A stretch of DNA of 64,000 nucleotides from an uncultured Alphaproteobacteria bacterium (lineage in GTDB: Bacteria; Pseudomonadota; Alphaproteobacteria; HIMB59; GCA-002718135), in assembly GCA_902614085.1 (NCBI GenBank), contig CACMJS010000001.1:549127-613126 (forward strand), written 5' to 3'. Both the position numbers and the translations under genes were made by a program. This document shows positions 1 through 64,000 of the stretch, one piece after another (positions within the stretch are counted from its first letter, which is position 1; each line of letters opens with the position of its first letter). The notes under the pieces were generated by a model. The model ran no database searches. It was not told the origin of the DNA and was given only the letters and a program-made list of their open reading frames with translations.

Positions 1-602
1 TGCAATACTTGTGCTTGTATTGATACATCTAGAGCACTTACAGCTTCATCACAAACTATTAGTTCTGGCTCTAAACATAACGCTCTTACAATACCTATAC
101 GTTGTCTTTGGCCACCTGAAAATTCGTGAGGATAACGATCCATATATTCTCTTCTCATGTTAACTGCTTCAAGAAGATCTCCTATAATTTTTCTTCTTTC
201 TTCTTTTGATTTAACTCCAAATTTTTTTAAAGGATCTTGCAGCGAGCCAAATATTGTAAATGAAGGATTTAGTGAAGAGTGAGGGTCCTGGAATACAATT
301 TGAAGTTTTTTTCGAAAAGGATCCATATCTTTTTTCTCTAATGATGTTAATTCAGTCTCTTCATCCTCCTTTGATACAAATGTAACTTCACCATCAGTAG
401 GCTCCACTAATCTCAATATAGCTTTTCCTAATGTAGTTTTACCACATCCACTTTCACCAGCTAATCCTAGAACCTCTCCACGGTAAATATCAAGATCAAC
501 ACCATCAACAGCCATAACGTGACCCACAACTCTATTAAAGACACCTGCTTGAACCGGAAAGTGCACTTTTACATTACGTAATTTAAGAATTTCTTTTTTC
601 AT
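1..602 (-). CDS. Peptide-type ABC transporter ATP-binding protein (DppF/OppF-like), partial
   Basis: Second ATPase of a dipeptide/oligopeptide-type ABC importer; it hydrolyses ATP on the cytoplasmic face of the permease pair. About 200 N-terminal residues are in the window and the C-terminal end lies beyond base 1. The visible reading frame has Walker A (GESGCGKTT, about residues 47-55), the signature FSGGQRQR and Walker B with LIVCDEAVSALD. The ATG at 602 overlaps the end of the preceding ATPase gene by 20 bases, so translation is probably coupled. It is the last visible gene of the minus-strand operon that starts with the binding protein at 5169. The substrate cannot be read from the sequence. 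Family assignment is secure. Confidence 0.93.
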   Translation of the reverse strand, partial: MKKEILKLRNVKVHFPVQAGVFNRVVGHVMAVDGVDLDIYRGEVLGLAGESGCGKTTLGKAILRLVEPTDGEVTFVSKEDEETELTSLEKKDMDPFRKKLQIVFQDPHSSLNPSFTIFGSLQDPLKKFGVKSKEERRKIIGDLLEAVNMRREYMDRYPHEFSGGQRQRIGIVRALCLEPELIVCDEAVSALDVSIQAQVL

Positions 603-1611
603 TATATTTTTCAAAAAATTGTTCGTATTTGTGACATCTTATTTGGTGCGTATCATTAATTTGTGTAATTTCTGGCATAATATCACAACTTTCAGTTTGC
701 CAATTACAACGCGGTGCGAATTGACATCCAACTGGTCTATTGTACGGATCAGGAGTTGATCCTTTAATTGGATTAATATCTTGGTTCTTTCCTCTACCTA
801 GCACTGGCACAGATTCAAGTAATGCTTTTGTATATGGATGTGTAGGGCGTCTCAAAACATCATCAGCTGTTCCTGCTTCTACTATATTTCCCATATACAT
901 AACTGCAACATTATCTGCTAATTCAGCAACAACTCCCATATCGTGCGTAATTAGAATTATTGCTGTGTCATTTTCTTTCTTAAGTTTTTCCATTAGTTCA
1001 AATATTTGAGCTTGAATTGTAACATCAAGAGCAGTTGTTGGTTCATCAGCAATTAATATTTTAGGATTGCATGCCATAGCCATTGCTATCATTGCTCTTT
1101 GTCTCATTCCCCCAGAATAACTATGTGGGTATTCATCAACTCTTTTTTCTGGGAGAGGTATTCCCATGTCACTGAGAAGAGAAATACATTTTTCTCTAAT
1201 TTGTTTTTTATTAAGATTGGTGTGATACTTAAGATTTTCACTTATTTGAAAACCAACAGTGTATACGGGATTTAGTGCTGTCATTGGATCTTGAAAGATC
1301 ATTGCAATATCTGACCCTCTAATTTCCCGCATCTCTTTTCCATTTTTTTCTAATTTCTCAATGTTGATTATTTTATTATCCTTCCGAAATTTAATTTCAC
1401 CTTCCTCAATGCGCGATAAAGTTGGAAGTAGTTGCATAATTGTTGCGGCTGTAACACTTTTTCCACACCCACTTTCACCAACAATACAGAGTGTTTTCCC
1501 TTTCTCAACATCAAAGGAAACTCCGTTAACTGCTTTGTTACATCTATTATTAGTATAAAAAAATGTTTTTAAATCTCTAACAGATAAGGCTATATTATCT
1601 TTATCATCCAT
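583..1611 (-). CDS. Peptide-type ABC transporter ATP-binding protein (DppD/OppD-like)
   Basis: First ATPase of the same importer, 342 residues, full length for the family. Walker A GESGCGKSV lies near residues 45-53, the signature is YSGGMRQR, Walker B is ILIADEPTTALD, and the H-loop is LITHDMGVVAE. The C-terminal oligopeptide-transporter extension begins at PTHPYTKALL. It carries four cysteines (CQFAPRC, then ESC and IRC), the arrangement that holds an iron-sulfur cluster in characterised Dpp ATPases. That role is taken from the family and was not shown here. The gene starts two bases after the upstream permease stop and overlaps the next ATPase by 20 bases. The nickel or glutathione variants of this family cannot be excluded. 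Confidence 0.95.
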   Translation of the reverse strand: MDDKDNIALSVRDLKTFFYTNNRCNKAVNGVSFDVEKGKTLCIVGESGCGKSVTAATIMQLLPTLSRIEEGEIKFRKDNKIINIEKLEKNGKEMREIRGSDIAMIFQDPMTALNPVYTVGFQISENLKYHTNLNKKQIREKCISLLSDMGIPLPEKRVDEYPHSYSGGMRQRAMIAMAMACNPKILIADEPTTALDVTIQAQIFELMEKLKKENDTAIILITHDMGVVAELADNVAVMYMGNIVEAGTADDVLRRPTHPYTKALLESVPVLGRGKNQDINPIKGSTPDPYNRPVGCQFAPRCNWQTESCDIMPEITQINDTHQIRCHKYEQFFEKYNEKRNS

Positions 1612-1613
1612 AA

Positions 1614-2528
1614 TTAACCTTGTTGTGATGGATCTGTTGAATCACGTAGACCATCTCCAATGAAATTAACACAAAGAACAAAAACTGAAATTACAATTCC
1701 AACGGGACCCCACATCCACCAATAATTTTGTAAAATTAAAATATCTTGTGCAACATTTAATATATTGCCCCATGTCGGTATATTAAGAGGGACACCCAAT
1801 CCAAGAAAACTTAAACCAGCTTCTGTTAAAATAAACATTGCCGTTGAAAGAGTAATATTAACCATAATAGGACTTAATGCATTTGGAAGCATATGTTTGT
1901 AGCAAATAGTAAAAGTAGATAAGCCAAAACTTCTAAGAGCCTGAACGTACTCTTCTTCTCTTAAAGATAACATTCTTGCTCTAGCAAGCCTATACATACC
2001 ACCCCATCCAGTAACAATAAATATTGCCATCAGATTGAATAAACTTTGACCAGTTATTGATACAAGTAACAAAACCAATATTATTTGTGGGAATGACATG
2101 AATATTTCTGAAACTCTTAATGCAATTACATCTATCCAACCACCTTTGTATCCTGCATAACAACCAACTGCGATACCAACAACAGCAGATAAGATAGCAC
2201 TTCCTAAGCCTATAAAAATTGAAACTCTACCGCCATATAGAACTCTAGCAAAAACATCTCGACCTGTACTATCGGTTCCAAACCAATGATCAAATGATGG
2301 CGGCTGTCTCATTGATCGTAAATCTACTCGCATTGGATCATATGGAGACAGAATTGGTGCAAAGATTGATGCTAAAACTATAATTGTAAAAATTATTAAT
2401 CCTATTACAGCTAATCGATTATTTAAAAATTTATTTACTATTCTACTTCTTTTATTAGTTGAAAACGTTTTTTCTTCTTCACGTTTTTTTATTTGATCGA
2501 ATTTTCTATTTAAAGATGAATTTGCCAT
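1614..2528 (-). CDS. Peptide-type ABC transporter permease (DppC/OppC-like)
   Basis: Inner-membrane permease subunit, 304 residues. After a charged cytoplasmic N-terminus there is a first membrane segment near residues 37-57 and the periplasmic stretch PYDPMRVDLRSMRQPPS, followed by GTDSTGRDVFARVLYG, which is typical of the DppC family. The EAA-type loop facing the ATPase appears around VQALRSFGLSTFTICYKHMLPN. At least five more hydrophobic segments follow. The start codon overlaps the stop of the partner permease (TAATG), so the two subunits are likely made in equal amounts. Membership of the DppC family is clear; the substrate is unknown. Confidence 0.95.
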   Translation of the reverse strand: MANSSLNRKFDQIKKREEEKTFSTNKRSRIVNKFLNNRLAVIGLIIFTIIVLASIFAPILSPYDPMRVDLRSMRQPPSFDHWFGTDSTGRDVFARVLYGGRVSIFIGLGSAILSAVVGIAVGCYAGYKGGWIDVIALRVSEIFMSFPQIILVLLLVSITGQSLFNLMAIFIVTGWGGMYRLARARMLSLREEEYVQALRSFGLSTFTICYKHMLPNALSPIMVNITLSTAMFILTEAGLSFLGLGVPLNIPTWGNILNVAQDILILQNYWWMWGPVGIVISVFVLCVNFIGDGLRDSTDPSQQG

Positions 2529-3493
2529 TATTCTTTACCTAACCTCACTCTTGGATCAATTAATGCTGTTAACACATCTATAATTAAACTTGCTGTAAGA
2601 ACCACAAATACATACATCAATGATATTGTCATAACTAGGGGGTAATCTGATCCTCGAACAGATCGAATAAACATATTACCGATTCCAGGCCACTGATAAA
2701 CCTGCTCAATGATAGTTGAGCCTCCTATAAGTAAAGGCAATCTAAATCCAATAAGAACTACTACAGGAGTTAATGCTACTCTAAAACCATGGAGTAGATT
2801 TACTCTCCATTCAGGCATACCTTTTGAGCGCGCTGTTGTAATAAATTCTCTTGCGAGAACATCTAGCATTGATGATCTTGCGTAACGCATTGCTCCAGCA
2901 GTCATCATTAATGCTAATACAAGAGAAGGAAGAACAATATTTGGAATTCTATCCCAAACTGTTTCATAACTAGGAAGTAGTCTTCCTCCAACAGGTAACC
3001 ATTGTAATTCTATTGCAAATAAAAGAATGGCTACAAGTCCAAAAAAAAATTCTGGGATAGATACACCGGCCATTCCAGCAACAGTAAGAGAATTATCTGT
3101 TGCAGAACCTCTTTTTAGTGCACTTAAAACTCCTAAAGAACATCCAATTATTGTTGAGAAAAATAGAGCAACTAATGAAAGCTCTAAAGTTGCAGGAACT
3201 GTCTTTGCCATAATTTCTGAAATTGCAACACCTCCAGCCATGGAATATCCCATATCGCCTTGCACCATACTTGTTAACCAAATCCAGTATCTAGTTAAAA
3301 AACTTTTATTTAACCCATAAGCTTCTCTCATTGCTTCAAGCTGTTCAGCAGTAATACTAAGTGCTAGTTCTGGACTAATCATATGAGAGACTGCGTCACC
3401 AGGAGATAACTCCAGACCTCCATAAACAAGAAAGCTAATGGCGAGCAGCATTGGAAAGAATATAAATAAACGTTGTATGATATAAGTTGTCAC
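2528..3493 (-). CDS. Peptide-type ABC transporter permease (DppB/OppB-like)
   Basis: Inner-membrane permease partner, 321 residues, with six predicted membrane segments. Family features include the N-terminal YIIQRLFIFFPMLL segment, GLNKSFLTRYWIWLTSMVQGDMGYS, and an EAA loop around EFITTARSKGMPEWRV. The C-terminal region IIEQVYQWPGIGNMFIRSVRG is diagnostic of DppB. The frame begins with GTG at 3493; no better ATG lies nearby. A hairpin with an A/T tract separates this gene from the binding-protein gene upstream, so the membrane subunits are probably expressed at a lower level than the binding protein. Start choice is moderately certain, family is secure. Confidence 0.94.
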   Translation of the reverse strand: MTTYIIQRLFIFFPMLLAISFLVYGGLELSPGDAVSHMISPELALSITAEQLEAMREAYGLNKSFLTRYWIWLTSMVQGDMGYSMAGGVAISEIMAKTVPATLELSLVALFFSTIIGCSLGVLSALKRGSATDNSLTVAGMAGVSIPEFFFGLVAILLFAIELQWLPVGGRLLPSYETVWDRIPNIVLPSLVLALMMTAGAMRYARSSMLDVLAREFITTARSKGMPEWRVNLLHGFRVALTPVVVLIGFRLPLLIGGSTIIEQVYQWPGIGNMFIRSVRGSDYPLVMTISLMYVFVVLTASLIIDVLTALIDPRVRLGKE

Positions 3494-3516
3494 TTTTACT
3501 TTCCGTTATTATTAAT

Positions 3517-3545
3517 AAAAAAAAGCTGAGGCAAATGCCTCAGCT
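3517..3545 (-). terminator. Rho-independent terminator after the binding-protein gene, inside the operon
   Basis: A perfect 9-base stem (AGCTGAGGC / GCCTCAGCT) with an AAAT loop lies between the binding-protein stop and the permease start. Read on the minus strand it is followed by a run of seven to eight T residues. Position and structure suggest partial termination, or protection of the 3' end of the binding-protein message, giving excess binding protein over transporter. The structure is seen directly; the effect on expression is inferred. Confidence 0.85.
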
Positions 3546-3561
3546 TCAATAGTTTATTTAA

Positions 3562-5169
3562 CTATGGTTTTGGATACTGCATGATCCACATCATACGAGT
3601 ATATGGAATATCAACAGCTTTTGTTGACATGTTTGCCATAGCATCTAATGCAGCAACGTCGGCTACGTTTTTAGTAAATCCGTAGTCCATTTTTCCTGCA
3701 GCAGCATTTTTAATTAAGTTACCATCACCATCAAAACTTGGATAAGCAATGATATCAAAACCAGCTTTTCCACCATGATAGTTATCAAAAGGAACTAATT
3801 TAGCAAAATCGTTCATTTTTACTTCAGTAACTTTAAATGGTCCAGATCCTACCGGCATTTGCCAGAAATCACTTTGTTGTAACTGATTTGGATCTACATC
3901 ACCTAGTTTATGCTTTGGTAAAATAGCAAACTGAGAGAACGTAGTTAGGATATTAGGGTCAAGTGTCGCCATCTCTAACGTGATAGTTCTATCAGCAATA
4001 CTGTATTTAATACCTGCAACATCATCAGTGGAACCATTTTTAAATGCTTCTGCACCTTTGATAGAGTTTACTGTATTAACAACTACAGAATGAATTCGAG
4101 GAGCTTTAATTGCAGTACGAATACTCCATGCAACATCCTCAACTGTAAAGTCATCTCCATCATGCCATGTTAGACCATCTCTTAACTTAAAAGTTAAAGA
4201 CATTCCATCAGGAGCAAGATCATAGCTTTCACAAGCTGAACAACCAGTTGGAACTAAGCCACCGTCTGCTACTAAAAGTCTATCAAAGACAACTTTTGAA
4301 TGGATCCATATACCTAAGTTGTACCAAGGCTGCTCGAAGAATTCAATTGGACCAGTATTTGTTTGTAAAACACCGCCATCAACCTTCCAGTTTTCAATTT
4401 TCCAGTCGTAATTGTATTGATCGTTACCATACATCTCACCATTTCTGCTTACCTTGTCACTTTCATAGATGAAAAGTTTTTGATAATATAATGGACAGAT
4501 GTTAGCTTTTTCCATTTGATATTCTTGAATTTCAAAGAAATAAGGCTTTAAAACTTCTGGATCTGCACTTGAATTAATTTTTTCAATTAGCGCGTCCATT
4601 TTTGGATCACCAGGAGTTTGTGGGTTTAGACCAGTTTTAAAACTATTGTAATACTCTTGCATTGCAATTGCTGCACGAGCACCATATCCTAAGTCGTAGT
4701 CAACAGCAGCTGGTCCATTAACACCGTCCTCAGGAACTGAGTTAAGTTGTGCACCAACATCACCTTGCAATAGACGATACGTCATTTTAACTCCAACATC
4801 TGCAAAGTATGCTTGTATTGCAGCCATGAAGTCAGTAGTCAACTGATCACCGTAGTAAAACACCATGTCTAGTTCTCTGTTTGAGTCCCAATTTGCTTCT
4901 GCTAACAATTGACGTGCCTTTTCAGGGTTGTAACTGTAATCAGGAAGGTTAGGTGATTTATACGGACCATTTGGTAATAAACTATCCGCCATTATTATTT
5001 GATCTTCAAATAATGTTTCACCGATAGTTTTCATGTCGATAGCCATACACAATGCTTGTCTGACACGAGGATCGGATAATTGGTTACTGTTTGTAGGTTG
5101 AGCAGAAGCTGATGAAATGAACATCAGATGAGCCAACACTGCAACTATAACCACATATAGTTTTTTCAT
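3562..5169 (-). CDS. Peptide-type ABC transporter binding protein (SBP family 5), circularly permuted
   Basis: Periplasmic solute-binding protein, 535 residues with a signal peptide (residues 1-23, cleavage after SASA). The start is set at 5169 because an ideal AGGAGG lies just upstream; an in-frame upstream start at 5208 has no such site. Domain order is inverted relative to the family. After the signal comes SDPRVRQALCMAID (about 32-45), which normally lies in the second half, continuing to DWKIENWKV (to 263), a typical C-terminal end. Then GGVLQTNTGPIEFF (about 265) and LTFKLRDGLTWHDGDDFTVEDV, which normally form the mature N-terminus and lobe I, run to the stop at YPKP. Nothing seems missing or duplicated. 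The fold could still close, because the natural ends of these proteins are near each other. Ligand unknown. Confidence 0.9.
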   Translation of the reverse strand: MKKLYVVIVAVLAHLMFISSASAQPTNSNQLSDPRVRQALCMAIDMKTIGETLFEDQIIMADSLLPNGPYKSPNLPDYSYNPEKARQLLAEANWDSNRELDMVFYYGDQLTTDFMAAIQAYFADVGVKMTYRLLQGDVGAQLNSVPEDGVNGPAAVDYDLGYGARAAIAMQEYYNSFKTGLNPQTPGDPKMDALIEKINSSADPEVLKPYFFEIQEYQMEKANICPLYYQKLFIYESDKVSRNGEMYGNDQYNYDWKIENWKVDGGVLQTNTGPIEFFEQPWYNLGIWIHSKVVFDRLLVADGGLVPTGCSACESYDLAPDGMSLTFKLRDGLTWHDGDDFTVEDVAWSIRTAIKAPRIHSVVVNTVNSIKGAEAFKNGSTDDVAGIKYSIADRTITLEMATLDPNILTTFSQFAILPKHKLGDVDPNQLQQSDFWQMPVGSGPFKVTEVKMNDFAKLVPFDNYHGGKAGFDIIAYPSFDGDGNLIKNAAAGKMDYGFTKNVADVAALDAMANMSTKAVDIPYTRMMWIMQYPKP

Positions 5170-5170
5170 A

Positions 5171-5179
5171 TTTCCTCCT
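5171..5179 (-). promoter_or_regulatory. Strong Shine-Dalgarno site for the binding-protein gene
   Basis: On the minus strand the sequence AGGAGGAAA ends one base before the ATG at 5169. It is one of the best ribosome sites in the window. It fixes the start of the binding protein at the signal peptide and fits the high expression expected of a periplasmic binding protein. Confidence 0.85.
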
Positions 5180-5301
5180 ATTGAGTAAAATACGCTACTA
5201 GCTAGCATATATGATGCATATAAACATAATGTAGAGACATAGACAAGGTATAAAATTTTATTAATTGAAGATAACTAAGTTATTGAAATTATTGATAAAA
5301 G

Positions 5302-6288
5302 TTAGTTTTTTATACTAACTCTTTTTAGCATTTTTTCATGCATTTCTTTGGATCCATCATGATAAGTTCCAAACCATTGATCAAATGGAATCATTAGATT
5401 TCCGTAGTTTACCTCAAAATATTTATGATGAAGATAATGATTATAATTACTGAGATCTATCGCTCTCTTATCATTGATCATCATTTGCTTAAAACCTATA
5501 TGACCATTTGCTGATCCTAAGCCCGCGTGAAATAAATGATAAGTAGCATGAAGCGGATGTGAGAGAATAATCCAATGAATGATAACACCAGAAAAATATA
5601 ATAAATGTTCAATAGGATGCATTGATAGGCTAGACCAAGGTCCTGGATTAACATTTCGATGATGTACAGAGTGAGCAATTTTGTACATGAATTTAAAATG
5701 CAAAAATCGATGAATTAAATAAAAGTGAGCATCTCTAAATGCTGGAATTAGTAAAAGAATAATAAAGAAATAAATTGGAGCTTCACTGAATTGAACAAAA
5801 GGTACCAAACCAGAAGCATAAAACCAAAAAGATAAAACCTCATAAGCTGTCCAAATAGGAACACCCCAAAACAAACTCCAAAATAAATTATCAAATATTT
5901 GTTTATTAAATGTAAATATATTTTGAATTTTTTCTGGCCAGTTTGGATTAAATTTAAATTTAATTCCCTGAGATTTTTTTACGTAAAGAGGTATATGTAT
6001 TAAACTAAAAAAAATTGTACCAATTACATAGTTCCGAATTAAAATTTCAGAAATCCAACCTGGTGAAAAATTCTTCATTTCGGAAAGCGCAGGTGTAAAA
6101 AAATAGTAAGCGATAAACGCAACAGCTAAGTAAACAAGATTCCAAGAAAAAATATATGAAAAGATAAACCAGTCAAAAATTTTCTTTAAATTAAAAGGAA
6201 GTATCCATACAGGATTTTTATCAGCCGCTTCTTTAGGAACGAAGTGACCTCTTTTATCTCTATATCCAAAATTTTCTTCTTTAATCAT
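5302..6288 (-). CDS. Fatty acid hydroxylase / sterol desaturase family protein
   Basis: Integral membrane di-iron enzyme of the fatty acid hydroxylase superfamily, 328 residues. The three histidine clusters that bind iron are visible: HFYLIHRFLH near residue 188, HSVHHRN near 206, and HHYLHHKYFE near 285. There are about four hydrophobic segments before and between them (for example around residues 45-65 and 160-180). Such proteins hydroxylate or desaturate lipid, carotenoid or sterol substrates using oxygen; this member's substrate cannot be told. It sits alone between the transporter operon and the repair cluster on the same strand, with 132 bases to the binding-protein start. Confidence 0.9.
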   Translation of the reverse strand: MIKEENFGYRDKRGHFVPKEAADKNPVWILPFNLKKIFDWFIFSYIFSWNLVYLAVAFIAYYFFTPALSEMKNFSPGWISEILIRNYVIGTIFFSLIHIPLYVKKSQGIKFKFNPNWPEKIQNIFTFNKQIFDNLFWSLFWGVPIWTAYEVLSFWFYASGLVPFVQFSEAPIYFFIILLLIPAFRDAHFYLIHRFLHFKFMYKIAHSVHHRNVNPGPWSSLSMHPIEHLLYFSGVIIHWIILSHPLHATYHLFHAGLGSANGHIGFKQMMINDKRAIDLSNYNHYLHHKYFEVNYGNLMIPFDQWFGTYHDGSKEMHEKMLKRVSIKN

Positions 6289-6345
6289 CTTATTTAATTT
6301 TTTTACTATATTTAATATTTAATGCAATAATTTGATAATACCATT

Positions 6346-7914
6346 TTAACTCAGCTTAAATTCTTTTTTAAATTCACTTATTGTTAATACCTCATTAACT
6401 GGTTTGTCCCAACGAATGCGGTGTATTCTTGGGAATCTCATCGCTACACCTGACTTATGTCTAGTACTTGGAAATACATCATCGAAGGCTACTTCTAATA
6501 TAATCTCTTTTTTTACTTCTCTCACGGGACCAAATTTATTGATAGTATTATTCCTAATAAATTTATCTAATACTAATAGTTCTTTGTCAGTGTAACCGGA
6601 ATAAGCCTTTCCTATTGGTACTAATTCACTCTCATTCCAAACACCAAAAGTAAAATCTGAATAATACGATGATCTTTTACCATGTCCTCGTTGAGCATAC
6701 ATTAAAATAGCATCAACTAGTTTTGGATTTTTTTTCCATTTATACCAATATCCCTTTTTTCTTCCTGGTAAATATTCACTATTTTTAAGTTTAATCATAA
6801 CTCCTTCATTCAAATCATCATGAATGTTATTTTTATATTTAGTTAATTCTTCCCAGGTTGAAAAATTAATGATGGATGATAAATCAATTTGATTAGTTTT
6901 ATTTTCTTTTTGAAATTTCTCTAAATAATTTCTTCTTTCAAAAAGAGATAATTTTCTTAAATCTTTCCCTTTATAAAAAAGGATATCATAAGCTCGTATA
7001 AAAACAGGAAATTTATTTTGAAGATCTTTTGACGCTTTTTTTCTATTTAACCTTTGTTGTAGATCATTAAAACCTGAGGGTTTAAAATTTCTCCCTACAA
7101 GTAATTCCCCGTCAATAACCGCATCACCTTTAGTAGTTTCAATTATTTCAGGGAATGCAGATGATATATTATCACCTGTTCTTGAGTATAGTGAAACACT
7201 TTTTGATGAAACCATAAGCTGAACTCTAATTCCATCCCATTTATATTCTGCTTGAAATTCATTTGCGTCTAATCTTTTAAAATCTTTTTCCTCATCAATA
7301 GGGTTAGCAAGCATCATAGGATGAAATAATTTTTTAAAATCTATTTTTGGTTTTGATGTTTCATTTTTTAACCATTGAAATAAATTTTCATATGGAAATT
7401 CTAAACCATGCCAAATTTCTTCAATCTCATTTACAGACTTGTTATAAAGATCAGCTAAAGCCGTTTTTACTAATCTTTCCGAGACTCCAATTCGTAACCC
7501 GCCCGTGCAAATTTTAATTAAAGTCCACCTTTCGTTATTAGATAGTTCGTTCAAAATTTTATTAAACTCTATATTAATTTCAGACTTTTTAATTTTTTTA
7601 ATATTTTCTATTAAGGTAGATAAATTTTGTGATTTTCCCTCTTTTTTTGTAGGCCAAATTAATGATATTGTTTCTGCTAAATCCCCAACATAGTCATATG
7701 AGTAATCAAATAAATGTTGATCTACTTGCTCATAGACAAGCTCTCTAAGTTTAGACGCTTTAATAAATTGAAATGAAAGTTGGTCAGATAAAATTGAAAG
7801 CGCATATGAGCGGTTGATATCAAGTATTTTAAAATAATCTTGAAGTAATTTAATTTTGGTATTTCGACTTGGTGTTAAAATCAAATTGTGAAGTAAGTAA
7901 GAAAATTTTTTCAT
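6346..7914 (-). CDS. ATP-dependent DNA ligase (LIG of the Lhr-Core repair cluster)
   Basis: ATP-dependent DNA ligase, 522 residues, that seals nicks through a lysyl-AMP intermediate. An N-terminal DNA-binding domain (to about 190) precedes the adenylation domain. The latter has motif I EYKWDG (K225 predicted nucleophile), motif III VIDGELL near 266, motif IV EGVMIK and motif V KGYWYKWKK. The OB domain follows, ending with RFPRIHRIRWDKP. It overlaps the MBL-fold exonuclease gene by four bases (ATGA). Bacterial clusters pairing this ligase type with an exonuclease, Lhr-Core helicase and phosphoesterase have been described as a DNA repair gene set. Replicative joining is presumably done by an NAD-dependent ligase elsewhere. 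Confidence 0.95.
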   Translation of the reverse strand: MKKFSYLLHNLILTPSRNTKIKLLQDYFKILDINRSYALSILSDQLSFQFIKASKLRELVYEQVDQHLFDYSYDYVGDLAETISLIWPTKKEGKSQNLSTLIENIKKIKKSEINIEFNKILNELSNNERWTLIKICTGGLRIGVSERLVKTALADLYNKSVNEIEEIWHGLEFPYENLFQWLKNETSKPKIDFKKLFHPMMLANPIDEEKDFKRLDANEFQAEYKWDGIRVQLMVSSKSVSLYSRTGDNISSAFPEIIETTKGDAVIDGELLVGRNFKPSGFNDLQQRLNRKKASKDLQNKFPVFIRAYDILFYKGKDLRKLSLFERRNYLEKFQKENKTNQIDLSSIINFSTWEELTKYKNNIHDDLNEGVMIKLKNSEYLPGRKKGYWYKWKKNPKLVDAILMYAQRGHGKRSSYYSDFTFGVWNESELVPIGKAYSGYTDKELLVLDKFIRNNTINKFGPVREVKKEIILEVAFDDVFPSTRHKSGVAMRFPRIHRIRWDKPVNEVLTISEFKKEFKLS

Positions 7915-8900
7915 TCTATTTCCTCATCACTTCTTCCTTGGATGGAAAGGGGCTTTGAAATAAGATTTTGTTTTTTACAATAATAAACTAATGCATCTTC
8001 TTGACCATGTGTAATAAGAATATTTTTCGCATTTGATTTTTTAATTGTATCTAATAATTCATTCCAATCGCTATGATCACTAATAACTAATGGTAATTCA
8101 ATACCTTGTTGTTTTGCTCTTTGCTTAACAGTCATCCATCCACTTGCCATGCAAATAATAGGATTAGGAAATCGTCTTGACCAACGATCTTTTAATGCTG
8201 AAGGAGGGGCAATAATTATTTTACCCTCATAAAAGTTTTTATCTTTTGAAGAGACTTTTTCAAACTTTCCAATATTAATTTTTTCTTTTGAATAATATTG
8301 GCATAACTTTTCTAGAGAGCCATGAATATAAATTGTCTCATTATATTTCTGCTGGCGTAAAAGATTCATTACTCTTTGTGCTTTACCAAGAGCATACGCA
8401 CCTACAATATGACAATTATTTTTATTTATCTTTACAGATCGTATGAGTTTTTGAATTTCATCTTTGGGATCTGGATGTTGAAATATGGGTAATCCAAATG
8501 TTGCTTCGGTAATTAAAGTATCACATTTAACCAGTTTGAAATTTTTACATGTTTCATCTTTTCCTACTTTATAATCACCTGTGATGACTAAACGATGATT
8601 ATTTTTTTCAATTAAAACTTGAGCACTCCCTAAAATATGTCCGGCAGGGTGAAGTGTAAAATCATAGTTTTTAATTGAGTATTTTTGTCCGTATCTAAGA
8701 GGAGTAAATTTTTTCGCACATTTATCTCCGTAGCGAATTTTCATTATGTCTATTGTTTGCCTAGTAGCAATAACATGATCATGTCCAAATCGGGCATGAT
8801 CTGCGTGACCATGTGTAATAATTGCTGTTTTTTTCGGCAATATTGGATCTATATGTACATTTATATCTTTGATAAATAGCTGATGGTTAATGAAATCCAT
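7911..8900 (-). CDS. MBL-fold exonuclease (MBL of the Lhr-Core repair cluster)
   Basis: Metallo-beta-lactamase-fold nuclease of the beta-CASP/CPSF-like type, 329 residues. The metal ligands are in HGHADH (about residues 30-35), HPAGHILGSAQ (about 83), ITGDYK, SDHSDWNELL and the late ITHGQEDAL motif. Annotation tools often call this family an mRNA 3'-end processing factor, but in bacteria it travels with an ATP-dependent ligase and Lhr-type helicase, suggesting DNA or RNA end trimming in repair. Its ATG at 8900 directly abuts the ATG of the helicase gene on the other strand at 8901, leaving no intergenic promoter space. Biochemical polarity cannot be deduced. Confidence 0.93.
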   Translation of the reverse strand: MDFINHQLFIKDINVHIDPILPKKTAIITHGHADHARFGHDHVIATRQTIDIMKIRYGDKCAKKFTPLRYGQKYSIKNYDFTLHPAGHILGSAQVLIEKNNHRLVITGDYKVGKDETCKNFKLVKCDTLITEATFGLPIFQHPDPKDEIQKLIRSVKINKNNCHIVGAYALGKAQRVMNLLRQQKYNETIYIHGSLEKLCQYYSKEKINIGKFEKVSSKDKNFYEGKIIIAPPSALKDRWSRRFPNPIICMASGWMTVKQRAKQQGIELPLVISDHSDWNELLDTIKKSNAKNILITHGQEDALVYYCKKQNLISKPLSIQGRSDEEIE

Positions 8901-11333
8901 ATGAATATAAATAAATCGAATCCCTTATTATTACACCCCTTAAACAAGTGGATGAATAAAAAAAAATGGTCCTGGTTTCCTCATCAAATTGAAACCTTTC
9001 TTCATGTTCGAACTGGGTCCGATGTTGTTGTATTTGCTCCTACTGGTGCTGGCAAAACGTTAACAGGGTTTATTAATCCAATAGATGATTTAATAAAATT
9101 AAAAAAATTTAAAGGTCTTCATACTCTCTATATTTCTCCATTAAAATCACTTGCAAACGATATTGTGAGAAATTTAGAGAAACCTATTAAAGAGCTTGAT
9201 TTGAAAATTTCATTTCAAGTAAGAACAGGAGACACAACACCATATAAAAAACAAAAACAAAAACAAAAACCTCCTAACATTCTTATTACAACCCCAGAAT
9301 CACTTGCATTATTAAACTCGTATGAGAATGCGAAAGAATTTTTTTTCAATCTAAAATATATAATTATTGATGAGATACACACTTTTTTGGATAATAAGAG
9401 AGCTGATCTTCTAAGTTTAAATATTGAAAGATTACAAACTTTCTCTCCAAATTTACAACGAATAGGGTTGTCTGCAACTCTCAAAAATAAACAAGATGCA
9501 AAAAAATGGCTTTGTCGCAAAAAACCAAAAATAGTTTCCTATGAAAATTCAGTTTTACCTAAGATTAAAATTCTAGAATCAAAAGAACGTATTCCTTGGT
9601 CTGGTCATATGGCTACATATTCTATTAATGAAATTTATAAAGAAATAATGAAATCAAAATTAACTATTATTTTTGTTAATACGAGGGCGCAAGCCGAATA
9701 TATGTTTAAAAACTTATGGCTAATTAATAAGAAAAAATTAAAAATTGCTGTTCACCATGGTTCATTAGAAAAAAACTTACGTTTAAAAGTAGAAAATAAT
9801 CTTAGCAAAGGATTAGTTGACTGTGTTGTTGCGACCTCTTCTTTAGAACTTGGATTAGATTATGGAGATGTAGAAAAAATTATTCAAGTTGGAGCACCTA
9901 AAGGAATTAATAGATTATTACAGCGTGTAGGAAGATCAAATCATAATTTAAATACACCTTCAAAAGCAATTTTAGTACCTACTAATCGTTTTGAATTTAT
10001 CGAAGCAAAAGCTGCTATTGAAGAAATAAAAAATAACAACTTAGATAAAATAGATTTAAAAGAAGGAAGCTTTGATGTTGTGGCTCAGCACATTTTTGCA
10101 ACAGCCTGTGCTGGGCAATTTAATATAAATAATCTCTATTCAGAAATTATTAAAGCCTATCCATACAAAAAACTAAAACTTAATGATTTTAAACAATTGA
10201 TTAATCTCATACAAGATGGTGGATATGTTTTAAAAAACTATGATCAATTTAAGAGAATCTTCCAACTGAGAGAAAATAAAAATATTTATAAGCTAGTAAA
10301 TAAAAGAGAAACACGAAAATACCGCATGAATGTTGGAACAATAATTGAAAATCCGATGTTAAAAATAAAATTAGGAACAAAAACGTTAGGGAATATAGAA
10401 GAAGTTTTTATTCAAAATCTTTCTCAAGGTGATTCATTTATATTTGCTGGTCAAGTTCTAGAATTTCAATCAATGAAAAATAATTTAGTACAAGTTAAAA
10501 GAAGTAAATCTTTAATTTCAAAAATTCCATCATACTCTGGAGGTAGAATGCCATTATCAACAAATTTGGCTAACTCAGTTAGGACTTTATTGGCAAAAAG
10601 TAGTATGTGGGATTTATATCCAGATCAAATTACTGAATGGTTAAAAAGACAAAAAAATATATCTAAAATTCCAAAAAAGGATGAATATCTAGTAGAACAA
10701 TTCCTCCGAAAAAAAAATTTTTATACTGTTATCTATACTTTTGCAGGATGGCATGCCAATCAAACACTAGGATTTTTATTGCTTAGAGGCTTTAAGGAAT
10801 TTGATTATAAACCTCTAGGTTTTGTCGCAAATGATTACGCTATTGTTTTATGGTCTTTAAAAGAAGTAAAAGAAATAAAAAAGATCCTAAATATTGGATT
10901 GTTAGATAAACATTTAGATAATTATCTTGAAGAAACTTCAATGGTCAAAAGATTGTTTAGAGATAATGCAATTATATCTTGTTTAATAGAAAGAAGGTTG
11001 CCAGGGATGGAAAAAACTGGGAAGCAAGTTTTATTTAGTTCAGATCTAATTTATACAGTATTAAAAAAAAATGAACCAGATCACATTCTTCTAAAATCAT
11101 CATATGAAGACGCAAAAAAGAATATGATTGATTATGATAGACTTAGAGAAATCTTAAAAAAAATTGATAAAAAAATTATATTAAAAAAACTCACAAGTAT
11201 CTCACCATTGGCTGTTCCAATTATTCTTGAAATAAATAGAGAAAATTTATCAAAAAAAGAAACTGATGAATATATTTTAGAGGATTTAGAAAATGAAATA
11301 TTAAAAGAGGCTAATGTACTATCAATTAATTAA
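8901..11333 (+). CDS. Lhr-Core type DEAD/H helicase
   Basis: Superfamily 2 helicase of the Lhr-Core type, 810 residues from the chosen start. Motifs run in order: Walker A APTGAGKT (about 46-53), TTPESLAL, DEIH (about 157-160), GLSATL, VNTRAQAEY, VATSSLELGLDYGD and QRVGRSNH. A winged-helix and Lhr-specific C-terminal region follow. An in-frame ATG exists at 8883, but that would place 18 bases inside the divergent exonuclease gene; 8901 makes the two start codons touch exactly, and neither has a clear ribosome site. The gene overlaps the phosphoesterase gene by 20 bases. Lhr-Core enzymes are ATP-driven 3'-5' translocases that unwind RNA:DNA hybrids, so a role in repair of nucleic-acid damage is likely. 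Confidence 0.95.
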   Translation: MNINKSNPLLLHPLNKWMNKKKWSWFPHQIETFLHVRTGSDVVVFAPTGAGKTLTGFINPIDDLIKLKKFKGLHTLYISPLKSLANDIVRNLEKPIKELDLKISFQVRTGDTTPYKKQKQKQKPPNILITTPESLALLNSYENAKEFFFNLKYIIIDEIHTFLDNKRADLLSLNIERLQTFSPNLQRIGLSATLKNKQDAKKWLCRKKPKIVSYENSVLPKIKILESKERIPWSGHMATYSINEIYKEIMKSKLTIIFVNTRAQAEYMFKNLWLINKKKLKIAVHHGSLEKNLRLKVENNLSKGLVDCVVATSSLELGLDYGDVEKIIQVGAPKGINRLLQRVGRSNHNLNTPSKAILVPTNRFEFIEAKAAIEEIKNNNLDKIDLKEGSFDVVAQHIFATACAGQFNINNLYSEIIKAYPYKKLKLNDFKQLINLIQDGGYVLKNYDQFKRIFQLRENKNIYKLVNKRETRKYRMNVGTIIENPMLKIKLGTKTLGNIEEVFIQNLSQGDSFIFAGQVLEFQSMKNNLVQVKRSKSLISKIPSYSGGRMPLSTNLANSVRTLLAKSSMWDLYPDQITEWLKRQKNISKIPKKDEYLVEQFLRKKNFYTVIYTFAGWHANQTLGFLLLRGFKEFDYKPLGFVANDYAIVLWSLKEVKEIKKILNIGLLDKHLDNYLEETSMVKRLFRDNAIISCLIERRLPGMEKTGKQVLFSSDLIYTVLKKNEPDHILLKSSYEDAKKNMIDYDRLREILKKIDKKIILKKLTSISPLAVPIILEINRENLSKKETDEYILEDLENEILKEANVLSIN

Positions 11334-11967
11334 TTTTGGTAATGAAGAATTTCATGCTTACCCAAATAAATCTCTTTATTGGAAAAGACTAAATACCCTG
11401 ATCGTATCAGATTTACATATAGGAAAATCTATTAGTTATGCAAAGAATAAACAATTCTTACCTCCGTATGATACAAAAGATTTATTAAACAAAATTTTTG
11501 TTAGTTTAGATAAGATTAAACCAAGAAATTTAATTATTGTTGGTGATTTATTACACGATGTTTTTTCAACTTTGAGTTTAAAAGATCAAGATTATAAAAA
11601 TCTTAGTCAATATATGAAAAATACTGATTTCATATGGATCAAGGGTAATCATGATAAAAATATACAAATTGAAGGTTTTAAAAATTTTACAAATTACAAA
11701 ATTGAAAAATTTTTATTTACACACATACCTATCGAAACACCTTTATTTCAAATTTGTGGTCACTATCATCCAAAAGTAAAAATTGTACACAGAGGGAAAA
11801 CTATTTTTAAAACATCTTTTGTGCATAATGAAAAAATATTCATTTTACCAAGTTTTGGAATTTTAACAGGTGGGTTGGATATCCATTCTAAGGAAATAAG
11901 CGATGTATTGGGTAAGAAAAATTTGAATATTTATCCTGTGGGACAGGATAAAGTTTATAAATTATAA
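11314..11967 (+). CDS. Metallophosphoesterase (MPE/PdeM-like) of the Lhr-Core cluster
   Basis: Calcineurin-fold phosphoesterase, 217 residues. The di-metal motifs are SDLHIGK (D33, H35), GDLLHD (D78), GNHDK (about 111-115), FTHIP and GHYHPKV. Family members linked to Lhr helicases act as manganese-dependent DNA nucleases or phosphodiesterases. It begins inside the end of the helicase gene after a good AGAGG site, so the two products are probably made together. The 3' end overlaps the convergent DUF4149 gene by 13 bases. Membership of the helicase-linked phosphoesterase family is well supported; the precise activity is inferred. Confidence 0.9.
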   Translation: MYYQLINFGNEEFHAYPNKSLYWKRLNTLIVSDLHIGKSISYAKNKQFLPPYDTKDLLNKIFVSLDKIKPRNLIIVGDLLHDVFSTLSLKDQDYKNLSQYMKNTDFIWIKGNHDKNIQIEGFKNFTNYKIEKFLFTHIPIETPLFQICGHYHPKVKIVHRGKTIFKTSFVHNEKIFILPSFGILTGGLDIHSKEISDVLGKKNLNIYPVGQDKVYKL

Positions 11968-12383
11968 TTAAAGTAATTATTAATCACGATCCCAATTAAA
12001 ATAACAAAATTCAATACAAATAATAAAACTGAAAGCAAATGCATATATTTAAAACTTGAAGATGCTTTTTTATCACCTTCTAATTCTTTATCTCTAAAAT
12101 CATTAATTTTAGGTGTTAAATAATTTCGATTAATAATAAAACTCATAGCCACTATTATTAATAAAATAGAATTTAAAATATTACCTGAAATATAACATAG
12201 GACTAAAGATAAAATGGCTATTATAAATCCAAATAAAAACATTCGAGGAAAAATTTTTCTTAACAATTTACTACTAGCATTAGTACTTAAAGTGGTAAAG
12301 ATTGAGGGTGAGACAACAGCCATAAAGAAAGTCATAGATCCTATTAAGACTGCTAATAAAAAATTAAGAGTATAAATTATCAT
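11955..12383 (-). CDS. DUF4149-like small membrane protein
   Basis: A 142-residue inner-membrane protein with four hydrophobic segments (about 1-25, 47-68, 70-86 and 114-135). The N-terminal pattern with FFMAVVSPSIFTTL and LLRKIFPRMF resembles the DUF4149/TMEM205-like family of unknown function. It lies at the downstream end of a minus-strand gene set that includes a TPR protein, a DUF4396 protein and a VCBS protein. A hairpin sits just upstream, so it may be transcribed separately or processed. No catalytic residues are evident. Confidence 0.7.
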   Translation of the reverse strand: MIIYTLNFLLAVLIGSMTFFMAVVSPSIFTTLSTNASSKLLRKIFPRMFLFGFIIAILSLVLCYISGNILNSILLIIVAMSFIINRNYLTPKINDFRDKELEGDKKASSSFKYMHLLSVLLFVLNFVILIGIVINNYFNYNL

Positions 12384-12390
12384 AGGTTAA

Positions 12391-12412
12391 ATTGCTCTTC
12401 ATAAAGAGCAAT
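12391..12412 (-). other. Hairpin between the TPR gene and the DUF4149 gene
   Basis: A perfect 9-base inverted repeat (ATTGCTCTT / AAGAGCAAT) with a CATA loop lies directly in front of the DUF4149 start and eight bases after the TPR-protein stop. It lacks a clear T run on either strand, so it is more likely a weak terminator, an RNA-processing or stability element, or an operator than a strong terminator. Confidence 0.55.
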
Positions 12413-12420
12413 TGTAATAG

Positions 12421-12885
12421 TTATGAATTATCAATTGCTGATTTTAATTTTCTATATTCCATAGAATTAGTTCCAGCTAAAGTTTCTAACTTTAGCAACA
12501 TTTCATTTGCTTTATTCATCTTTCCAAGTGTGATGTAAAGCTCACCTAGATATTCGTGTGCCCCTAAATGTTCAGGGTTTGCTTCTAATGCAATTTGATA
12601 TGCATCGAAAGCTTTATCTAAATTTGGCTCACTATGTTTTCTGTAACTAAATCCAAGCAAATTATACACATCAGCTTTTTTATCACCAAGATCTTTACGC
12701 TTAGCCATTTTTTCAAGCAATTTTATCGATTTATCAAATTTCTTGTAATAAACTAATTCATACGCTTTATCGTAAAGTTTATTAACTTGTTCACCTGCAG
12801 ATATACTTGAGCTACTGTCGTCTGAACTTGCAGCAGCAAATACACCAGAACTAATAAATAATAATGTAAGTAATATTCTAATCAT
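12421..12885 (-). CDS. Exported tetratricopeptide-repeat protein
   Basis: A 154-residue exported protein with a signal peptide (about residues 1-18, cleavage near VFAA). Roughly three TPR units follow, the clearest being YNLLGFSYRKHSEPNLDKAF and the EHLGAHEYLGELYITLGKMN unit. TPR proteins of this size act as periplasmic scaffolds for protein-protein contacts. The ATG at 12885 is preferred over a TTG one codon upstream. It follows the DUF4396 gene by about 57 bases on the same strand and probably belongs to the same transcription unit. The partner is unknown. Confidence 0.85.
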   Translation of the reverse strand: MIRILLTLLFISSGVFAAASSDDSSSSISAGEQVNKLYDKAYELVYYKKFDKSIKLLEKMAKRKDLGDKKADVYNLLGFSYRKHSEPNLDKAFDAYQIALEANPEHLGAHEYLGELYITLGKMNKANEMLLKLETLAGTNSMEYRKLKSAIDNS

Positions 12886-12942
12886 CAAAATCAGATATGT
12901 TTGTTTAAACTAATTTCAATATTCGTTTGTGAATTAATTTAA

Positions 12943-13401
12943 TTAATGGCAGGCAATATTATATTTTTTCAATCTGTAATAATTATATGGCCACGGCGTT
13001 AGAAAGCCTGCAAGAAGCATTATAGGTATTACCCACCATACAAGTTTAGCGCCACCCATAATGATCCAGTCAACTGCATTCATGGCTATTTCCATAGACA
13101 CCATTGAAATTAAACTCATTCCTATGGCTGTTTTAAAAGCTTTGCTGATAATCATTTGTCTTGATAAAACGACAGTCTCTAAAATGATGCTAGTAATAAT
13201 ACCATTAATGATTGCTAGGATCATAATATAAAGAGTAGGCCAAGGAATGCCAGTTAATTGAAAATAGAGTATGGTTCCAAAATCGCCAATACTACATCCT
13301 AGCAAACACCAAGCAGTATTTTTAGCACTTCTTCTCCATGTATGTTTACATCTCCAATTAAAACGTGGGGCTGATTTTTTTAATGTTTCAGCAATAGACA
13401 T
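12943..13401 (-). CDS. DUF4396-like membrane protein
   Basis: A 152-residue integral membrane protein. The N-terminus is basic (residues 1-30), followed by four hydrophobic segments. The stretch NTAWCLLGCSIGDFGTI contains two cysteines and matches the conserved core of the DUF4396 family as I know it. Function is unknown; the cysteines and several tryptophans in the membrane could handle a metal or take part in redox chemistry, but this is speculation. It begins five bases after the VCBS/UnbV gene, indicating co-transcription with it. Confidence 0.65.
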   Translation of the reverse strand: MSIAETLKKSAPRFNWRCKHTWRRSAKNTAWCLLGCSIGDFGTILYFQLTGIPWPTLYIMILAIINGIITSIILETVVLSRQMIISKAFKTAIGMSLISMVSMEIAMNAVDWIIMGGAKLVWWVIPIMLLAGFLTPWPYNYYRLKKYNIACH

Positions 13402-13406
13402 TTAAA

Positions 13407-14825
13407 TTATATTCCTTGTTTAAATTCGAAAGTCTTATTTATATCATTAATTTCATAACTTTCAATTGTACCATTAGTCCATTTAATTGATATATTTTTA
13501 ATTACTTCACCTGGGCGTAAACCGTAATGCGCCACTGGTTCCATTTGACATAAATATCCTGAACCAGCATCAATAGTCTTAGCATGATTTCTTAAATTTG
13601 TATGTAAGGTAACAGTTGCACCTCTTGCTGGAGCACCAAAGGTGTTGAGAGGTTTGATTCTAATATAATTTCTATTTGATATATTTGCCTTAAATAGACT
13701 GAGTGGTTGAGCGCCTGATTCACCGTGAGAAATAAGTAATTCTAAAATTCCATCTCCATCAATATCAGCAACAGCAGCACCAGTTCCTAGACCTTGTGCT
13801 TCAAGTGCTTCGTCTAATTTAATTTCTTCTAAGTTTCCTTCATCAAGAATACGAAAGAGTTTATTTGGTTGACCTATATTATTTAAAAAAATTTCATCAT
13901 AACCATCATTATCAAAATCAGCTGATATAACTGTTCGTATTCTAGTTGGTAATCTAAAATCTAATGAAGACATATCGAGAAAAGATTCTTTTTGTTTTAC
14001 AAAAATACGATGATAACCCTCCCAGTTACTTGTTATAATATCTAGTTCTCCTCTATACAAAAAATCTGTTAAGGCAGTTCCACGACCATTTTGAAAAGTA
14101 TCTTGGACATTTTTTTCAGTTGCAATATCTTTGAAATTTCCATTTAAATTTTTATATAAAAAATTTGGACCTCTCTCATTAGCTGCAAATATATCCATAT
14201 TATCAGAAACTATATGTCCTGAGATAACAGCTCTTCCTCCAGTTATTTGATCAATTCCAAGAATTGGTGCTAAGTCTTCAACTACATTTTCTTTAATTTC
14301 ATAAAATCTGGTAGGGCCTCCATAATTAGCCACATATATACCGTATTTTCCTGACCCATTTCTGTCTACACAAACAACTGATCTACCTGCAGTCAAATTT
14401 AAATTTTCTAAATTTTTTTCAAACTCAAAATAATCGAAAATATTATTATTGTTGTTATCCAACAATCTATCAGAGTATTTTTTTTCTCCACTATACGTAT
14501 CAGTATTTAAGAAATAAATTTCTTCAAAACCATCCTGATCAATATCACAAGCAGATACACCAATAGTACTCCTATCTTTATCAATGAATAAAGGATCTTG
14601 TATTGTATTTATTATTTTTCCATTTTTATAGCCAAGAGCTAAATTAGAGTAACCAAAACCTGCAACAATAAATTCAAAATTTCCATCTTTATTAAAATCA
14701 GTTACTGAAACTCCATAACTTAATCGATCGTAATTATTTTCAATTATATTTGAAATATTAGAAAAAAAATCTGCCTTGGCCATATTAGATACCAACACAA
14801 TAAAAATAAAAATTAACTTACGCAT
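13407..14825 (-). CDS. Exported VCBS/FG-GAP repeat protein with ASPIC/UnbV domain
   Basis: A 472-residue exported beta-propeller protein. Signal peptide about 1-19. Repeats of the FG-GAP/VCBS kind carry calcium-loop motifs such as DFNKDGNFEF, DIDQDGFEEIYF, DFDNDGYDEIFL and DIDGDGILELL. The C-terminal 80 residues (FGAPARGATVTL to SIKWTNGTIESYEI) match the ASPIC/UnbV domain. Such proteins are exported to the envelope and often accompany uncharacterised secreted partners. The start is placed at the ATG at 14825 because it begins the signal peptide directly; a TTG at 14840 would overlap the upstream gene by four bases. The function is unknown; adhesion or assembly of an envelope complex is possible. 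Confidence 0.88.
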   Translation of the reverse strand: MRKLIFIFIVLVSNMAKADFFSNISNIIENNYDRLSYGVSVTDFNKDGNFEFIVAGFGYSNLALGYKNGKIINTIQDPLFIDKDRSTIGVSACDIDQDGFEEIYFLNTDTYSGEKKYSDRLLDNNNNNIFDYFEFEKNLENLNLTAGRSVVCVDRNGSGKYGIYVANYGGPTRFYEIKENVVEDLAPILGIDQITGGRAVISGHIVSDNMDIFAANERGPNFLYKNLNGNFKDIATEKNVQDTFQNGRGTALTDFLYRGELDIITSNWEGYHRIFVKQKESFLDMSSLDFRLPTRIRTVISADFDNDGYDEIFLNNIGQPNKLFRILDEGNLEEIKLDEALEAQGLGTGAAVADIDGDGILELLISHGESGAQPLSLFKANISNRNYIRIKPLNTFGAPARGATVTLHTNLRNHAKTIDAGSGYLCQMEPVAHYGLRPGEVIKNISIKWTNGTIESYEINDINKTFEFKQGI

Positions 14826-14836
14826 TTCAAGTATTT

Positions 14837-15526
14837 TCAATTTGCCAATCTAATAAAAATGTCACCCATTCCAAAATTAAGTTCTTCAAGGGGCATACTA
14901 TTCCTAGCTTCGCACATAGGGCCTGTTATCTGGTCATTTTTTATGTAATCAATATCGTAAGCATTACATATTTTTGCATTATGCAATACACCGATAACAA
15001 GTTTGTTATCTACTGAGTATGTATATTCTTTATTTAAATCATTTCCTTCACAAAAATAATTTCTATTAACAAGTTCAGGAAAATCATTTTTATTGCATGG
15101 ATTATCAATAACGATCGCATAAATTTCTTTTGATTGATCTTTGAAATCTATGTTTATTTTTTTTGTTTCTGAATATTTCATTACATCACATAAACAAGGC
15201 CAACAACATTTATAATATTGGCCACAAATTTGCTCATCGTTTTCTAAATTAGTTAGAAGAATTTCATCTGGTTGAGCATCAGGAGGAATTAAAGAGCCTG
15301 AAACAGCACAATATAATTTGTTAAATTGCATAAACTCTTCATATTTTAAGTTTTGATCTAAAATATATTTAAAAAATCTTGGCCCAGCTGCGTTTCTATT
15401 TCCATCAGGAAAAATAGTTGACCAATCATTAACAAGTCTCTCATACATTTTTTCTGTATTCGCATTAACCTGAGTAATGGATGAAAAAATTAATAGGCAT
15501 GAAATTATTGTAAGTAATTTTCGCAT
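14837..15526 (-). CDS. Secreted cysteine-rich protein of unknown function
   Basis: A 229-residue protein not assigned to a named family. A signal peptide (about 1-22, ending VNA) leaves a mature part with ten cysteines. Four of them are clustered in YYKCCWPCLCD near residue 125; others lie in YCAV, EQICGQ, IDNPC, YFCEG, AKICNA and MCEA. The C-terminus (LNFGMGDIFIRLAN) looks like a conserved end. The even number of cysteines fits disulfide bonds or metal binding in the periplasm. It is the first gene of the minus-strand set with the UnbV protein, so it may be that protein's partner. Confidence 0.75.
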   Translation of the reverse strand: MRKLLTIISCLLIFSSITQVNANTEKMYERLVNDWSTIFPDGNRNAAGPRFFKYILDQNLKYEEFMQFNKLYCAVSGSLIPPDAQPDEILLTNLENDEQICGQYYKCCWPCLCDVMKYSETKKINIDFKDQSKEIYAIVIDNPCNKNDFPELVNRNYFCEGNDLNKEYTYSVDNKLVIGVLHNAKICNAYDIDYIKNDQITGPMCEARNSMPLEELNFGMGDIFIRLAN

Positions 15527-15688
15527 AAAAATTAAATAGGTATAGCTTTAAAAATGTAAATCCCTTGTTTTGAATCAATCTTGAAATAATAAGGATCACT
15601 TTTTAAGCTTTTTAATGCTATTTATGGTATTGTCGCACCTGAAGAATTTGACTTATTTTGTGCTAAAGACTAGAGAGTAATCATATTT

Positions 15689-15763
15689 TGGGGCGTCGCC
15701 AAGCGGTAAGGCACCGGTTTTTGGAGTCGGCATTCGTAGGTTCGAATCCTACCGCCCCAGCCA
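15689..15763 (+). tRNA. tRNA-Gln (anticodon TTG)
   Basis: The cloverleaf is complete: acceptor TGGGGCG pairs with CGCCCCA, the CCA end is encoded, the D arm is GCCAAGCGGTAAGGC and the T arm is GTAGG-TTCGAAT-CCTAC. The anticodon loop is TTTTGGA, reading TTG. The anticodon stem CCGGT/GTCGG has a G-T and a T-G wobble pair next to the loop, weaker than the usual CCGGT/ACCGG. The 162 bases upstream (15527-15688) carry no gene; a TTGACT at 15648 could be part of its promoter. Confidence 0.95.
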
Positions 15764-15774
15764 ATTTAAATCCC

Positions 15775-16329
15775 TTATTGAACTTTGTTAAGAGAATTAA
15801 AACTCTTCCAATATAAATCTTCTAATCTTTGGAAAATGCTTATTTTAATTATTTCTTTTTCTTTAACACCCCAAATATATTTTTTATCCATCCAGCCTTT
15901 GAATTTCCCTGATGAAACTAAACACCAATCAATTTTACATTTTTCTAAAAAAACAATATTCCCCATTCCTATTTCCCCGATAACACTACCGTCTAAAGTA
16001 TTAAATAATTTTATATTTTTACTATCATTTGATAAAACAATGCCTGTTCTAATTCCGGATATTAAACTTTTGTGAATCCATCCAATATTGTTATTAAAGT
16101 CTTCTACTTTTCTCCATTCTTCATACTCTTCTAATACCTTTAATGGATAATTTCTTTTCACGTATTTAATTTCTATAGGATAATTTTTACTCGGACCAAC
16201 TCGAATATTTGCATCATCAGATTTTAAAGATACATATCTAGGTATTTCTAGACCAGTTTCTTTACCAACATTTGCATTGCTTACTTGGCAAAAAATTATC
16301 ATTGAAATGAATACTATTTTGAATTTCAT
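15775..16329 (-). CDS. Exported SH3-domain protein
   Basis: A 184-residue exported protein with a signal peptide (about 1-19) and two bacterial SH3-like units. The first has NIRVGPSKNYPIEIKYVKR and WRKVEDFNNNIGWIHKSL, typical of the SH3_4/DUF1058 family; the second, weaker one ends WCLVSSGKFKGWMDKKYIWG. Such domains bind peptidoglycan or peptide stems in the periplasm. The ATG at 16329 starts the signal peptide; a start eight codons upstream adds no function. The gene lies between two tRNA genes on the opposite strand. Exact role unknown. Confidence 0.85.
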   Translation of the reverse strand: MKFKIVFISMIIFCQVSNANVGKETGLEIPRYVSLKSDDANIRVGPSKNYPIEIKYVKRNYPLKVLEEYEEWRKVEDFNNNIGWIHKSLISGIRTGIVLSNDSKNIKLFNTLDGSVIGEIGMGNIVFLEKCKIDWCLVSSGKFKGWMDKKYIWGVKEKEIIKISIFQRLEDLYWKSFNSLNKVQ

Positions 16330-16383
16330 GTTAATATTTTTATAAAGTAGCATAGGATTTATATAAAGTGTATAATATTATCA

Positions 16384-16460
16384 GCGCCTGTAGCTCAATT
16401 GGATAGAGCGTATGACTACGGATCATAAGGTTAGGAGTTCGACTCTTCTCAGGCGCGCCA
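16384..16460 (+). tRNA. tRNA-Arg (anticodon ACG)
   Basis: Complete cloverleaf: acceptor GCGCCTG pairs with CAGGCGC, followed by G and an encoded CCA. The D arm is GCTCAATTGGATAGAGC, the anticodon stem is TATGA/TCATA around CTACGGA (anticodon ACG, reading CGN after A-to-I editing), and the T arm is AGGAG-TTCGACT-CTTCT, whose last A-T/G-T pairs are acceptable. Confidence 0.95.
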
Positions 16461-16516
16461 AATAAATAAAATATTTTTTACAAAATAAATTAAATATATT
16501 AGGTAGATAATATACT

Positions 16517-17539
16517 ATGATAATTGATGTAAATTTAGATAAGATTAAAGGTGATAAGTATCTATCCGAGCTATTTATTAACGCTAAATTTAATAAACTA
16601 AATCTTAATTGTAATATTTTACAAGGTGATTTTTTTTCTGATTCATTCCATTATTTTCCTATTACAAAAAAAAATGAAACATTTTCATCTTTGTATTTGA
16701 GAACATTCAGTAATGTAGGACATTTTTATAATCAAAAATTCTTTGAAAACTTTTCTAATAATAAAAATAAATTAAAAAGTTTTGATGATGTATTTGTTCT
16801 TGGATCAAATGCAGGAAATAATTATTATTCAAATTTATTAGAATTTCTTCCAAGAATATTCTTTAATAACAAAAAAAATATAAAAATTGCTATTCATAGA
16901 AATTCCTCAAATAAGTACAGAAAATTTATAGAAGGTATATTAAAAGCTCTCAATATTGAATTTAATTTCGTTTTCTTAGATGATGATTTTTACTATTTTA
17001 ATAAATCAGAATTTCCGCAATTTATAAATCTAAATGACTCCATTAAAATTTTAAAAGAATTTTTGAATCCAAAAATTAAATTAGATAGTAGCAAAAAAAT
17101 TTATGTAACTAGACAGGACTCAAATTACAGAAAACTTATTAATGAAAGTGATGTAGTAACTTTGCTAAGAGAAAAAGGTTACAAGGTTATTAACCCACAA
17201 TTATATGACATAGACGAGCAAATAGAAATTTTTTCAAATGCTGATAAAATTATATCTCCTCATGGTTCTAACTTAGCAAACATAACATTTTGTAAACCAG
17301 GTACAGAAATTTTTGAAATAACCCCATCTTTTAAAGAAAACGAAATAAAATTTAATGATAGATATATAAATTTATCTTTTATTAATAAACTCAAACATTA
17401 CAAAATTGCATCAGATACCGTTGATGTCGAAATTCATTCTGAGTTAGCAAAAAAATATATACATCCAAATGTACTAGACCAAAGTAATTATTATAAAAAC
17501 TTACTTGTAAAAATTAAAGATTTGAAAGAAATTGTTTAA
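16517..17539 (+). CDS. Glycosyltransferase family 61 (DUF563-like)
   Basis: Putative glycosyltransferase, 340 residues. The C-terminal half has the GT61 pattern: IYVTRQDSNYRKLINESDVV near 195, then LREKGYKVINPQLYDIDEQI and ADKIISPHGSNLANITFCKPG near 245-268, where the conserved His-Gly and Asn residues lie. The N-terminal half is poorly conserved, including a FVLGSNAGNNYYSNLLEFLPR segment typical of these proteins. It would transfer a sugar to a surface polysaccharide or glycoprotein. It stands alone after tRNA-Arg and ends one base before the convergent protease gene. No other sugar genes are near, so it may be an orphan or acquired gene. Confidence 0.85.
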   Translation: MIIDVNLDKIKGDKYLSELFINAKFNKLNLNCNILQGDFFSDSFHYFPITKKNETFSSLYLRTFSNVGHFYNQKFFENFSNNKNKLKSFDDVFVLGSNAGNNYYSNLLEFLPRIFFNNKKNIKIAIHRNSSNKYRKFIEGILKALNIEFNFVFLDDDFYYFNKSEFPQFINLNDSIKILKEFLNPKIKLDSSKKIYVTRQDSNYRKLINESDVVTLLREKGYKVINPQLYDIDEQIEIFSNADKIISPHGSNLANITFCKPGTEIFEITPSFKENEIKFNDRYINLSFINKLKHYKIASDTVDVEIHSELAKKYIHPNVLDQSNYYKNLLVKIKDLKEIV

Positions 17540-18553
17540 TTAACATTCTTTAAGAAACAGAGGAGTAATTACATTAATACTCATCTCAAATCTGTTACAA
17601 ATATTAAATTTAGCATCATTGTAATTTTTATAACTTGCTAAAAAATTTCCTAATAAACTCTTTTTAGTAATATTTTCATAAATTTTATAATCATCATAAT
17701 TATTTTTTTTCACTATATATTTAATTAATGAACTGTAAGTAATAACATCATCAATTAAAAATTTTTCTTTTGCTTGTTTACTACTATAAATTAATGCACC
17801 AATATTATTTCTTATAGTGTTAATCTCAATATTACGATTTTTAGAAACTTTTGTTATAAAGTCTTCGTATATTTCATCTACAATTTTCTGTAAATGCAAG
17901 ATCTCTTGGTCTTTAGGTTTTCTAAAAGGATTAAATAAATCTTTACTTTGACCTGCATTTTGATTGAAAACTTCAATACCTTTTTCAGTTTCTATTGTTT
18001 GTCCAAGTAAACCTGAGGATACACTTAATGGTGTATTGTAATAATACCAGCTTGGTCCACCAACTCCAATACTGCCTATAGTTGAGCCATAAGATGCAAA
18101 TATTTCATCAGCAGTAGTAGCAATCCAATATCCTCCAGATGCTAAAATTTCATTTGTAAAAAAATATATTTTTACTTTTGATTCTTTTTTAAAATTTTTA
18201 AAAATATTTTCTAATTGAGATGTAGCAGTTACTGTACCTCCAGGTGAATTGATCTTTATGAGTAAAATTTTGACATTTAGTTTTTTTAATTCTTCTAAAT
18301 ACAAACTGATGTGTTCAGGATCAATGTAATCATAAAAATTGTTTTCTAATACATTGCTGGAATTATTAAAAATTGGACCGTCTAAATTTATTACACCAAT
18401 GATATTTTCAGAGTTTTGATCTCCCTCAGTCATTGTAAACTCAGACTTTTGCAAATTATTTGTTAGATTTAGTAATAAGCTGATAATTATAAAAAAAGCT
18501 AATAGAGCAGTAAGAAATCCAAAAGTTCGAAAAAAAACCGTAAAAAAGACCAT
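17540..18553 (-). CDS. S49 family signal peptide peptidase (SppA-like)
   Basis: Membrane-anchored serine protease of the SppA type, 337 residues. A hydrophobic anchor lies at about 5-30. The protease domain shows INSPGGTVTATSQLEN and ASGGYWIATTADEIFA; the Ser of ASGG is the expected nucleophile, followed by GSTIGSIGV. The later PFRKPKDQEI segment and its downstream helix also match family members. It cleaves leftover signal peptides in the membrane, with the active site on the periplasmic side. It is transcribed divergently from groES, with 151 bases between. Family length is usual for single-domain SppA. Confidence 0.92.
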   Translation of the reverse strand: MVFFTVFFRTFGFLTALLAFFIIISLLLNLTNNLQKSEFTMTEGDQNSENIIGVINLDGPIFNNSSNVLENNFYDYIDPEHISLYLEELKKLNVKILLIKINSPGGTVTATSQLENIFKNFKKESKVKIYFFTNEILASGGYWIATTADEIFASYGSTIGSIGVGGPSWYYYNTPLSVSSGLLGQTIETEKGIEVFNQNAGQSKDLFNPFRKPKDQEILHLQKIVDEIYEDFITKVSKNRNIEINTIRNNIGALIYSSKQAKEKFLIDDVITYSSLIKYIVKKNNYDDYKIYENITKKSLLGNFLASYKNYNDAKFNICNRFEMSINVITPLFLKEC

Positions 18554-18606
18554 TTTTAAAGAAATATCATAACTTTAATAAATTTATATTTTTTTTTAGT
18601 TTGTTC

Positions 18607-18634
18607 TTGAATAGACTTCAATAATGCTTAAATA
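18607..18634 (+). promoter_or_regulatory. Probable vegetative promoter of groESL
   Basis: A TTGAAT box at 18607 and a TAAATA box at 18629 are 16 bases apart and lie immediately upstream of the CIRCE operator. Promoter calls in such AT-rich DNA are uncertain; the position relative to CIRCE is the main support. Confidence 0.45.
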
Positions 18635-18635
18635 A

Positions 18636-18662
18636 CTAGCACTCTCATAATGAGAGTGCTAA
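18636..18662 (+). promoter_or_regulatory. CIRCE operator (HrcA binding site)
   Basis: The inverted repeat CTAGCACTC, nine spacer bases, GAGTGCTAA differs from the consensus TTAGCACTC-N9-GAGTGCTAA at only one base. It lies 42 bases before groES. This indicates repression of groESL by HrcA and induction on heat shock; the hrcA gene is not in the window. Confidence 0.95.
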
Positions 18663-18704
18663 TAAAAAATGTATTAATTTCAATTAGTTAACAAAAGAGG
18701 AAAT

Positions 18705-19010
18705 ATGAATTTTAGACCTTTACATGATAGAGTCTTAGTTAAAAGAGTAGACTCTGATCAAAAAACAGCAGGGGGAATAATTATCCCTGACACTGCTCAA
18801 GAAAAACCGATGGAAGGTGAAGTATTAGAAGTTGGTTCTGGAGCAAGAGATGAAACAGGAAAACTAGTACCTTTGGACGTCAAAAAAGGAGATAAAATAC
18901 TTTTTGGAAAATGGTCTGGTACTGAAGTAAAAATGAATGGTGATGACTTTCTAATAATGAAGGAGTCTGACATCATGGGAATTATAACTTCAGGTAAGAA
19001 AAAGAAATAG
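18705..19010 (+). CDS. groES: Co-chaperonin GroES
   Basis: Seven-fold lid of the GroEL chamber, 101 residues, slightly longer than usual because of a lysine-rich end. Typical features are [13 protein letters not shown] at the N-terminus, the mobile loop [15 protein letters not shown] (about 18-33), [14 protein letters not shown], and [17 protein letters not shown] good ribosome site (AGAGGAAAT) precedes the ATG. It is followed after 21 bases by groEL, and the pair is controlled by the CIRCE operator upstream. Confidence 0.99.
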
Positions 19011-20696
<1,686 letters not shown>

Positions 20697-20722
20697 TTAT
20701 AAAAGTAAATTTTTAAAGAAAG

Positions 20723-20749
20723 GGGCAAATTTATTTGCCCTTTTTTTTT
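20723..20749 (+). terminator. Rho-independent terminator of groESL
   Basis: A GGGCAAA / TTTGCCC stem with a TTTA loop is followed by nine T residues. It lies 26 bases after the groEL stop. The T tract overlaps the stop codon of the convergent peroxidase gene, so one hairpin may serve both genes, though the opposite-strand T run is weaker. Confidence 0.9.
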
Positions 20750-21284
20750 AGATTAAACGATCAATCTTATTAGTAATTTTCGAACTGTCTGGCTTTGTCA
20801 TAGAAGACCAAGATTTAATAAGCTGTCCATTTCTATCAAATAAATATTTGTAAAAATTCCACTTTGGTTTTTCGTTATACTCCTCCTCAATCCATGCATA
20901 AATTGGATGAGCATTGCTTCCTTTCACATCCATTGGTGAAGAGGTAACAAAACCTACCCCATAATTAACTAAACAAATTTGTTTAATATCCTCAGTGTCT
21001 AAGTACTCTTGATTGAAGGAATTGCTTGTTGTAGCTATTATTGTTAAATCGCTATTTTTATAGTTCAAAAATAAATTTTGGAGGTCAGCATACTGAGGAG
21101 TGAAACCACACCTAGAAGCTGTGTTCACTATTAAAATTGGCTTACCATCAAACTTCTCTAAATTTACTTGATTACCGTCTATATCTTCGAATGAAAAATC
21201 GTATATATTCACTGTCTCATTAGCTAATAATGTATTCTGTAAGTTAAGCATAATCAAAAAAACAAGTAAAAATTTAAATTTCAT
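20748..21284 (-). CDS. Exported glutathione-peroxidase family protein (Cys type)
   Basis: Thiol peroxidase of the glutathione peroxidase family, 178 residues, with a signal peptide (about 1-21). The peroxidatic cysteine is in NTASRCGFTPQYADLQ (about residue 59); the conserved Trp-Asn pair is in WNFYKYLFDRNG (about 142). No selenocysteine codon interrupts the frame. It would reduce peroxides in the periplasm. The usual Gln position lies in a divergent stretch (SNSFNQEY), so the reductant may be thioredoxin-like rather than glutathione. The gene is divergent from an MscS-type channel with only 26 bases between. Confidence 0.9.
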   Translation of the reverse strand: MKFKFLLVFLIMLNLQNTLLANETVNIYDFSFEDIDGNQVNLEKFDGKPILIVNTASRCGFTPQYADLQNLFLNYKNSDLTIIATTSNSFNQEYLDTEDIKQICLVNYGVGFVTSSPMDVKGSNAHPIYAWIEEEYNEKPKWNFYKYLFDRNGQLIKSWSSMTKPDSSKITNKIDRLI

Positions 21285-21310
21285 GTTAGTGAGTAATAAA
21301 TATATCGCTT

Positions 21311-22447
21311 ATGGAAACATTCAATAGCTTTACAGACCTTTTTTATGATGTTTGGAATAACGGTGTTTTTGGCATAAATGCTACAGATATCATAGTAAGT
21401 CTTGTAATTTTCCTTTTTTTTTATTTACTCAGAAGGCTTATAGCTAGATTTATTCTTAATCGATTATCAAGAATTGTTTCAAAAACTTCTAATCAAATTG
21501 ATGACGCAGTTATTGAAGTACTTGATGGGCCATTAAAATTTCTACCTGTCGTTTTAGGTTTTTTTATAGCTTCTTCATATTTAGATGTTTCTGATAACAA
21601 CCAAGATTTTTTAGATTTACTAAACAGATCATTAATTACAATTTTTATATTCTGGCTACTGCATCAATTGATTATACCGTTTTCATTTGTAATAAAAAAC
21701 TTTGAGTCAAAAATTTCAAAACCTTTAGTTGATTGGACACTTAAAGGTTTAAAAATTCTTGTTATTGTTCTTGGAGCAGTAGCAATTTTAGAATTGTGGG
21801 GAATAAGAGTGGGACCAGTAATAGCAGGATTAGGTTTATTTGGTGTAGCCGTTGCACTGGGTGCTCAAGATTTATTTAAAAATTTAATTAGTGGTATCAT
21901 GATACTAATGGAAAAGAGGTTTACTGTTGGTGATGTTATATTAGTTTCAGGTGAAGTAGAGGGAGTTGTTGAACAAATTGGATTTAGATCAACTCTTGTT
22001 AGAAGGTTTGATTCAACACCAGTAATGGTGCCAAATTATAAATTTGCTGAGCAGTCTGTAACTAATTATACAAGAAGACATCATAGACGTATAAGATGGT
22101 TAATTGGACTAGAGTATAGAACAACAATTGATCAATTAAAAAAAATTAGAGATGAGATAAATACATTAATTGAGAAAGATGATAACTTTGCAAAAAATCA
22201 AAACGCAAGTTTCTACGTTCGAATAGATAGTTTTTCTGATAGCTCTATTGATATGTTAGTACAAACATTTACAGTTACGAATGAATGGGCTGAATTTTTA
22301 AAAATTAAAGAAAATCTTGCTGTAAAAATAATTGAAATTGTTGAAAATAATGAGGCTGGTTTTGCGTTTCCAAGCCAATCACTTTATGTTGAGAAATTAT
22401 CTGATGAAAAAACTGAGATTTTTAATCCTCAATCTACAAAAAATTAA
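21311..22447 (+). CDS. MscS-family mechanosensitive channel
   Basis: Small-conductance mechanosensitive channel, 378 residues. Membrane helices occupy about 20-45, 75-95, 105-135 and 150-175. The pore-lining TM3 with glycine and alanine spacing is seen in VIAGLGLFGVAVALGAQDLF (about 173-192), followed by the beta domain VGDVILVSGEVEGVVEQIGF and MVPNYKF. The cytoplasmic cage domain makes up the rest. It would release solutes during hypo-osmotic shock. Its stop overlaps the start of the next gene by one base (TAATG). Confidence 0.95.
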   Translation: METFNSFTDLFYDVWNNGVFGINATDIIVSLVIFLFFYLLRRLIARFILNRLSRIVSKTSNQIDDAVIEVLDGPLKFLPVVLGFFIASSYLDVSDNNQDFLDLLNRSLITIFIFWLLHQLIIPFSFVIKNFESKISKPLVDWTLKGLKILVIVLGAVAILELWGIRVGPVIAGLGLFGVAVALGAQDLFKNLISGIMILMEKRFTVGDVILVSGEVEGVVEQIGFRSTLVRRFDSTPVMVPNYKFAEQSVTNYTRRHHRRIRWLIGLEYRTTIDQLKKIRDEINTLIEKDDNFAKNQNASFYVRIDSFSDSSIDMLVQTFTVTNEWAEFLKIKENLAVKIIEIVENNEAGFAFPSQSLYVEKLSDEKTEIFNPQSTKN

Positions 22448-23451
22448 TGAACGAAAGTAATCGTGTAATTTCTGGTTCTCTTTTTATATTAGCTAGTATT
22501 GCTGTTGCATTTATACTAAATTTTTCTCAACCAATAATGGTTCCATTTGTGTTAGCGCTTCTTTTAAGGATTTTAATTGATCCAATAATTGATTTTCAAA
22601 CTATAAATCTTCGTGTACACAGATTTATAGCAGTTTTTATAAGTATTTGTTTAATTGTACTTTTATTCTCAATTATAGTTCCTTTTATTGTTTCTTCTGT
22701 AGCTACATTCTTGGAGTCTGCAGATGATTATAATCAAAAAGTAATCATTTTAATTGAGGCAATCATAATACAACTGCAACAATTTGAAATTGATATTGAT
22801 AGAGAAACAATTAGAAATACAATTGCAGAGTTACCCATTACTAATTGGGCTGGTACTATATTAAGTAACAGTGCGAATTTTATTTCAAAGTTTCTTTTAG
22901 TTGTAATAATCACACTTTTTTTATTACTTGGCACTCCTCCTAAGAATACCTCTGATGAGTGGAACGACATTATTAGATTAGTAAAAAAATATATTTTTAC
23001 AAAATTTTTAACATCAGCTTTTACAGGTATTGCTGCAGGATTAATTTATTGGTTTTTAGGTTTAGAATTAGCCTTCATTTTTGGCAGCTTAACATTTATT
23101 TTAAATTTTATTCCAGTTATTGGTTCTGTAATTGCTGTTTTACTTCCACTACCAATTGCTTTCCTTCAATACAACGACCCAACACTAGTTGTATTAATAA
23201 TAATTTTGCCTACGATTATTCATCAAATAGTAGGAAATTTTGTAGAACCTAAAATATTTGGTGAGAGTTTTGGATTACATCCAATTACAATTATTTTATC
23301 ATTAATATTCTGGGGTATGATTTGGGGTTTTATTGGAGTTCTTCTTGCAGCACCTTTAACTGCAATCATCAGAATTACATTTGAAAGATTTGAAACAACC
23401 AAACAAATTGCAAGATTATTAGAAGGTAAGATTCATATAAAAGAAAGCTAA
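22447..23451 (+). CDS. AI-2E family (PerM-like) membrane transporter
   Basis: Multi-pass membrane protein of the AI-2E/PerM exporter family, 334 residues, with seven or eight hydrophobic segments. The pattern of paired helices at the N-terminus, a soluble linker (about 85-130), then a C-terminal bundle with FILNFIPVIGSVIAVLLPLP, VGNFVEPKIFGESFGLHP and FWGMIWGFIGVLLAAPLTA is characteristic. Members export signals or ions; the substrate is unknown here. It is translationally coupled to the MscS gene and overlaps the convergent recX gene by four bases. Confidence 0.92.
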   Translation: MNESNRVISGSLFILASIAVAFILNFSQPIMVPFVLALLLRILIDPIIDFQTINLRVHRFIAVFISICLIVLLFSIIVPFIVSSVATFLESADDYNQKVIILIEAIIIQLQQFEIDIDRETIRNTIAELPITNWAGTILSNSANFISKFLLVVIITLFLLLGTPPKNTSDEWNDIIRLVKKYIFTKFLTSAFTGIAAGLIYWFLGLELAFIFGSLTFILNFIPVIGSVIAVLLPLPIAFLQYNDPTLVVLIIILPTIIHQIVGNFVEPKIFGESFGLHPITIILSLIFWGMIWGFIGVLLAAPLTAIIRITFERFETTKQIARLLEGKIHIKES

Positions 23452-23933
23452 CCTAATATTTTCTTACATATGTCATAGCTAAAACCAGCTCTTGCCATTT
23501 TTGCTAATTTTTTTTCATAACTTTCATTTTTTTCCAACAATTTCTTTTTTTTAGCAAATATTTTTGCTGACTCTAATTCCCAATTTTCGTTATCTTGCTT
23601 CATTAAGTTTAAATTATTTTGAATTTGAGATTTACTAACTCCTTTTTTAATCAAGTAATTGAAAATAAAATTTTTAGATCTTCCAGAGTTTGATAAAGAA
23701 AGAATTTTTGTTGAGCTATATCTATCATCATCAATAAATTTATTTTTTTCTAATTTTAAAATTATACTTTCAATAATATCAATGAGTTTTTTTTTCTCAA
23801 AATTTGTTAAATTTAACCTTAAAATTTTTCTTTTAAGCACACTAACTAAATTATTCTTTGAGGAATCGTACTTGCTTAAGTAATCAACGGCATATTTTAA
23901 GAGTTTTTTTTCGTCCACTAAATTAATATACAA
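23448..23933 (-). CDS. recX: RecX-like regulatory protein
   Basis: Regulator of RecA filaments, 161 residues. The three helical RecX repeats are visible: AVDYLSKYDSSKNNLVSVL, then LEKNKFIDDDRYSSTKI followed by the GRSKNFIFNYLIKKGVSKSQI segment, and a last repeat ending MARAGFSYDICKKILG. The frame starts with TTG at 23933; a GTG five codons downstream is the alternative, and neither has a clear ribosome site. It is divergent from an ABC-2 permease. RecX usually neighbours recA, which is not in this window. Confidence 0.85.
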   Translation of the reverse strand: MYINLVDEKKLLKYAVDYLSKYDSSKNNLVSVLKRKILRLNLTNFEKKKLIDIIESIILKLEKNKFIDDDRYSSTKILSLSNSGRSKNFIFNYLIKKGVSKSQIQNNLNLMKQDNENWELESAKIFAKKKKLLEKNESYEKKLAKMARAGFSYDICKKILG

Positions 23934-23966
23934 ATAATATAAATATATTAAAAGAAAACTCCTAAT

Positions 23967-24737
23967 ATGATTTACTATAATTATCTTTGTTTTCTTACAT
24001 TAGTAAAAAAAGAAGTCTTTAGGTTCTTAAAAGTTGGAATACAAACTGTGATTGGACCAGCTATTAGCTCTTTATTATTTTTAGCTGTTTTTAGTTTAGC
24101 TCTAGGTAGATCTGTAAATTCTATAAATGGTATTGATCTTCCATATTTTATTGCACCTGGTTTGATAATGATGACTATGCTTCAAAACTCTTTTGCTAAT
24201 TCGGCATCAAGTATCGGTCAATCAAAATTTCAAGGTAATATTGTAGACATATTAATGGCCCCATTAAACAATGTTGAATTAGCATTCGGATTTATAATTG
24301 GCTCAGTTTGCAGAGGTGTTGTGTGCGGTATAGTAACAACTTTAGGAGTTATGATATTTGTGCCACTTCATGTCCACTCTTATATAGCACTTTTATTTTT
24401 TACATTAATGGGGTGTACAATGATGGGAACTTTGGGAACAATTGTTGGTATATGGGCAGACAAATGGGATCAACAACAAGGTATAACTAATTTTATAGTT
24501 TTACCTCTTACTTTCTTGTCTGGAACATTTTATTCAATTTCGAGACTTCCAGAGTTTTGGCAGAAAGTTTCCTCATTCAATCCATTCTTCTATAATATTG
24601 ATGGTTTCAGATATGCTTTTACAGGTATTTCTGATAGCTCATTAATCCAAGGATCAATCTTCTTAATAATTATTAATATTATATTAATTTTATTATGCTA
24701 TTTTATGTTTCGTAGAGGATATAAAATTAAATTTTAA
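23967..24737 (+). CDS. ABC-2 type exporter permease
   Basis: Membrane subunit of an ABC-2 exporter, 256 residues, with six hydrophobic segments. The motifs FIAPGLIMMTMLQNSFAN, SKFQGNIVDILMAPLNNVEL (coupling region) and SGTFYSISRLPEFWQKVSSF are typical. No ATP-binding partner gene lies next to it, so its ATPase must be elsewhere. It precedes argD by two bases and may share the arg transcript. The substrate is unknown. Confidence 0.9.
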   Translation: MIYYNYLCFLTLVKKEVFRFLKVGIQTVIGPAISSLLFLAVFSLALGRSVNSINGIDLPYFIAPGLIMMTMLQNSFANSASSIGQSKFQGNIVDILMAPLNNVELAFGFIIGSVCRGVVCGIVTTLGVMIFVPLHVHSYIALLFFTLMGCTMMGTLGTIVGIWADKWDQQQGITNFIVLPLTFLSGTFYSISRLPEFWQKVSSFNPFFYNIDGFRYAFTGISDSSLIQGSIFLIIINIILILLCYFMFRRGYKIKF

Positions 24738-24739
24738 AT

Positions 24740-25918
24740 ATGGTTAGTAAACTTATATCAAACGTGATGCCAACTTATGGGAACAAATCCCTTGAATTTG
24801 CAAAAGGCAAAGGATGTTATTTATACTCTAGTCAAAATACAAAATATTTAGATTTTGCAAGTGGAATAGCTGTAAATTCTCTTGGTCATTGTCATCCTAA
24901 GCTTATAGAGGCGCTTAATAAGCAATCGAAACAACTTTGGCATGTTTCAAATTTATATAAAATTAAAAAACAGGAACAATTTGCAAAATTACTTTGTAAA
25001 AATTCTTTTGCAGACAAAGTCTTTTTTACTAATTCAGGAGCTGAATCTATTGAATGTGGAATTAAAATAATAAGAGGATATCATTCATATTACAAGACTA
25101 ACAAAACAGAGATTATTACTTTTGATGGTGCTTTTCATGGAAGAACTTATGGAGCACTTTCTGCACAAAAAAACAAAAAATATTCTAACGGTTTTGGCCC
25201 TATGCTTAAAGGGTTTAAACAAATCGAATTTAATAATGAAAAAAAATTAATATCGGCAATAAATAAAAAAACAGCTGGTATTATTATTGAACCAATTCAA
25301 GGAGAAGGAGGTATTCGTCCTGCCAATCTAAGTTTTTTAAAATTACTAAGAAAAATCTGTAACGAAAAGAAAATCTTACTTTTTTTTGATGAGGTTCAGT
25401 GTGGATTTGGAAGATCAGGAAAATTATTTTCACATGAATGGGCAAAAATAAAACCTGATATTATGTCTGTAGCAAAAGGTATTGGATCGGGTTTTCCACT
25501 TGGTGCTTGTATGTCAACAAACAAAGCATGTGTTGCGATGACTAAAGGTAGTCATGGATCAACTTATGGTGGTAATCCGTTAGCCATGAGTGTAGGTTTA
25601 GAAGTCTTAAAAATTATCTCTAATAAAACATTTCTTAATAAAGTTGATAAAATAGCGAGATATTTCTGGAAAAATTTAAAAAAATTAGAGAATTCATCAA
25701 ATATTATTTCAGAGGTTAGAGGTGCAGGACTTTTATTGGGAATTAAAACAAATATTAGCAATATAGATTTTTCTGAACAACTTAAAAAAAATAAATTACT
25801 AAATGTACCTGCTGCAGATAATACAGTAAGATTAGCCCCACCACTTATTGTATCTTATAAAGAGATTGATAAATCATTAACAATAATTAAAAAAAGTTTA
25901 AAAGAACTATCAAGATGA
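24740..25918 (+). CDS. argD: Acetylornithine aminotransferase
   Basis: PLP-dependent class III aminotransferase of arginine synthesis, 392 residues. It converts N-acetylglutamate semialdehyde to N-acetylornithine. Visible are FASGIAVNSLGHCHPK, TNSGAESIECGIK, FDGAFHGRTYGALSA, the DEVQCGFGRSG motif (about 216-226) and the Schiff-base lysine in SVAKGIGSGFPLGA (about 249). The stop overlaps the argF start by four bases. Related ornithine or succinylornithine aminotransferases are possible, but the argF neighbour supports the arginine role. Confidence 0.95.
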   Translation: MVSKLISNVMPTYGNKSLEFAKGKGCYLYSSQNTKYLDFASGIAVNSLGHCHPKLIEALNKQSKQLWHVSNLYKIKKQEQFAKLLCKNSFADKVFFTNSGAESIECGIKIIRGYHSYYKTNKTEIITFDGAFHGRTYGALSAQKNKKYSNGFGPMLKGFKQIEFNNEKKLISAINKKTAGIIIEPIQGEGGIRPANLSFLKLLRKICNEKKILLFFDEVQCGFGRSGKLFSHEWAKIKPDIMSVAKGIGSGFPLGACMSTNKACVAMTKGSHGSTYGGNPLAMSVGLEVLKIISNKTFLNKVDKIARYFWKNLKKLENSSNIISEVRGAGLLLGIKTNISNIDFSEQLKKNKLLNVPAADNTVRLAPPLIVSYKEIDKSLTIIKKSLKELSR

Positions 25919-26811
25919 AGCATTTTATTGATATTAATAATTTAAAAAAAAAAGAAATTGATGAAATAATTTCACTTGCAAAAAAAATTAAAAAATATCC
26001 AAAAAAATATTCTTCATCTTGTAAAGATAAAACGCTGGGTCTAATTTTTGAAAAGCAGTCACTAAGAACCAGATTAAGTTTTAATGTAGGAATGCAAAAA
26101 TTAGGAGGATCTGTTTTGGAACTGCAAAGTAAAGATATTGGTTTTGATAATAAAAGAGAAAAAGCTGAAGATGTTTTAAATGTATTAAATCAATATATAG
26201 ATTGTGTAATGATAAGAAATAATAATCACAAACAAATAGTAAATTTAAGTAAAGAAAATATTTTACCGATTATAAATGGTTTAACCGAATATAGTCATCC
26301 ATGCCAAATACTTGGTGATTTTTTAACTCTACAAGAGAATCTTAAAAGTATAAAAAATGCTAATATTGCTTGGATAGGTGATTATAATAATGTCTTACGC
26401 TCTCTTATCCATTTGCAAAATATTTATAATTTCAAACTGAATTTAATCATTCCAAAAGAAATTTTTAAGAATTATAAAAAAGAGTTTCAACAATTCAAAA
26501 ACAAAAATTTAAATCATTTTTTTGATCCTATATTAGGTACCAAAAATTCAAATTGTATAATGACTGATGTATGGGTTTCTATGGGCGAAAAAAATAAAAA
26601 TAAAAAAAAATATTTTAAAAATTATACTGTAAATAAAAAAATTATTAGTAATGCTTCAAATAATGTAATCTTTATGCATTGTTTGCCTGCCAAAAGAGGT
26701 CAAGAAGTGACATCAGAAGTTCTTGACGGAAAAAATTCTGTTGTATTAATGCAAGCAAAAAATAGAATGTTCATTCAACAAGCTATATTAATTTATGTAC
26801 TTAAAAAATAG
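25915..26811 (+). CDS. argF: Ornithine carbamoyltransferase
   Basis: Makes citrulline from ornithine and carbamoyl phosphate, 298 residues. Family motifs are the carbamoyl-phosphate loop SLRTRLSF (about 53), HPCQILGDFLTLQE (about 123), DVWVSMGEK (about 220) and HCLPAKRGQEVTSEV (about 259). The phosphate-binding loop reads SLRTR instead of the usual STRTR of ornithine enzymes; SLRTR is known from acetylornithine carbamoyltransferases, but the SMG and HCLPA motifs here are of the ornithine type. The lysine-rich insert after SMGEK is lineage-specific. It overlaps argD by four bases and the next gene by 17. Confidence 0.93.
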   Translation: MKHFIDINNLKKKEIDEIISLAKKIKKYPKKYSSSCKDKTLGLIFEKQSLRTRLSFNVGMQKLGGSVLELQSKDIGFDNKREKAEDVLNVLNQYIDCVMIRNNNHKQIVNLSKENILPIINGLTEYSHPCQILGDFLTLQENLKSIKNANIAWIGDYNNVLRSLIHLQNIYNFKLNLIIPKEIFKNYKKEFQQFKNKNLNHFFDPILGTKNSNCIMTDVWVSMGEKNKNKKKYFKNYTVNKKIISNASNNVIFMHCLPAKRGQEVTSEVLDGKNSVVLMQAKNRMFIQQAILIYVLKK

Positions 26812-27367
26812 TTTTACTTTAATTTTATTTTTGGTGCTATCATGTCAACCTGTTGAAATTCTAGCACCAATTGAAATTGATACTGCGAAGCTTGATACTA
26901 TTTCTATTAATTCAAAAAATATTGAAATTAATAAAAAATATAATTCTGTTTTTTCGCAAAATAATATTGAAGAACAAATCCAAAAATCACCGATTGATGT
27001 AATTGCGGAATGGCATAACAAAAACATATTAAAAATTGGAAATGAAAATAAATTAGTTATTAATATTTTAGATGCATCTATTACAAAAAATGAAATTGAG
27101 AATGTTGATGCCAAAAAATATGAAGAAAAAACTATATATAAATATGAATTATTTTTTTTAGTTGAATATGAACTCTACGATGACAGTGGTTTTTTAAAGG
27201 CAAATACTTCTGTTCAAACTTCTAGATCTACAACATCTCAAAAATATATTTCATTAAATGAAGTTGAAATAATTATTAATGAATTATTAATAACAACTAT
27301 GAAAGATTATATTAACGAAACAAAAAACCAATTATCTATTTATATGGGAGATTATCTAAGTATTTAA
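26795..27367 (+). CDS. Predicted lipoprotein of unknown function
   Basis: A 190-residue protein with a lipoprotein signal ending LVLSC (lipid-modified Cys at about 17). The remainder is rich in Asn, Ile and Lys, with a central alternating pattern (KYELFFLVEYELYDDSGFLKA) suggesting a beta-rich domain, and a C-terminal helix. I cannot assign it to a named family. It begins inside the 3' end of argF and ends four bases into the convergent trkH gene. Probably anchored to the outer membrane, facing the periplasm. Confidence 0.7.
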   Translation: MYLKNSFTLILFLVLSCQPVEILAPIEIDTAKLDTISINSKNIEINKKYNSVFSQNNIEEQIQKSPIDVIAEWHNKNILKIGNENKLVINILDASITKNEIENVDAKKYEEKTIYKYELFFLVEYELYDDSGFLKANTSVQTSRSTTSQKYISLNEVEIIINELLITTMKDYINETKNQLSIYMGDYLSI

Positions 27368-28812
27368 GCTCTCCAAAAATTGATAGATAATAGAACTAGT
27401 ACTGTAAAAATTTCTAGTCTTCCAATAATCATTGTTAGAGACAATATCCATTTAGCTCCATTGTCTAATAAAAAATAATTTCCACTAGGTCCTATCATTT
27501 CACCTAAACCAGGGCCAACATTTGAAATTGCAGAAGCAGCTGCTGAAAAGGCAGTTAAAAAATCTAAATTAAATAAGCTTAAACTTACTGCTGATAAAAT
27601 AAATAAAAATATATACATAAAGAAAAAGCCCATAATGGAGTTATAAGTGTTTTCATTGACTGATTTCCCATTAAATCTCATCATCAATACTGCATGAGGC
27701 TGAGTGAGTTTTCTTATTTGTGTAATTGCTCCTCTAAATAGTATTAGCAATCTAAATATTTTAATTCCTCCTGTGGTAGATCCTGCACACCCACCAATAA
27801 ACATAATTATCATCATTATTACAATGCCAAAACTTCCCCAATTGGAAAAGTTGCTACTAGTATAACCGGTCCCAGTTAAAATTGATGTAATATTAAATAA
27901 AGCAATTCTAAAAGCAGAAATTGCATCTATAGATTGATTAGTAATTAGCCAAATTGTCGTTAACAAAATAATTATAAATAAAATTAGAAAGAATAATTTT
28001 ATTTGATCATCTTTAAAAATAAATTTTTTTTGATTATGTAAAAATTGCAAATATAAGACAAATGGTAAACTTCCTATCAACATAAAAATAATACTTATAC
28101 TTTCTATTTTAAACGAATTAAAATATGAAAATGATTCATCATAATTAGAAAATCCACCAGTTGAAATCGTAGTCATTGCATGAATAATAGAATCAAAACC
28201 TTGCATTCCATTTACAAAATACAAAAAGGCACAAATAACTGACAATGATACGTAAAGTAGAAATAATTCAATTACAAATTGATTAACTTTAGGAATTGTT
28301 TTTTCATAAGGATCATCATGCTCCATGTGTAGCAATTGCATTCCACCAATTTGTAAAGTTGGCAAAATAGCCATTGCAAGAACAATTATTCCTATTCCCC
28401 CAAACCATTGAAGAAGAGATCTCCAAATTAATATACCCTCTGATAAGTTTTCTAAATTATTAATAACCGTTGCACCAGTTGTAGTAATTCCACTTACTGA
28501 CTCAAAAAAAGCATCTGTATATGAAAGAGAAGATGATGAATACACAAATGGAATTGCACCAAAAAGAGATATTACTAACCAAGATGATATTGTTAACAAA
28601 AATGCCTGCCTAATTCCAAGCTTAATATTTTTTTTTCTAAATGAAAAATATAAAATTATACCAATAAAAAATGTGATTATGCTTGAATAAAAAAATTGTA
28701 ACCAATCATAATTACCAAAATAAAGATCAAAGAACATTGGTATCAACATTGCTACTGCTTCAATACATATCAGTATTCCAATTATATTTAATATTGACCT
28801 AAAGTCTCTCAT
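27364..28812 (-). CDS. trkH: Trk/Ktr-type potassium channel subunit (TrkH)
   Basis: Potassium translocating subunit, 482 residues, about ten membrane segments plus four pore loops. Pore-loop sequences include SVSGITTTGATVI (about 103-115), MTTISTGGFSNYDES (about 214), ITSILTGTGYTSSNF (about 311) and SAISNVGPGLGEMIG (about 438), carrying the conserved glycines of the filter. It would take up K+ with a cytoplasmic TrkA partner encoded elsewhere. It starts 12 bases after the apaG stop on the same strand. Confidence 0.95.
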   Translation of the reverse strand: MRDFRSILNIIGILICIEAVAMLIPMFFDLYFGNYDWLQFFYSSIITFFIGIILYFSFRKKNIKLGIRQAFLLTISSWLVISLFGAIPFVYSSSSLSYTDAFFESVSGITTTGATVINNLENLSEGILIWRSLLQWFGGIGIIVLAMAILPTLQIGGMQLLHMEHDDPYEKTIPKVNQFVIELFLLYVSLSVICAFLYFVNGMQGFDSIIHAMTTISTGGFSNYDESFSYFNSFKIESISIIFMLIGSLPFVLYLQFLHNQKKFIFKDDQIKLFFLILFIIILLTTIWLITNQSIDAISAFRIALFNITSILTGTGYTSSNFSNWGSFGIVIMMIIMFIGGCAGSTTGGIKIFRLLILFRGAITQIRKLTQPHAVLMMRFNGKSVNENTYNSIMGFFFMYIFLFILSAVSLSLFNLDFLTAFSAAASAISNVGPGLGEMIGPSGNYFLLDNGAKWILSLTMIIGRLEIFTVLVLLSINFWRA

Positions 28813-28824
28813 TGTATTTGTGAA

Positions 28825-29217
28825 TTAATTTAATTTATTATTTTCAAATGGTGTATCTAATGAAAACTGAGGTATTTGAACATTAAAAGAATTTCCATCA
28901 TCGCCTTGCATCTCATAACTTCCTTCCATGAAACCTGAAGAAGTAGTTAAAGGTGTACCACTAGTGTACTCAAATTTTTCACCTGGATTTAATATAGGTT
29001 GTTCGCCTACTACTCCTTTACCTCGTACTTCTTGAAGAGTACCATTAGCATCAATAATTTTCCAATGTCTGTTTACCAGCTGTACTTTTTCATTACCTTG
29101 GTTATCAATTGTTACTTTATACGCCCATACATAATGCTGATCTTCAGGCTCAGATTGATCTTCAAGATAATAAGGCTTAACAGTAATATTTATTTTTTTT
29201 GTAGTTTTAGAATACAT
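28825..29217 (-). CDS. apaG: ApaG domain protein
   Basis: A 130-residue protein of the ApaG family, made of a single fibronectin-like beta domain. Conserved blocks are VKPYYLEDQSEPEDQHYVWAY, QLVNRHWKIIDANG, VRGKGVVGEQPILNPGE and SGFMEGSYEMQ. It has been linked to cobalt/magnesium homeostasis and diadenosine tetraphosphate, without a settled activity. It lies 12 bases upstream of trkH and probably shares its transcript, which hints at a link to cation balance. Confidence 0.95.
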   Translation of the reverse strand: MYSKTTKKINITVKPYYLEDQSEPEDQHYVWAYKVTIDNQGNEKVQLVNRHWKIIDANGTLQEVRGKGVVGEQPILNPGEKFEYTSGTPLTTSSGFMEGSYEMQGDDGNSFNVQIPQFSLDTPFENNKLN

Positions 29218-29256
29218 TGAAAAAGCTCAATATACCAAAATATTTATAAACAAAAG

Positions 29257-30165
29257 TTAATTTGTTTTTTTTATTTCCACTCTTCTATTTGCGGGCTGTT
29301 TGGTGTCATCTGGAGTATCTACAGCTAAAGATTCCTCACCCTTACCTAAAATTTTAATACTACTTTGACTAATTCCGTAATTAATTAAAATTTCTTTTAC
29401 TACCTCTGCTCTTTTGATTGATAATGATAAATTATATTTATTTGTTCCTTTAGTATCAGTATGTCCAACGACAAGATATTCATTAATATCACTTCCATAA
29501 TTGTTTAAAAATGTTTTTATTTTATCTTTACTAACTTCAGATAAATTGAATTGATCAAAATCAAAATAAATTATTTGCATTAATTCTTTATTTTCATTTT
29601 TAGTCACAATTGTTACTTCATCTTTTGCTTCATTTTCTGAATTATTATCTTTTTTATCTGAAGATTCCTGATTATTTTCCTGAGTAGATATTTTTTCATA
29701 AATATTATGCATGGCTTTTAAGAAATCATTCTTGCAACTGTTAATATCCCATGTTTGCCAATTTTCCTCTTGTTGCTCTGACCAGCAATCTAACGACGAA
29801 ATAGCTTTTGCTAAATTAAAAGGATCAATATTTTTAGCATCTTTATAAATTGTCATAAGGTTTTCATATGCAATTTTTATTTCATTAATATTTTCTTCTG
29901 GAATTTTCCAATATGAAATTTCTTCTGGATATATTTCATCAGTTTCTAAACTCTTTAGAGCTTTTTCAGAATATAATTTTGCGGAATTCCAATCGTGCAT
30001 TTCTTCTGCCTCGAAACTAGCTCTTTTTTTGTATTCGGATAGTAAGTGTTCTTGAAAGTTTCTTGGTTCTTTATTTTCCATTTTAGAGAGTTGTTTATAA
30101 CTAGCTGAACAACCGCCTAAAAAAATTAGTAAAGAGATAATAGGTAGTAATAATTTAAATTTCAT
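29257..30165 (-). CDS. OmpA-family outer-membrane lipoprotein
   Basis: Peptidoglycan-binding lipoprotein, 302 residues. The lipoprotein signal ends FLGGC (about residue 19). A helical N-terminal half contains tetratricopeptide-like stretches (DWNSAKLYSEKALKSLE), and an acidic low-complexity linker rich in Asn, Glu and Lys follows. The C-terminal OmpA domain (about 200-300) has YFDFDQFNLSE, VVGHTDTKGTNKYNLSLS and PANRRVEI. The ATG at 30165 is preferred over a TTG three codons upstream. It tethers the outer membrane to peptidoglycan. It is divergent from the C1 gene at 30317. Confidence 0.9.
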   Translation of the reverse strand: MKFKLLLPIISLLIFLGGCSASYKQLSKMENKEPRNFQEHLLSEYKKRASFEAEEMHDWNSAKLYSEKALKSLETDEIYPEEISYWKIPEENINEIKIAYENLMTIYKDAKNIDPFNLAKAISSLDCWSEQQEENWQTWDINSCKNDFLKAMHNIYEKISTQENNQESSDKKDNNSENEAKDEVTIVTKNENKELMQIIYFDFDQFNLSEVSKDKIKTFLNNYGSDINEYLVVGHTDTKGTNKYNLSLSIKRAEVVKEILINYGISQSSIKILGKGEESLAVDTPDDTKQPANRRVEIKKTN

Positions 30166-30211
30166 AGAGTACAAATATCAAAATTTGCTGTCAAAACTAA
30201 GACGAAATTTT

Positions 30212-30226
30212 GACCTAATTAAGGTC
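30212..30226. promoter_or_regulatory. Inverted repeat upstream of the GcvT/DmdA-like gene
   Basis: GACCT-AATTA-AGGTC is a perfect 5-base palindrome lying 90 bases before the start at 30317 and 47 bases before the OmpA-like start on the other strand. It may be an operator for either gene or chance. No known riboswitch fold is apparent in this 151-base region. Confidence 0.3.
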
Positions 30227-30316
30227 CACCATTTTTTTTACATCACCTACATTTTATCATTGCAGAGTATTTAAAGATTAAATACAGAAATATCATATTT
30301 ATTTAAGGAGTTTATA

Positions 30317-31648
30317 ATGATTAAACATTCTACGTCGGTGGATCAATCGGACAGAAAGGTTCCCTACAATTTAAGACAAAGTGGTCCTACACCAGTCCAA
30401 ATGCTTATTTCAACCAGAGTGAGAAAATCACCTTATTGGCATTTGTCAATGGAGGCGGGATGTTGGAGAGCAACAGTTTATAATAGAATTTATCATCCAA
30501 GAGGTTACGTAAAGCCTGAAGATGGTGGAGCAATGGTTGAGTATGAGGCAATTAAAAATCATGTTACCATGTGGAATGTTGCTGTCGAAAGACAAATTCA
30601 GGTCAAAGGTCCTGATGCTGAGGCATTTGTTGATTATGTGATAACTAGAGATGCTTCTAAAATATCTCCAATGAGAGGAAGATACGTAATTCTTTGTAAT
30701 CAATATGGTGGTGTTTTAAACGATCCTATTCTTCTAAGAATTTCAAAGGATGAGTTTTGGTTTTCTTTATCTGACTCAGATATTGGCTTGTATTTGCAAG
30801 GTGTAAATCATGATAATCGATTTAATGTTCATATCGATGAAATTGATGTAAGCCCAGTTCAAATTCAAGGCCCTAAAGCGCATGCTTTGATGAATGATTT
30901 AATAGGTGATCAAGTTAAAGTTGATGAAATGCCATTCTATGGACTAGCTGCTGCGAAAGTAGGTGGAAGAGATTGTATAATTTCTCAAACAGGTTTCTCT
31001 GGTGAGGCTGGATTTGAAATTTATTTATATGAGTCTACTAAGTATGCTGATGATATGTGGAATGCTGTTTTAGAAGCAGGAAAAAAACACAATCTTATGG
31101 TTATAGCTCCGGCGCATCATCGAAGAATTCAAGCAGGAATTCTATCTTGGGGTCAAGACATGGATAATCAGCATAATCCTTTTCAATGTAATTTAGGCTA
31201 TCAAGTATCTTTATCTGGTAAAGGTGAATGGAATAAAACTTCTGATTATGTTGGTAAGGCTGTTCTTGAAAAGATGAAGGCAGATTTAAAAGATGGAAAA
31301 AAACCATACAAGCTTCAATTAGTTGGATTAAGCTTAGGTGGAAAACCTATCGAAGAATATGCTCCTGATTTTTGGCTTGTTTCAGAAGATGGTAATGAAC
31401 CTTGTGGATTCATAACATCTCCTTGGTATCATCCTGAACAAGGAAGGAACATTGCTATGGGCTATGTACCATTTGATGGAACTCTAAATAAAAATGGTTT
31501 TCCTATTGGAAATTTTGGTCGTAAATTCAAGGTTCATCTACCTGATCAATATGCAGATACACCTGGTGTGCCAGTGGATGCAGAGGTTGTGCCAATTCCT
31601 TTTACTGAATCACACAACGCTAATACTAGAGAAGTAGTAGATAAGTAA
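30317..31648 (+). CDS. GcvT-family tetrahydrofolate methyl/aminomethyltransferase (DmdA-like)
   Basis: A 443-residue tetrahydrofolate-binding enzyme of the GcvT/DmdA superfamily. The N-domain shows VTMWNVAVERQIQVKGPDAEA, YVITRDASKISPM and FWFSLSDSDIGLYL, blocks shared with DMSP demethylase (DmdA); TGFSGEAGFEIY is closer to glycine-cleavage T protein. A GcvT C-terminal barrel ends with GYVPFD. It may move a methyl or methylene group from a methylated amine or sulfonium compound to tetrahydrofolate. It has an excellent ribosome site (TTAAGGAG), a terminator after it, and sits 0.7 kb before the dimethylglycine dehydrogenase operon. True DmdA function is possible but not shown. Confidence 0.85.
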   Translation: MIKHSTSVDQSDRKVPYNLRQSGPTPVQMLISTRVRKSPYWHLSMEAGCWRATVYNRIYHPRGYVKPEDGGAMVEYEAIKNHVTMWNVAVERQIQVKGPDAEAFVDYVITRDASKISPMRGRYVILCNQYGGVLNDPILLRISKDEFWFSLSDSDIGLYLQGVNHDNRFNVHIDEIDVSPVQIQGPKAHALMNDLIGDQVKVDEMPFYGLAAAKVGGRDCIISQTGFSGEAGFEIYLYESTKYADDMWNAVLEAGKKHNLMVIAPAHHRRIQAGILSWGQDMDNQHNPFQCNLGYQVSLSGKGEWNKTSDYVGKAVLEKMKADLKDGKKPYKLQLVGLSLGGKPIEEYAPDFWLVSEDGNEPCGFITSPWYHPEQGRNIAMGYVPFDGTLNKNGFPIGNFGRKFKVHLPDQYADTPGVPVDAEVVPIPFTESHNANTREVVDK

Positions 31649-31657
31649 AATATTTTA

Positions 31658-31690
31658 AGAAGCTCTATTTAATTAATAGAGCTTCTTTAT
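31658..31690 (+). terminator. Terminator after the GcvT/DmdA-like gene, shared with the dsbA-like gene
   Basis: A 12-base perfect stem (AGAAGCTCTATT / AATAGAGCTTCT) with a TAATT loop and TTATTTT after it. The opposite strand also has a T-rich flank (TAAAATATTTTA), so the hairpin can end both convergent transcripts. Confidence 0.85.
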
Positions 31691-32307
31691 TTTAATAAAG
31701 CTTTTATTCTATCAATAGAGATATAGCCAACAACAAGTTCTTCATTAACAAAAAAAGTAGGAGTACCTCGAGCACCCGATCCATTAGCTAAAAAAGAACT
31801 CAGTCTTACAATATTATTAACACTTTCTTTTGTCATATCGATATTTAATTTAGCATCATTTAACTCAAGGTTTTCAATTATCTGTTTTAGTTTTGCATTA
31901 TTTAAATTTCCTTCAACTTCAAACAATGCATTATGAAAATCGATACCTTTGTTCTGCATATTTGCAGCTATAACCATATTTGCTAGTAATTTAGAAGACT
32001 CACTTAAAATTGGATGTTGTAAGAATACTATTCGTGTATCTTTTCTTTCACTTGCAATCTGAAGTAATTCAGGATGTACTTTTTTACAATATCCGCAGAA
32101 ATAATCCATAAATTCAATAATGGTATTGTTCGCATTTTCATCACCAATTTGAACAATTCCCTCTTCAGGAATAACATCTAATATTTTTAAATGAAAAGGC
32201 TTAGACTCATCAAAAAACAATTCTTTAAGAGTCATTTCAGCCTTTATAGGAAGACAAATAAACGCACTCATTATAACCACCAAAATTATTTTTTTGAAGT
32301 ATCTCAT
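31687..32307 (-). CDS. Exported DsbA-family thiol:disulfide protein
   Basis: Periplasmic thioredoxin-fold protein, 206 residues, with a signal peptide (about 1-23). The active site is FCGYCKKVHPE (CGYC, near residue 73), followed by the helical insertion and the cis-Pro region RGTPTFFVNEELVVGYI near 180. It is of the DsbA/Com1 subgroup that oxidises or isomerises periplasmic cysteines. It lies divergent from the dimethylglycine dehydrogenase gene by 54 bases; no functional link is apparent. The Cys-rich secreted protein at 14837 is one possible client. Confidence 0.92.
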   Translation of the reverse strand: MRYFKKIILVVIMSAFICLPIKAEMTLKELFFDESKPFHLKILDVIPEEGIVQIGDENANNTIIEFMDYFCGYCKKVHPELLQIASERKDTRIVFLQHPILSESSKLLANMVIAANMQNKGIDFHNALFEVEGNLNNAKLKQIIENLELNDAKLNIDMTKESVNNIVRLSSFLANGSGARGTPTFFVNEELVVGYISIDRIKALLK

Positions 32308-32361
32308 GATTGACCCACCTTATTTAATATGATTAATGAAGTACAGTATTAAATAGTAATA

Positions 32362-34797
32362 ATGAAATCAAAGTCAAAAGTAGTTGTCATAGGTGGAGGT
32401 GCTGTAGGCGTTAGCACTCTCTATCATTTAGCTAAAAAGGGTTGGTCAGATGTAGTTCTGGTTGAAAGAAAGGAATTAACTTCAGGATCAACATGGCATG
32501 CAGCAGGGTTACTTCCATTATTCAATATGAGTTATTCGGTAGGTCAATTACATAAGTACGCAGTCAAACTTTACAAAACTCTAGAAGAAGAAACAGGACA
32601 AAAAGTTGGTTTTAGTGTGGTTTCTAATATCCGTTTAGCAACTACTCAAGATAGAATGGATGAATATTATCAATATTCAGGAGTCGCAAAAACGATAGGT
32701 GTAGATGTTAAATTTTTAACACCTGAACAAGTAAAAGAAATTTGGCCGCTTTGTAATACAGATGGATTGATAGGTGCAATTCAGCATCCTGAAGATGGAT
32801 ACATTCAACCAGCCGATCTAACTCAAGCTCTTGCAAAAGGAGCAAGAGATAAAGGTGCAGAAATTTATAGAAATACTTCTGTAATAGGGATTAAAAAAAA
32901 TAAAGATGACTTATGGATTGTAGAAACCGATAAAGGATCAATTGAATGTGAGCATGTAGTTTCATGTAGTGGTAATTTTGCAAGACAGACTGGAAAGATG
33001 GTCGGACTTGATATTCCAGTTATACCTGTTGAACACCAATACATAGTGACTGACGATCATCCTGAAATATTAAAAAGAAAAGAACAAGGACTTCCTGAAA
33101 TGGGAGTCTTACGAGATTCTGATAGTTCTTGGTACATGCGTGAAGAAAGAGGAGGATTAATATTAGGGCCTTATGAAAAAGGAGCTCCCGTTTGTTATGT
33201 TAATGGACCTGACAAAGAATCTGAATTCGAATTATTTCAAGAAGATCTAGAGCGTTTAGAACCTCACATTGAATCAGCAATGCAACGTGTTCCTATTTTT
33301 GGAGAAGTTGGAGTTAAGAAAGTTTACAATGGTGCTATTTGTTATACACCGGATGGAAGTCCAATTGTTGGACCGGCATGGGGACTTAAAAATTTCTGGT
33401 TAAATGAAGGTCATAGTTTCGGAATTACTGCTGCTGGTGGAGCAGGATGGCAAATTGCTGAGTGGATAGTAGACGGCGAACCTACAATTGATATGTTAGG
33501 TGTAGATCCTAGAAGATTTGGTGATTATGCTACAGAGGCATATTTGATTAAAAAGAATGAAGAAGCTTACGCGAATGTCTTTACAGTACACTATCCTGAT
33601 GAAGAAAGAGAAGAGGGACGTCCATTAAGACAAGCTCCTTGTTATGATAGATTAAAAAATCTCGGTGCAGTTTTTGGTCAAAAGTTTGGTTGGGAACGCG
33701 CTAACTGGTTTGCACCTTCAAAAGAATTACAAAAAGATGATTGGTCATTTAGAAGATCAAAATGGTTTGAGCATGTTGGCAACGAGTGCTTAAATGTTCA
33801 GGATAATGCTGGCCTTCTAGATATGACCGCGTTTGCTAAATGCCGGATTTCAGGATCTGGTGCAGAAGAGTTTCTAGACTACTTGGTTGCAAATAAAATT
33901 CCAAAAAAAATTGGAAGAGTTAATCTTTGTCATGCATTAAATACTGCTGGAGGAGTTCACTCAGAATTCACAATTGCAAAAGAAAAAGAAAATTCCTTTT
34001 ATTTAGTTTCAGCAGGAGCGTTTCAACGATTAGATCATGATTGGATTCATAAATGGATGCCTAAAGATGGATCAGTGATTTATGAAAATTTAACTAATAG
34101 TATTGGTGTTCTTGTTTTAGCAGGACCTAAATCAAGAGATATTCTCTCTAAGATTACCAAGACTGATTTATCTAATGAAAATTTCCCTTGGCTATCATCA
34201 AAAAAAATTAATGTTGGTTTAGCTCCTAGTATCGCTATGCGTATGAATTTTGTCGGCGAACTCGGATGGGAATTACATCATCCAATTGAATATCAAAACC
34301 ATATTTTTGATAAATTGATGGAAGCAGGAAAAGATCATGGACTTAAACCATTTGGTATTAGAGCGATGGAAAGCTTGCGAGTTGAAAAAACATATAAATT
34401 GGTTGGTACAGAAATGTCTATAGAATACGCAGCTTTTGAGTCTGGCTTAGATAGATTTGTACATTTAAACAAAGGGAATTTTATTGGAAGAGATTCTCTT
34501 GTTAAATGGCAGCAAAGTGGTTTTAAAAACAAAATGGTAACTTTAGAGGTTCATGATGTTGAAGATGCGGATGCTTTGGGTAATAATCCAATCTATAGTA
34601 ATGGAAAAGTTATAGGTCGTGCGACAGGAGGTAACTATGGTTTTAGAGTGAAAAAATCATTAGCTATTGGTATGGTGGAACCTCAATTTGCAGATGTTGG
34701 TCAAAAATTGGAAATGGATATATTAGATAAAAAATACAATGTAACTGTTATAGAGGATAGTCCTTATGATCCTAGAAATGAAAAACTAAAACAATAG
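32362..34797 (+). CDS. Dimethylglycine/sarcosine dehydrogenase-like flavoprotein
   Basis: FAD and folate-dependent amine dehydrogenase, 811 residues. A DAO-type FAD domain ([20 protein letters not shown], 7-26) has STWHAAGLL, whose His46 aligns with the residue that binds FAD covalently in dimethylglycine and sarcosine dehydrogenases. Later blocks are [17 protein letters not shown] and [16 protein letters not shown]. The C-terminal half is a GcvT-type folate domain (about 430-811). It would remove a methyl group from dimethylglycine or sarcosine, giving methylene-tetrahydrofolate and reduced ETF. Electron-transfer flavoprotein genes follow directly, which fits a dehydrogenase. Sarcosine oxidase nearby suggests this one acts on dimethylglycine, though this is inferred. 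Confidence 0.92.
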
Positions 34798-34798
34798 T

Positions 34799-35548
34799 AT
34801 GAAGTTACTTGTCACTGTAAAAAGAGTCATAGATTATAATGTTCAAATCAGGGTTAAAGCTGATGGTTCTGGAGTTGAAAAAGATAATGTAAAAATGTCC
34901 ATGAACCCTCCTGATGAAAATGCAGTAGAGGAAGCTCTACGAATAAAAGAAGCTGGTAAAGCAGATGAGATTATAATTCTTTCTATAGGTAATGATAAGG
35001 CACAAGAAACTATACGAACTGCATTAGCAATGGGAGCTGATAGGGGTATTCATATTAAAACAGACAATGATTTAGAACCTCTAGCAATTTCTAAAATAAT
35101 TTCTAAAGTTGCTGAGGAAGAAAAACCATCAATTATTTTAATGGGAAAACAAGCAATAGATGATGACTCTAATCAAACCGGTCAAATGACATCTGCTTTA
35201 CTTAATTGGCCTCAGGCTACATTTGCATCTAAAATTGAAATTGATGGGCAAAATGCAATCGTTACTAGAGAAATAGATGAAGGTTTAGAAAGAATAAAAG
35301 TGTCTATACCTTTTGTAGCATCATGTGATCTTCGACTTAATGAACCTAGATATGCCTCTTTACCAAATATAATGAAAGCAAAGAAAAAACCAATTGATAC
35401 AAAAGATGCATCTTCACTTGGTATAAATATAGAACCTAGAATTGAACAAATAAAAGTAGAAGAACCACCAGTTAGACAAAAAGGAATTATGGTAAGTGAT
35501 GTTGCTGAACTGGTTCAAAAACTTAAACACGAGGCAAAAGTTATATGA
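34799..35548 (+). CDS. etfB: Electron transfer flavoprotein beta subunit
   Basis: Beta subunit of ETF, 249 residues. It binds AMP and forms the electron-carrying dimer with the alpha subunit. The family blocks are [61 protein letters not shown] and [21 protein letters not shown]. The N-terminal Met directly follows the dehydrogenase stop by one base, and the stop overlaps the alpha-subunit start by four bases. The likely electron donor is the dehydrogenase upstream. Confidence 0.98.
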
Positions 35549-36498
35549 CAATATTAGTATTAGCAGAACATAATAATATAGATATCAAATCATCAACCTT
35601 AAATACTATATCTGCAGCATCGCAAATAGACCAAGATATCCATGTTTTGGTAACAGGCTATGAATGTGAAGAGCTAGCTAAAAATATCTCTAAATGTGAA
35701 AAAGTTTCAAAAGTATATTTAGCCAATAATGAAAAACTTAAAAACCCAATTGCTGAAAATATTGAGCCTATCGTTGTATCTTTGGCAAATAATTATTCCC
35801 ACATAATGGCACCGGCGACAACATTTGGAAAAAATATTTTTCCTAGAATTGCCGTTAAACTAGATATTGCACAAGTTAGTGATGTAATAAAAATAATAAG
35901 TTCCGATACTTTTATGAGACCAATTTACGCTGGGAACGCTATTGCAACAGTTAAATCAAATGACAAGATTAAAGTAGTAACGGTAAGACCAACATCGTTT
36001 GATCCTGTAGAAACTAGCGGTGGAAAAGAACAAGTCGAAAATATTTCTTTTGATAATGATAGTGGCAGTGTTGAATTTATAGATAGAGAAGAATCTCAGT
36101 CTGAAAGACCAGAGTTAAGTACTGCTCGAGTTGTAATATCGGGTGGTAGAGGATTACAAAGTGCTGAAAATTTTAAACTTTTAAATGAAATAGCAGATAA
36201 GCTTAATGCAGCAGTTGGTGCTTCTCGTGCTGCTGTAGATGCTGGTTATGTATCTAATGATTATCAAGTTGGGCAAACTGGCAAAGTAGTTGTCCCAGAT
36301 TTATATATTGCCGTCGGAATTTCTGGCGCAATACAGCACTTAGCAGGTATGAAAGAAAGTAAGGTAATTGTTGCAATTAATAAAGATGAAGAAGCGCCTA
36401 TATTTAATGTTGCTGATTATGGTTTAAACGCTGATTTATTTGAGGCATTGCCTCAATTATCTTCTGAACTAGATAAATTAAATACTATTCAACAATAA
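35545..36498 (+). CDS. etfA: Electron transfer flavoprotein alpha subunit
   Basis: Alpha subunit of ETF, 317 residues, carrying the FAD. The FAD domain shows [56 protein letters not shown] and [18 protein letters not shown]. It passes electrons from the dehydrogenase at 32362 to the ubiquinone oxidoreductase encoded next. The pair overlaps by four bases, ensuring balanced production. Confidence 0.98.
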
Positions 36499-36521
36499 AT
36501 TAATTTATTACAATAAATAAA

Positions 36522-38150
36522 ATGGAAGTAGAACGCGAGTCAATGGACTATGATGTTGTTGTGGTAGGTGCTGGTCCATCAGGCCTTTCAACAGCAATTA
36601 AACTAAAACAGCTAAACCCAGAAATTAATGTTTGTGTTTTGGAAAAAGGATCAGAAGTCGGGGCCCATATTTTAAGTGGCAATGTCTTTGAAACAAGAGC
36701 ACTTGATGAATTAATACCTGATTGGAGAAGTAAAGATTCGCCAATTAAAACTAAAGTAACAAAAGAAAAGTTTTTATTCTTATCAAAAAAAGGCTCTTTA
36801 AATTGGCCTACATGGCTTCTTCCCAGTGTTCAAAAAAATCATAAGAATTATATTATTAGTCTTGCAAATTTATGTAGATGGCTAGCAAGTGAGGCTGAAA
36901 GTTTAGGAGTAGAAATTTTTCCAGGATTTGCAGCATCTAAAATATTATATTCAGATGATGATCATGTAATTGGTGTTCAAACAGGTGATATGGGTATTGA
37001 TAAAGATGGTAACAAAAAAGATAGTTTTGAACCAGGTATTAATATTAAAGCTAAAGTAACAGTATTTGCTGAAGGTTGCAGAGGCCACTTAGGTAAAGAA
37101 TTAATTAAAAAATATAATTTATCGAAAGATAAGTCACCACAACAATACGGAATTGGGTTTAAAGAAATTTGGGAAGTAGATGAAAGTCAGCATCAAGAAG
37201 GCCTTGTCATGCATACTGCTGGATGGCCATTAGATAATGCAACTTATGGAGGCAGTTTTTGTTATCATGCTGAAAATAAACAAATATTTTTAGGATACGT
37301 AATCGGTCTTGATTATAAAAACCCTTATTTATCACCTTATGATGAATTTCAAAAATTTAAAACTCACCCAGCAATTAAGAAAATTCTAACTAATGGAAAA
37401 CGTATCGCTTATGGAGCAAGGGCACTTATTGAAGGTGGTATTCAAAGTTTACCTAAAATGTATATGCCGGGCGGATTACTGGTTGGGTGCGATGCAGGCA
37501 CCTTAAATATGCCAAAGATTAAAGGTTCTCATACTGCAATGAAAAGTGGAATTATAGCGGCTGAAACAATTAATGATTATTTAAGTAAATCTGTATCTCT
37601 TGCAGCATATGAAGATAAATTTAAACGTTCATGGCTTTATAAAGAATTGTTTGCAGCAAGGAATGTAAAACCTAGTTTTAATTGGGGGCTAATACCTGCA
37701 ATAATATTTACAGGTATTGATCAAATAATATTTAGAGGCAAGCTTCCTTTTACACTAAAACACAAACATGCTGATCATGAAGCTTTACAATTAGCAAAAG
37801 ATTCAAAAAAAATAGATTATCCAAAATATGACGGAATATTTACTTTTGATAAAACCAGTTCTGTTTATTTGACTGGAACTAACCATGAAGCTGATCAGCC
37901 AGTTCATTTAAAATTAAAGGATAAGGAATTACCAATAAAATTTACTTTAAATGCTTATGATGAGCCATCTCAAAGATATTGTCCTGCTGGTGTATATGAG
38001 ATTGATAAGACAGATAGTCAAAATCCTAAATTTGTAATTAATGCGCAAAACTGTATTCATTGTAAAACATGCGATATTAAAGAACCATCACAAAACATAA
38101 ATTGGGTTGTACCTGAAGGTAGTGGGGGGCCAAATTATGCAAATATGTAA
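36522..38150 (+). CDS. Electron transfer flavoprotein-ubiquinone oxidoreductase
   Basis: Membrane-associated ETF:ubiquinone oxidoreductase, 542 residues. An FAD-binding fold (DVVVVGAGPSGLSTAIKLKQ, near 10-29) precedes GSEVGAHILSGNVFE and PGGLLVGCDAGTLNMPKIKG. The C-terminal part holds the [4Fe-4S] cysteines: one in RYCPAGVYEI and three in NCIHCKTCDIKEPSQ near 513. It hands electrons from ETF to the quinone pool. The chosen start is the first ATG; ATG at 36543 would be seven residues shorter and has GCGAG upstream. It completes the dehydrogenase, ETF and quinone chain. Confidence 0.97.
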   Translation: MEVERESMDYDVVVVGAGPSGLSTAIKLKQLNPEINVCVLEKGSEVGAHILSGNVFETRALDELIPDWRSKDSPIKTKVTKEKFLFLSKKGSLNWPTWLLPSVQKNHKNYIISLANLCRWLASEAESLGVEIFPGFAASKILYSDDDHVIGVQTGDMGIDKDGNKKDSFEPGINIKAKVTVFAEGCRGHLGKELIKKYNLSKDKSPQQYGIGFKEIWEVDESQHQEGLVMHTAGWPLDNATYGGSFCYHAENKQIFLGYVIGLDYKNPYLSPYDEFQKFKTHPAIKKILTNGKRIAYGARALIEGGIQSLPKMYMPGGLLVGCDAGTLNMPKIKGSHTAMKSGIIAAETINDYLSKSVSLAAYEDKFKRSWLYKELFAARNVKPSFNWGLIPAIIFTGIDQIIFRGKLPFTLKHKHADHEALQLAKDSKKIDYPKYDGIFTFDKTSSVYLTGTNHEADQPVHLKLKDKELPIKFTLNAYDEPSQRYCPAGVYEIDKTDSQNPKFVINAQNCIHCKTCDIKEPSQNINWVVPEGSGGPNYANM

Positions 38151-38196
38151 TATATTTGAAAAATACTTATTTTATTTAAATTGATTCATTTTCATT

Positions 38197-39027
38197 ATGA
38201 ATAAAAATAAAATTGTATTTACTTTTGCAACAGCGGAAGTAAATTTTATTGGCCAAATATTTATTAAGATTACTGAATTATTAACAGGAAAATTAAAATT
38301 AAAAAAATTATATGATGAATATTTATCTGAAAATAGACCTCCTGAGCTTTTTTGGGATGATGCAGTAGATAAATTAAATTTTACTTTAATAACTAATTTT
38401 CAGGATGGCAGTTACATTCCAAAAAAAGGAAAATTAATTGTTATAGCAAATCATGCTTTTGGAGTTGCTGATGGAGTATCCATATGTTCAGCAATTTCAA
38501 AAGTAAGACAAGATTATAAAATGGTTACACATAAAGTCTTAAGGCAAGCAGAGGCAGTAAAAGACAAAATATTACCAATTGATTTTAATGAGAATAGAGA
38601 AGCTCTAATAACTAATATTAATACACGTAAAGAAGCTGAAAAAGTTTTGTATAATGAAGGTGTTCTAGTTCTTTTTCCTTCTGGAACGATAGCAACTAAA
38701 CAAAACTTAATAAAAAATACAAAAGCTGACGATGGTGAGTGGAAACAATGGGTATCGAAACTAGTTCTTAAAACTAAAAGTCCTGTGTTACCAATTTTTT
38801 TTGACGGTCAAAATAGTCAACTTTACCACATTGCTAATAAAATAGGACAAACATTTAGATACTCTTTATGTATGTATGAACTGAAAAGAAAGATAGGTGA
38901 TGATATCCATATGTACTTTGGTTCACTTATACCTTACGAAAAACTTGTAAAAATTGGAGATATCAAAAAAATTACTCAGTACTTAAGGTCAACCACATAT
39001 TCTTTAGACCCACAATTTAATAATTAA
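38197..39027 (+). CDS. Lysophospholipid acyltransferase family protein
   Basis: Acyltransferase of the PlsC/LPLAT superfamily, 276 residues, similar to the hemolysin/OlsA branch. Catalytic motif NHAFGVADG (about 88-96) has the histidine and aspartate; the FPSGTIAT motif (about 164-171) replaces the FPEGT box. It would acylate a lysophospholipid, glycerol-3-phosphate or lyso-amino lipid. Positively charged and hydrophobic stretches suggest peripheral membrane association. It is 46 bases downstream of the ETF-ubiquinone gene; a functional link is not evident. Confidence 0.88.
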   Translation: MNKNKIVFTFATAEVNFIGQIFIKITELLTGKLKLKKLYDEYLSENRPPELFWDDAVDKLNFTLITNFQDGSYIPKKGKLIVIANHAFGVADGVSICSAISKVRQDYKMVTHKVLRQAEAVKDKILPIDFNENREALITNINTRKEAEKVLYNEGVLVLFPSGTIATKQNLIKNTKADDGEWKQWVSKLVLKTKSPVLPIFFDGQNSQLYHIANKIGQTFRYSLCMYELKRKIGDDIHMYFGSLIPYEKLVKIGDIKKITQYLRSTTYSLDPQFNN

Positions 39028-39065
39028 ATATTTATTTTTTACACTTACCGTTTTATAGAGTTCGT

Positions 39066-39737
39066 ATGGTAGGTTTTGTTGGTTTACAAGCAAGAAGAAG
39101 AAGAAGAAACAGAATCTTACTAGTCATTTCAATTATTGCTATCTTTGGTATTTTTTTCTATTTACCCTCTTTAGATTTTTCAACTGATCAAACTGAGCCA
39201 CCTATTGAAATCATTCCTAGCAGTGTCGTTGATGAATCAAGTTTACGATCTGAAATAGAAGAGCTTAAACTTGAGATATTCCAAAAAGATCAGCGATTAA
39301 AATTTAGAGATGATCAAATAAAAAATTTACGTGAAGAAATAGGTGATTTAAATGAATCATTCAATACGATTAAAAATGATTATGAACAATCACTTAACAA
39401 TATATCAGATCTAGAAAATAACACATTAGAAAATAATTCAGAAAGCATCGAGAAACTTAACACACTTGAAAATAAAATAACTGAATTAAAAAAACAAATA
39501 TCAAAATATGAAAATCTTATTAAAAAATTAGAAAGCGAATTAGAAAGTTCTGCATCAACTGAAGATATGGAAGAGGTAAATATTGAAAATTCAATACTAA
39601 AATCAGAACTTAGACAAATCAAACAAAAAAATCGTAGTTTTGAAAATGAATTAAATGAGCTAAAAAAAATAATTAAAAATAAAGATAAAGAAATAGAAGA
39701 TTTAATTTATTTAAAAGATTCCCAACACCATGGTTGA
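39066..39737 (+). CDS. Single-pass membrane protein with long coiled coil
   Basis: A 223-residue protein with no recognised family. A polyarginine patch (QARRRRRNR, about 8-16) precedes one hydrophobic segment (about 17-36), so the N-terminus is inside and the remainder outside the cytoplasm. A short linker rich in Pro and Glu leads into a continuous heptad pattern from about 58 to 215 with leucine spacing, suggesting a long coiled coil in the periplasm. It ends two bases after the His-His-Gly tail and abuts the convergent nuclease gene. Possible scaffold or division-associated protein. Confidence 0.7.
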   Translation: MVGFVGLQARRRRRNRILLVISIIAIFGIFFYLPSLDFSTDQTEPPIEIIPSSVVDESSLRSEIEELKLEIFQKDQRLKFRDDQIKNLREEIGDLNESFNTIKNDYEQSLNNISDLENNTLENNSESIEKLNTLENKITELKKQISKYENLIKKLESELESSASTEDMEEVNIENSILKSELRQIKQKNRSFENELNELKKIIKNKDKEIEDLIYLKDSQHHG

Positions 39738-40217
39738 TTATTTATTTTTCTTTCTAAATAAATAGGGTTCTTCAAAATCCCCAATCCATATACCTTTTTT
39801 TTCTCGTTTTGCTTCTTCTTCTTCTTCAATATAATCTTTTGAATAATAGCGATAAGCTATTGCCCATCCATTCAGAACCATTGCACTATTTAAATCTAAA
39901 TTATCTTTATAGCAGATTCCAATAAATCTATTATATCGATCCTTACCTTTTGTGATACATTCAATTTTATTATTACCAATTAATTCCTTTAAGAACTTTG
40001 TTGATTCCACACCACAATTCCAGACTTTACTATTTTTATTACATGTTTGATTTGTCTCAGGGGCATCAATAGCATGTAGTCTTATTTTATTTTTATTAAT
40101 ATGTATAGTGTCACCATCAATTACTTTTGCTTTTCCAAATATAGTTTTGCCAGATGATACTGTGCTTAAAGAAATTAAGATAAAAAATAAATTAAATATT
40201 AAGATTTTTACTACCAT
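39738..40217 (-). CDS. Exported thermonuclease-like protein (SNase fold)
   Basis: Staphylococcal-nuclease-like protein, 159 residues, with a signal peptide (about 1-23). The family motif KAKVIDGDTIHINKNKIRLHAID and APETNQTC (about 45-57) carry the catalytic Arg and Asp positions; KGKDRYNRFIGICYKDN and ALVLNGWAIAYRYY-like segments follow. It probably cleaves DNA or RNA outside the cytoplasm to salvage nucleotides. Start ATG at 40217 is used; a TTG one codon before exists. It overlaps the sarcosine oxidase gamma gene by 26 bases and so is the last gene of the sarcosine oxidase operon, although its role there is unclear. Confidence 0.9.
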   Translation of the reverse strand: MVVKILIFNLFFILISLSTVSSGKTIFGKAKVIDGDTIHINKNKIRLHAIDAPETNQTCNKNSKVWNCGVESTKFLKELIGNNKIECITKGKDRYNRFIGICYKDNLDLNSAMVLNGWAIAYRYYSKDYIEEEEEAKREKKGIWIGDFEEPYLFRKKNK

Positions 40218-40767
40218 CAACTAATAAATCATAAACATATTTTGTATGTGATCTGTTTAAATGTAAATCTAGTGAAGTCTCTTCTTTATCAGTATTATTT
40301 CTAATAAAAAGTATTGGAATTTTTATAAATATAGTTTGAGCTACAGAAAAATTAGTTTCCAAAATTTTTTCTAAGTTGGCAACAAGAAATTTAGAAAGTA
40401 AAATAAATACCTTTTCTCCTTCAAGTCGTAAAACAGTTTTATTAAATGAAACATCAGTTATTGCTGTTTTTTCTGGATTGAGTTTAGATTCTAATAGAGA
40501 AATAATTTCATCTTTCTCATTTTCTGGTGTTTCGACTAACCATTCATTAGGACCAAGCCACATAATACTGATATTATTATTAAAAATTCTTACATTTGGC
40601 TCAATTGGTAAAACCAGGTTTAATACTGAGCCTATACTTTTCATAAATTCTTTATCTGAACTTTTACCTCGTATATTTATTTTACCTGATAGAGCTCTTT
40701 CTTCTATTGTTACTCCATTGTAATTTTTTTTATTTACATTCAAAACATTACTGTAAGTTAAACTCAT
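40192..40767 (-). CDS. soxG: Sarcosine oxidase gamma subunit
   Basis: Gamma subunit of the heterotetrameric sarcosine oxidase, 191 residues. The family signature IEERALSGKINIRGK and ISIMWLGPNEWLVETP are present, along with TAITDVSFNKTVLRLEG and the closing HLNRSHTKYVYDLLV. It has a degenerate folate-enzyme-like fold and supports complex assembly. Its start overlaps the stop of soxA by four bases (ATGA). The downstream end overlaps an exported nuclease gene. Confidence 0.95.
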   Translation of the reverse strand: MSLTYSNVLNVNKKNYNGVTIEERALSGKINIRGKSSDKEFMKSIGSVLNLVLPIEPNVRIFNNNISIMWLGPNEWLVETPENEKDEIISLLESKLNPEKTAITDVSFNKTVLRLEGEKVFILLSKFLVANLEKILETNFSVAQTIFIKIPILFIRNNTDKEETSLDLHLNRSHTKYVYDLLVDGSKNLNI

Positions 40768-43754
40768 TGATTAACCCTTTGATTCTCAGGATCAATAAAT
40801 ATTGGACTAGTAATTTCTACCTCAATATTTTCATTTTCCATTGGAGCAATTAAAACACTTCCTTTTTTTTCAAGACCACCTTTGATTAAAGCTAAAGCAA
40901 AAGAGCTTTTTAAATTAGGTGAATAGTAACTAGAGGTTACGTGACCAACCATTTTCATAGGTAGGGCAGTTATTTCTTCAACCAATTGAGATCCTTCTTC
41001 AAGAACCTTATTTGGATCTTTAGTTCTTAATCCAACTAATTGTTTCCTATCTTTTTTAATAGTATCACTTCTATATAATGCCCTTTTACCAATAAAATCA
41101 TATTTCTTCTTACTAACTATCCAGTCCATATCCAGATCTACTGGTGTCACTGATCCATCTGTTTCTTGACCAACAATAATAAATCCTTTTTCAGCACGAA
41201 GTACATGCATCGCTTCAGTACCATATGGCGTAATATTAAATTCTTTACCTTTATCTATACAAAGTTCCCAAAGATTTTTAGCATAACCAGATGGCACATT
41301 TATTTCATAACACATTTCCCCAGTAAAACTTATACGCATGACTCTACATTTTATTCCGTTAATATTAATATTCTTAAAACTCATATGAGGAAAATTTTCT
41401 TTTGAAAAATCAAAATCTGGAACTAGTTTTTGCATTAAATTTTTTGTATTTGGGCCATTTAAGCTTATCGTTCCATAGTTTTCTGTTACGGATGTTAAAT
41501 ACACTTCTAATTCTGGCCATTCTGTTTGTAGCCAATCTTCTAATTTTGACATTACTGATGCCGCATTTCCTGTAGTTGTTGACATAAGATAGTGATACTC
41601 ATCTAATCTAGTTGTTACACCATCATCAATAACCATTCCATCGTCACCCAACATTACACCATATCGACATTTTCCAATTTCTAATTTTGACCATGAATTT
41701 GTGTAAACTCTATTTAAAAATTCACTTACATCTCTACCCTTAATATCTATTTTACCAAGAGTTGATGCATCTAATATTCCTAGACTATCTCTAGTTGCTT
41801 TTACCTCTCTATTTAAAGCAGATTGAAAACTTTCATTCTTTTGAGGATAATACCAGGCTCTTTTCCATTGGCCTACGTCCTCAAATAAAGCTTTATTATC
41901 AATATGCCATTGATGCATTGGGCTTGTTCTCTCCAAATCAAAAAATTCTTTAACATGACGCCCAGCAATTGCTCCAAATGTTACTGGTTTATAGGGTAAA
42001 CGAAATGTTGTTGTACCTAATTCAGAGATTTCAGTATTTGTTAATTCTGATATTATTCCAAGTGCATTAACATTACTGGTCTTGCCTTGATCAGTTGCCA
42101 TTCCTGTAGTTGTATATCGTTTGACATGTTCAATGGATTGAAAACCCTCTTTTAAAGCTAGTTTAATATCTTTTGCTGTTACATCGTTTTGAAAATCTAC
42201 AAACATTTTTGTTCTTGAAATACTGTTCTTTGATGTAATCCAAACATTTTCGTGTTTGCCATGCTTCACATTATCTGATTTGTAATTTACTTCACCAAGT
42301 TCATTTTGGTTATTATCATTTAGATACTTATATGTATCTTCTTGCGTTTTTAATAATATTTCATTTAAATTATAATCACCATTGCAACTACCAACACACA
42401 ATGTATCTTGATAAACTTCACTAGGAATAAAACTTCCATCTACATCTCTAAATTTTAGTTTTCCTTTTGATTGAGTGAATAAATGAACAGTAGGAGTCCA
42501 ACCACCTGCAATTGCTAAAAGATCACATTTAATATTAATAGAAGATTTTTCATTATTTTTTTCAGTTTTTATTTTTCTTAATTTAACTTCTCTAATTTTT
42601 AATCTTCCAACAGTATCACTAATTTCATAACCTTTTAGTAAAGTAATACCTAATTTATTTGCTTTTTTAGGGTAATATCCATCACTACTATTTCTTGTAT
42701 CGACAATAGCCTCTACTTTTATACCTTGTTCAAAAAAATCTATTGCAGTTTCATAGGCGCTATCATTGTTTGTAAAAAAAACTAAATTTTTTCCAGGTGC
42801 AACTCCATACTTATTTAAGTATTTTTTCGCACTGTTAGAAAGCATAATACCAGGTCTATCATTATTGTTAAAAATTATTGGCCTTTCTATTGTGCCTGTT
42901 GCTAAAATAACTTTCTTGGATCTAATTTTCCAAATTCTTTCTTTAATATCATTTTTTTTATATAATCCTTTTTCTGGATCAATTTCTTGGACAGCTAATA
43001 ATAAATTATAATTTAAATAAGCAAAACAAGTTGTATTTTTTACTATTTTTATATTTGAATTTTTAGAAAGTTTATCAACGATTTTATTTTTCCATTCATT
43101 AATTGGCAAGTTATCTATTTTAATATCTTGATTTCTTGTAGATAAAATTTCACCTCCGAGATCATCTTCTTGCTCAATAAGTAATACTTTATAATTATTA
43201 TTTGCTGCAATTTCTGCTGAAATTAATCCGCTCACTCCTGCTCCAACAACTAGAACATCACAATGATAATGAAAATGTTCGTATTTGTGGGGATCATCTT
43301 TTTTTGGAGATTTACCAAGTCCTGCAGCGTGTCTTATAAAAAACTCATATGCTTTCCAAAACTTTGGCGGCCACATAAAGGTCTTGTAATAAAACCCTGC
43401 AGGAAAAAATGCGGATAGTAAATCATTTATAGCACCAGCATCAAATTTCACTGATGGCCAATTATTTTGACTAAAAGCTTTTAACCCATCATATATCTGG
43501 ACTTCAGTTACTCTTCTATTAGGTTCGGTATATTCTTTGGTCTCAAGCTGAACTATTCCATTAGGTTCTTCACTACCTGCTGTATAAATACCGCGCGGTC
43601 GATGATATTTAAAACTTCTTCCAACTAAGTGAACATCATTTGCAAGAAGTGCTGAAGCTAGGGTGTCACCTTCAAATCCAAAATATTCTTTTTTATCAAA
43701 ATAGAATCTAACAGACTTATTATTTTCTAGATTTTTATTATTTTTGTATCGCAT
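40764..43754 (-). CDS. soxA: Sarcosine oxidase alpha subunit
   Basis: Large subunit of heterotetrameric sarcosine oxidase, 996 residues. An N-terminal 2Fe-2S-like fold (GDTLASALLANDVHLVGRS) is followed by the NAD-binding domain with DVLVVGAGVSGLISAEIAA (about 168-186) and SINIKCDLLAIAGGWTPTVHLFTQS. The C-terminal GcvT-type domain (about 600-996) binds tetrahydrofolate, with GEMCYEINVPSGY and GTEAMHVLRAEKGFIIVGQET. With SoxB, D and G it oxidises sarcosine to glycine, hydrogen peroxide and methylene-tetrahydrofolate. Length and order are normal for the family. Confidence 0.97.
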   Translation of the reverse strand: MRYKNNKNLENNKSVRFYFDKKEYFGFEGDTLASALLANDVHLVGRSFKYHRPRGIYTAGSEEPNGIVQLETKEYTEPNRRVTEVQIYDGLKAFSQNNWPSVKFDAGAINDLLSAFFPAGFYYKTFMWPPKFWKAYEFFIRHAAGLGKSPKKDDPHKYEHFHYHCDVLVVGAGVSGLISAEIAANNNYKVLLIEQEDDLGGEILSTRNQDIKIDNLPINEWKNKIVDKLSKNSNIKIVKNTTCFAYLNYNLLLAVQEIDPEKGLYKKNDIKERIWKIRSKKVILATGTIERPIIFNNNDRPGIMLSNSAKKYLNKYGVAPGKNLVFFTNNDSAYETAIDFFEQGIKVEAIVDTRNSSDGYYPKKANKLGITLLKGYEISDTVGRLKIREVKLRKIKTEKNNEKSSINIKCDLLAIAGGWTPTVHLFTQSKGKLKFRDVDGSFIPSEVYQDTLCVGSCNGDYNLNEILLKTQEDTYKYLNDNNQNELGEVNYKSDNVKHGKHENVWITSKNSISRTKMFVDFQNDVTAKDIKLALKEGFQSIEHVKRYTTTGMATDQGKTSNVNALGIISELTNTEISELGTTTFRLPYKPVTFGAIAGRHVKEFFDLERTSPMHQWHIDNKALFEDVGQWKRAWYYPQKNESFQSALNREVKATRDSLGILDASTLGKIDIKGRDVSEFLNRVYTNSWSKLEIGKCRYGVMLGDDGMVIDDGVTTRLDEYHYLMSTTTGNAASVMSKLEDWLQTEWPELEVYLTSVTENYGTISLNGPNTKNLMQKLVPDFDFSKENFPHMSFKNININGIKCRVMRISFTGEMCYEINVPSGYAKNLWELCIDKGKEFNITPYGTEAMHVLRAEKGFIIVGQETDGSVTPVDLDMDWIVSKKKYDFIGKRALYRSDTIKKDRKQLVGLRTKDPNKVLEEGSQLVEEITALPMKMVGHVTSSYYSPNLKSSFALALIKGGLEKKGSVLIAPMENENIEVEITSPIFIDPENQRVNQ

Positions 43755-43762
43755 TTTTATTT

Positions 43763-44119
43763 TTAAAATCTATCTTTTTTCGATGTTGATAAATTCCCTG
43801 ATCCAATACTTGGCTCACCTGAAGGAGTAGCTGGAATATTTGCTTTTAATTTAGGAGGAGCTTCTCCCATCTTATATACTGCAAGAATTTCATCGGTTGC
43901 TGTATTTCTTGCTAAATTAAACCATTGTCTGCATCCATATTCATGGTTCCATCTTTCATAATGAATACCTTTTTCGTTCTTTCGCAAGAATAAATATTCT
44001 GCCCATTGATCATCAGAGAGTTCAGGAGGATTTTTTGGCCTTGCAATATGTGCCTCACCTCCACAAGAAAATTCAGCTTGATCTCTTTCTCCACAGTATG
44101 GGCAATTTATTAAAAACAT
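43763..44119 (-). CDS. soxD: Sarcosine oxidase delta subunit
   Basis: Zinc-binding small subunit, 118 residues. Zinc ligands of this family are present at the expected places: Cys6 and Cys9 in CPYCG, and His59 and Cys63 in NHEYGC. Family blocks RPKNPPELSDDQWAEYLFLRKN and GCRQWFNLARNTATDEILAVYK are clear. It stabilises the alpha-beta contact. It is three bases from soxB and nine from soxA, so the four subunit genes form one operon. Confidence 0.96.
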   Translation of the reverse strand: MFLINCPYCGERDQAEFSCGGEAHIARPKNPPELSDDQWAEYLFLRKNEKGIHYERWNHEYGCRQWFNLARNTATDEILAVYKMGEAPPKLKANIPATPSGEPSIGSGNLSTSKKDRF

Positions 44120-44122
44120 AAT

Positions 44123-45379
44123 TTAATGTGCTACGGCAGCTGCACCATGTTCATCAACTAATTCACCACTAGAAAATCTATTTATTGTAAAAGGAGCATT
44201 TAATTCATGTGCTTGATCATTAGCTATAGTGTGAGCAAATACCCAACCTGAACCTGGTGTTGCCTTAAAACCACCCGTTCCCCAACCACAATTAAAATAT
44301 AATCCATTTATGTGAGTTTTGCTGATAATTGGGCTTGCATCAGGACATATATCTACAATGCCTCCCCAATGACGAAGCATTTTCATTCTAGAAAATATTG
44401 GAAACAATTCAACGATCGCCATTAAAGTATCTTCAACAATGTTAAAGCCACCTCTTTGAGTATATGATGTATATCCATCTGTTCCAGCACCAATAACTAA
44501 TTCTCCTTTATCTGATTGAGATACATACGCATGAATTGTATTGGACATTACTACAGTATCAATAACTGGTTTTACTGGTTCTGAAACTAGAGCTTGCAAT
44601 GGCTTACTCTCTAAAGGTAATTTAATTCCAGCCATATTGGCAATAACACTGGTATGACCTGCGGCAGCTATTCCAATTTTATTTGAATTAATCGTTCCTT
44701 TTGTTGTCTCAATACCAGTTACATTTCCATTTTTTACATTAATACCAGTTACTTCACAATTTTGAATTATATCAACTCCCATCTCATCAGCTCCTCTTGC
44801 ATAACCCCATGCAACAGCATCATGTCTTGCAGTTCCTGCTCTTCTTTGTAGTGTTGCTCCTAAAACAGGATATCTAATGTTTGGTGAAGTATTTATTATT
44901 GGACAAAATTCTTTAACTTTCTTTGTATCAAGCCATTCACAATCAATATCATTTAGTCTGTTTGCATGCCAACGTCTTTTTAATTCTCTTACATCATGAA
45001 GATTATGAGCGACATTCAAAACTCCTCTTTGAGAAAACATTACGTTGTAATTTAATTCTTGAGACATACCTTCCCAAAGTTTTAATGCATGCTCGTATAA
45101 AGCTGCACTTTGATCCCATAAATAGTTTGATCTAATTATAGTGGTATTTCGGCCTGTATTCCCTCCGCCTATCCAACCTTTTTCAATTACTGCAATATTA
45201 TTAATTCCATGGTTTTTTGCTAAATAGTAAGCGGTAGTTAAGCCGTGTCCACCACCACCGACTATTATTGCATCATAACTTTTTTTTGGTTCAGGACTAT
45301 TCCACGTCTTTTGCCAATTCTCATGATGACTTAAAGCGTTTCTAGCAATAGAAAGAAATGAGTATTTATTATTAAACAT
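44123..45379 (-). CDS. soxB: Sarcosine oxidase beta subunit
   Basis: Beta subunit of heterotetrameric sarcosine oxidase, 418 residues. It carries the noncovalent FAD and covalent FMN. FAD fold [20 protein letters not shown] (36-55); [18 protein letters not shown] (71-88); and [14 protein letters not shown], whose His186 is the expected FMN attachment residue. [14 protein letters not shown] and [16 protein letters not shown] close the active site. Sarcosine is oxidised here and electrons leave to oxygen. It starts 20 bases after the formate-THF ligase stop with an AAAGAG site. Confidence 0.97.
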
Positions 45380-45399
45380 TATAACTCTTTATAGCAGTT

Positions 45400-47073
45400 T
45401 TAAAAAAGACCTTCAATTTCTCCATGGTCATTTAGCTTTATCGAATTTGCCGCAGGAACACTTGGTAGACCCGGCATGGTCATAATATCACCGCAAACAA
45501 CTACTATAAATTCTGCTCCTGATGACAATCTTACCTCTCTAATAGGTAAAACGTGGCCAGTAGGAGCACCTTTTAAATTTGGGTCAGTTGAAAAACTATA
45601 TTGAGTCTTTGCAATGCAAACAGGTAATTTGCCAAATCCTTTAGTTTCAAAATCCTTCAATTGTTGACGTACTTTCGTGTCTGCCACAACTTCACTTGCG
45701 TGATAAATCTCTTGTGCAATTTTTTCAATTTTTTTGAATAGAGTTAAATCATCTTCATATAAAAATTTAAATGTATTCTTATTATCTTCACAAATATCTA
45801 TTACATTTTGAGCTAATTCAGTTGCACCATCACCACCATCGGACCAGTGAGTACACATAGAAGCCTTGACTCCTTGAGTTGTACAAAAACTTAGAACGGA
45901 ATCAACTTCAGCTTTAGAATCAGTGACAAAATGATTGATAGCAACAGTTACTGGTAATCCAAATTTTCTAACATTATTAATATGTCTTTCTAGATTTACT
46001 AAACCTTTTTTAAGAGCATTTACATTTTCATTTTTTAAATCTTCTTTTGAAACATCGCCATGCATTTTTAGTGCTCTAATTGTAGCTACCAAAACCACAC
46101 AATCAGGTTTTAAATTTGATTTTCTACATTTTATATCAAGGAATTTTTCTGCTCCTAGATCAGCTCCAAAGCCTGCTTCAGTTACAACGTAATCACTTAA
46201 TTTTAAACTAGCTTTAGTTGCAATTACAGAATTGCAACCATGAGCAATATTTGCAAATGGCCCACCATGAATTATAGCAGGATTATTTTCTAACGTTTGT
46301 GTTATGTTGGGCCTAATGGCATCTTTTAATAATACTGTCATTGGACCTTCTGCCTTTAAATCTTTTGCATAAATAGCTTTTTTGTCTCGTGTATAAGCAA
46401 TAGTTATATTTCCAATTCTCTCTTCAAGATCTTTTAAATCTTTTGCTAAGCAGAAAATTGCCATTATCTCCGATGCAACAGTAATATCAAAACCATCTTG
46501 TCTAGGATATCCATTTGCAACTCCTCCTAAATCAACTACAATAGATCTAAGTGATCTATCATTCATATCCATTACTCTCTTCCAAACAACCCTTCTAACA
46601 TCAATATTTAATTTATTTCCCCAGTAGATATGATTATCAATTAATGCAGAAAGTAAATTATGAGCGGATGTGATTGCATGAAAATCTCCAGTAAAATGTA
46701 AATTAATTTGCTCCATTGGTACTACTTGAGCATAGCCTCCACCAGCTGCACCACCTTTCATACCGAATGAAGGTCCAAGACTCGGTTCTCTTAAACAAAC
46801 TATTGATTTCTTTCCTAGTTTATTAAGACCATCACTTAATCCAACAGAAGTTGTTGTTTTACCTTCTCCTGCTGGTGTTGGAGTTATTGCTGAGACTAGA
46901 ACAAGTTTACCATCTTTATTTTTATTAAGTGACTCTATGTACTCCAAGTTTATTTTTGCTATATGACGACCCATAGGACTGAAGGCTTCAGGTGTGTCTG
47001 GTACATCAAGCCCTTTTAGAATTTCACTAATAGGCTTCATTTTAGCTTTTCTTGCTATTTCAATATCTGACAT
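45400..47073 (-). CDS. fhs: Formate-tetrahydrofolate ligase
   Basis: ATP-dependent formate activation to 10-formyl-tetrahydrofolate, or the reverse, releasing formate and ATP; 557 residues, full length. The P-loop [20 protein letters not shown] (about 60-79), [20 protein letters not shown] (about 97-116), and [13 protein letters not shown] are diagnostic. With sarcosine oxidase upstream supplying methylene-tetrahydrofolate, it likely drains C1 units to formate with ATP gain. The linking dehydrogenase/cyclohydrolase (FolD) is not in the window. AAGGAG lies five bases before ATG at 47073. It heads the sox operon, 93 bases after a metF-like gene. Confidence 0.97.
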
Positions 47074-47166
47074 GAGACTCCTTAATTATTAGATTCTTAA
47101 TCTATAAATTAACTTAAATATCAAACAACTTTTGTTTCATTAAAAGATAAAAAAATTGTGAAGAAG

Positions 47167-48060
47167 CTAATTTAACTCGAATTTCTGTTTATTATTATAA
47201 GAAAAATCTGAGTTATTAAATTGATTTAACCACTCTGATGTTTTTTTCATACCACCAAACGCATAGAAGTGTATTTTTTCAAGTTTAGAGTCTTTGTTTA
47301 TTTCGCTATGTTCAGCAAGATCATAAATTAATTTGTCAGGAGTGCTCAATGTTGCAAGTTTAGTTAAGTTTAAAGCCTGTTTTGTAATAAATCTTAAAGA
47401 ATTTCCAATACCGCAAGACCTTGCATAATTTACTAATGTTTTAATAGAGGCAGGACCTGGTATCCCAGCGTGGATTGGTAATTTATTTCCAATTTTTACT
47501 AAGTGTTTTTCCCAGTCGATTAAAGATTTAGCTTCAAAAAAAAATTGTGTTGCTAAATACATTTTAAAATCAACATTTTTTGCAAAATCATTCTTCTGTT
47601 TAATTGCTAAATCTAAATTTTCATTTGAAATATCTGGGCTTCCTTCGGGATGTCCAGCCACACCTACAAATTGATAATTATATTTTGAAAGAAAATCTGT
47701 TTTTAAAACATCAATTGAGGAAGAGATTTCGCCAGCTTGATTCCCACCACCACCAACAATTAAAATTTTTGAACACCCAGATTCATTTGCAAGTTCACCA
47801 ATATATTTTTCTAAGTCATTTTTATTTACAATAGTTCTCGCAGGCAAATGAGGTATAACATCATAACCTTCTAATTTTAATTTTTTTGCCGTTCTAATAA
47901 CATTTTTTGAATTTTCATCTGGTAAATAAGTTATATAAACGTCATGATTTTTATTAAGAAATTCAGAAAAGCCTCCATATTTTTCGTAAACATTTGGAGT
48001 TGTTTCTATAGAATAACTATTGAGAAAATTTTTAACAATATTAATGGTTTCTTTAGACAT
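47167..48060 (-). CDS. Methylenetetrahydrofolate reductase family protein (MetF-like)
   Basis: Putative methylenetetrahydrofolate reductase, 297 residues. A TIM-barrel pattern is seen in EGYDVIPHLPARTIVNKND (about 74-92), SKILIVGGGGNQAGEI and FVGVAGHPEGSPDISNE, then FKMYLATQFFFEAKSLIDW and LPIHAGIPGPASIKTLVNYA. These blocks match the FAD-dependent MTHFR superfamily, but the protein is divergent from E. coli MetF and may serve a catabolic C1 role. It lies upstream of fhs and the sox genes on the same strand and would supply methyl-tetrahydrofolate. Divergent from trhO with 33 bases between. Confidence 0.85.
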   Translation of the reverse strand: MSKETINIVKNFLNSYSIETTPNVYEKYGGFSEFLNKNHDVYITYLPDENSKNVIRTAKKLKLEGYDVIPHLPARTIVNKNDLEKYIGELANESGCSKILIVGGGGNQAGEISSSIDVLKTDFLSKYNYQFVGVAGHPEGSPDISNENLDLAIKQKNDFAKNVDFKMYLATQFFFEAKSLIDWEKHLVKIGNKLPIHAGIPGPASIKTLVNYARSCGIGNSLRFITKQALNLTKLATLSTPDKLIYDLAEHSEINKDSKLEKIHFYAFGGMKKTSEWLNQFNNSDFSYNNKQKFELN

Positions 48061-48093
48061 AAATTTTTAAAGTTTTTTATATTAATTAGATAA

Positions 48094-49029
48094 ATGAACA
48101 ACAAGTACTTTACTATAATTACTTTTTATCAATTCAAAATAATTAAAGATAAAAATGATATCATTACTAAACTTAAAGATTTTTGCAAATTTAATAAAAT
48201 AAAAGGTACAATATTGATTGCTGATGAAGGCATTAATGGAACAATAGCTGGCTTAGAAAAAAATATAAATTCTTTCATTCTATATCTTGAAAATTTTAGT
48301 TTTGAGAAACTTAATCTTAAACGATCAAAATATAAATATATGCCTTTTCAAAAACTAAAAATTAAAAATAAAAATGAAATAGTCACACTCAGAACCAAAT
48401 TTTCTGATCCTACAAAAATATCTGGAAAGAAAGTTAAATACAATGAATGGAATCAACTAATTAAAGACAAAGACACTATTGTGATTGATGTAAGAAATGA
48501 ATTTGAGGTTAAAATAGGATCTTTTGAAGGGGCAATTAATCCAAAAACTAAAAGTTTCACTGACTTTAAATCTTTTGTTCAAAAAAAACTAAATAAGTCA
48601 AAAGACAAAAAAATTGCAATGTTTTGCACTGGAGGGATCAGGTGTGAAAAGGCATCATCATATATGATGATGAAGGGTTTTAAAAATGTTGCTCAGTTAG
48701 ACGGAGGTATACTAAAGTATTTAGAAAAAACTCCAAAAAAAGATTCAATGTGGAATGGTGAATGTTTCGTATTTGATGGAAGAGTGTCTTTGAAAAATGA
48801 ATTAAAAGATGGAACTTTCAAACTTTGTCATGCTTGTCGGTTACCCATTAGTATTAAAGATACTTATAATAAATATTATAAACCAGGTGTATCTTGTCAT
48901 AATTGTTTTGATAAAACATCTGAAGAAAAGAAAAAAAACTTACTTGAAAGAAATAAACAAATTAAACTTGATAAAAAAAGAGGAAATTTTAACCGTTTTA
49001 TTAAGCAGTCAATTTCTGATTATGAATAA
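48094..49029 (+). CDS. trhO: tRNA uridine(34) hydroxylase, rhodanese family
   Basis: Hydroxylates uridine 34 in the tRNA anticodon, 311 residues. The N-terminal acylphosphatase-like domain contains GTILIADEGINGTIAG (about 37-52); the rhodanese domain has VIDVRNEFEVKIGSFEGAINP and the active loop MFCTGGIRCEKASSYMMMKGF (Cys near 179). A C-terminal cysteine-bearing segment (CHACRLPIS, SCHNCFDKT) also matches the family and may bind metal. Family length is normal. It is divergent from the metF-like gene with 33 bases between. Confidence 0.95.
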   Translation: MNNKYFTIITFYQFKIIKDKNDIITKLKDFCKFNKIKGTILIADEGINGTIAGLEKNINSFILYLENFSFEKLNLKRSKYKYMPFQKLKIKNKNEIVTLRTKFSDPTKISGKKVKYNEWNQLIKDKDTIVIDVRNEFEVKIGSFEGAINPKTKSFTDFKSFVQKKLNKSKDKKIAMFCTGGIRCEKASSYMMMKGFKNVAQLDGGILKYLEKTPKKDSMWNGECFVFDGRVSLKNELKDGTFKLCHACRLPISIKDTYNKYYKPGVSCHNCFDKTSEEKKKNLLERNKQIKLDKKRGNFNRFIKQSISDYE

Positions 49030-49070
49030 ATAATACTTTATTTCATATAATTATTCTGTATAGACACCTC

Positions 49071-49265
49071 ATGGCAAAAAAAACTTCATTCGCTCTTAAA
49101 CAACTAGTACCTGAAGAAAATCCAAAAACAGGAACTAAGTATATTGTAAGAAAACCGACAAAAGGATTGAAAGTTGCTGAAAAGCTTCGAATGAAAAAAT
49201 ATGATCCTGTATTAAAAAAACACGTTTGGTTCGTAGAGAAAAAAATGCCTCCTCATAGTAAATAA
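49071..49265 (+). CDS. rpmG: 50S ribosomal protein bL33
   Basis: A 64-residue large-subunit ribosomal protein. The C-terminal half, with KLRMKKYDPVLKKHVWFVEKK, is the conserved bL33 core. The N-terminal half is longer than in E. coli (55 residues) and reads TGTKYIVRKPTKGLKV, lacking zinc cysteines. Lineage-specific extension at the end (MPPHSK) is also present. It stands between trhO and the photolyase operon. Confidence 0.85.
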   Translation: MAKKTSFALKQLVPEENPKTGTKYIVRKPTKGLKVAEKLRMKKYDPVLKKHVWFVEKKMPPHSK

Positions 49266-49311
49266 TAGATTTACCTCTTTAATTTATTCTAATTTAACAT
49301 AATTTAAATTC

Positions 49312-50733
49312 ATGGTAGCCACTTATGGAATTCATTGGTTTAGACAAGATTTGCGATTACAAGAAAATCCATCTTTATTGTCACTTTCAAAAAAAGTTGA
49401 TCAGATAATTCCAATTTATATTTTAGATTTAAATCAAAGAATTGGATCCACATCCAAATGGTGGTTAGAAAATTCTTTATTTAGTTTATATGACTCAATA
49501 CAAAAACATAATGGCAAACTAAATATATTTGCTGGTGATCCAGAGAAAATTATATCTTCAATAGTAAAGAATTCAAATGTTAAATATGTATCCTGGAATA
49601 GACTATATGATCCATATTCAATTAAAAGAGATACTAAAATTAAATCTATAGTTACCTCATCTAAAATAGAATGCGACTCGCACAATGGATATCTTTTAAA
49701 TGAACCTTGGAATATTAAAAATAAAAGTGGAACCTTTTTTAAAGTATTTACCCCTTACTGGCGACATTGTGATGAACTACTAAAACTAAAAGATCTTAAA
49801 TTTAAAAATATAAAAATAAGCTACGCCAATTCAAAATTTAAAAATGAAATAACTATACAAGATTTAAATCTAACAAATAAAAAAGAGAAATGGATCAAAA
49901 AAATTGAAAAATATTGGATACCTGGCGAAAGTAATGCAAAATTACAATTAAAAAAATATATTTCGCAAAAAGCAAATAACTATTCAGTTGGAAGAGATAG
50001 ACCCGATAAAGATTTAACTTCAAAATTATCACCTTATCTCCATTTTGGAGAAATATCCGCTTTGGAAGTTTATGATACCGTAAATAATGAAAAAAAAATT
50101 GATCCTGAAAATAAAAAAAAATTTCTTGCTGAACTTGGCTGGAGAGATTTTTCTTATAATCTTTTATTTAATTATCCAGATATGACTCATAAACCTATAC
50201 AAAGTAAATTTAATAAATTTCCATGGATTAAAAATACTAAAAATTTATCATTATGGCATAATGGTAAAACTGGTATTCCAATTGTTGATGCGGGAATGAG
50301 ACAACTATATAAAACAGGCTGGATGCATAACAGAGTAAGAATGATTGTAGGCTCGTTTCTAACAAAAAATTTATTGTTACACTGGAAAAATGGAGAAGAG
50401 TGGTTTTTTGATACTTTAGTTGATGCTGACGTTGGGTCTAATTCTGCAGGTTGGCAATGGATCTCTGGTTGTGGTGCTGATGCAAGTCCATATTTTAGAA
50501 TTTTTAATCCAATATTGCAGGGTCAAAAATTTGATCCAGATGGTGATTATGTAAAAGAATTTGTTCCTGAGTTGAATAATATTCCAAAAAAATATATTCA
50601 TAATCCTTGGGAGATGTCTATGGAGGATCAAAAGAAATATAATTTTGAGATTGGTACTTCATATCCAGCACCAATTGTAGATTTAAAAGAAACAAGAAAT
50701 AGAGCACTATCAGCGTTTAAAACTATTAGTTGA
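49312..50733 (+). CDS. Deoxyribodipyrimidine photolyase
   Basis: Light-dependent DNA repair enzyme of the photolyase/cryptochrome family, 473 residues. The N-terminal antenna domain starts YGIHWFRQDLRLQENPSLLS. The FAD domain shows LSPYLHFGEISALEV, FLAELGWRDFSYNLLFNYPD, TGIPIVDAGMRQLYKTGWMHNR (about 320-341) and DADVGSNSAGWQWISGCGADA. These are hallmarks of class I CPD photolyases. Its stop is two bases before a GTG start of an FAD oxidoreductase, which makes it the first gene of a light/lipid operon. Confidence 0.97.
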   Translation: MVATYGIHWFRQDLRLQENPSLLSLSKKVDQIIPIYILDLNQRIGSTSKWWLENSLFSLYDSIQKHNGKLNIFAGDPEKIISSIVKNSNVKYVSWNRLYDPYSIKRDTKIKSIVTSSKIECDSHNGYLLNEPWNIKNKSGTFFKVFTPYWRHCDELLKLKDLKFKNIKISYANSKFKNEITIQDLNLTNKKEKWIKKIEKYWIPGESNAKLQLKKYISQKANNYSVGRDRPDKDLTSKLSPYLHFGEISALEVYDTVNNEKKIDPENKKKFLAELGWRDFSYNLLFNYPDMTHKPIQSKFNKFPWIKNTKNLSLWHNGKTGIPIVDAGMRQLYKTGWMHNRVRMIVGSFLTKNLLLHWKNGEEWFFDTLVDADVGSNSAGWQWISGCGADASPYFRIFNPILQGQKFDPDGDYVKEFVPELNNIPKKYIHNPWEMSMEDQKKYNFEIGTSYPAPIVDLKETRNRALSAFKTIS

Positions 50734-50734
50734 T

Positions 50735-52030
50735 GTGAGAGAAAAAATAGCAATCATTGGTTCTGGTATTTCAGGAATAAGTGCAGCTTACCTTTTATCT
50801 TCTAAATATGATGTTTATTTATTTGAAAAAAATAATAGATTAGGTGGACATACAAGAACTATCTATGTTGAAGAATCAACAAAGACAGTCCCAGTCGATA
50901 CAGGGTTTATTGTATTCAATGAAAATAATTATCCAGATTTAACAAATTTTTTTAAATTACTTGATGTGAAATGTAAAAATTCAGATATGTCTTTTGCCGT
51001 CTCAAATCAAGATCCTCAAATTGAATATAGTGGCAAAAATATATTTTCCCTTTTTGCTAATTTTAGAAATGTGTTTTCTTTTAATTTTTTTAAAATGTTA
51101 TTTGAAATAAGAAAACTTTATTTATTATGTAATAGCTTGAATGTTAGTGATTTAGAGCAAACTAAAACCTTAAATGATTTTTTAAAAACTAATAATTTTT
51201 CAACGTACCTAATAAATTATCATATTTTACCTATGATATCATCTATATGGTCAAGCAATATAAGTGATGTAAAAAATTTTCCTCTCATAACATTCATTAA
51301 TTTTTTTAAAAATCATGCTTTATTTAATTTAAAAAAAAGACCTCAATGGAAATATGTAGAAGGCGGTAGTAACGAATATATAAAAAAAATTATTAATAAA
51401 AATGTTTTTGAGTATGAAATAAATTTTAAAATTAAAAAAATTATTAGAGAAAATAATAAAATTAAAATAGAAGATGAGAAAAATAATATATTAGAATTTC
51501 ATAAGGTAATATTCGCAACCCATGCAAATCAAGTATTGGATATTTTGGAAAAACCAACAGAAGAAGAAGTAAAAATATTTTCACAATTTAAATATTCAAC
51601 TAATTCAGCAATACTTCACTGCGATCACTCTTTAATGCCTAAATCAAAAATTGCTTGGTCAAGTTGGAATTTTTTAAATAAGTCATCATCTTCTAAATTT
51701 ACTTTAACTTATTGGATGAATTTCTTGCAAAAATTACCAACTAAACAAAATTATTTTGTAACTGTTAATCCATATAAAAAGCCTAAAAACATAATTAACG
51801 AAACATCATTTAATCATCCAATATATACTACCGATACTATTTTAGCTCAAAAAAATGTTATGGAAATCCAAGGAAAGAATAATACTTTTTTCTGTGGAGC
51901 TTACCTTGGATATGGTTTTCATGAAGACGGCATTCAATCATCCTCTTATATTTGTAAATTGTTAAATTGTGATTTACCTTGGAAGAGAGAGAAAAATTTT
52001 TATAATAGATTACAAATTAATTTTAAATGA
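50735..52030 (+). CDS. FAD-dependent amine-oxidase-fold protein (COG2907-like)
   Basis: Flavoprotein of the flavin-containing amine oxidase fold, 431 residues. The FAD-binding region IAIIGSGISGISAAYLL and LFEKNNRLGGHTRTIYV (about 3-46) is followed by VDTGFIVFNENNYPDLTNFF, a hallmark of COG2907. The C-terminal end HATHANQVLDIL-like region and GAYLGYGFHEDGIQS hold the second FAD motif. It starts with GTG one base after the photolyase stop and ends overlapping the DUF1365 gene by four bases. In related bacteria this protein accompanies cyclopropane synthase and participates in modified fatty acid synthesis; the reaction is not established here. Confidence 0.9.
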   Translation: MREKIAIIGSGISGISAAYLLSSKYDVYLFEKNNRLGGHTRTIYVEESTKTVPVDTGFIVFNENNYPDLTNFFKLLDVKCKNSDMSFAVSNQDPQIEYSGKNIFSLFANFRNVFSFNFFKMLFEIRKLYLLCNSLNVSDLEQTKTLNDFLKTNNFSTYLINYHILPMISSIWSSNISDVKNFPLITFINFFKNHALFNLKKRPQWKYVEGGSNEYIKKIINKNVFEYEINFKIKKIIRENNKIKIEDEKNNILEFHKVIFATHANQVLDILEKPTEEEVKIFSQFKYSTNSAILHCDHSLMPKSKIAWSSWNFLNKSSSSKFTLTYWMNFLQKLPTKQNYFVTVNPYKKPKNIINETSFNHPIYTTDTILAQKNVMEIQGKNNTFFCGAYLGYGFHEDGIQSSSYICKLLNCDLPWKREKNFYNRLQINFK

Positions 52031-52800
52031 TTTCTCAAATTCTATTATCTAGCATTATTCATAAAAGATTTATTCCATTTAAACACACATTGAAATATGA
52101 GGTACCAAGTCTTTTTATTAATTTGGATAATCTTGATCAATTAAGTAAAAACTATAAACTTTTTTCATTAAACTCTTTTAATCTTTTTTCTATTTATGAA
52201 AAAGATCATGGATATAGAGACAAAAGGTCAATAAAGACATTTGTTAAAGATTCCCTCTCTAAATTTAATATTAAATATAAACATCTTAATATCATGATAT
52301 TATGTTTTCCAAGAATTTTGGGATATGTATTTGATCCCTTATCAATTATATATTGTTATGATGATAAAAAATTAATATCTATTTTCTATGAAGTCAAAAA
52401 TACGACTAATGAACAACATACCTATATTTTTAAAGGAAATGTAAATTTTGAAGATTTTAAATTATCTCATGAATGTGCAAAACAGTTTTATGTATCTCCA
52501 TTCATTGAAATGGAGGCAAATTATAAATTTTTTAATCGAATGCAAAAAGATAAAATAAATATTAACATTGATCTTTATGATAAAAATAATAAAAAAGTTC
52601 TAACAGCTACTCAGCATGGCAAATTTATAGATTTTAACTCAAAAAATATGTTTAAATTTTTATATTATAATCCACTTTTTGGTTTTAAGGTAATGGCTGG
52701 AATTCTTTATGAGGCTTTAAAAATAATTTACAAAGGTGGTAAATATTATGCACGAAATAAGAAGCCAAATGATACAGTGAGTTTTGAAGGTAATTTTTAA
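52027..52800 (+). CDS. DUF1365 family protein
   Basis: A 257-residue protein of the DUF1365 family, unknown function. Blocks RFIPFKHTLKYEVPSLFINLD, DHGYRDKRSIKTF, ILCFPRILGYVFDPLSIIYCYD and FYEVKNTTNEQHTYIF are conserved in the family. It always tends to accompany the COG2907 oxidase and cyclopropane-fatty-acid synthase, so it likely works on the same lipid. It overlaps the upstream gene by four bases and meets the next with no gap. Confidence 0.92.
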   Translation: MISQILLSSIIHKRFIPFKHTLKYEVPSLFINLDNLDQLSKNYKLFSLNSFNLFSIYEKDHGYRDKRSIKTFVKDSLSKFNIKYKHLNIMILCFPRILGYVFDPLSIIYCYDDKKLISIFYEVKNTTNEQHTYIFKGNVNFEDFKLSHECAKQFYVSPFIEMEANYKFFNRMQKDKININIDLYDKNNKKVLTATQHGKFIDFNSKNMFKFLYYNPLFGFKVMAGILYEALKIIYKGGKYYARNKKPNDTVSFEGNF

Positions 52801-53994
52801 ATGAATTTTTTTAAAACAAATTTTGATAAAACCGTCGAAAAATTATTAGTAAACTTTTTATCTAAAATTCGATATGGAAAATTAACAGTTCAATTTCCAA
52901 ATGGCGAGGAGAGAGTTTTTGTCGGCAAAGAGGAGGATATATCTGCAAATATAAAAATTAATAATTATAATTTTTTAAATTTAATTTTTAAAAAAGGTTC
53001 TGTAGGTTTTGCAGAAGCCTATATGAATGGTTACTTTTCAAGCACCGATTTAACTAATTTATTGCTACTTTCTCACAAAAATGAGAGTTATTTTTTACAA
53101 AGTATAAATACTAATCTTTTTTTTGCTACTTTTGCCAAATTAAAGCATTTTTTAAATAACAATTCAAAATCACAGAGTAAAAAAAATATTAAATATCATT
53201 ATGATTTAGGAAATAATTTTTACGAAAAGTGGCTAGATAAAACCATGACCTATTCTTCTGCTCTTTTTGATAATAAAAATACCAATTTATCAGATGCACA
53301 ATTTAACAAATATAGAAAAATTGCTGAAACTTTATCATTAGACTCAAATTCTAAAACTTTAGAAATTGGATGTGGATGGGGAGGCTTTTCATCATTTGTA
53401 GCGAAAAATTATAATTGTTCAGTTGATGCTATAACTATTTCTAAGGAACAATATGAATATGCTTCTGAAAAAATTCAAAATGAAGGTTTGTCTGAAAAAG
53501 TATCAGTTATATTCAGAGATTATAGGGATATCAAAAAAAAATATTCAAATATTGTTTCAATTGAAATGTTTGAAGCAGTTGGGAAGAAATACTGGCATAA
53601 TTACTTTGATACAATTCGTAATTCTCTCAACGATGCCGGTATGGCTGCACTACAAGTCATAACGATTGATGAAAAAAAGGCTAAAGATTATCAAAATAGA
53701 CCAGATTTTATTCAACAATATATTTTTCCAGGTGGAATGCTTCCAACTAAAAAACAATTTGAATATTCGGCAAAACACGTTGGATTAAAATGTATTGAAA
53801 ATCTAAGTTTCGGTGGTTCTTATGCAAAAACACTTAAAATGTGGAATAAACAATTTCAAAAATCTTGGAATGATTTAGCTCAGTTTGGTTTTGATATTAA
53901 ATTTAAAAGAATGTGGGAATTTTATCTATCTTATTGTGAAACAGGTTTTGCAAATAGTTCAACCGATGTTTCTCATTTCTTAATTCAAAAATAG
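52801..53994 (+). CDS. Cyclopropane-fatty-acyl-phospholipid synthase family methyltransferase
   Basis: S-adenosylmethionine-dependent lipid methyltransferase, 397 residues. The N-terminal lipid-binding part (1-115) is followed by YHYDLGNNFYEKWLDKTMTY, the SAM motif LEIGCGWGGFSSFVAK (about 182-197), EMFEAVGKKYWHNYF and FIQQYIFPGGMLPTKKQF. It would add a methyl or methylene group to unsaturated acyl chains. Given the photolyase, COG2907 oxidase and DUF1365 partners, a role in light- or singlet-oxygen-related acyl modification, such as furan fatty acid synthesis, is conceivable. The standard cyclopropane activity is equally possible. Confidence 0.93.
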   Translation: MNFFKTNFDKTVEKLLVNFLSKIRYGKLTVQFPNGEERVFVGKEEDISANIKINNYNFLNLIFKKGSVGFAEAYMNGYFSSTDLTNLLLLSHKNESYFLQSINTNLFFATFAKLKHFLNNNSKSQSKKNIKYHYDLGNNFYEKWLDKTMTYSSALFDNKNTNLSDAQFNKYRKIAETLSLDSNSKTLEIGCGWGGFSSFVAKNYNCSVDAITISKEQYEYASEKIQNEGLSEKVSVIFRDYRDIKKKYSNIVSIEMFEAVGKKYWHNYFDTIRNSLNDAGMAALQVITIDEKKAKDYQNRPDFIQQYIFPGGMLPTKKQFEYSAKHVGLKCIENLSFGGSYAKTLKMWNKQFQKSWNDLAQFGFDIKFKRMWEFYLSYCETGFANSSTDVSHFLIQK

Positions 53995-53996
53995 AA

Positions 53997-54509
53997 ATGC
54001 AAAAACTAAAAGTATTTTTAGTCTTAACTGGCTATCAACTAACTTGGTTAGCCTGTGTATTTGGTGAAACAAAATTTTCTAATTCAATGTTGGGCATTTG
54101 GGTTGGAATTATTTTCTTACTAACTTATTTTTATTTTAATCATAATAAACAAAAATTTATTAAGATTTCACTTTTGATTGCAGTTCCAGGATATTTTTTT
54201 GATACTTTATTAGTTTATTTCCAAATTTACGATTTTGAAACTATTGCTAAACTTGGCACTCTACCATTATGGATGATTGTTTTATGGTTTAGTTTTAGTA
54301 CTCTTTTTGATGAAATTCTTACTTTTTTTAAAAGCTATAAAATTTTAGGAATCATTTTAAGTGGAGTTTTAGGACCTTTAACCTATTATCTTGGCGAGCC
54401 TATCGGAGTTATAAAAATATATAACTTTCAGATTTTTATTATTTCAATGGTATTATTTTGGATGAGCTTGATGTTCTATTATCTAAATTACGTTATAAAA
54501 AATGATTAA
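53997..54509 (+). CDS. DUF2878-like membrane protein
   Basis: A 170-residue integral membrane protein with five or six hydrophobic segments. The pattern LTGYQLTWLACVFGETK near the start, LLIAVPGYFFDTLLVYFQIYDF and LGTLPLWMIVLWFSFSTLFDEIL resembles the DUF2878 family, unknown function. It is the last gene of the photolyase-CFA operon and overlaps the convergent trcR stop by four bases. It may anchor or transport the modified lipid. Confidence 0.85.
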   Translation: MQKLKVFLVLTGYQLTWLACVFGETKFSNSMLGIWVGIIFLLTYFYFNHNKQKFIKISLLIAVPGYFFDTLLVYFQIYDFETIAKLGTLPLWMIVLWFSFSTLFDEILTFFKSYKILGIILSGVLGPLTYYLGEPIGVIKIYNFQIFIISMVLFWMSLMFYYLNYVIKND

Positions 54510-55048
54510 TTTTCTTGATCTACTTTTTTTGTTCTAGTTCTATTTAAAGTTCTTTCGAGATCCTTATAAGTACATAAACCAACATCCATTGGACTCTTTG
54601 CCTCAAGAACTGCTTCTCTGTATGTACCATTTCTTATAGCCTCTACTGTATTTTTTGTTGAACCGGTAAGTTTTGCAATTTGAGAACTACTTAATTCAGT
54701 TGGATATCTTTTTATAAGCCACAAAATAGCATATGGCTTTTCTTGTCTTAAAGAAAGAGGTGTATATTTAGAATCTTTTTTTCTTGGTGGTAAATCTTCA
54801 ATTACATCAGACTTAATAAGACTCAAACGAGCTGCATTATCTTTTTCACATCTTTCAATTTCTTCTTTTGTTAATTGATTATTATCAATTGGATCATAAC
54901 CTCTCATACCTACAGCAACTTCTCCATCAGCTATTCCTTGAACCTCTAATTCATGTAATCCACAGAATTCAGCTATTTGATCAAACGTTAAAGCTGTATT
55001 TTCAACTAACCATATCGCTGTTGCTTTAGGCATTAAAGGATATTTCAT
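54506..55048 (-). CDS. trcR: TrcR-like cell-cycle transcriptional regulator (DUF1013)
   Basis: Alphaproteobacteria-specific regulator of the DUF1013 family, 180 residues. Conserved blocks are LMPKATAIWLVENTALTFDQIAEF-type N-terminus, HELEVQGIADGEVAVGMRGYDP, LSLRQEKPYAILWLIKRYP and LSSSQIAKLTGSTKNTVEAIRNG, two helix-turn-helix-like regions. The ATG at 55048 is the conserved start; an upstream start in frame at 55072 adds eight unconserved residues. It lies divergent from the DUF1192 gene, with 44 bases between. In Caulobacter and Brucella the family takes part in cell-cycle control. Confidence 0.9.
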   Translation of the reverse strand: MKYPLMPKATAIWLVENTALTFDQIAEFCGLHELEVQGIADGEVAVGMRGYDPIDNNQLTKEEIERCEKDNAARLSLIKSDVIEDLPPRKKDSKYTPLSLRQEKPYAILWLIKRYPTELSSSQIAKLTGSTKNTVEAIRNGTYREAVLEAKSPMDVGLCTYKDLERTLNRTRTKKVDQEN

Positions 55049-55092
55049 AATTGGCTCATATAATATAATCAAAAAATAATATATAACAAAAT

Positions 55093-55281
55093 ATGACTAT
55101 GACAGATTTTTTTGAAGTTGATGAAAAACAAAAGACGGTTAAAATATTAAATTTGGATGATTTCAGTGTTGAGGATTTACAAAATTATATTTCTGAACTT
55201 CAAACTGAAATAGTAAGAGTTCAAGATGAGATAAAAAAGAAGGAAAATTTAAAACTTAATGCTGAAAAGTTTTTTAAATAA
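55093..55281 (+). CDS. DUF1192 small protein
   Basis: A 62-residue protein of the DUF1192 family, common in Alphaproteobacteria and next to TrcR and rpmE. The core LNLDDFSVEDLQNYISELQ and EIVRVQDEIKKKENLKLNAEK form two helices, probably a short coiled coil. It ends one base from the convergent rpmE stop. Function unknown. Confidence 0.85.
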   Translation: MTMTDFFEVDEKQKTVKILNLDDFSVEDLQNYISELQTEIVRVQDEIKKKENLKLNAEKFFK

Positions 55282-55509
55282 TTATTTATTAATTTTAAGA
55301 CCTTTAAATCTTTTTTGGAATCTAGCAACCTGTCCTTCAGATTCATTAAGACCAGCCTTACCACCAGTCCATGCTGGGTGAGATTTAGAATCAATTTCTA
55401 ATTTAAGAGTATCACCTTCTTTACCCCAAGTAGATCTAGTTTTAAAAGTAGATCCATCAGTCATAACCACGTTTATTTCATGATATTTAGGATGTATATC
55501 TTTTTTCAT
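55282..55509 (-). CDS. rpmE: 50S ribosomal protein bL31
   Basis: Large-subunit ribosomal protein, 75 residues. [25 protein letters not shown] and [25 protein letters not shown] match the family. It lacks the four zinc cysteines, so it is the zinc-free form usual in this group of bacteria and the ribosome would not store zinc here. It follows suhB on the same strand with 24 bases between. Confidence 0.97.
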
Positions 55510-55533
55510 GACTGTCTTATATTTATATAGATT

Positions 55534-56310
55534 TCAAAGTAAAGTAAGTTTTTTAACTAATTCATTATGAATTTTATTATTTGAAGCAACTAAATCACGA
55601 GAATTTATTTCCCATGCATTTCCATCTATTTTAGAAACTTTCCCCCCAGCTTCTTTAACTAAAAGAATGCCCGTTGAAACATCCCATAAATTTAGATCTT
55701 TTTCCCAAAAACCATCTAATTTACCAGAGGCAACATAAGCCAGGTCAAGTCCTGCAGAACCGAGTCTTCTTATTCCTGCAGATGATTTTAGGATTTCATC
55801 AATCTCACTTAAATAGTTTTTATAAATTCTTTCTCCAAACGGTAGCCCAGTGCCTATCAAGCAATCTGAAAAAATTTGCCTGCTTGACACTCTAAGTCTA
55901 CTATTATTACACCACGAACCTTTACCCTTAGAACTCCAAAAAAATTCGTTTAAAATTGGATTATAAATCACACCGTCTGTGATTTCATCATTTGTCATTT
56001 TGGCAACGATTATTCCAACATGAGGTATTCCATGAATAAAATTAGATGTTCCATCAATTGGATCAATAATAATGGTGTTTTCATCACCCTTTATTTCACC
56101 AGTTTCTTCAGTTATGTAAGTATAATCTGGATAATAATATTTTAGAGTTTCTAAAAGTGTTTTTTCTACTTTAATATCTGCATTTGTTACAAAATCTCCA
56201 ACTGATTTAGATTGTATTTGTAAATTTTCTAATTCTCCAAAATCTCTTAATAATATTTTACCAGCTTTTTTTACTGCCTTTTCAAAGATATTAATTACAG
56301 CAGGCTGCAT
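55534..56310 (-). CDS. suhB: Inositol monophosphatase family protein (SuhB-like)
   Basis: Magnesium-dependent phosphatase, 258 residues. Metal-binding motifs: ITEETGEIKG (about 70-79), IIDPIDGTSNFIHGIPH (about 86-102) and LNLWDVSTGILLVKEAGG (about 203-220). It dephosphorylates inositol monophosphate or similar compounds; in bacteria it also affects ribosome assembly. It overlaps the efp stop by one base (TAATG) and belongs to the tkt-gap-efp transcript. Confidence 0.95.
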   Translation of the reverse strand: MQPAVINIFEKAVKKAGKILLRDFGELENLQIQSKSVGDFVTNADIKVEKTLLETLKYYYPDYTYITEETGEIKGDENTIIIDPIDGTSNFIHGIPHVGIIVAKMTNDEITDGVIYNPILNEFFWSSKGKGSWCNNSRLRVSSRQIFSDCLIGTGLPFGERIYKNYLSEIDEILKSSAGIRRLGSAGLDLAYVASGKLDGFWEKDLNLWDVSTGILLVKEAGGKVSKIDGNAWEINSRDLVASNNKIHNELVKKLTLL

Positions 56311-56879
56311 TAATTTTTTGATTTTTCGATATAACTACCGTCAATTGTACTTATCACTATTTTATCATTAACTTCAATAAATTGCGGTACAGATGTTTTA
56401 ATATTCTTTTCTAAAGTAGCTGGTTTATATGATGAAGCAGCTGTTTGACCTTTTACAACACCTTCAGTTTCTATAACAGTTAATTCTACAGTATCAGGCA
56501 AGTCAATTCCGACTGGTTTTTCATTATAGAAATTAATAATAACATTACTATTCTCAACTAAAAATTTTGATTGATCCTCAGTTAATATGTCTGAGCCAAG
56601 TTCTATTTGTTCATAAGTTTGTTTATCCATGAATATAAAATTATTATTATCATCATAAAGATATTGAAATTCTTTTTCATCAAGAATAGCTCTTTCTACT
56701 GTTTCTGATGATCTAAACCTACTATTCATTTTAGTACCTTCTCTTATTTCTTTAAGTTCAGCTTGCAAGTAGGCACCACCCTTTCCTGGTTGAGTATGCT
56801 GGGTTTTCAAAACTTTCCAAAGTTTGTTATTAATTTCTAAAATATTTCCAACTTTAATTTCATTTCCATCTATTTTCAT
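56310..56879 (-). CDS. efp: Translation elongation factor P
   Basis: Relieves ribosome stalling at proline runs, 189 residues. The tip loop HTQPGKGGAYLQAELKEIREG contains the conserved lysine (K33) that is modified in many bacteria. The OB domains carry MNSRFRSSETVERA, YDDNNNFIFMDKQTYEQIEL and LPDTVELTVIETEGVVKGQT. No lysylation enzymes (EpmA/EpmB) are near. It overlaps the upstream small gene by four bases and suhB by one. Confidence 0.98.
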   Translation of the reverse strand: MKIDGNEIKVGNILEINNKLWKVLKTQHTQPGKGGAYLQAELKEIREGTKMNSRFRSSETVERAILDEKEFQYLYDDNNNFIFMDKQTYEQIELGSDILTEDQSKFLVENSNVIINFYNEKPVGIDLPDTVELTVIETEGVVKGQTAASSYKPATLEKNIKTSVPQFIEVNDKIVISTIDGSYIEKSKN

Positions 56880-57274
56880 AGTTTTATCTTAAGTTTTTTT
56901 TGTATATTTTTAATTTTCGTAAGATCTACTACATCAAAAGTTGGATTTAATAAAACCTTATTTTTTTTAGCAATTTGATTAATTTTATTTAAGATGATTT
57001 TATTATTTTTTAATTTTAAATAATCAATATTTTCGTGAGTTAATAATATACTAAGACCTTGATCATAGCCTGAGTCGATAAAAAACTTAATATTGTGTGT
57101 CTTATATTTATTTTTTATATGGTGTATTAACGTTCTAAGCCACTCTATCCCAAAACCTTTAATTAAAAAATATTTTATAAATATAATCGAAGTTTTGAAC
57201 TTTGATTTTCGAAATTCTATTAAATTTTCAATTTGTATTAGTGTCGATACTGCAAAACAAATTTTTTTAGGCAC
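56876..57274 (-). CDS. Conserved small protein of unknown function between gap and efp
   Basis: A 132-residue protein of unknown function, rich in Lys, Ile and Asn. It begins with GTG, overlapping the gap stop (TAGTG), and overlaps efp by four bases, so it is inside the operon and presumably translated. The only distinctive pattern is KFFIDSGYDQGLSILLTHENI followed by VLLNPTFDVVDLTKI. A similar pattern, with Asp-Cys-Gly and Gly-Leu, occurs in short uncharacterised proteins of other Alphaproteobacteria in comparable positions, from memory. No membrane segment or signal peptide. Confidence 0.65.
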   Translation of the reverse strand: MPKKICFAVSTLIQIENLIEFRKSKFKTSIIFIKYFLIKGFGIEWLRTLIHHIKNKYKTHNIKFFIDSGYDQGLSILLTHENIDYLKLKNNKIILNKINQIAKKNKVLLNPTFDVVDLTKIKNIQKKLKIKL

Positions 57275-58278
57275 TAAATAAATTTTTTAAGATTAACCAT
57301 AGTATCTACCATTCTATTTGAGAATCCCCATTCATTATCATACCAAGATAAAACTCTGCAGAATTTATCTTTTACTACTTGTGTTTGACTCATATCAAAT
57401 ACAGAACTGCTTGAATTATGATTAAAATCAATTGAAACCAGAGGTAATGAGTTTGTTGTTAGTATTCCATTTAATTTTTTAGTTTTTGAAGCTTGAAGAA
57501 CTATAGAATTAATTTTTTCTGAGCTAGTTTTTTTCTTACTTACAAATGTAAGATCTATAAGTGAGACATTAGGAGTAGGAACTCGAATAGCTGTTCCATC
57601 TAATTTACCTTTTAATCTTGGTAAGACTAGACTCAAAGCCTTTGCTGCTCCTGTAGAAGTTGGAATCATTGACTCAGCTGCAGCCCTTGCTCTTCTAAAG
57701 TCAGAATGGGTTTGATCAACAGTTCTTTGATCACCCGTGTAACTATGGATTGTTGTCATGAAACCACTTTCAATTCCTAATTTTTCATCAAGAACCATAG
57801 CTAAAGGAGCAAGACAGTTAGTAGTACAAGATCCGTTTGAAATTATGTTATGATTTTTTTTAATGGTATCGTTATTTACACCTTGAACAATTGTGGCATC
57901 TACATTTGAAGCTGGTGCTGAAATAATAACTTTTTTTGCTCCTGCATTTAAATGAGAAATCGCCTTTTCTTTTGAAGTAAAAACACCACTACATTCAAGA
58001 ACAACATCTACCTTGAGTGATTTCCAAGGAAGGTTATTTGGATCTCTTTCGGAATAAAAATTAATTTTATGTTTACCAATTTTTAATCCATTTTTGATTG
58101 AGCTAATCTCATCTTTAAGAATACCGTGAACACTGTCATATTTAAGTAAGTGTGCACTGCTCTCAACACTTCCTAGTTCATTAATAGCTACAATATTAAT
58201 ATCTTTAGGATTTTTTTCTAATAAAGCTCTAAAAACAAGTTTTCCAATTCTTCCAAATCCATTTATTGCAACTTTCAT
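57274..58278 (-). CDS. gap: Glyceraldehyde-3-phosphate dehydrogenase
   Basis: Glycolytic and gluconeogenic dehydrogenase, 334 residues. The NAD fold starts VAINGFGRIGKLVFRALLEK (3-22). The active cysteine is in NGSCTTNCLAPLAMVLDEK (about 150), followed by TTIHSYTGDQRTVDQTH, GAAKALSLVLPRLKGKLDG, GTAIRVPTPNVSLIDLT and SWYDNEWGFSNRMVDT. AAGGAG precedes the ATG at the ideal distance. It lies 11 bases downstream of tkt. Confidence 0.98.
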   Translation of the reverse strand: MKVAINGFGRIGKLVFRALLEKNPKDINIVAINELGSVESSAHLLKYDSVHGILKDEISSIKNGLKIGKHKINFYSERDPNNLPWKSLKVDVVLECSGVFTSKEKAISHLNAGAKKVIISAPASNVDATIVQGVNNDTIKKNHNIISNGSCTTNCLAPLAMVLDEKLGIESGFMTTIHSYTGDQRTVDQTHSDFRRARAAAESMIPTSTGAAKALSLVLPRLKGKLDGTAIRVPTPNVSLIDLTFVSKKKTSSEKINSIVLQASKTKKLNGILTTNSLPLVSIDFNHNSSSSVFDMSQTQVVKDKFCRVLSWYDNEWGFSNRMVDTMVNLKKFI

Positions 58279-58289
58279 ATTTCTCCTTT

Positions 58290-60266
58290 TTATAAACTTT
58301 TAATTATTTTTTCAATTAAGTAATCATCTGTTATCTTAAAGTGCTTATATAAATCTTTGTATGGACCACTTTCACCAAAAGTTGACATGCCAACAAAATT
58401 TTCATTTTTAATATATTTTTCCCAACCATTTATTACTCCAGCCTCAATAGCAAAAATAGCTTTATTTCCTAAAATTTCATTTTTATAACCATCATCATTT
58501 TTCTCAAACAATTCAAATGAAGACATGCTTACAACTCTTATTTTTAAATTATTGTTTTCAAAAAGTTTATTTGATGCAGAGCAAGCAATCTCAACTTCAG
58601 AACCAGATGATAAAATTGTTGCATCATATTCTTTAAAATCTCTTATTTTGTAAGCACCTTTATTTACAAGATTTTCTTTGCGATTATCTTTTTGTAACAT
58701 CGGTAGATTTTGTCTTGTTAAAACTAAGATTGTTGGTCCAGTATTGTTGATTGCACATTCCCATGCTTCTATAGTTTCAATAATATCACAAGGCCTAATT
58801 ACTGTTAAATTTGGTATAGCTCTTAACGATGCAAGATGTTCAACAGGTTGATGGGTTGGTCCATCTTCTCCTAATCCTATTGAGTCATGTGTCATTACAT
58901 AAATAACTGGTATATTCATAATAGCTGATAACCTAATTGAAGGTCTGCAATAATCAGTAAATACCAAAAACGTTCCTCCGTATGGAATTAAACCTTTATG
59001 CAAAGCGATACCATTCATTACTCCAGCCATTCCATGTTCTCTGATGCCATAATGCATATAATTTCCATTAAAATTATCAGATGTAATTACATTCATATCT
59101 TTTGCCTTAGTGTTATTTGATCCAGTAAGATCAGCAGATCCACCAATAAGATTTTTTTGATAGTTTGAGATTAAATTTAGCGTCAGCTCACTCGATTTTC
59201 TTGAAGCACAATTTGTTTTGTTTTTAAAGTGTTCAGATTTTAATTCACCTAGTTTTTCTGGAAGTTGTGAATCAATTTTTTGATAATAACTATCTTTAAA
59301 ATTTTTACTTTCAATTAATTCTTTATTTTTTGATAACCATGAATTTCTTGATTCTTCATTTCTTTTATAGAAACTTCTCCACTCACGTAATAAATCATCT
59401 GGAATTTCAAACGGCGAATAATTCCATTCTAATTTTTTTCTTGTTAAACTTATTTCATCTTCACCAAGAGGTGAACCATGTGATGAAGCTGAACCCTCTT
59501 TGTTTGGAGAGCCAAAACCAATTTTAGTTTTACAAGATATAATTGTTGGAGCATCATTTTTTTTTGCTTGAATTATAGCTTGATCAATTTCCTCATATTT
59601 ATGACCATCTATTTCAATTATATTCCAATTATAAGCTTCAAATCTTTTTTTCACATTGTCTGAAACTGAAAGATCTGTTGATCCATCTATGGAGATAGAA
59701 TTATTATCAAAAAACATAATAAGCTTATTTAATTTTAAATGTCCTGCGAGACTACACGCTTCATGACTTAAACCTTCCATTAAGCATCCATCTCCAGCAA
59801 AAACATAAGTGTGATGATCGAATAATTCTTCTCCATAATTATTTGATAATTTTTTTTCCGCTAGCGCCATTCCAACTGCATTCGCTAAACCTTGAGACAA
59901 AGGCCCAGTAGTTGTTTCTATTCCTTCTGCACTTCCGTATTCTGGGTGACCTGCAGTTTTATTATGTAATTGTCTAAAATTTTTAATTTGATTTATGTCA
60001 ATGTCTTTATATCCTGTAAGATACAAACAAGAGTATAAAAGCATTGAGCCATGACCATTTGAAATAATTAATCTATCTCTATCAATCCACTCTGGATCAT
60101 TCGGATTAAACTTTAAATGATTTTTATAAAGAATTGTTGCTATGTCTGCCATACCCATAGGCATACCAGGATGACCAGATTTCGCTTTTTCCACTGCATC
60201 CATTGATAAAAATCTAATACAATTTGATAATTGTCTTAGATTGTTGATATTTTTTAAATTATTCAA
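58290..60266 (-). CDS. tkt: Transketolase
   Basis: Thiamin-diphosphate enzyme of the pentose phosphate and Calvin routes, 658 residues. Motifs: AKSGHPGMPMGMADI (about 28-42), TTGPLSQGLANAVGMALAEK, the ThDP motif GDGCLMEGLSHEA (about 154-166), YGIREHGMAGVMNGIALHKG and THDSIGLGEDGPTHQPVEHL. The frame starts with TTG at 60266; a TAAAGGT site lies at the right distance, so the TTG start is believable. First gene of the minus-strand tkt-gap-orf-efp-suhB-rpmE unit, divergent from the DUF4164-like gene. Confidence 0.97.
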   Translation of the reverse strand: MNNLKNINNLRQLSNCIRFLSMDAVEKAKSGHPGMPMGMADIATILYKNHLKFNPNDPEWIDRDRLIISNGHGSMLLYSCLYLTGYKDIDINQIKNFRQLHNKTAGHPEYGSAEGIETTTGPLSQGLANAVGMALAEKKLSNNYGEELFDHHTYVFAGDGCLMEGLSHEACSLAGHLKLNKLIMFFDNNSISIDGSTDLSVSDNVKKRFEAYNWNIIEIDGHKYEEIDQAIIQAKKNDAPTIISCKTKIGFGSPNKEGSASSHGSPLGEDEISLTRKKLEWNYSPFEIPDDLLREWRSFYKRNEESRNSWLSKNKELIESKNFKDSYYQKIDSQLPEKLGELKSEHFKNKTNCASRKSSELTLNLISNYQKNLIGGSADLTGSNNTKAKDMNVITSDNFNGNYMHYGIREHGMAGVMNGIALHKGLIPYGGTFLVFTDYCRPSIRLSAIMNIPVIYVMTHDSIGLGEDGPTHQPVEHLASLRAIPNLTVIRPCDIIETIEAWECAINNTGPTILVLTRQNLPMLQKDNRKENLVNKGAYKIRDFKEYDATILSSGSEVEIACSASNKLFENNNLKIRVVSMSSFELFEKNDDGYKNEILGNKAIFAIEAGVINGWEKYIKNENFVGMSTFGESGPYKDLYKHFKITDDYLIEKIIKSL

Positions 60267-60351
60267 ATACTTACCTTTATGGTTGATATAAAATTATTTA
60301 ATATGGGTTCATTACAGTGACAATTATAAAATTACAAACTATAAAATTATA

Positions 60352-60540
60352 ATGGATATACAAAAAAAAATTACAGTTCTAAGCGAAAACTTAAATAATC
60401 TAAGATCAGCTTTAGAAGATTTTAGGGATCATCATATTTCTAAAAAAGAAAAAATTAAAAATCTTGAAAATGAAATTAAAAATTTACGAAAACAAATGTC
60501 TGAGTATATTGATGAATTGGAACTTCTAATTAAGAAATAA
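60352..60540 (+). CDS. DUF4164-like coiled-coil protein
   Basis: A 62-residue protein that is almost all helix with a heptad pattern (LNNLRSALEDF, NLENEIKNLRKQMSEYIDELE). In Alphaproteobacteria a DUF4164 protein of this size lies upstream of zapA, and here it also precedes zapA, with two bases between. Probably a small coiled coil with a role in division or envelope organisation. Assignment rests on size, position and pattern. Confidence 0.7.
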   Translation: MDIQKKITVLSENLNNLRSALEDFRDHHISKKEKIKNLENEIKNLRKQMSEYIDELELLIKK

Positions 60541-60542
60541 TT

Positions 60543-60962
60543 ATGCCTTTTTATAAGACAAAAATTTTAAATAGAGAAATATCATTAGAATATGAAAAAA
60601 AAGATGAAAAAAATATAATAGATTCAATAAATTTAATTAATGAAAAAATTGATGATAAATTACAAAATCCAAAATATTCTAATGGGAAAATAAGTGATAC
60701 TATATTGTTATCACTTCTCTCTATTGAGCTTCAAGCAGAGCTTTCAGATAAATTAAATATAGAAAGAAGTTTAGAAGTAAATGATACCAAGAAACAAGAA
60801 TATTTAAAGAACAATTTAGAACTTAAAGACAAAATACTAAAACTACAAAATGAAAAAAAAAATTTAGAAGATGAAAAATTGAAATTAGATCAAGAATTTG
60901 ATGAAATAAATAAAAAGGTAGAAGGTTTAATTAATATAATTAAGAATTCTTATTATGAATAA
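60543..60962 (+). CDS. zapA: Cell division protein ZapA-like
   Basis: FtsZ-associated protein, 139 residues. The N-terminal ZapA domain has ILNREISLEYEKKDEKNI (about 7-24) and ISDTILLSLLSIELQAELSD (about 50-69). A long C-terminal coiled coil (about 90-135) extends it beyond the typical 100 residues. It promotes bundling of FtsZ filaments. It overlaps the 5-FTHF cyclo-ligase gene by eight bases, leaving no room for the 6S RNA gene that lies between these genes in many Proteobacteria. Confidence 0.8.
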   Translation: MPFYKTKILNREISLEYEKKDEKNIIDSINLINEKIDDKLQNPKYSNGKISDTILLSLLSIELQAELSDKLNIERSLEVNDTKKQEYLKNNLELKDKILKLQNEKKNLEDEKLKLDQEFDEINKKVEGLINIIKNSYYE

Positions 60963-61536
60963 TATTAAAGATGAAAAATCAATTATCAGAAAAAAACAAA
61001 AAATTATAAGAGATAAGATTTTTAATAATAAACCATCTCATTTTGCTTTAACTTTGTTTAATGAGCTTTTTGAAAAAATTAACTTTCAAGAAATTAATAT
61101 AGTTTCTAGTTTTATTTCTATAAATTCTGAGATAAATACAAGAGAGCTTAACAATCTTATCTTTATTAAAAATAAAATTTTATGTCTCCCTGTAATTGAA
61201 AAAAAAAATAGTCATTTAATCTTTAAGCAATTTAAGAGTGAAGAAAATTTTGTAAAAGGACATATGAATATATCAGAGCCTCAAAATAAAAATAAAATTT
61301 TAAATCCTGAATTAATTTTTGTACCTTGTTTAGCTTTTGATAAGAAGGGAAATAGATTAGGTTATGGTGGAGGTTATTATGACAGGACATTTGCTTATTT
61401 AAATAAAATTAATCACAGATTCATCAGTGTAGCCTATGCATATGAAGAACAAAAGTTAGATTATATACCCATAGACAAATTTGATTCTAAAGTGGATTAT
61501 GTTATTACTGAAAAAAATTTATATAGTTTTCAATGA
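60955..61536 (+). CDS. 5-formyltetrahydrofolate cyclo-ligase
   Basis: ATP-dependent return of 5-formyl-THF to 5,10-methenyl-THF, 193 residues. The N-terminal IIRKKQKIIRDKIFN and the ATP motif GNRLGYGGGYYDRTFAYL (about 139-156) are clear. It maintains the folate pool, which is in demand in this organism given the C1 genes upstream. It overlaps zapA by eight bases and the phosphoesterase gene by four, as in the common zapA-ygfA arrangement. Confidence 0.92.
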   Translation: MNNIKDEKSIIRKKQKIIRDKIFNNKPSHFALTLFNELFEKINFQEINIVSSFISINSEINTRELNNLIFIKNKILCLPVIEKKNSHLIFKQFKSEENFVKGHMNISEPQNKNKILNPELIFVPCLAFDKKGNRLGYGGGYYDRTFAYLNKINHRFISVAYAYEEQKLDYIPIDKFDSKVDYVITEKNLYSFQ

Positions 61537-62324
61537 AAATTCTTTTTATAGGTGATGTTGTTGGTAAGGCGTCACGAAAAAAAATTAAAGAAATTATCCC
61601 AACACTTAAATCTAAATATAATACAGACATGATTATTGCTAATGGTGAGAATGCTACTTCTGGTTATGGACTTTCAAAAAAGGATGCAGAGGAATTATTT
61701 TCTAGTGGAATTGATCTACTTACACTTGGGAATCATGCATGGGATCAAAGAGATATGCTTTCTTATATTGAAGAAAATCCAAAAATAATCAGAGCTTTGA
61801 ATTATCCTGATGGGGTTCCTGGAAAAGGATATTATAAGCTTGAACTTTTAAATGGAAAAAAAATTATAGTAGTACAAGTAATGCTCAGATTATTTATGAA
61901 TTTATCATTAGATGATCCCTTTAAAAGTATAATTGAATTTCTTCAAAAAGAGAAGTTAGGCAGTACATGTGATGCAATAATTATTGATATGCATGGTGAA
62001 GCAACTTCTGAAAAAAAGGCATTTGGATATTATGTTGATGGACAAGTTACGGCAGTTTTAGGTACACATACTCATGTGCCCACGGCAGACAGTGTTATTT
62101 TACCTAAAGGTACAGCCTATCAAACAGATGTTGGAATGTCAGGTGATTACAATTCAATAATTGGTTTCGATATAAATAATCCAATCCATGGATTTGTTAA
62201 GGGATACAGGGCTGAAGGTAGATTTACACCTGCATCTCAAAATATAACTATATGTGGAGCTTTGATAGAAATCGATATTAATAATGGTTTAGCCAAAAAT
62301 ATTACCCCAATTCAAGAGACATAA
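61533..62324 (+). CDS. YmdB-like metallophosphoesterase
   Basis: Calcineurin-like phosphoesterase, 263 residues. Metal motifs: FIGDVVGKASRK (Asp8), ANGENATSGYG (about 37-47), TLGNHAWDQRD (about 67-77), DMHGEATSEKKA and LGTHTHVPTADS (about 177-188). The family (TIGR00282) acts as a cyclic-nucleotide or 2',3'-cAMP phosphodiesterase in some bacteria. It overlaps the cyclo-ligase gene by four bases. Confidence 0.92.
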   Translation: MKILFIGDVVGKASRKKIKEIIPTLKSKYNTDMIIANGENATSGYGLSKKDAEELFSSGIDLLTLGNHAWDQRDMLSYIEENPKIIRALNYPDGVPGKGYYKLELLNGKKIIVVQVMLRLFMNLSLDDPFKSIIEFLQKEKLGSTCDAIIIDMHGEATSEKKAFGYYVDGQVTAVLGTHTHVPTADSVILPKGTAYQTDVGMSGDYNSIIGFDINNPIHGFVKGYRAEGRFTPASQNITICGALIEIDINNGLAKNITPIQET

Positions 62325-62403
62325 TTTACATATATTAGACACATTTATCTAATATTTTATATCTTTACTAACATCGGATAAAATATTTATAAATCTACTC
62401 GAA

Positions 62404-63153
62404 ATGGCAGGACACTCAAAGTTTAAAAATATTATGCATCGAAAAGGTGCTCAAGATAAAAAAAGAGCAAAAGTATTTTCAAGACTTGGAAGAGAAATAT
62501 CTGTTGCAGTAAAAGTCGGTGGTGAAGATATTGAAAGTAATATTAGATTAAGATCTGCAATTGCTTCAGCCAAGTCGCTCAATATGCCAAAAGATAACAT
62601 TGAGAGAGCAATTAAAAAAGGCCAAGGGAATGACCCTGATAGTAATTATGAAGAAGTAAGATATGAGGGGTATGGACCTGAAGGTGTTGCAATAATAGTT
62701 GAGGCACTTACAAATAATAAAAATAGAACAGCTGCAGAGATTAGGTCATCTTTTAGCAAACATGGAGGTAATTTGGGTGAAACAGGTAGTGTTAGTTTTG
62801 GTTTTGATAGATTTGGAAATATCACTCTTGATAAAAACTTAGTAAAAGAAGATCAGCTTCTAGAATTTCTTATTGAAAATAATAGTGAAGATTATGAAAT
62901 TAATGACACTGAATATTCAATATACTGTGATCAAAATAATTTGCATGAACTTAATGACAAATTAATTAAACAGTATGGTCAGACTAACTCTGCAAATTTA
63001 ATCTGGAAAAGTAAAAATAATATAAATATTGGAAAAGATACAGCAGACAAACTATTTAAACTACTCGAAGTTTTAGAAGACAATGACGACGTTCAAGTTG
63101 TATCATCAAATTTTGAAGTTGATGATAATGTATTATCTTCACTCACAGCCTAA
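62404..63153 (+). CDS. yebC: YebC/PmpR family protein
   Basis: YebC-like DNA-binding or ribosome-associated protein, 249 residues. The start AGHSKFKNIMHRKGAQDKKR and the blocks NMPKDNIERAIKKGQGND and GYGPEGVAIIVEALTNNKNRT are the family hallmarks. Recently YebC proteins have been connected to translation through proline-rich stretches, and earlier to transcription. It usually precedes ruvC; here it precedes a small nuclease instead. The preceding 79 bases include a weak TAAAAT -10-like box. Confidence 0.97.
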   Translation: MAGHSKFKNIMHRKGAQDKKRAKVFSRLGREISVAVKVGGEDIESNIRLRSAIASAKSLNMPKDNIERAIKKGQGNDPDSNYEEVRYEGYGPEGVAIIVEALTNNKNRTAAEIRSSFSKHGGNLGETGSVSFGFDRFGNITLDKNLVKEDQLLEFLIENNSEDYEINDTEYSIYCDQNNLHELNDKLIKQYGQTNSANLIWKSKNNINIGKDTADKLFKLLEVLEDNDDVQVVSSNFEVDDNVLSSLTA

Positions 63154-63167
63154 TGAAAGGAATATAG

Positions 63168-63461
63168 ATGCCTGATAAAGCCTGGAAAAAAAGAGAAAGA
63201 GATGTTGCAAATTATTTCAATGGGAAAAGGACACCTTTGAGCGGAGGTAATGGTAAAGTAACAAGAGCTGATGTAATTCACGAAGATTTATTTATAGAAT
63301 GTAAATTAAGAGCAAAGCATACAGCAATTAGTTTATGGGATGATACTGCAAAGCTTGCCAAAGAAGAGGGTAAGACACCAGTAATAGCATTATGTGAAAA
63401 AAATAGACCAGGTTTTTGGGTTATGGTTCATAGTAGTGATCTTGAAAAAATTAAAAAATAA
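63168..63461 (+). CDS. Small PDDEXK nuclease-like protein (Holliday junction resolvase-like)
   Basis: A 97-residue protein with a PD-(D/E)XK active-site pattern: Glu10, then Asp35 and Glu44-Cys-Lys46 in DVIHEDLFIECKLR. The N-terminal WKKRERDVANYFNGKRTPLSGGNG resembles archaeal Hjc and phage-type resolvase-like enzymes. Cutting branched DNA is the leading hypothesis, not shown. It lies 15 bases after yebC, with an AAAGGAA site, and six bases before tolQ. That is the position where many Alphaproteobacteria have ruvCAB, so it could replace or support RuvC. Other small PDDEXK nucleases are possible. Confidence 0.75.
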   Translation: MPDKAWKKRERDVANYFNGKRTPLSGGNGKVTRADVIHEDLFIECKLRAKHTAISLWDDTAKLAKEEGKTPVIALCEKNRPGFWVMVHSSDLEKIKK

Positions 63462-63466
63462 TTATT

Positions 63467-64000
63467 ATGGCAGATATAAATAGTACTAATTTATCGACTG
63501 AAGCTCCAGATTTTTCAATGCTTGCGTTATTTATGCAAGCTGACCTTGTAGTTAAATCTGTTATTATAATTTTAATCCTAGCCTCTCTTTACTCTTGGAA
63601 TGTAATAATTTCAAAAATTTTAAGAATTAGACAATTAAAAAAACTTGAAAAAGAATTTGAAGACATTTTTTGGTCTGGAAATTCATTTGAAGATTTATAT
63701 GAAACTTTAAATTTTAATAATACAGATCCAAAATCAAAATTATTTTGTGCAGCAATTTTAGAATGGAAAAAAAGTAAAACTCAGTTTGAAAATGATACAT
63801 CTGATATTAATTCTTTAAAAGATAGAATGATGAGATCAATGACTGTTGTTTTTAATAAAGAAAGTGAAAATGTTGAAAGAAATTTAACATTTCTCGCAAC
63901 TGCTGGATCAACTGCACCTTTTATTGGGTTATTTGGAACAGTCTGGGGTATAATGAATAGTTTTAAATCTATTGCAATAGCTCAAAATACAAACTTAGCA
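63467..64000 (+). CDS. tolQ: Tol-Pal system protein TolQ, partial
   Basis: Proton-channel subunit of the Tol-Pal system, cut by the window end after 178 residues. A hydrophobic segment (about 27-49, VVKSVIIILILASLYSWNV) is followed by the cytoplasmic region (DIFWSGNSFEDLYETL) and the second membrane segment FLATAGSTAPFIGLFGTVWGIMNSF (within 143-167), a core signature of TolQ/ExbB/MotA proteins. It keeps the outer membrane attached during division. Starts at ATG 63467, directly after the nuclease gene. Confidence 0.95.
   Translation, partial: MADINSTNLSTEAPDFSMLALFMQADLVVKSVIIILILASLYSWNVIISKILRIRQLKKLEKEFEDIFWSGNSFEDLYETLNFNNTDPKSKLFCAAILEWKKSKTQFENDTSDINSLKDRMMRSMTVVFNKESENVERNLTFLATAGSTAPFIGLFGTVWGIMNSFKSIAIAQNTNLA

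Follow-up and report, generated by a model that had tools for sequence, protein, structure and literature searches.

The window, a stretch of 64,000 nucleotides of DNA from an uncultured alphaproteobacterium, holds a gene for a binding protein (SBP) of an ABC importer whose two halves appear to stand in the wrong order. An earlier note, made from the sequence by eye, read the product as a circularly permuted protein and named an assembly error as the alternative. The locus therefore raises the question of whether the swapped order is real and, if it is, whether the gene is in use, where the chain has been cut and what the protein might bind. The explanation that we prefer is a working periplasmic SBP of a Dpp/Opp-type ABC importer with a naturally circularly permuted chain, and we give this explanation as a whole a probability of roughly 85%. 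The features of the locus are collected in Table 1.

Table 1. Features of the SBP gene and its operon, in positions of the window
Feature	Position	Strand	Basis or detail
OppF/DppF-type ATPase, start only	1..614	(-)	locus L110
OppD/DppD-type ATPase	583..1611	(-)	PF00005, PF08352
OppC/DppC-type permease	1614..2528	(-)	PF00528, PF12911
OppB/DppB-type permease	2528..3493	(-)	PF00528, PF19300
Stem-loop between SBP stop codon and oppB	3522..3547	(-)	9/9 orthologues compared
Stop codon TAG	3562..3564	(-)	orthologues: TAG or TAA, same place
SBP gene	5169-3562	(-)	ATG 5169-5167, stop 3564-3562; 535 aa
Residues 264-535, conventional first half (domain I + domain II), now C-terminal	3565..4380	(-)	structure and profile matches
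Fusion, old C-terminus ENWKV / old mature N-terminus DGGVLQ	4363..4395	(-)	alignment, orthologues
Residues 24-263, conventional second half, now N-terminal	4381..5100	(-)	structure and profile matches
Signal peptide MKKLYVVIVAVLAHLMFISSASA, residues 1-23	5101..5169	(-)	sequence; kept in orthologues
Shine-Dalgarno AGGAGG of the SBP gene	5174..5179	(-)	sequence

Order of the halves and position of the cut

PF00496 (SBP_bac_5) is the sole Pfam family matched by the SBP, and it matches in two separate stretches, with 172.6 bits against a curated cut-off of 32.4. No homology to the cluster B sugar SBPs was seen, and among the solved structures listed as matches, only family 5-type SBPs are found. 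Against 5isu, the order is reversed, with residues 313-477 of the SBP aligned to 63-212 of the structure and residues 27-232 to 266-470. Restoring the conventional order of the halves yields one collinear match, which pairs residues 31-510 with 39-496 of the 8efz chain and reaches the chain end.

We also built a test profile solely from conventional-order SBPs. The native chain gives two reversed matches to it, of 82 and 105 bits, in which model positions 285-500 fall on mature residues 5-222 and positions 78-277 on 289-505; the reordered chain gives one match of 200.0 bits over positions 78-500. Since the native matches meet at model positions 277 and 285, essentially nothing appears to be missing or doubled. 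Twenty other random rotations of the chain all scored below 200.0 bits, with 199.6 for a cut 3 residues away, 199.0 for one 9 residues away and values down to 123 for the others, and a held-out conventional SBP showed the opposite behaviour, as expected. In a two-half test, all 43 permuted-type ORFs (some of them genes fetched twice) came out as permuted and every other SBP ORF fetched as conventional.

Judged from these alignments, the protein is a circularly permuted family 5 (cluster C) SBP, a homologue of the family rather than a standard member. This agrees with the earlier note in most particulars. The reversed structure and profile matches place the second half directly after the signal peptide and the first half last, and the collinear 200.0-bit match obtained on reordering indicates that the two make up one complete family 5 protein with no loss or repeat. 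The boundaries stand where that note had drawn them (residues 24-263 at 5100-4381 and 264-535 at 4380-3565), and the signal peptide, the AGGAGG ribosome site and the oppBCDF-type operon position are intact. It had also proposed an alignment to family 5 proteins as a check, and this yields two segments in reversed order, the native chain not being collinear. That the chain is in truth collinear with ordinary family 5 proteins and its order was simply misjudged has almost no probability: we found no point in favour of such a reading, and the structure matches, the two-half test and the profile test all give the swapped order.

The mature protein begins with QPTNSNQLSDPR, after a probable signal peptidase I site behind ASA, the cleavage position being judged by eye. 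Residues 24-263 comprise domain III followed by the C-terminal piece of domain I. The peptide across the fusion is VDGGVLQTNTGPIEFFEQPWYNLGIWIHSK, with no signal peptide and no obvious linker between ENWKV and DGGVLQ, and residues 264-535 end in YPKP, at the domain I/III hinge.

Aligned with Escherichia coli DppA, the SBP has the join KP|TNSN opposite mature residues 272-274. Domain III of OppA comprises residues 270-486 (PMC6305025), and the matching hinge loop of pneumococcal AliC is the place where lobes are exchanged between chains (PMC11192437); the domains described for AliD (PMC11192437) were likewise used in mapping the hinge. On the DppA, OppA and AliC mapping, the chain would run from domain III through domain I to domain II and end at the hinge. 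The new ends are thereby placed at the lobe-lobe hinge, just after the first crossing from domain I to domain III, and one of the two hinge crossings is probably cut. AlphaFold gave a pLDDT of 44 with the permuted orthologues alone and 49 when conventional SBP fragments from viral contigs were added, neither model being confident. A Foldseek search with the pLDDT 49 model listed family 5-type SBPs as its 50 best matches, with TM-scores of only ~0.24-0.31 over 175-253 columns. The fold and the hinge geometry are accordingly inferred from sequence.

The stem-loop behind the stop codon carries paired changes among the nine orthologues (GCTGAGGC/GCCTCAGC, ACTGAGGCC/GGCCTCAGT and GTACTGAGGC/GCCTCAGTAC). 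Its presence speaks for the stop codon being where the gene really ends, and it would fit a differential-expression or mRNA-end signal between the SBP and permease genes. In the short gap between the stop codon and oppB we saw no trace of a lost third part of the SBP. At the other end of the gene, three loci from the wider search (L055, L060 and L063) share a stretch around TTATTATGTTTTCAATATAGGCTTGTCT, ~40-90 bases upstream of the SBP start codon, which is perhaps a promoter or regulator site and is not evident upstream of the window's copy.

Occurrence in relatives and selection

The permuted gene is present in 26 of 162 genomes of the order, and all 26 belong to one of its seven genera. In 24 of these the gene is full length, permuted end to end and in one frame; the other two are contig-end fragments. 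Full-length orthologues in the window's genus are about 76-88% identical to the window's SBP, with distinct sequences, and one further record, probably conspecific with the window, shows 100% identity along the 486 residues present on its contig. Many of the carrier genomes are independently assembled single cells, and the genes flanking the SBP are syntenic across carriers.

The earlier note had suggested looking for the same order in related genomes. The order recurs at full length in 24 genomes from a single genus of marine Alphaproteobacteria, probably of the AEGEAN-169/HIMB59 group, and many of these are separate single-cell assemblies, which disposes of that note's own alternative. The swapped order is not an assembly error, since it recurs at 76-88% identity in many single-cell assemblies. 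A draft of 11 contigs, such as the window's genome, could in principle contain a false join, but an artefact of assembly or binning is scarcely credible when 23 further full-length genomes have the same order in distinct sequences with syntenic flanks.

None of the 162 genomes of the order yielded an orthologue in conventional order, nor did the class or phylum samples yield such a relative at comparable identity. The plasmid search for a close conventional relative gave a best identity of ~27%, viral contigs searched with both the SBP and the permease held no close conventional-order relative, and the phylum search with the lyase described below returned no close relative. Searching the class with the permease gave only operons of 34-38% identity; we took out three of these regions, and their SBPs are conventional. 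A candidate carrier outside the class, a gammaproteobacterial MAG (L063), was set aside as a probable chimera; at L063:6001-6163, the first 54 residues of a permuted SBP lie at a contig end, behind foreign or unrelated upstream genes.

The permuted order is fixed in one genus and, on the evidence of codon comparisons, is held there by purifying selection, with dN/dS of about 0.04-0.24 in both SBP halves (pairs with dS of about 0.5 or more). The protein is known here from genes alone, and one could therefore regard the gene as a decaying relic that yields no useful protein. We consider this very improbable, as the reading frame is intact in every full-length permuted copy, dN/dS is low in both halves, the stem-loop after the stop codon is conserved and the gene is linked to its cognate permease and lyase genes.

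Divergence along the gene is uneven. Compared with its nearest relatives in the genus, the window's SBP is 82-83% identical in the second coding half and 91-93% in the first. The SBPs at L060:6001-7605 and L054:3347-4951 have bodies that are 96-99% identical as protein and signal peptides only 65% alike, and the L060 signal peptide resembles that of the window; the 5' end of this gene looks to have been recombined between lineages.

Operon context and candidate ligand

A close OppB orthologue (82-94% identity) occurs in exactly nine of the sampled genus members, which are those with the permuted SBP. Beyond the window, the neighbouring locus holds the rest of the OppF gene, followed by nanA, nanE, nanK and an aminotransferase gene. 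The gene order SBP-OppB-C-D-F-NanA holds in all carrier loci that extend as far as the NanA position, and nanE and a nanK-like kinase gene are also in the operon of most carriers; in one carrier lineage, nanE and nanK are absent at the operon position. A lyase of 70-100% identity was found in eight of the 38 genus members searched, every one of them a carrier of the permuted SBP; in the ninth carrier of that sample, the 3.3 kb contig with the SBP stops short of the lyase position.

In the window's genome, NanA scores 285.7 against a cut-off of 281 with the NCBIfam N-acetylneuraminate lyase model, and NanE 277.8 against 189 as N-acetylmannosamine-6-phosphate epimerase, while the ManNAc-kinase-like nanK gene falls below its cut-off. 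NanA matches solved N-acetylneuraminate lyases with E-values of about 1e-55, compared with about 3e-34 for DapA. Within about 25 kb there are two BNR-type, sialidase-like genes and one for an amidohydrolase, whose NagA match is below cut-off; no nagB was found in the window's genome, which speaks against the sialic-acid reading given below. A fatty acid hydroxylase gene (PF04116) at 5302-6288 adjoins a cluster at 6346-11967, in which we recognized by eye an ATP-dependent DNA ligase, a metallo-beta-lactamase-type exonuclease, an Lhr-type helicase and a phosphoesterase.

Sialic acid or another nonulosonic acid is the ligand towards which we lean, because nanA, mostly with nanE and the nanK-like kinase gene, is in the same operon. 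The sialic acid-binding SatA is among the weaker solved matches of the SBP (entries 5yyb, 5z99 and 5za4, at about 7e-9 (6.7e-9), well below the best match), and the substrate reading is accordingly drawn from the gene neighbourhood only. A working permuted SBP with a different ligand, for example a peptide, an opine-like compound or another sugar acid, is a less probable but serious competitor. Among solved structures, those closest to the protein are SBPs for peptides, nickel and amino compounds, with SatA not among the best; one lineage keeps only the lyase, without nanE and nanK there; and the aminotransferase gene is accompanied nearby by genes for an M81 metallopeptidase family protein and by PhyH-type genes. 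Against this, NanA and NanE both exceed curated cut-offs and NanA travels with the SBP. A peptide ligand is further disfavoured at the residues R383 and D436, which hold the peptide ends in DppA (PMC12136057): in the permuted orthologues compared, the first position is a gap and the second an arginine, though the alignment is weak in this region.

Origin and comparison with known systems

As a working permuted SBP, the protein would be exported by Sec and would take up the usual two-lobed Venus flytrap fold, with domain III made first. Its lobes, covalently linked by a single crossing rather than two, would then close on the ligand, which would be handed on to OppBCDF. The permutation probably began with a tandem duplication, after which the outer halves were lost; neither the 162 genomes of the order nor the class and phylum samples yielded an intermediate, a duplicate or an unpermuted orthologue. 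A bolder proposal, which we offer as speculative, is that the cutting of one of two hinge strands altered closing behaviour and affinity and that selection kept the change, in a sialic-acid-type importer of streamlined ocean bacteria.

Permuted binding proteins are known as an engineers' route to sensors. A conserved case in family 5, the large peptide/nickel/opine family, would show that evolution can cut one of its two lobe connections and leave the importer still under selection, and it would provide a ready case in nature for testing the purpose of the double hinge. It is also of practical concern, as annotation that depends on order can misjudge permuted genes.

The earlier note knew of no described case in this family. 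For family 5 itself this holds, as we found no natural permuted SBP of the family in the open-access literature (subscription literature lay outside the search), but it does not extend to SBPs at large, as a natural permutation is known in another cluster. TpMglB-2 (Tp0684) of Treponema pallidum, designated ‘Type Ic / Cluster Bc’, is a naturally circularly permuted SBP of an ABC importer; its permutation is conserved in relatives, and ligand binding and closure have been shown by experiment (PMC4990184). The SBP described here is likewise a natural permutation conserved in relatives. TpMglB-2, however, is a cluster B (type I, sugar-binding) protein in which part of one lobe has moved and a fourth hinge crossing has been gained through the permutation. 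The present SBP, by contrast, seems to have one of its two crossings cut. The two are independent events in different SBP clusters.

SatABCD of Haemophilus ducreyi is a sialic acid ABC importer, and its SatA (PDB 5z99) has three domains, with two beta strands joining the lobes as a hinge (PMC11364026). The system in the window is also an ABC importer, with sialic acid breakdown genes (nanA and nanE, above cut-off) in its operon. SatA itself is of conventional order, matches the permuted profile weakly and is not a near relative of the permuted SBP. With DppA, OppA, AppA and NikA (PF00496), by comparison, the protein shares homology along almost the entire length of both halves, and the signal peptide and the OppB, OppC, OppD and OppF-type partner genes are as usual for family 5. 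What sets the protein apart from these SBPs is that its halves are swapped, the old ends fused and the new ends placed at the domain I/III hinge.
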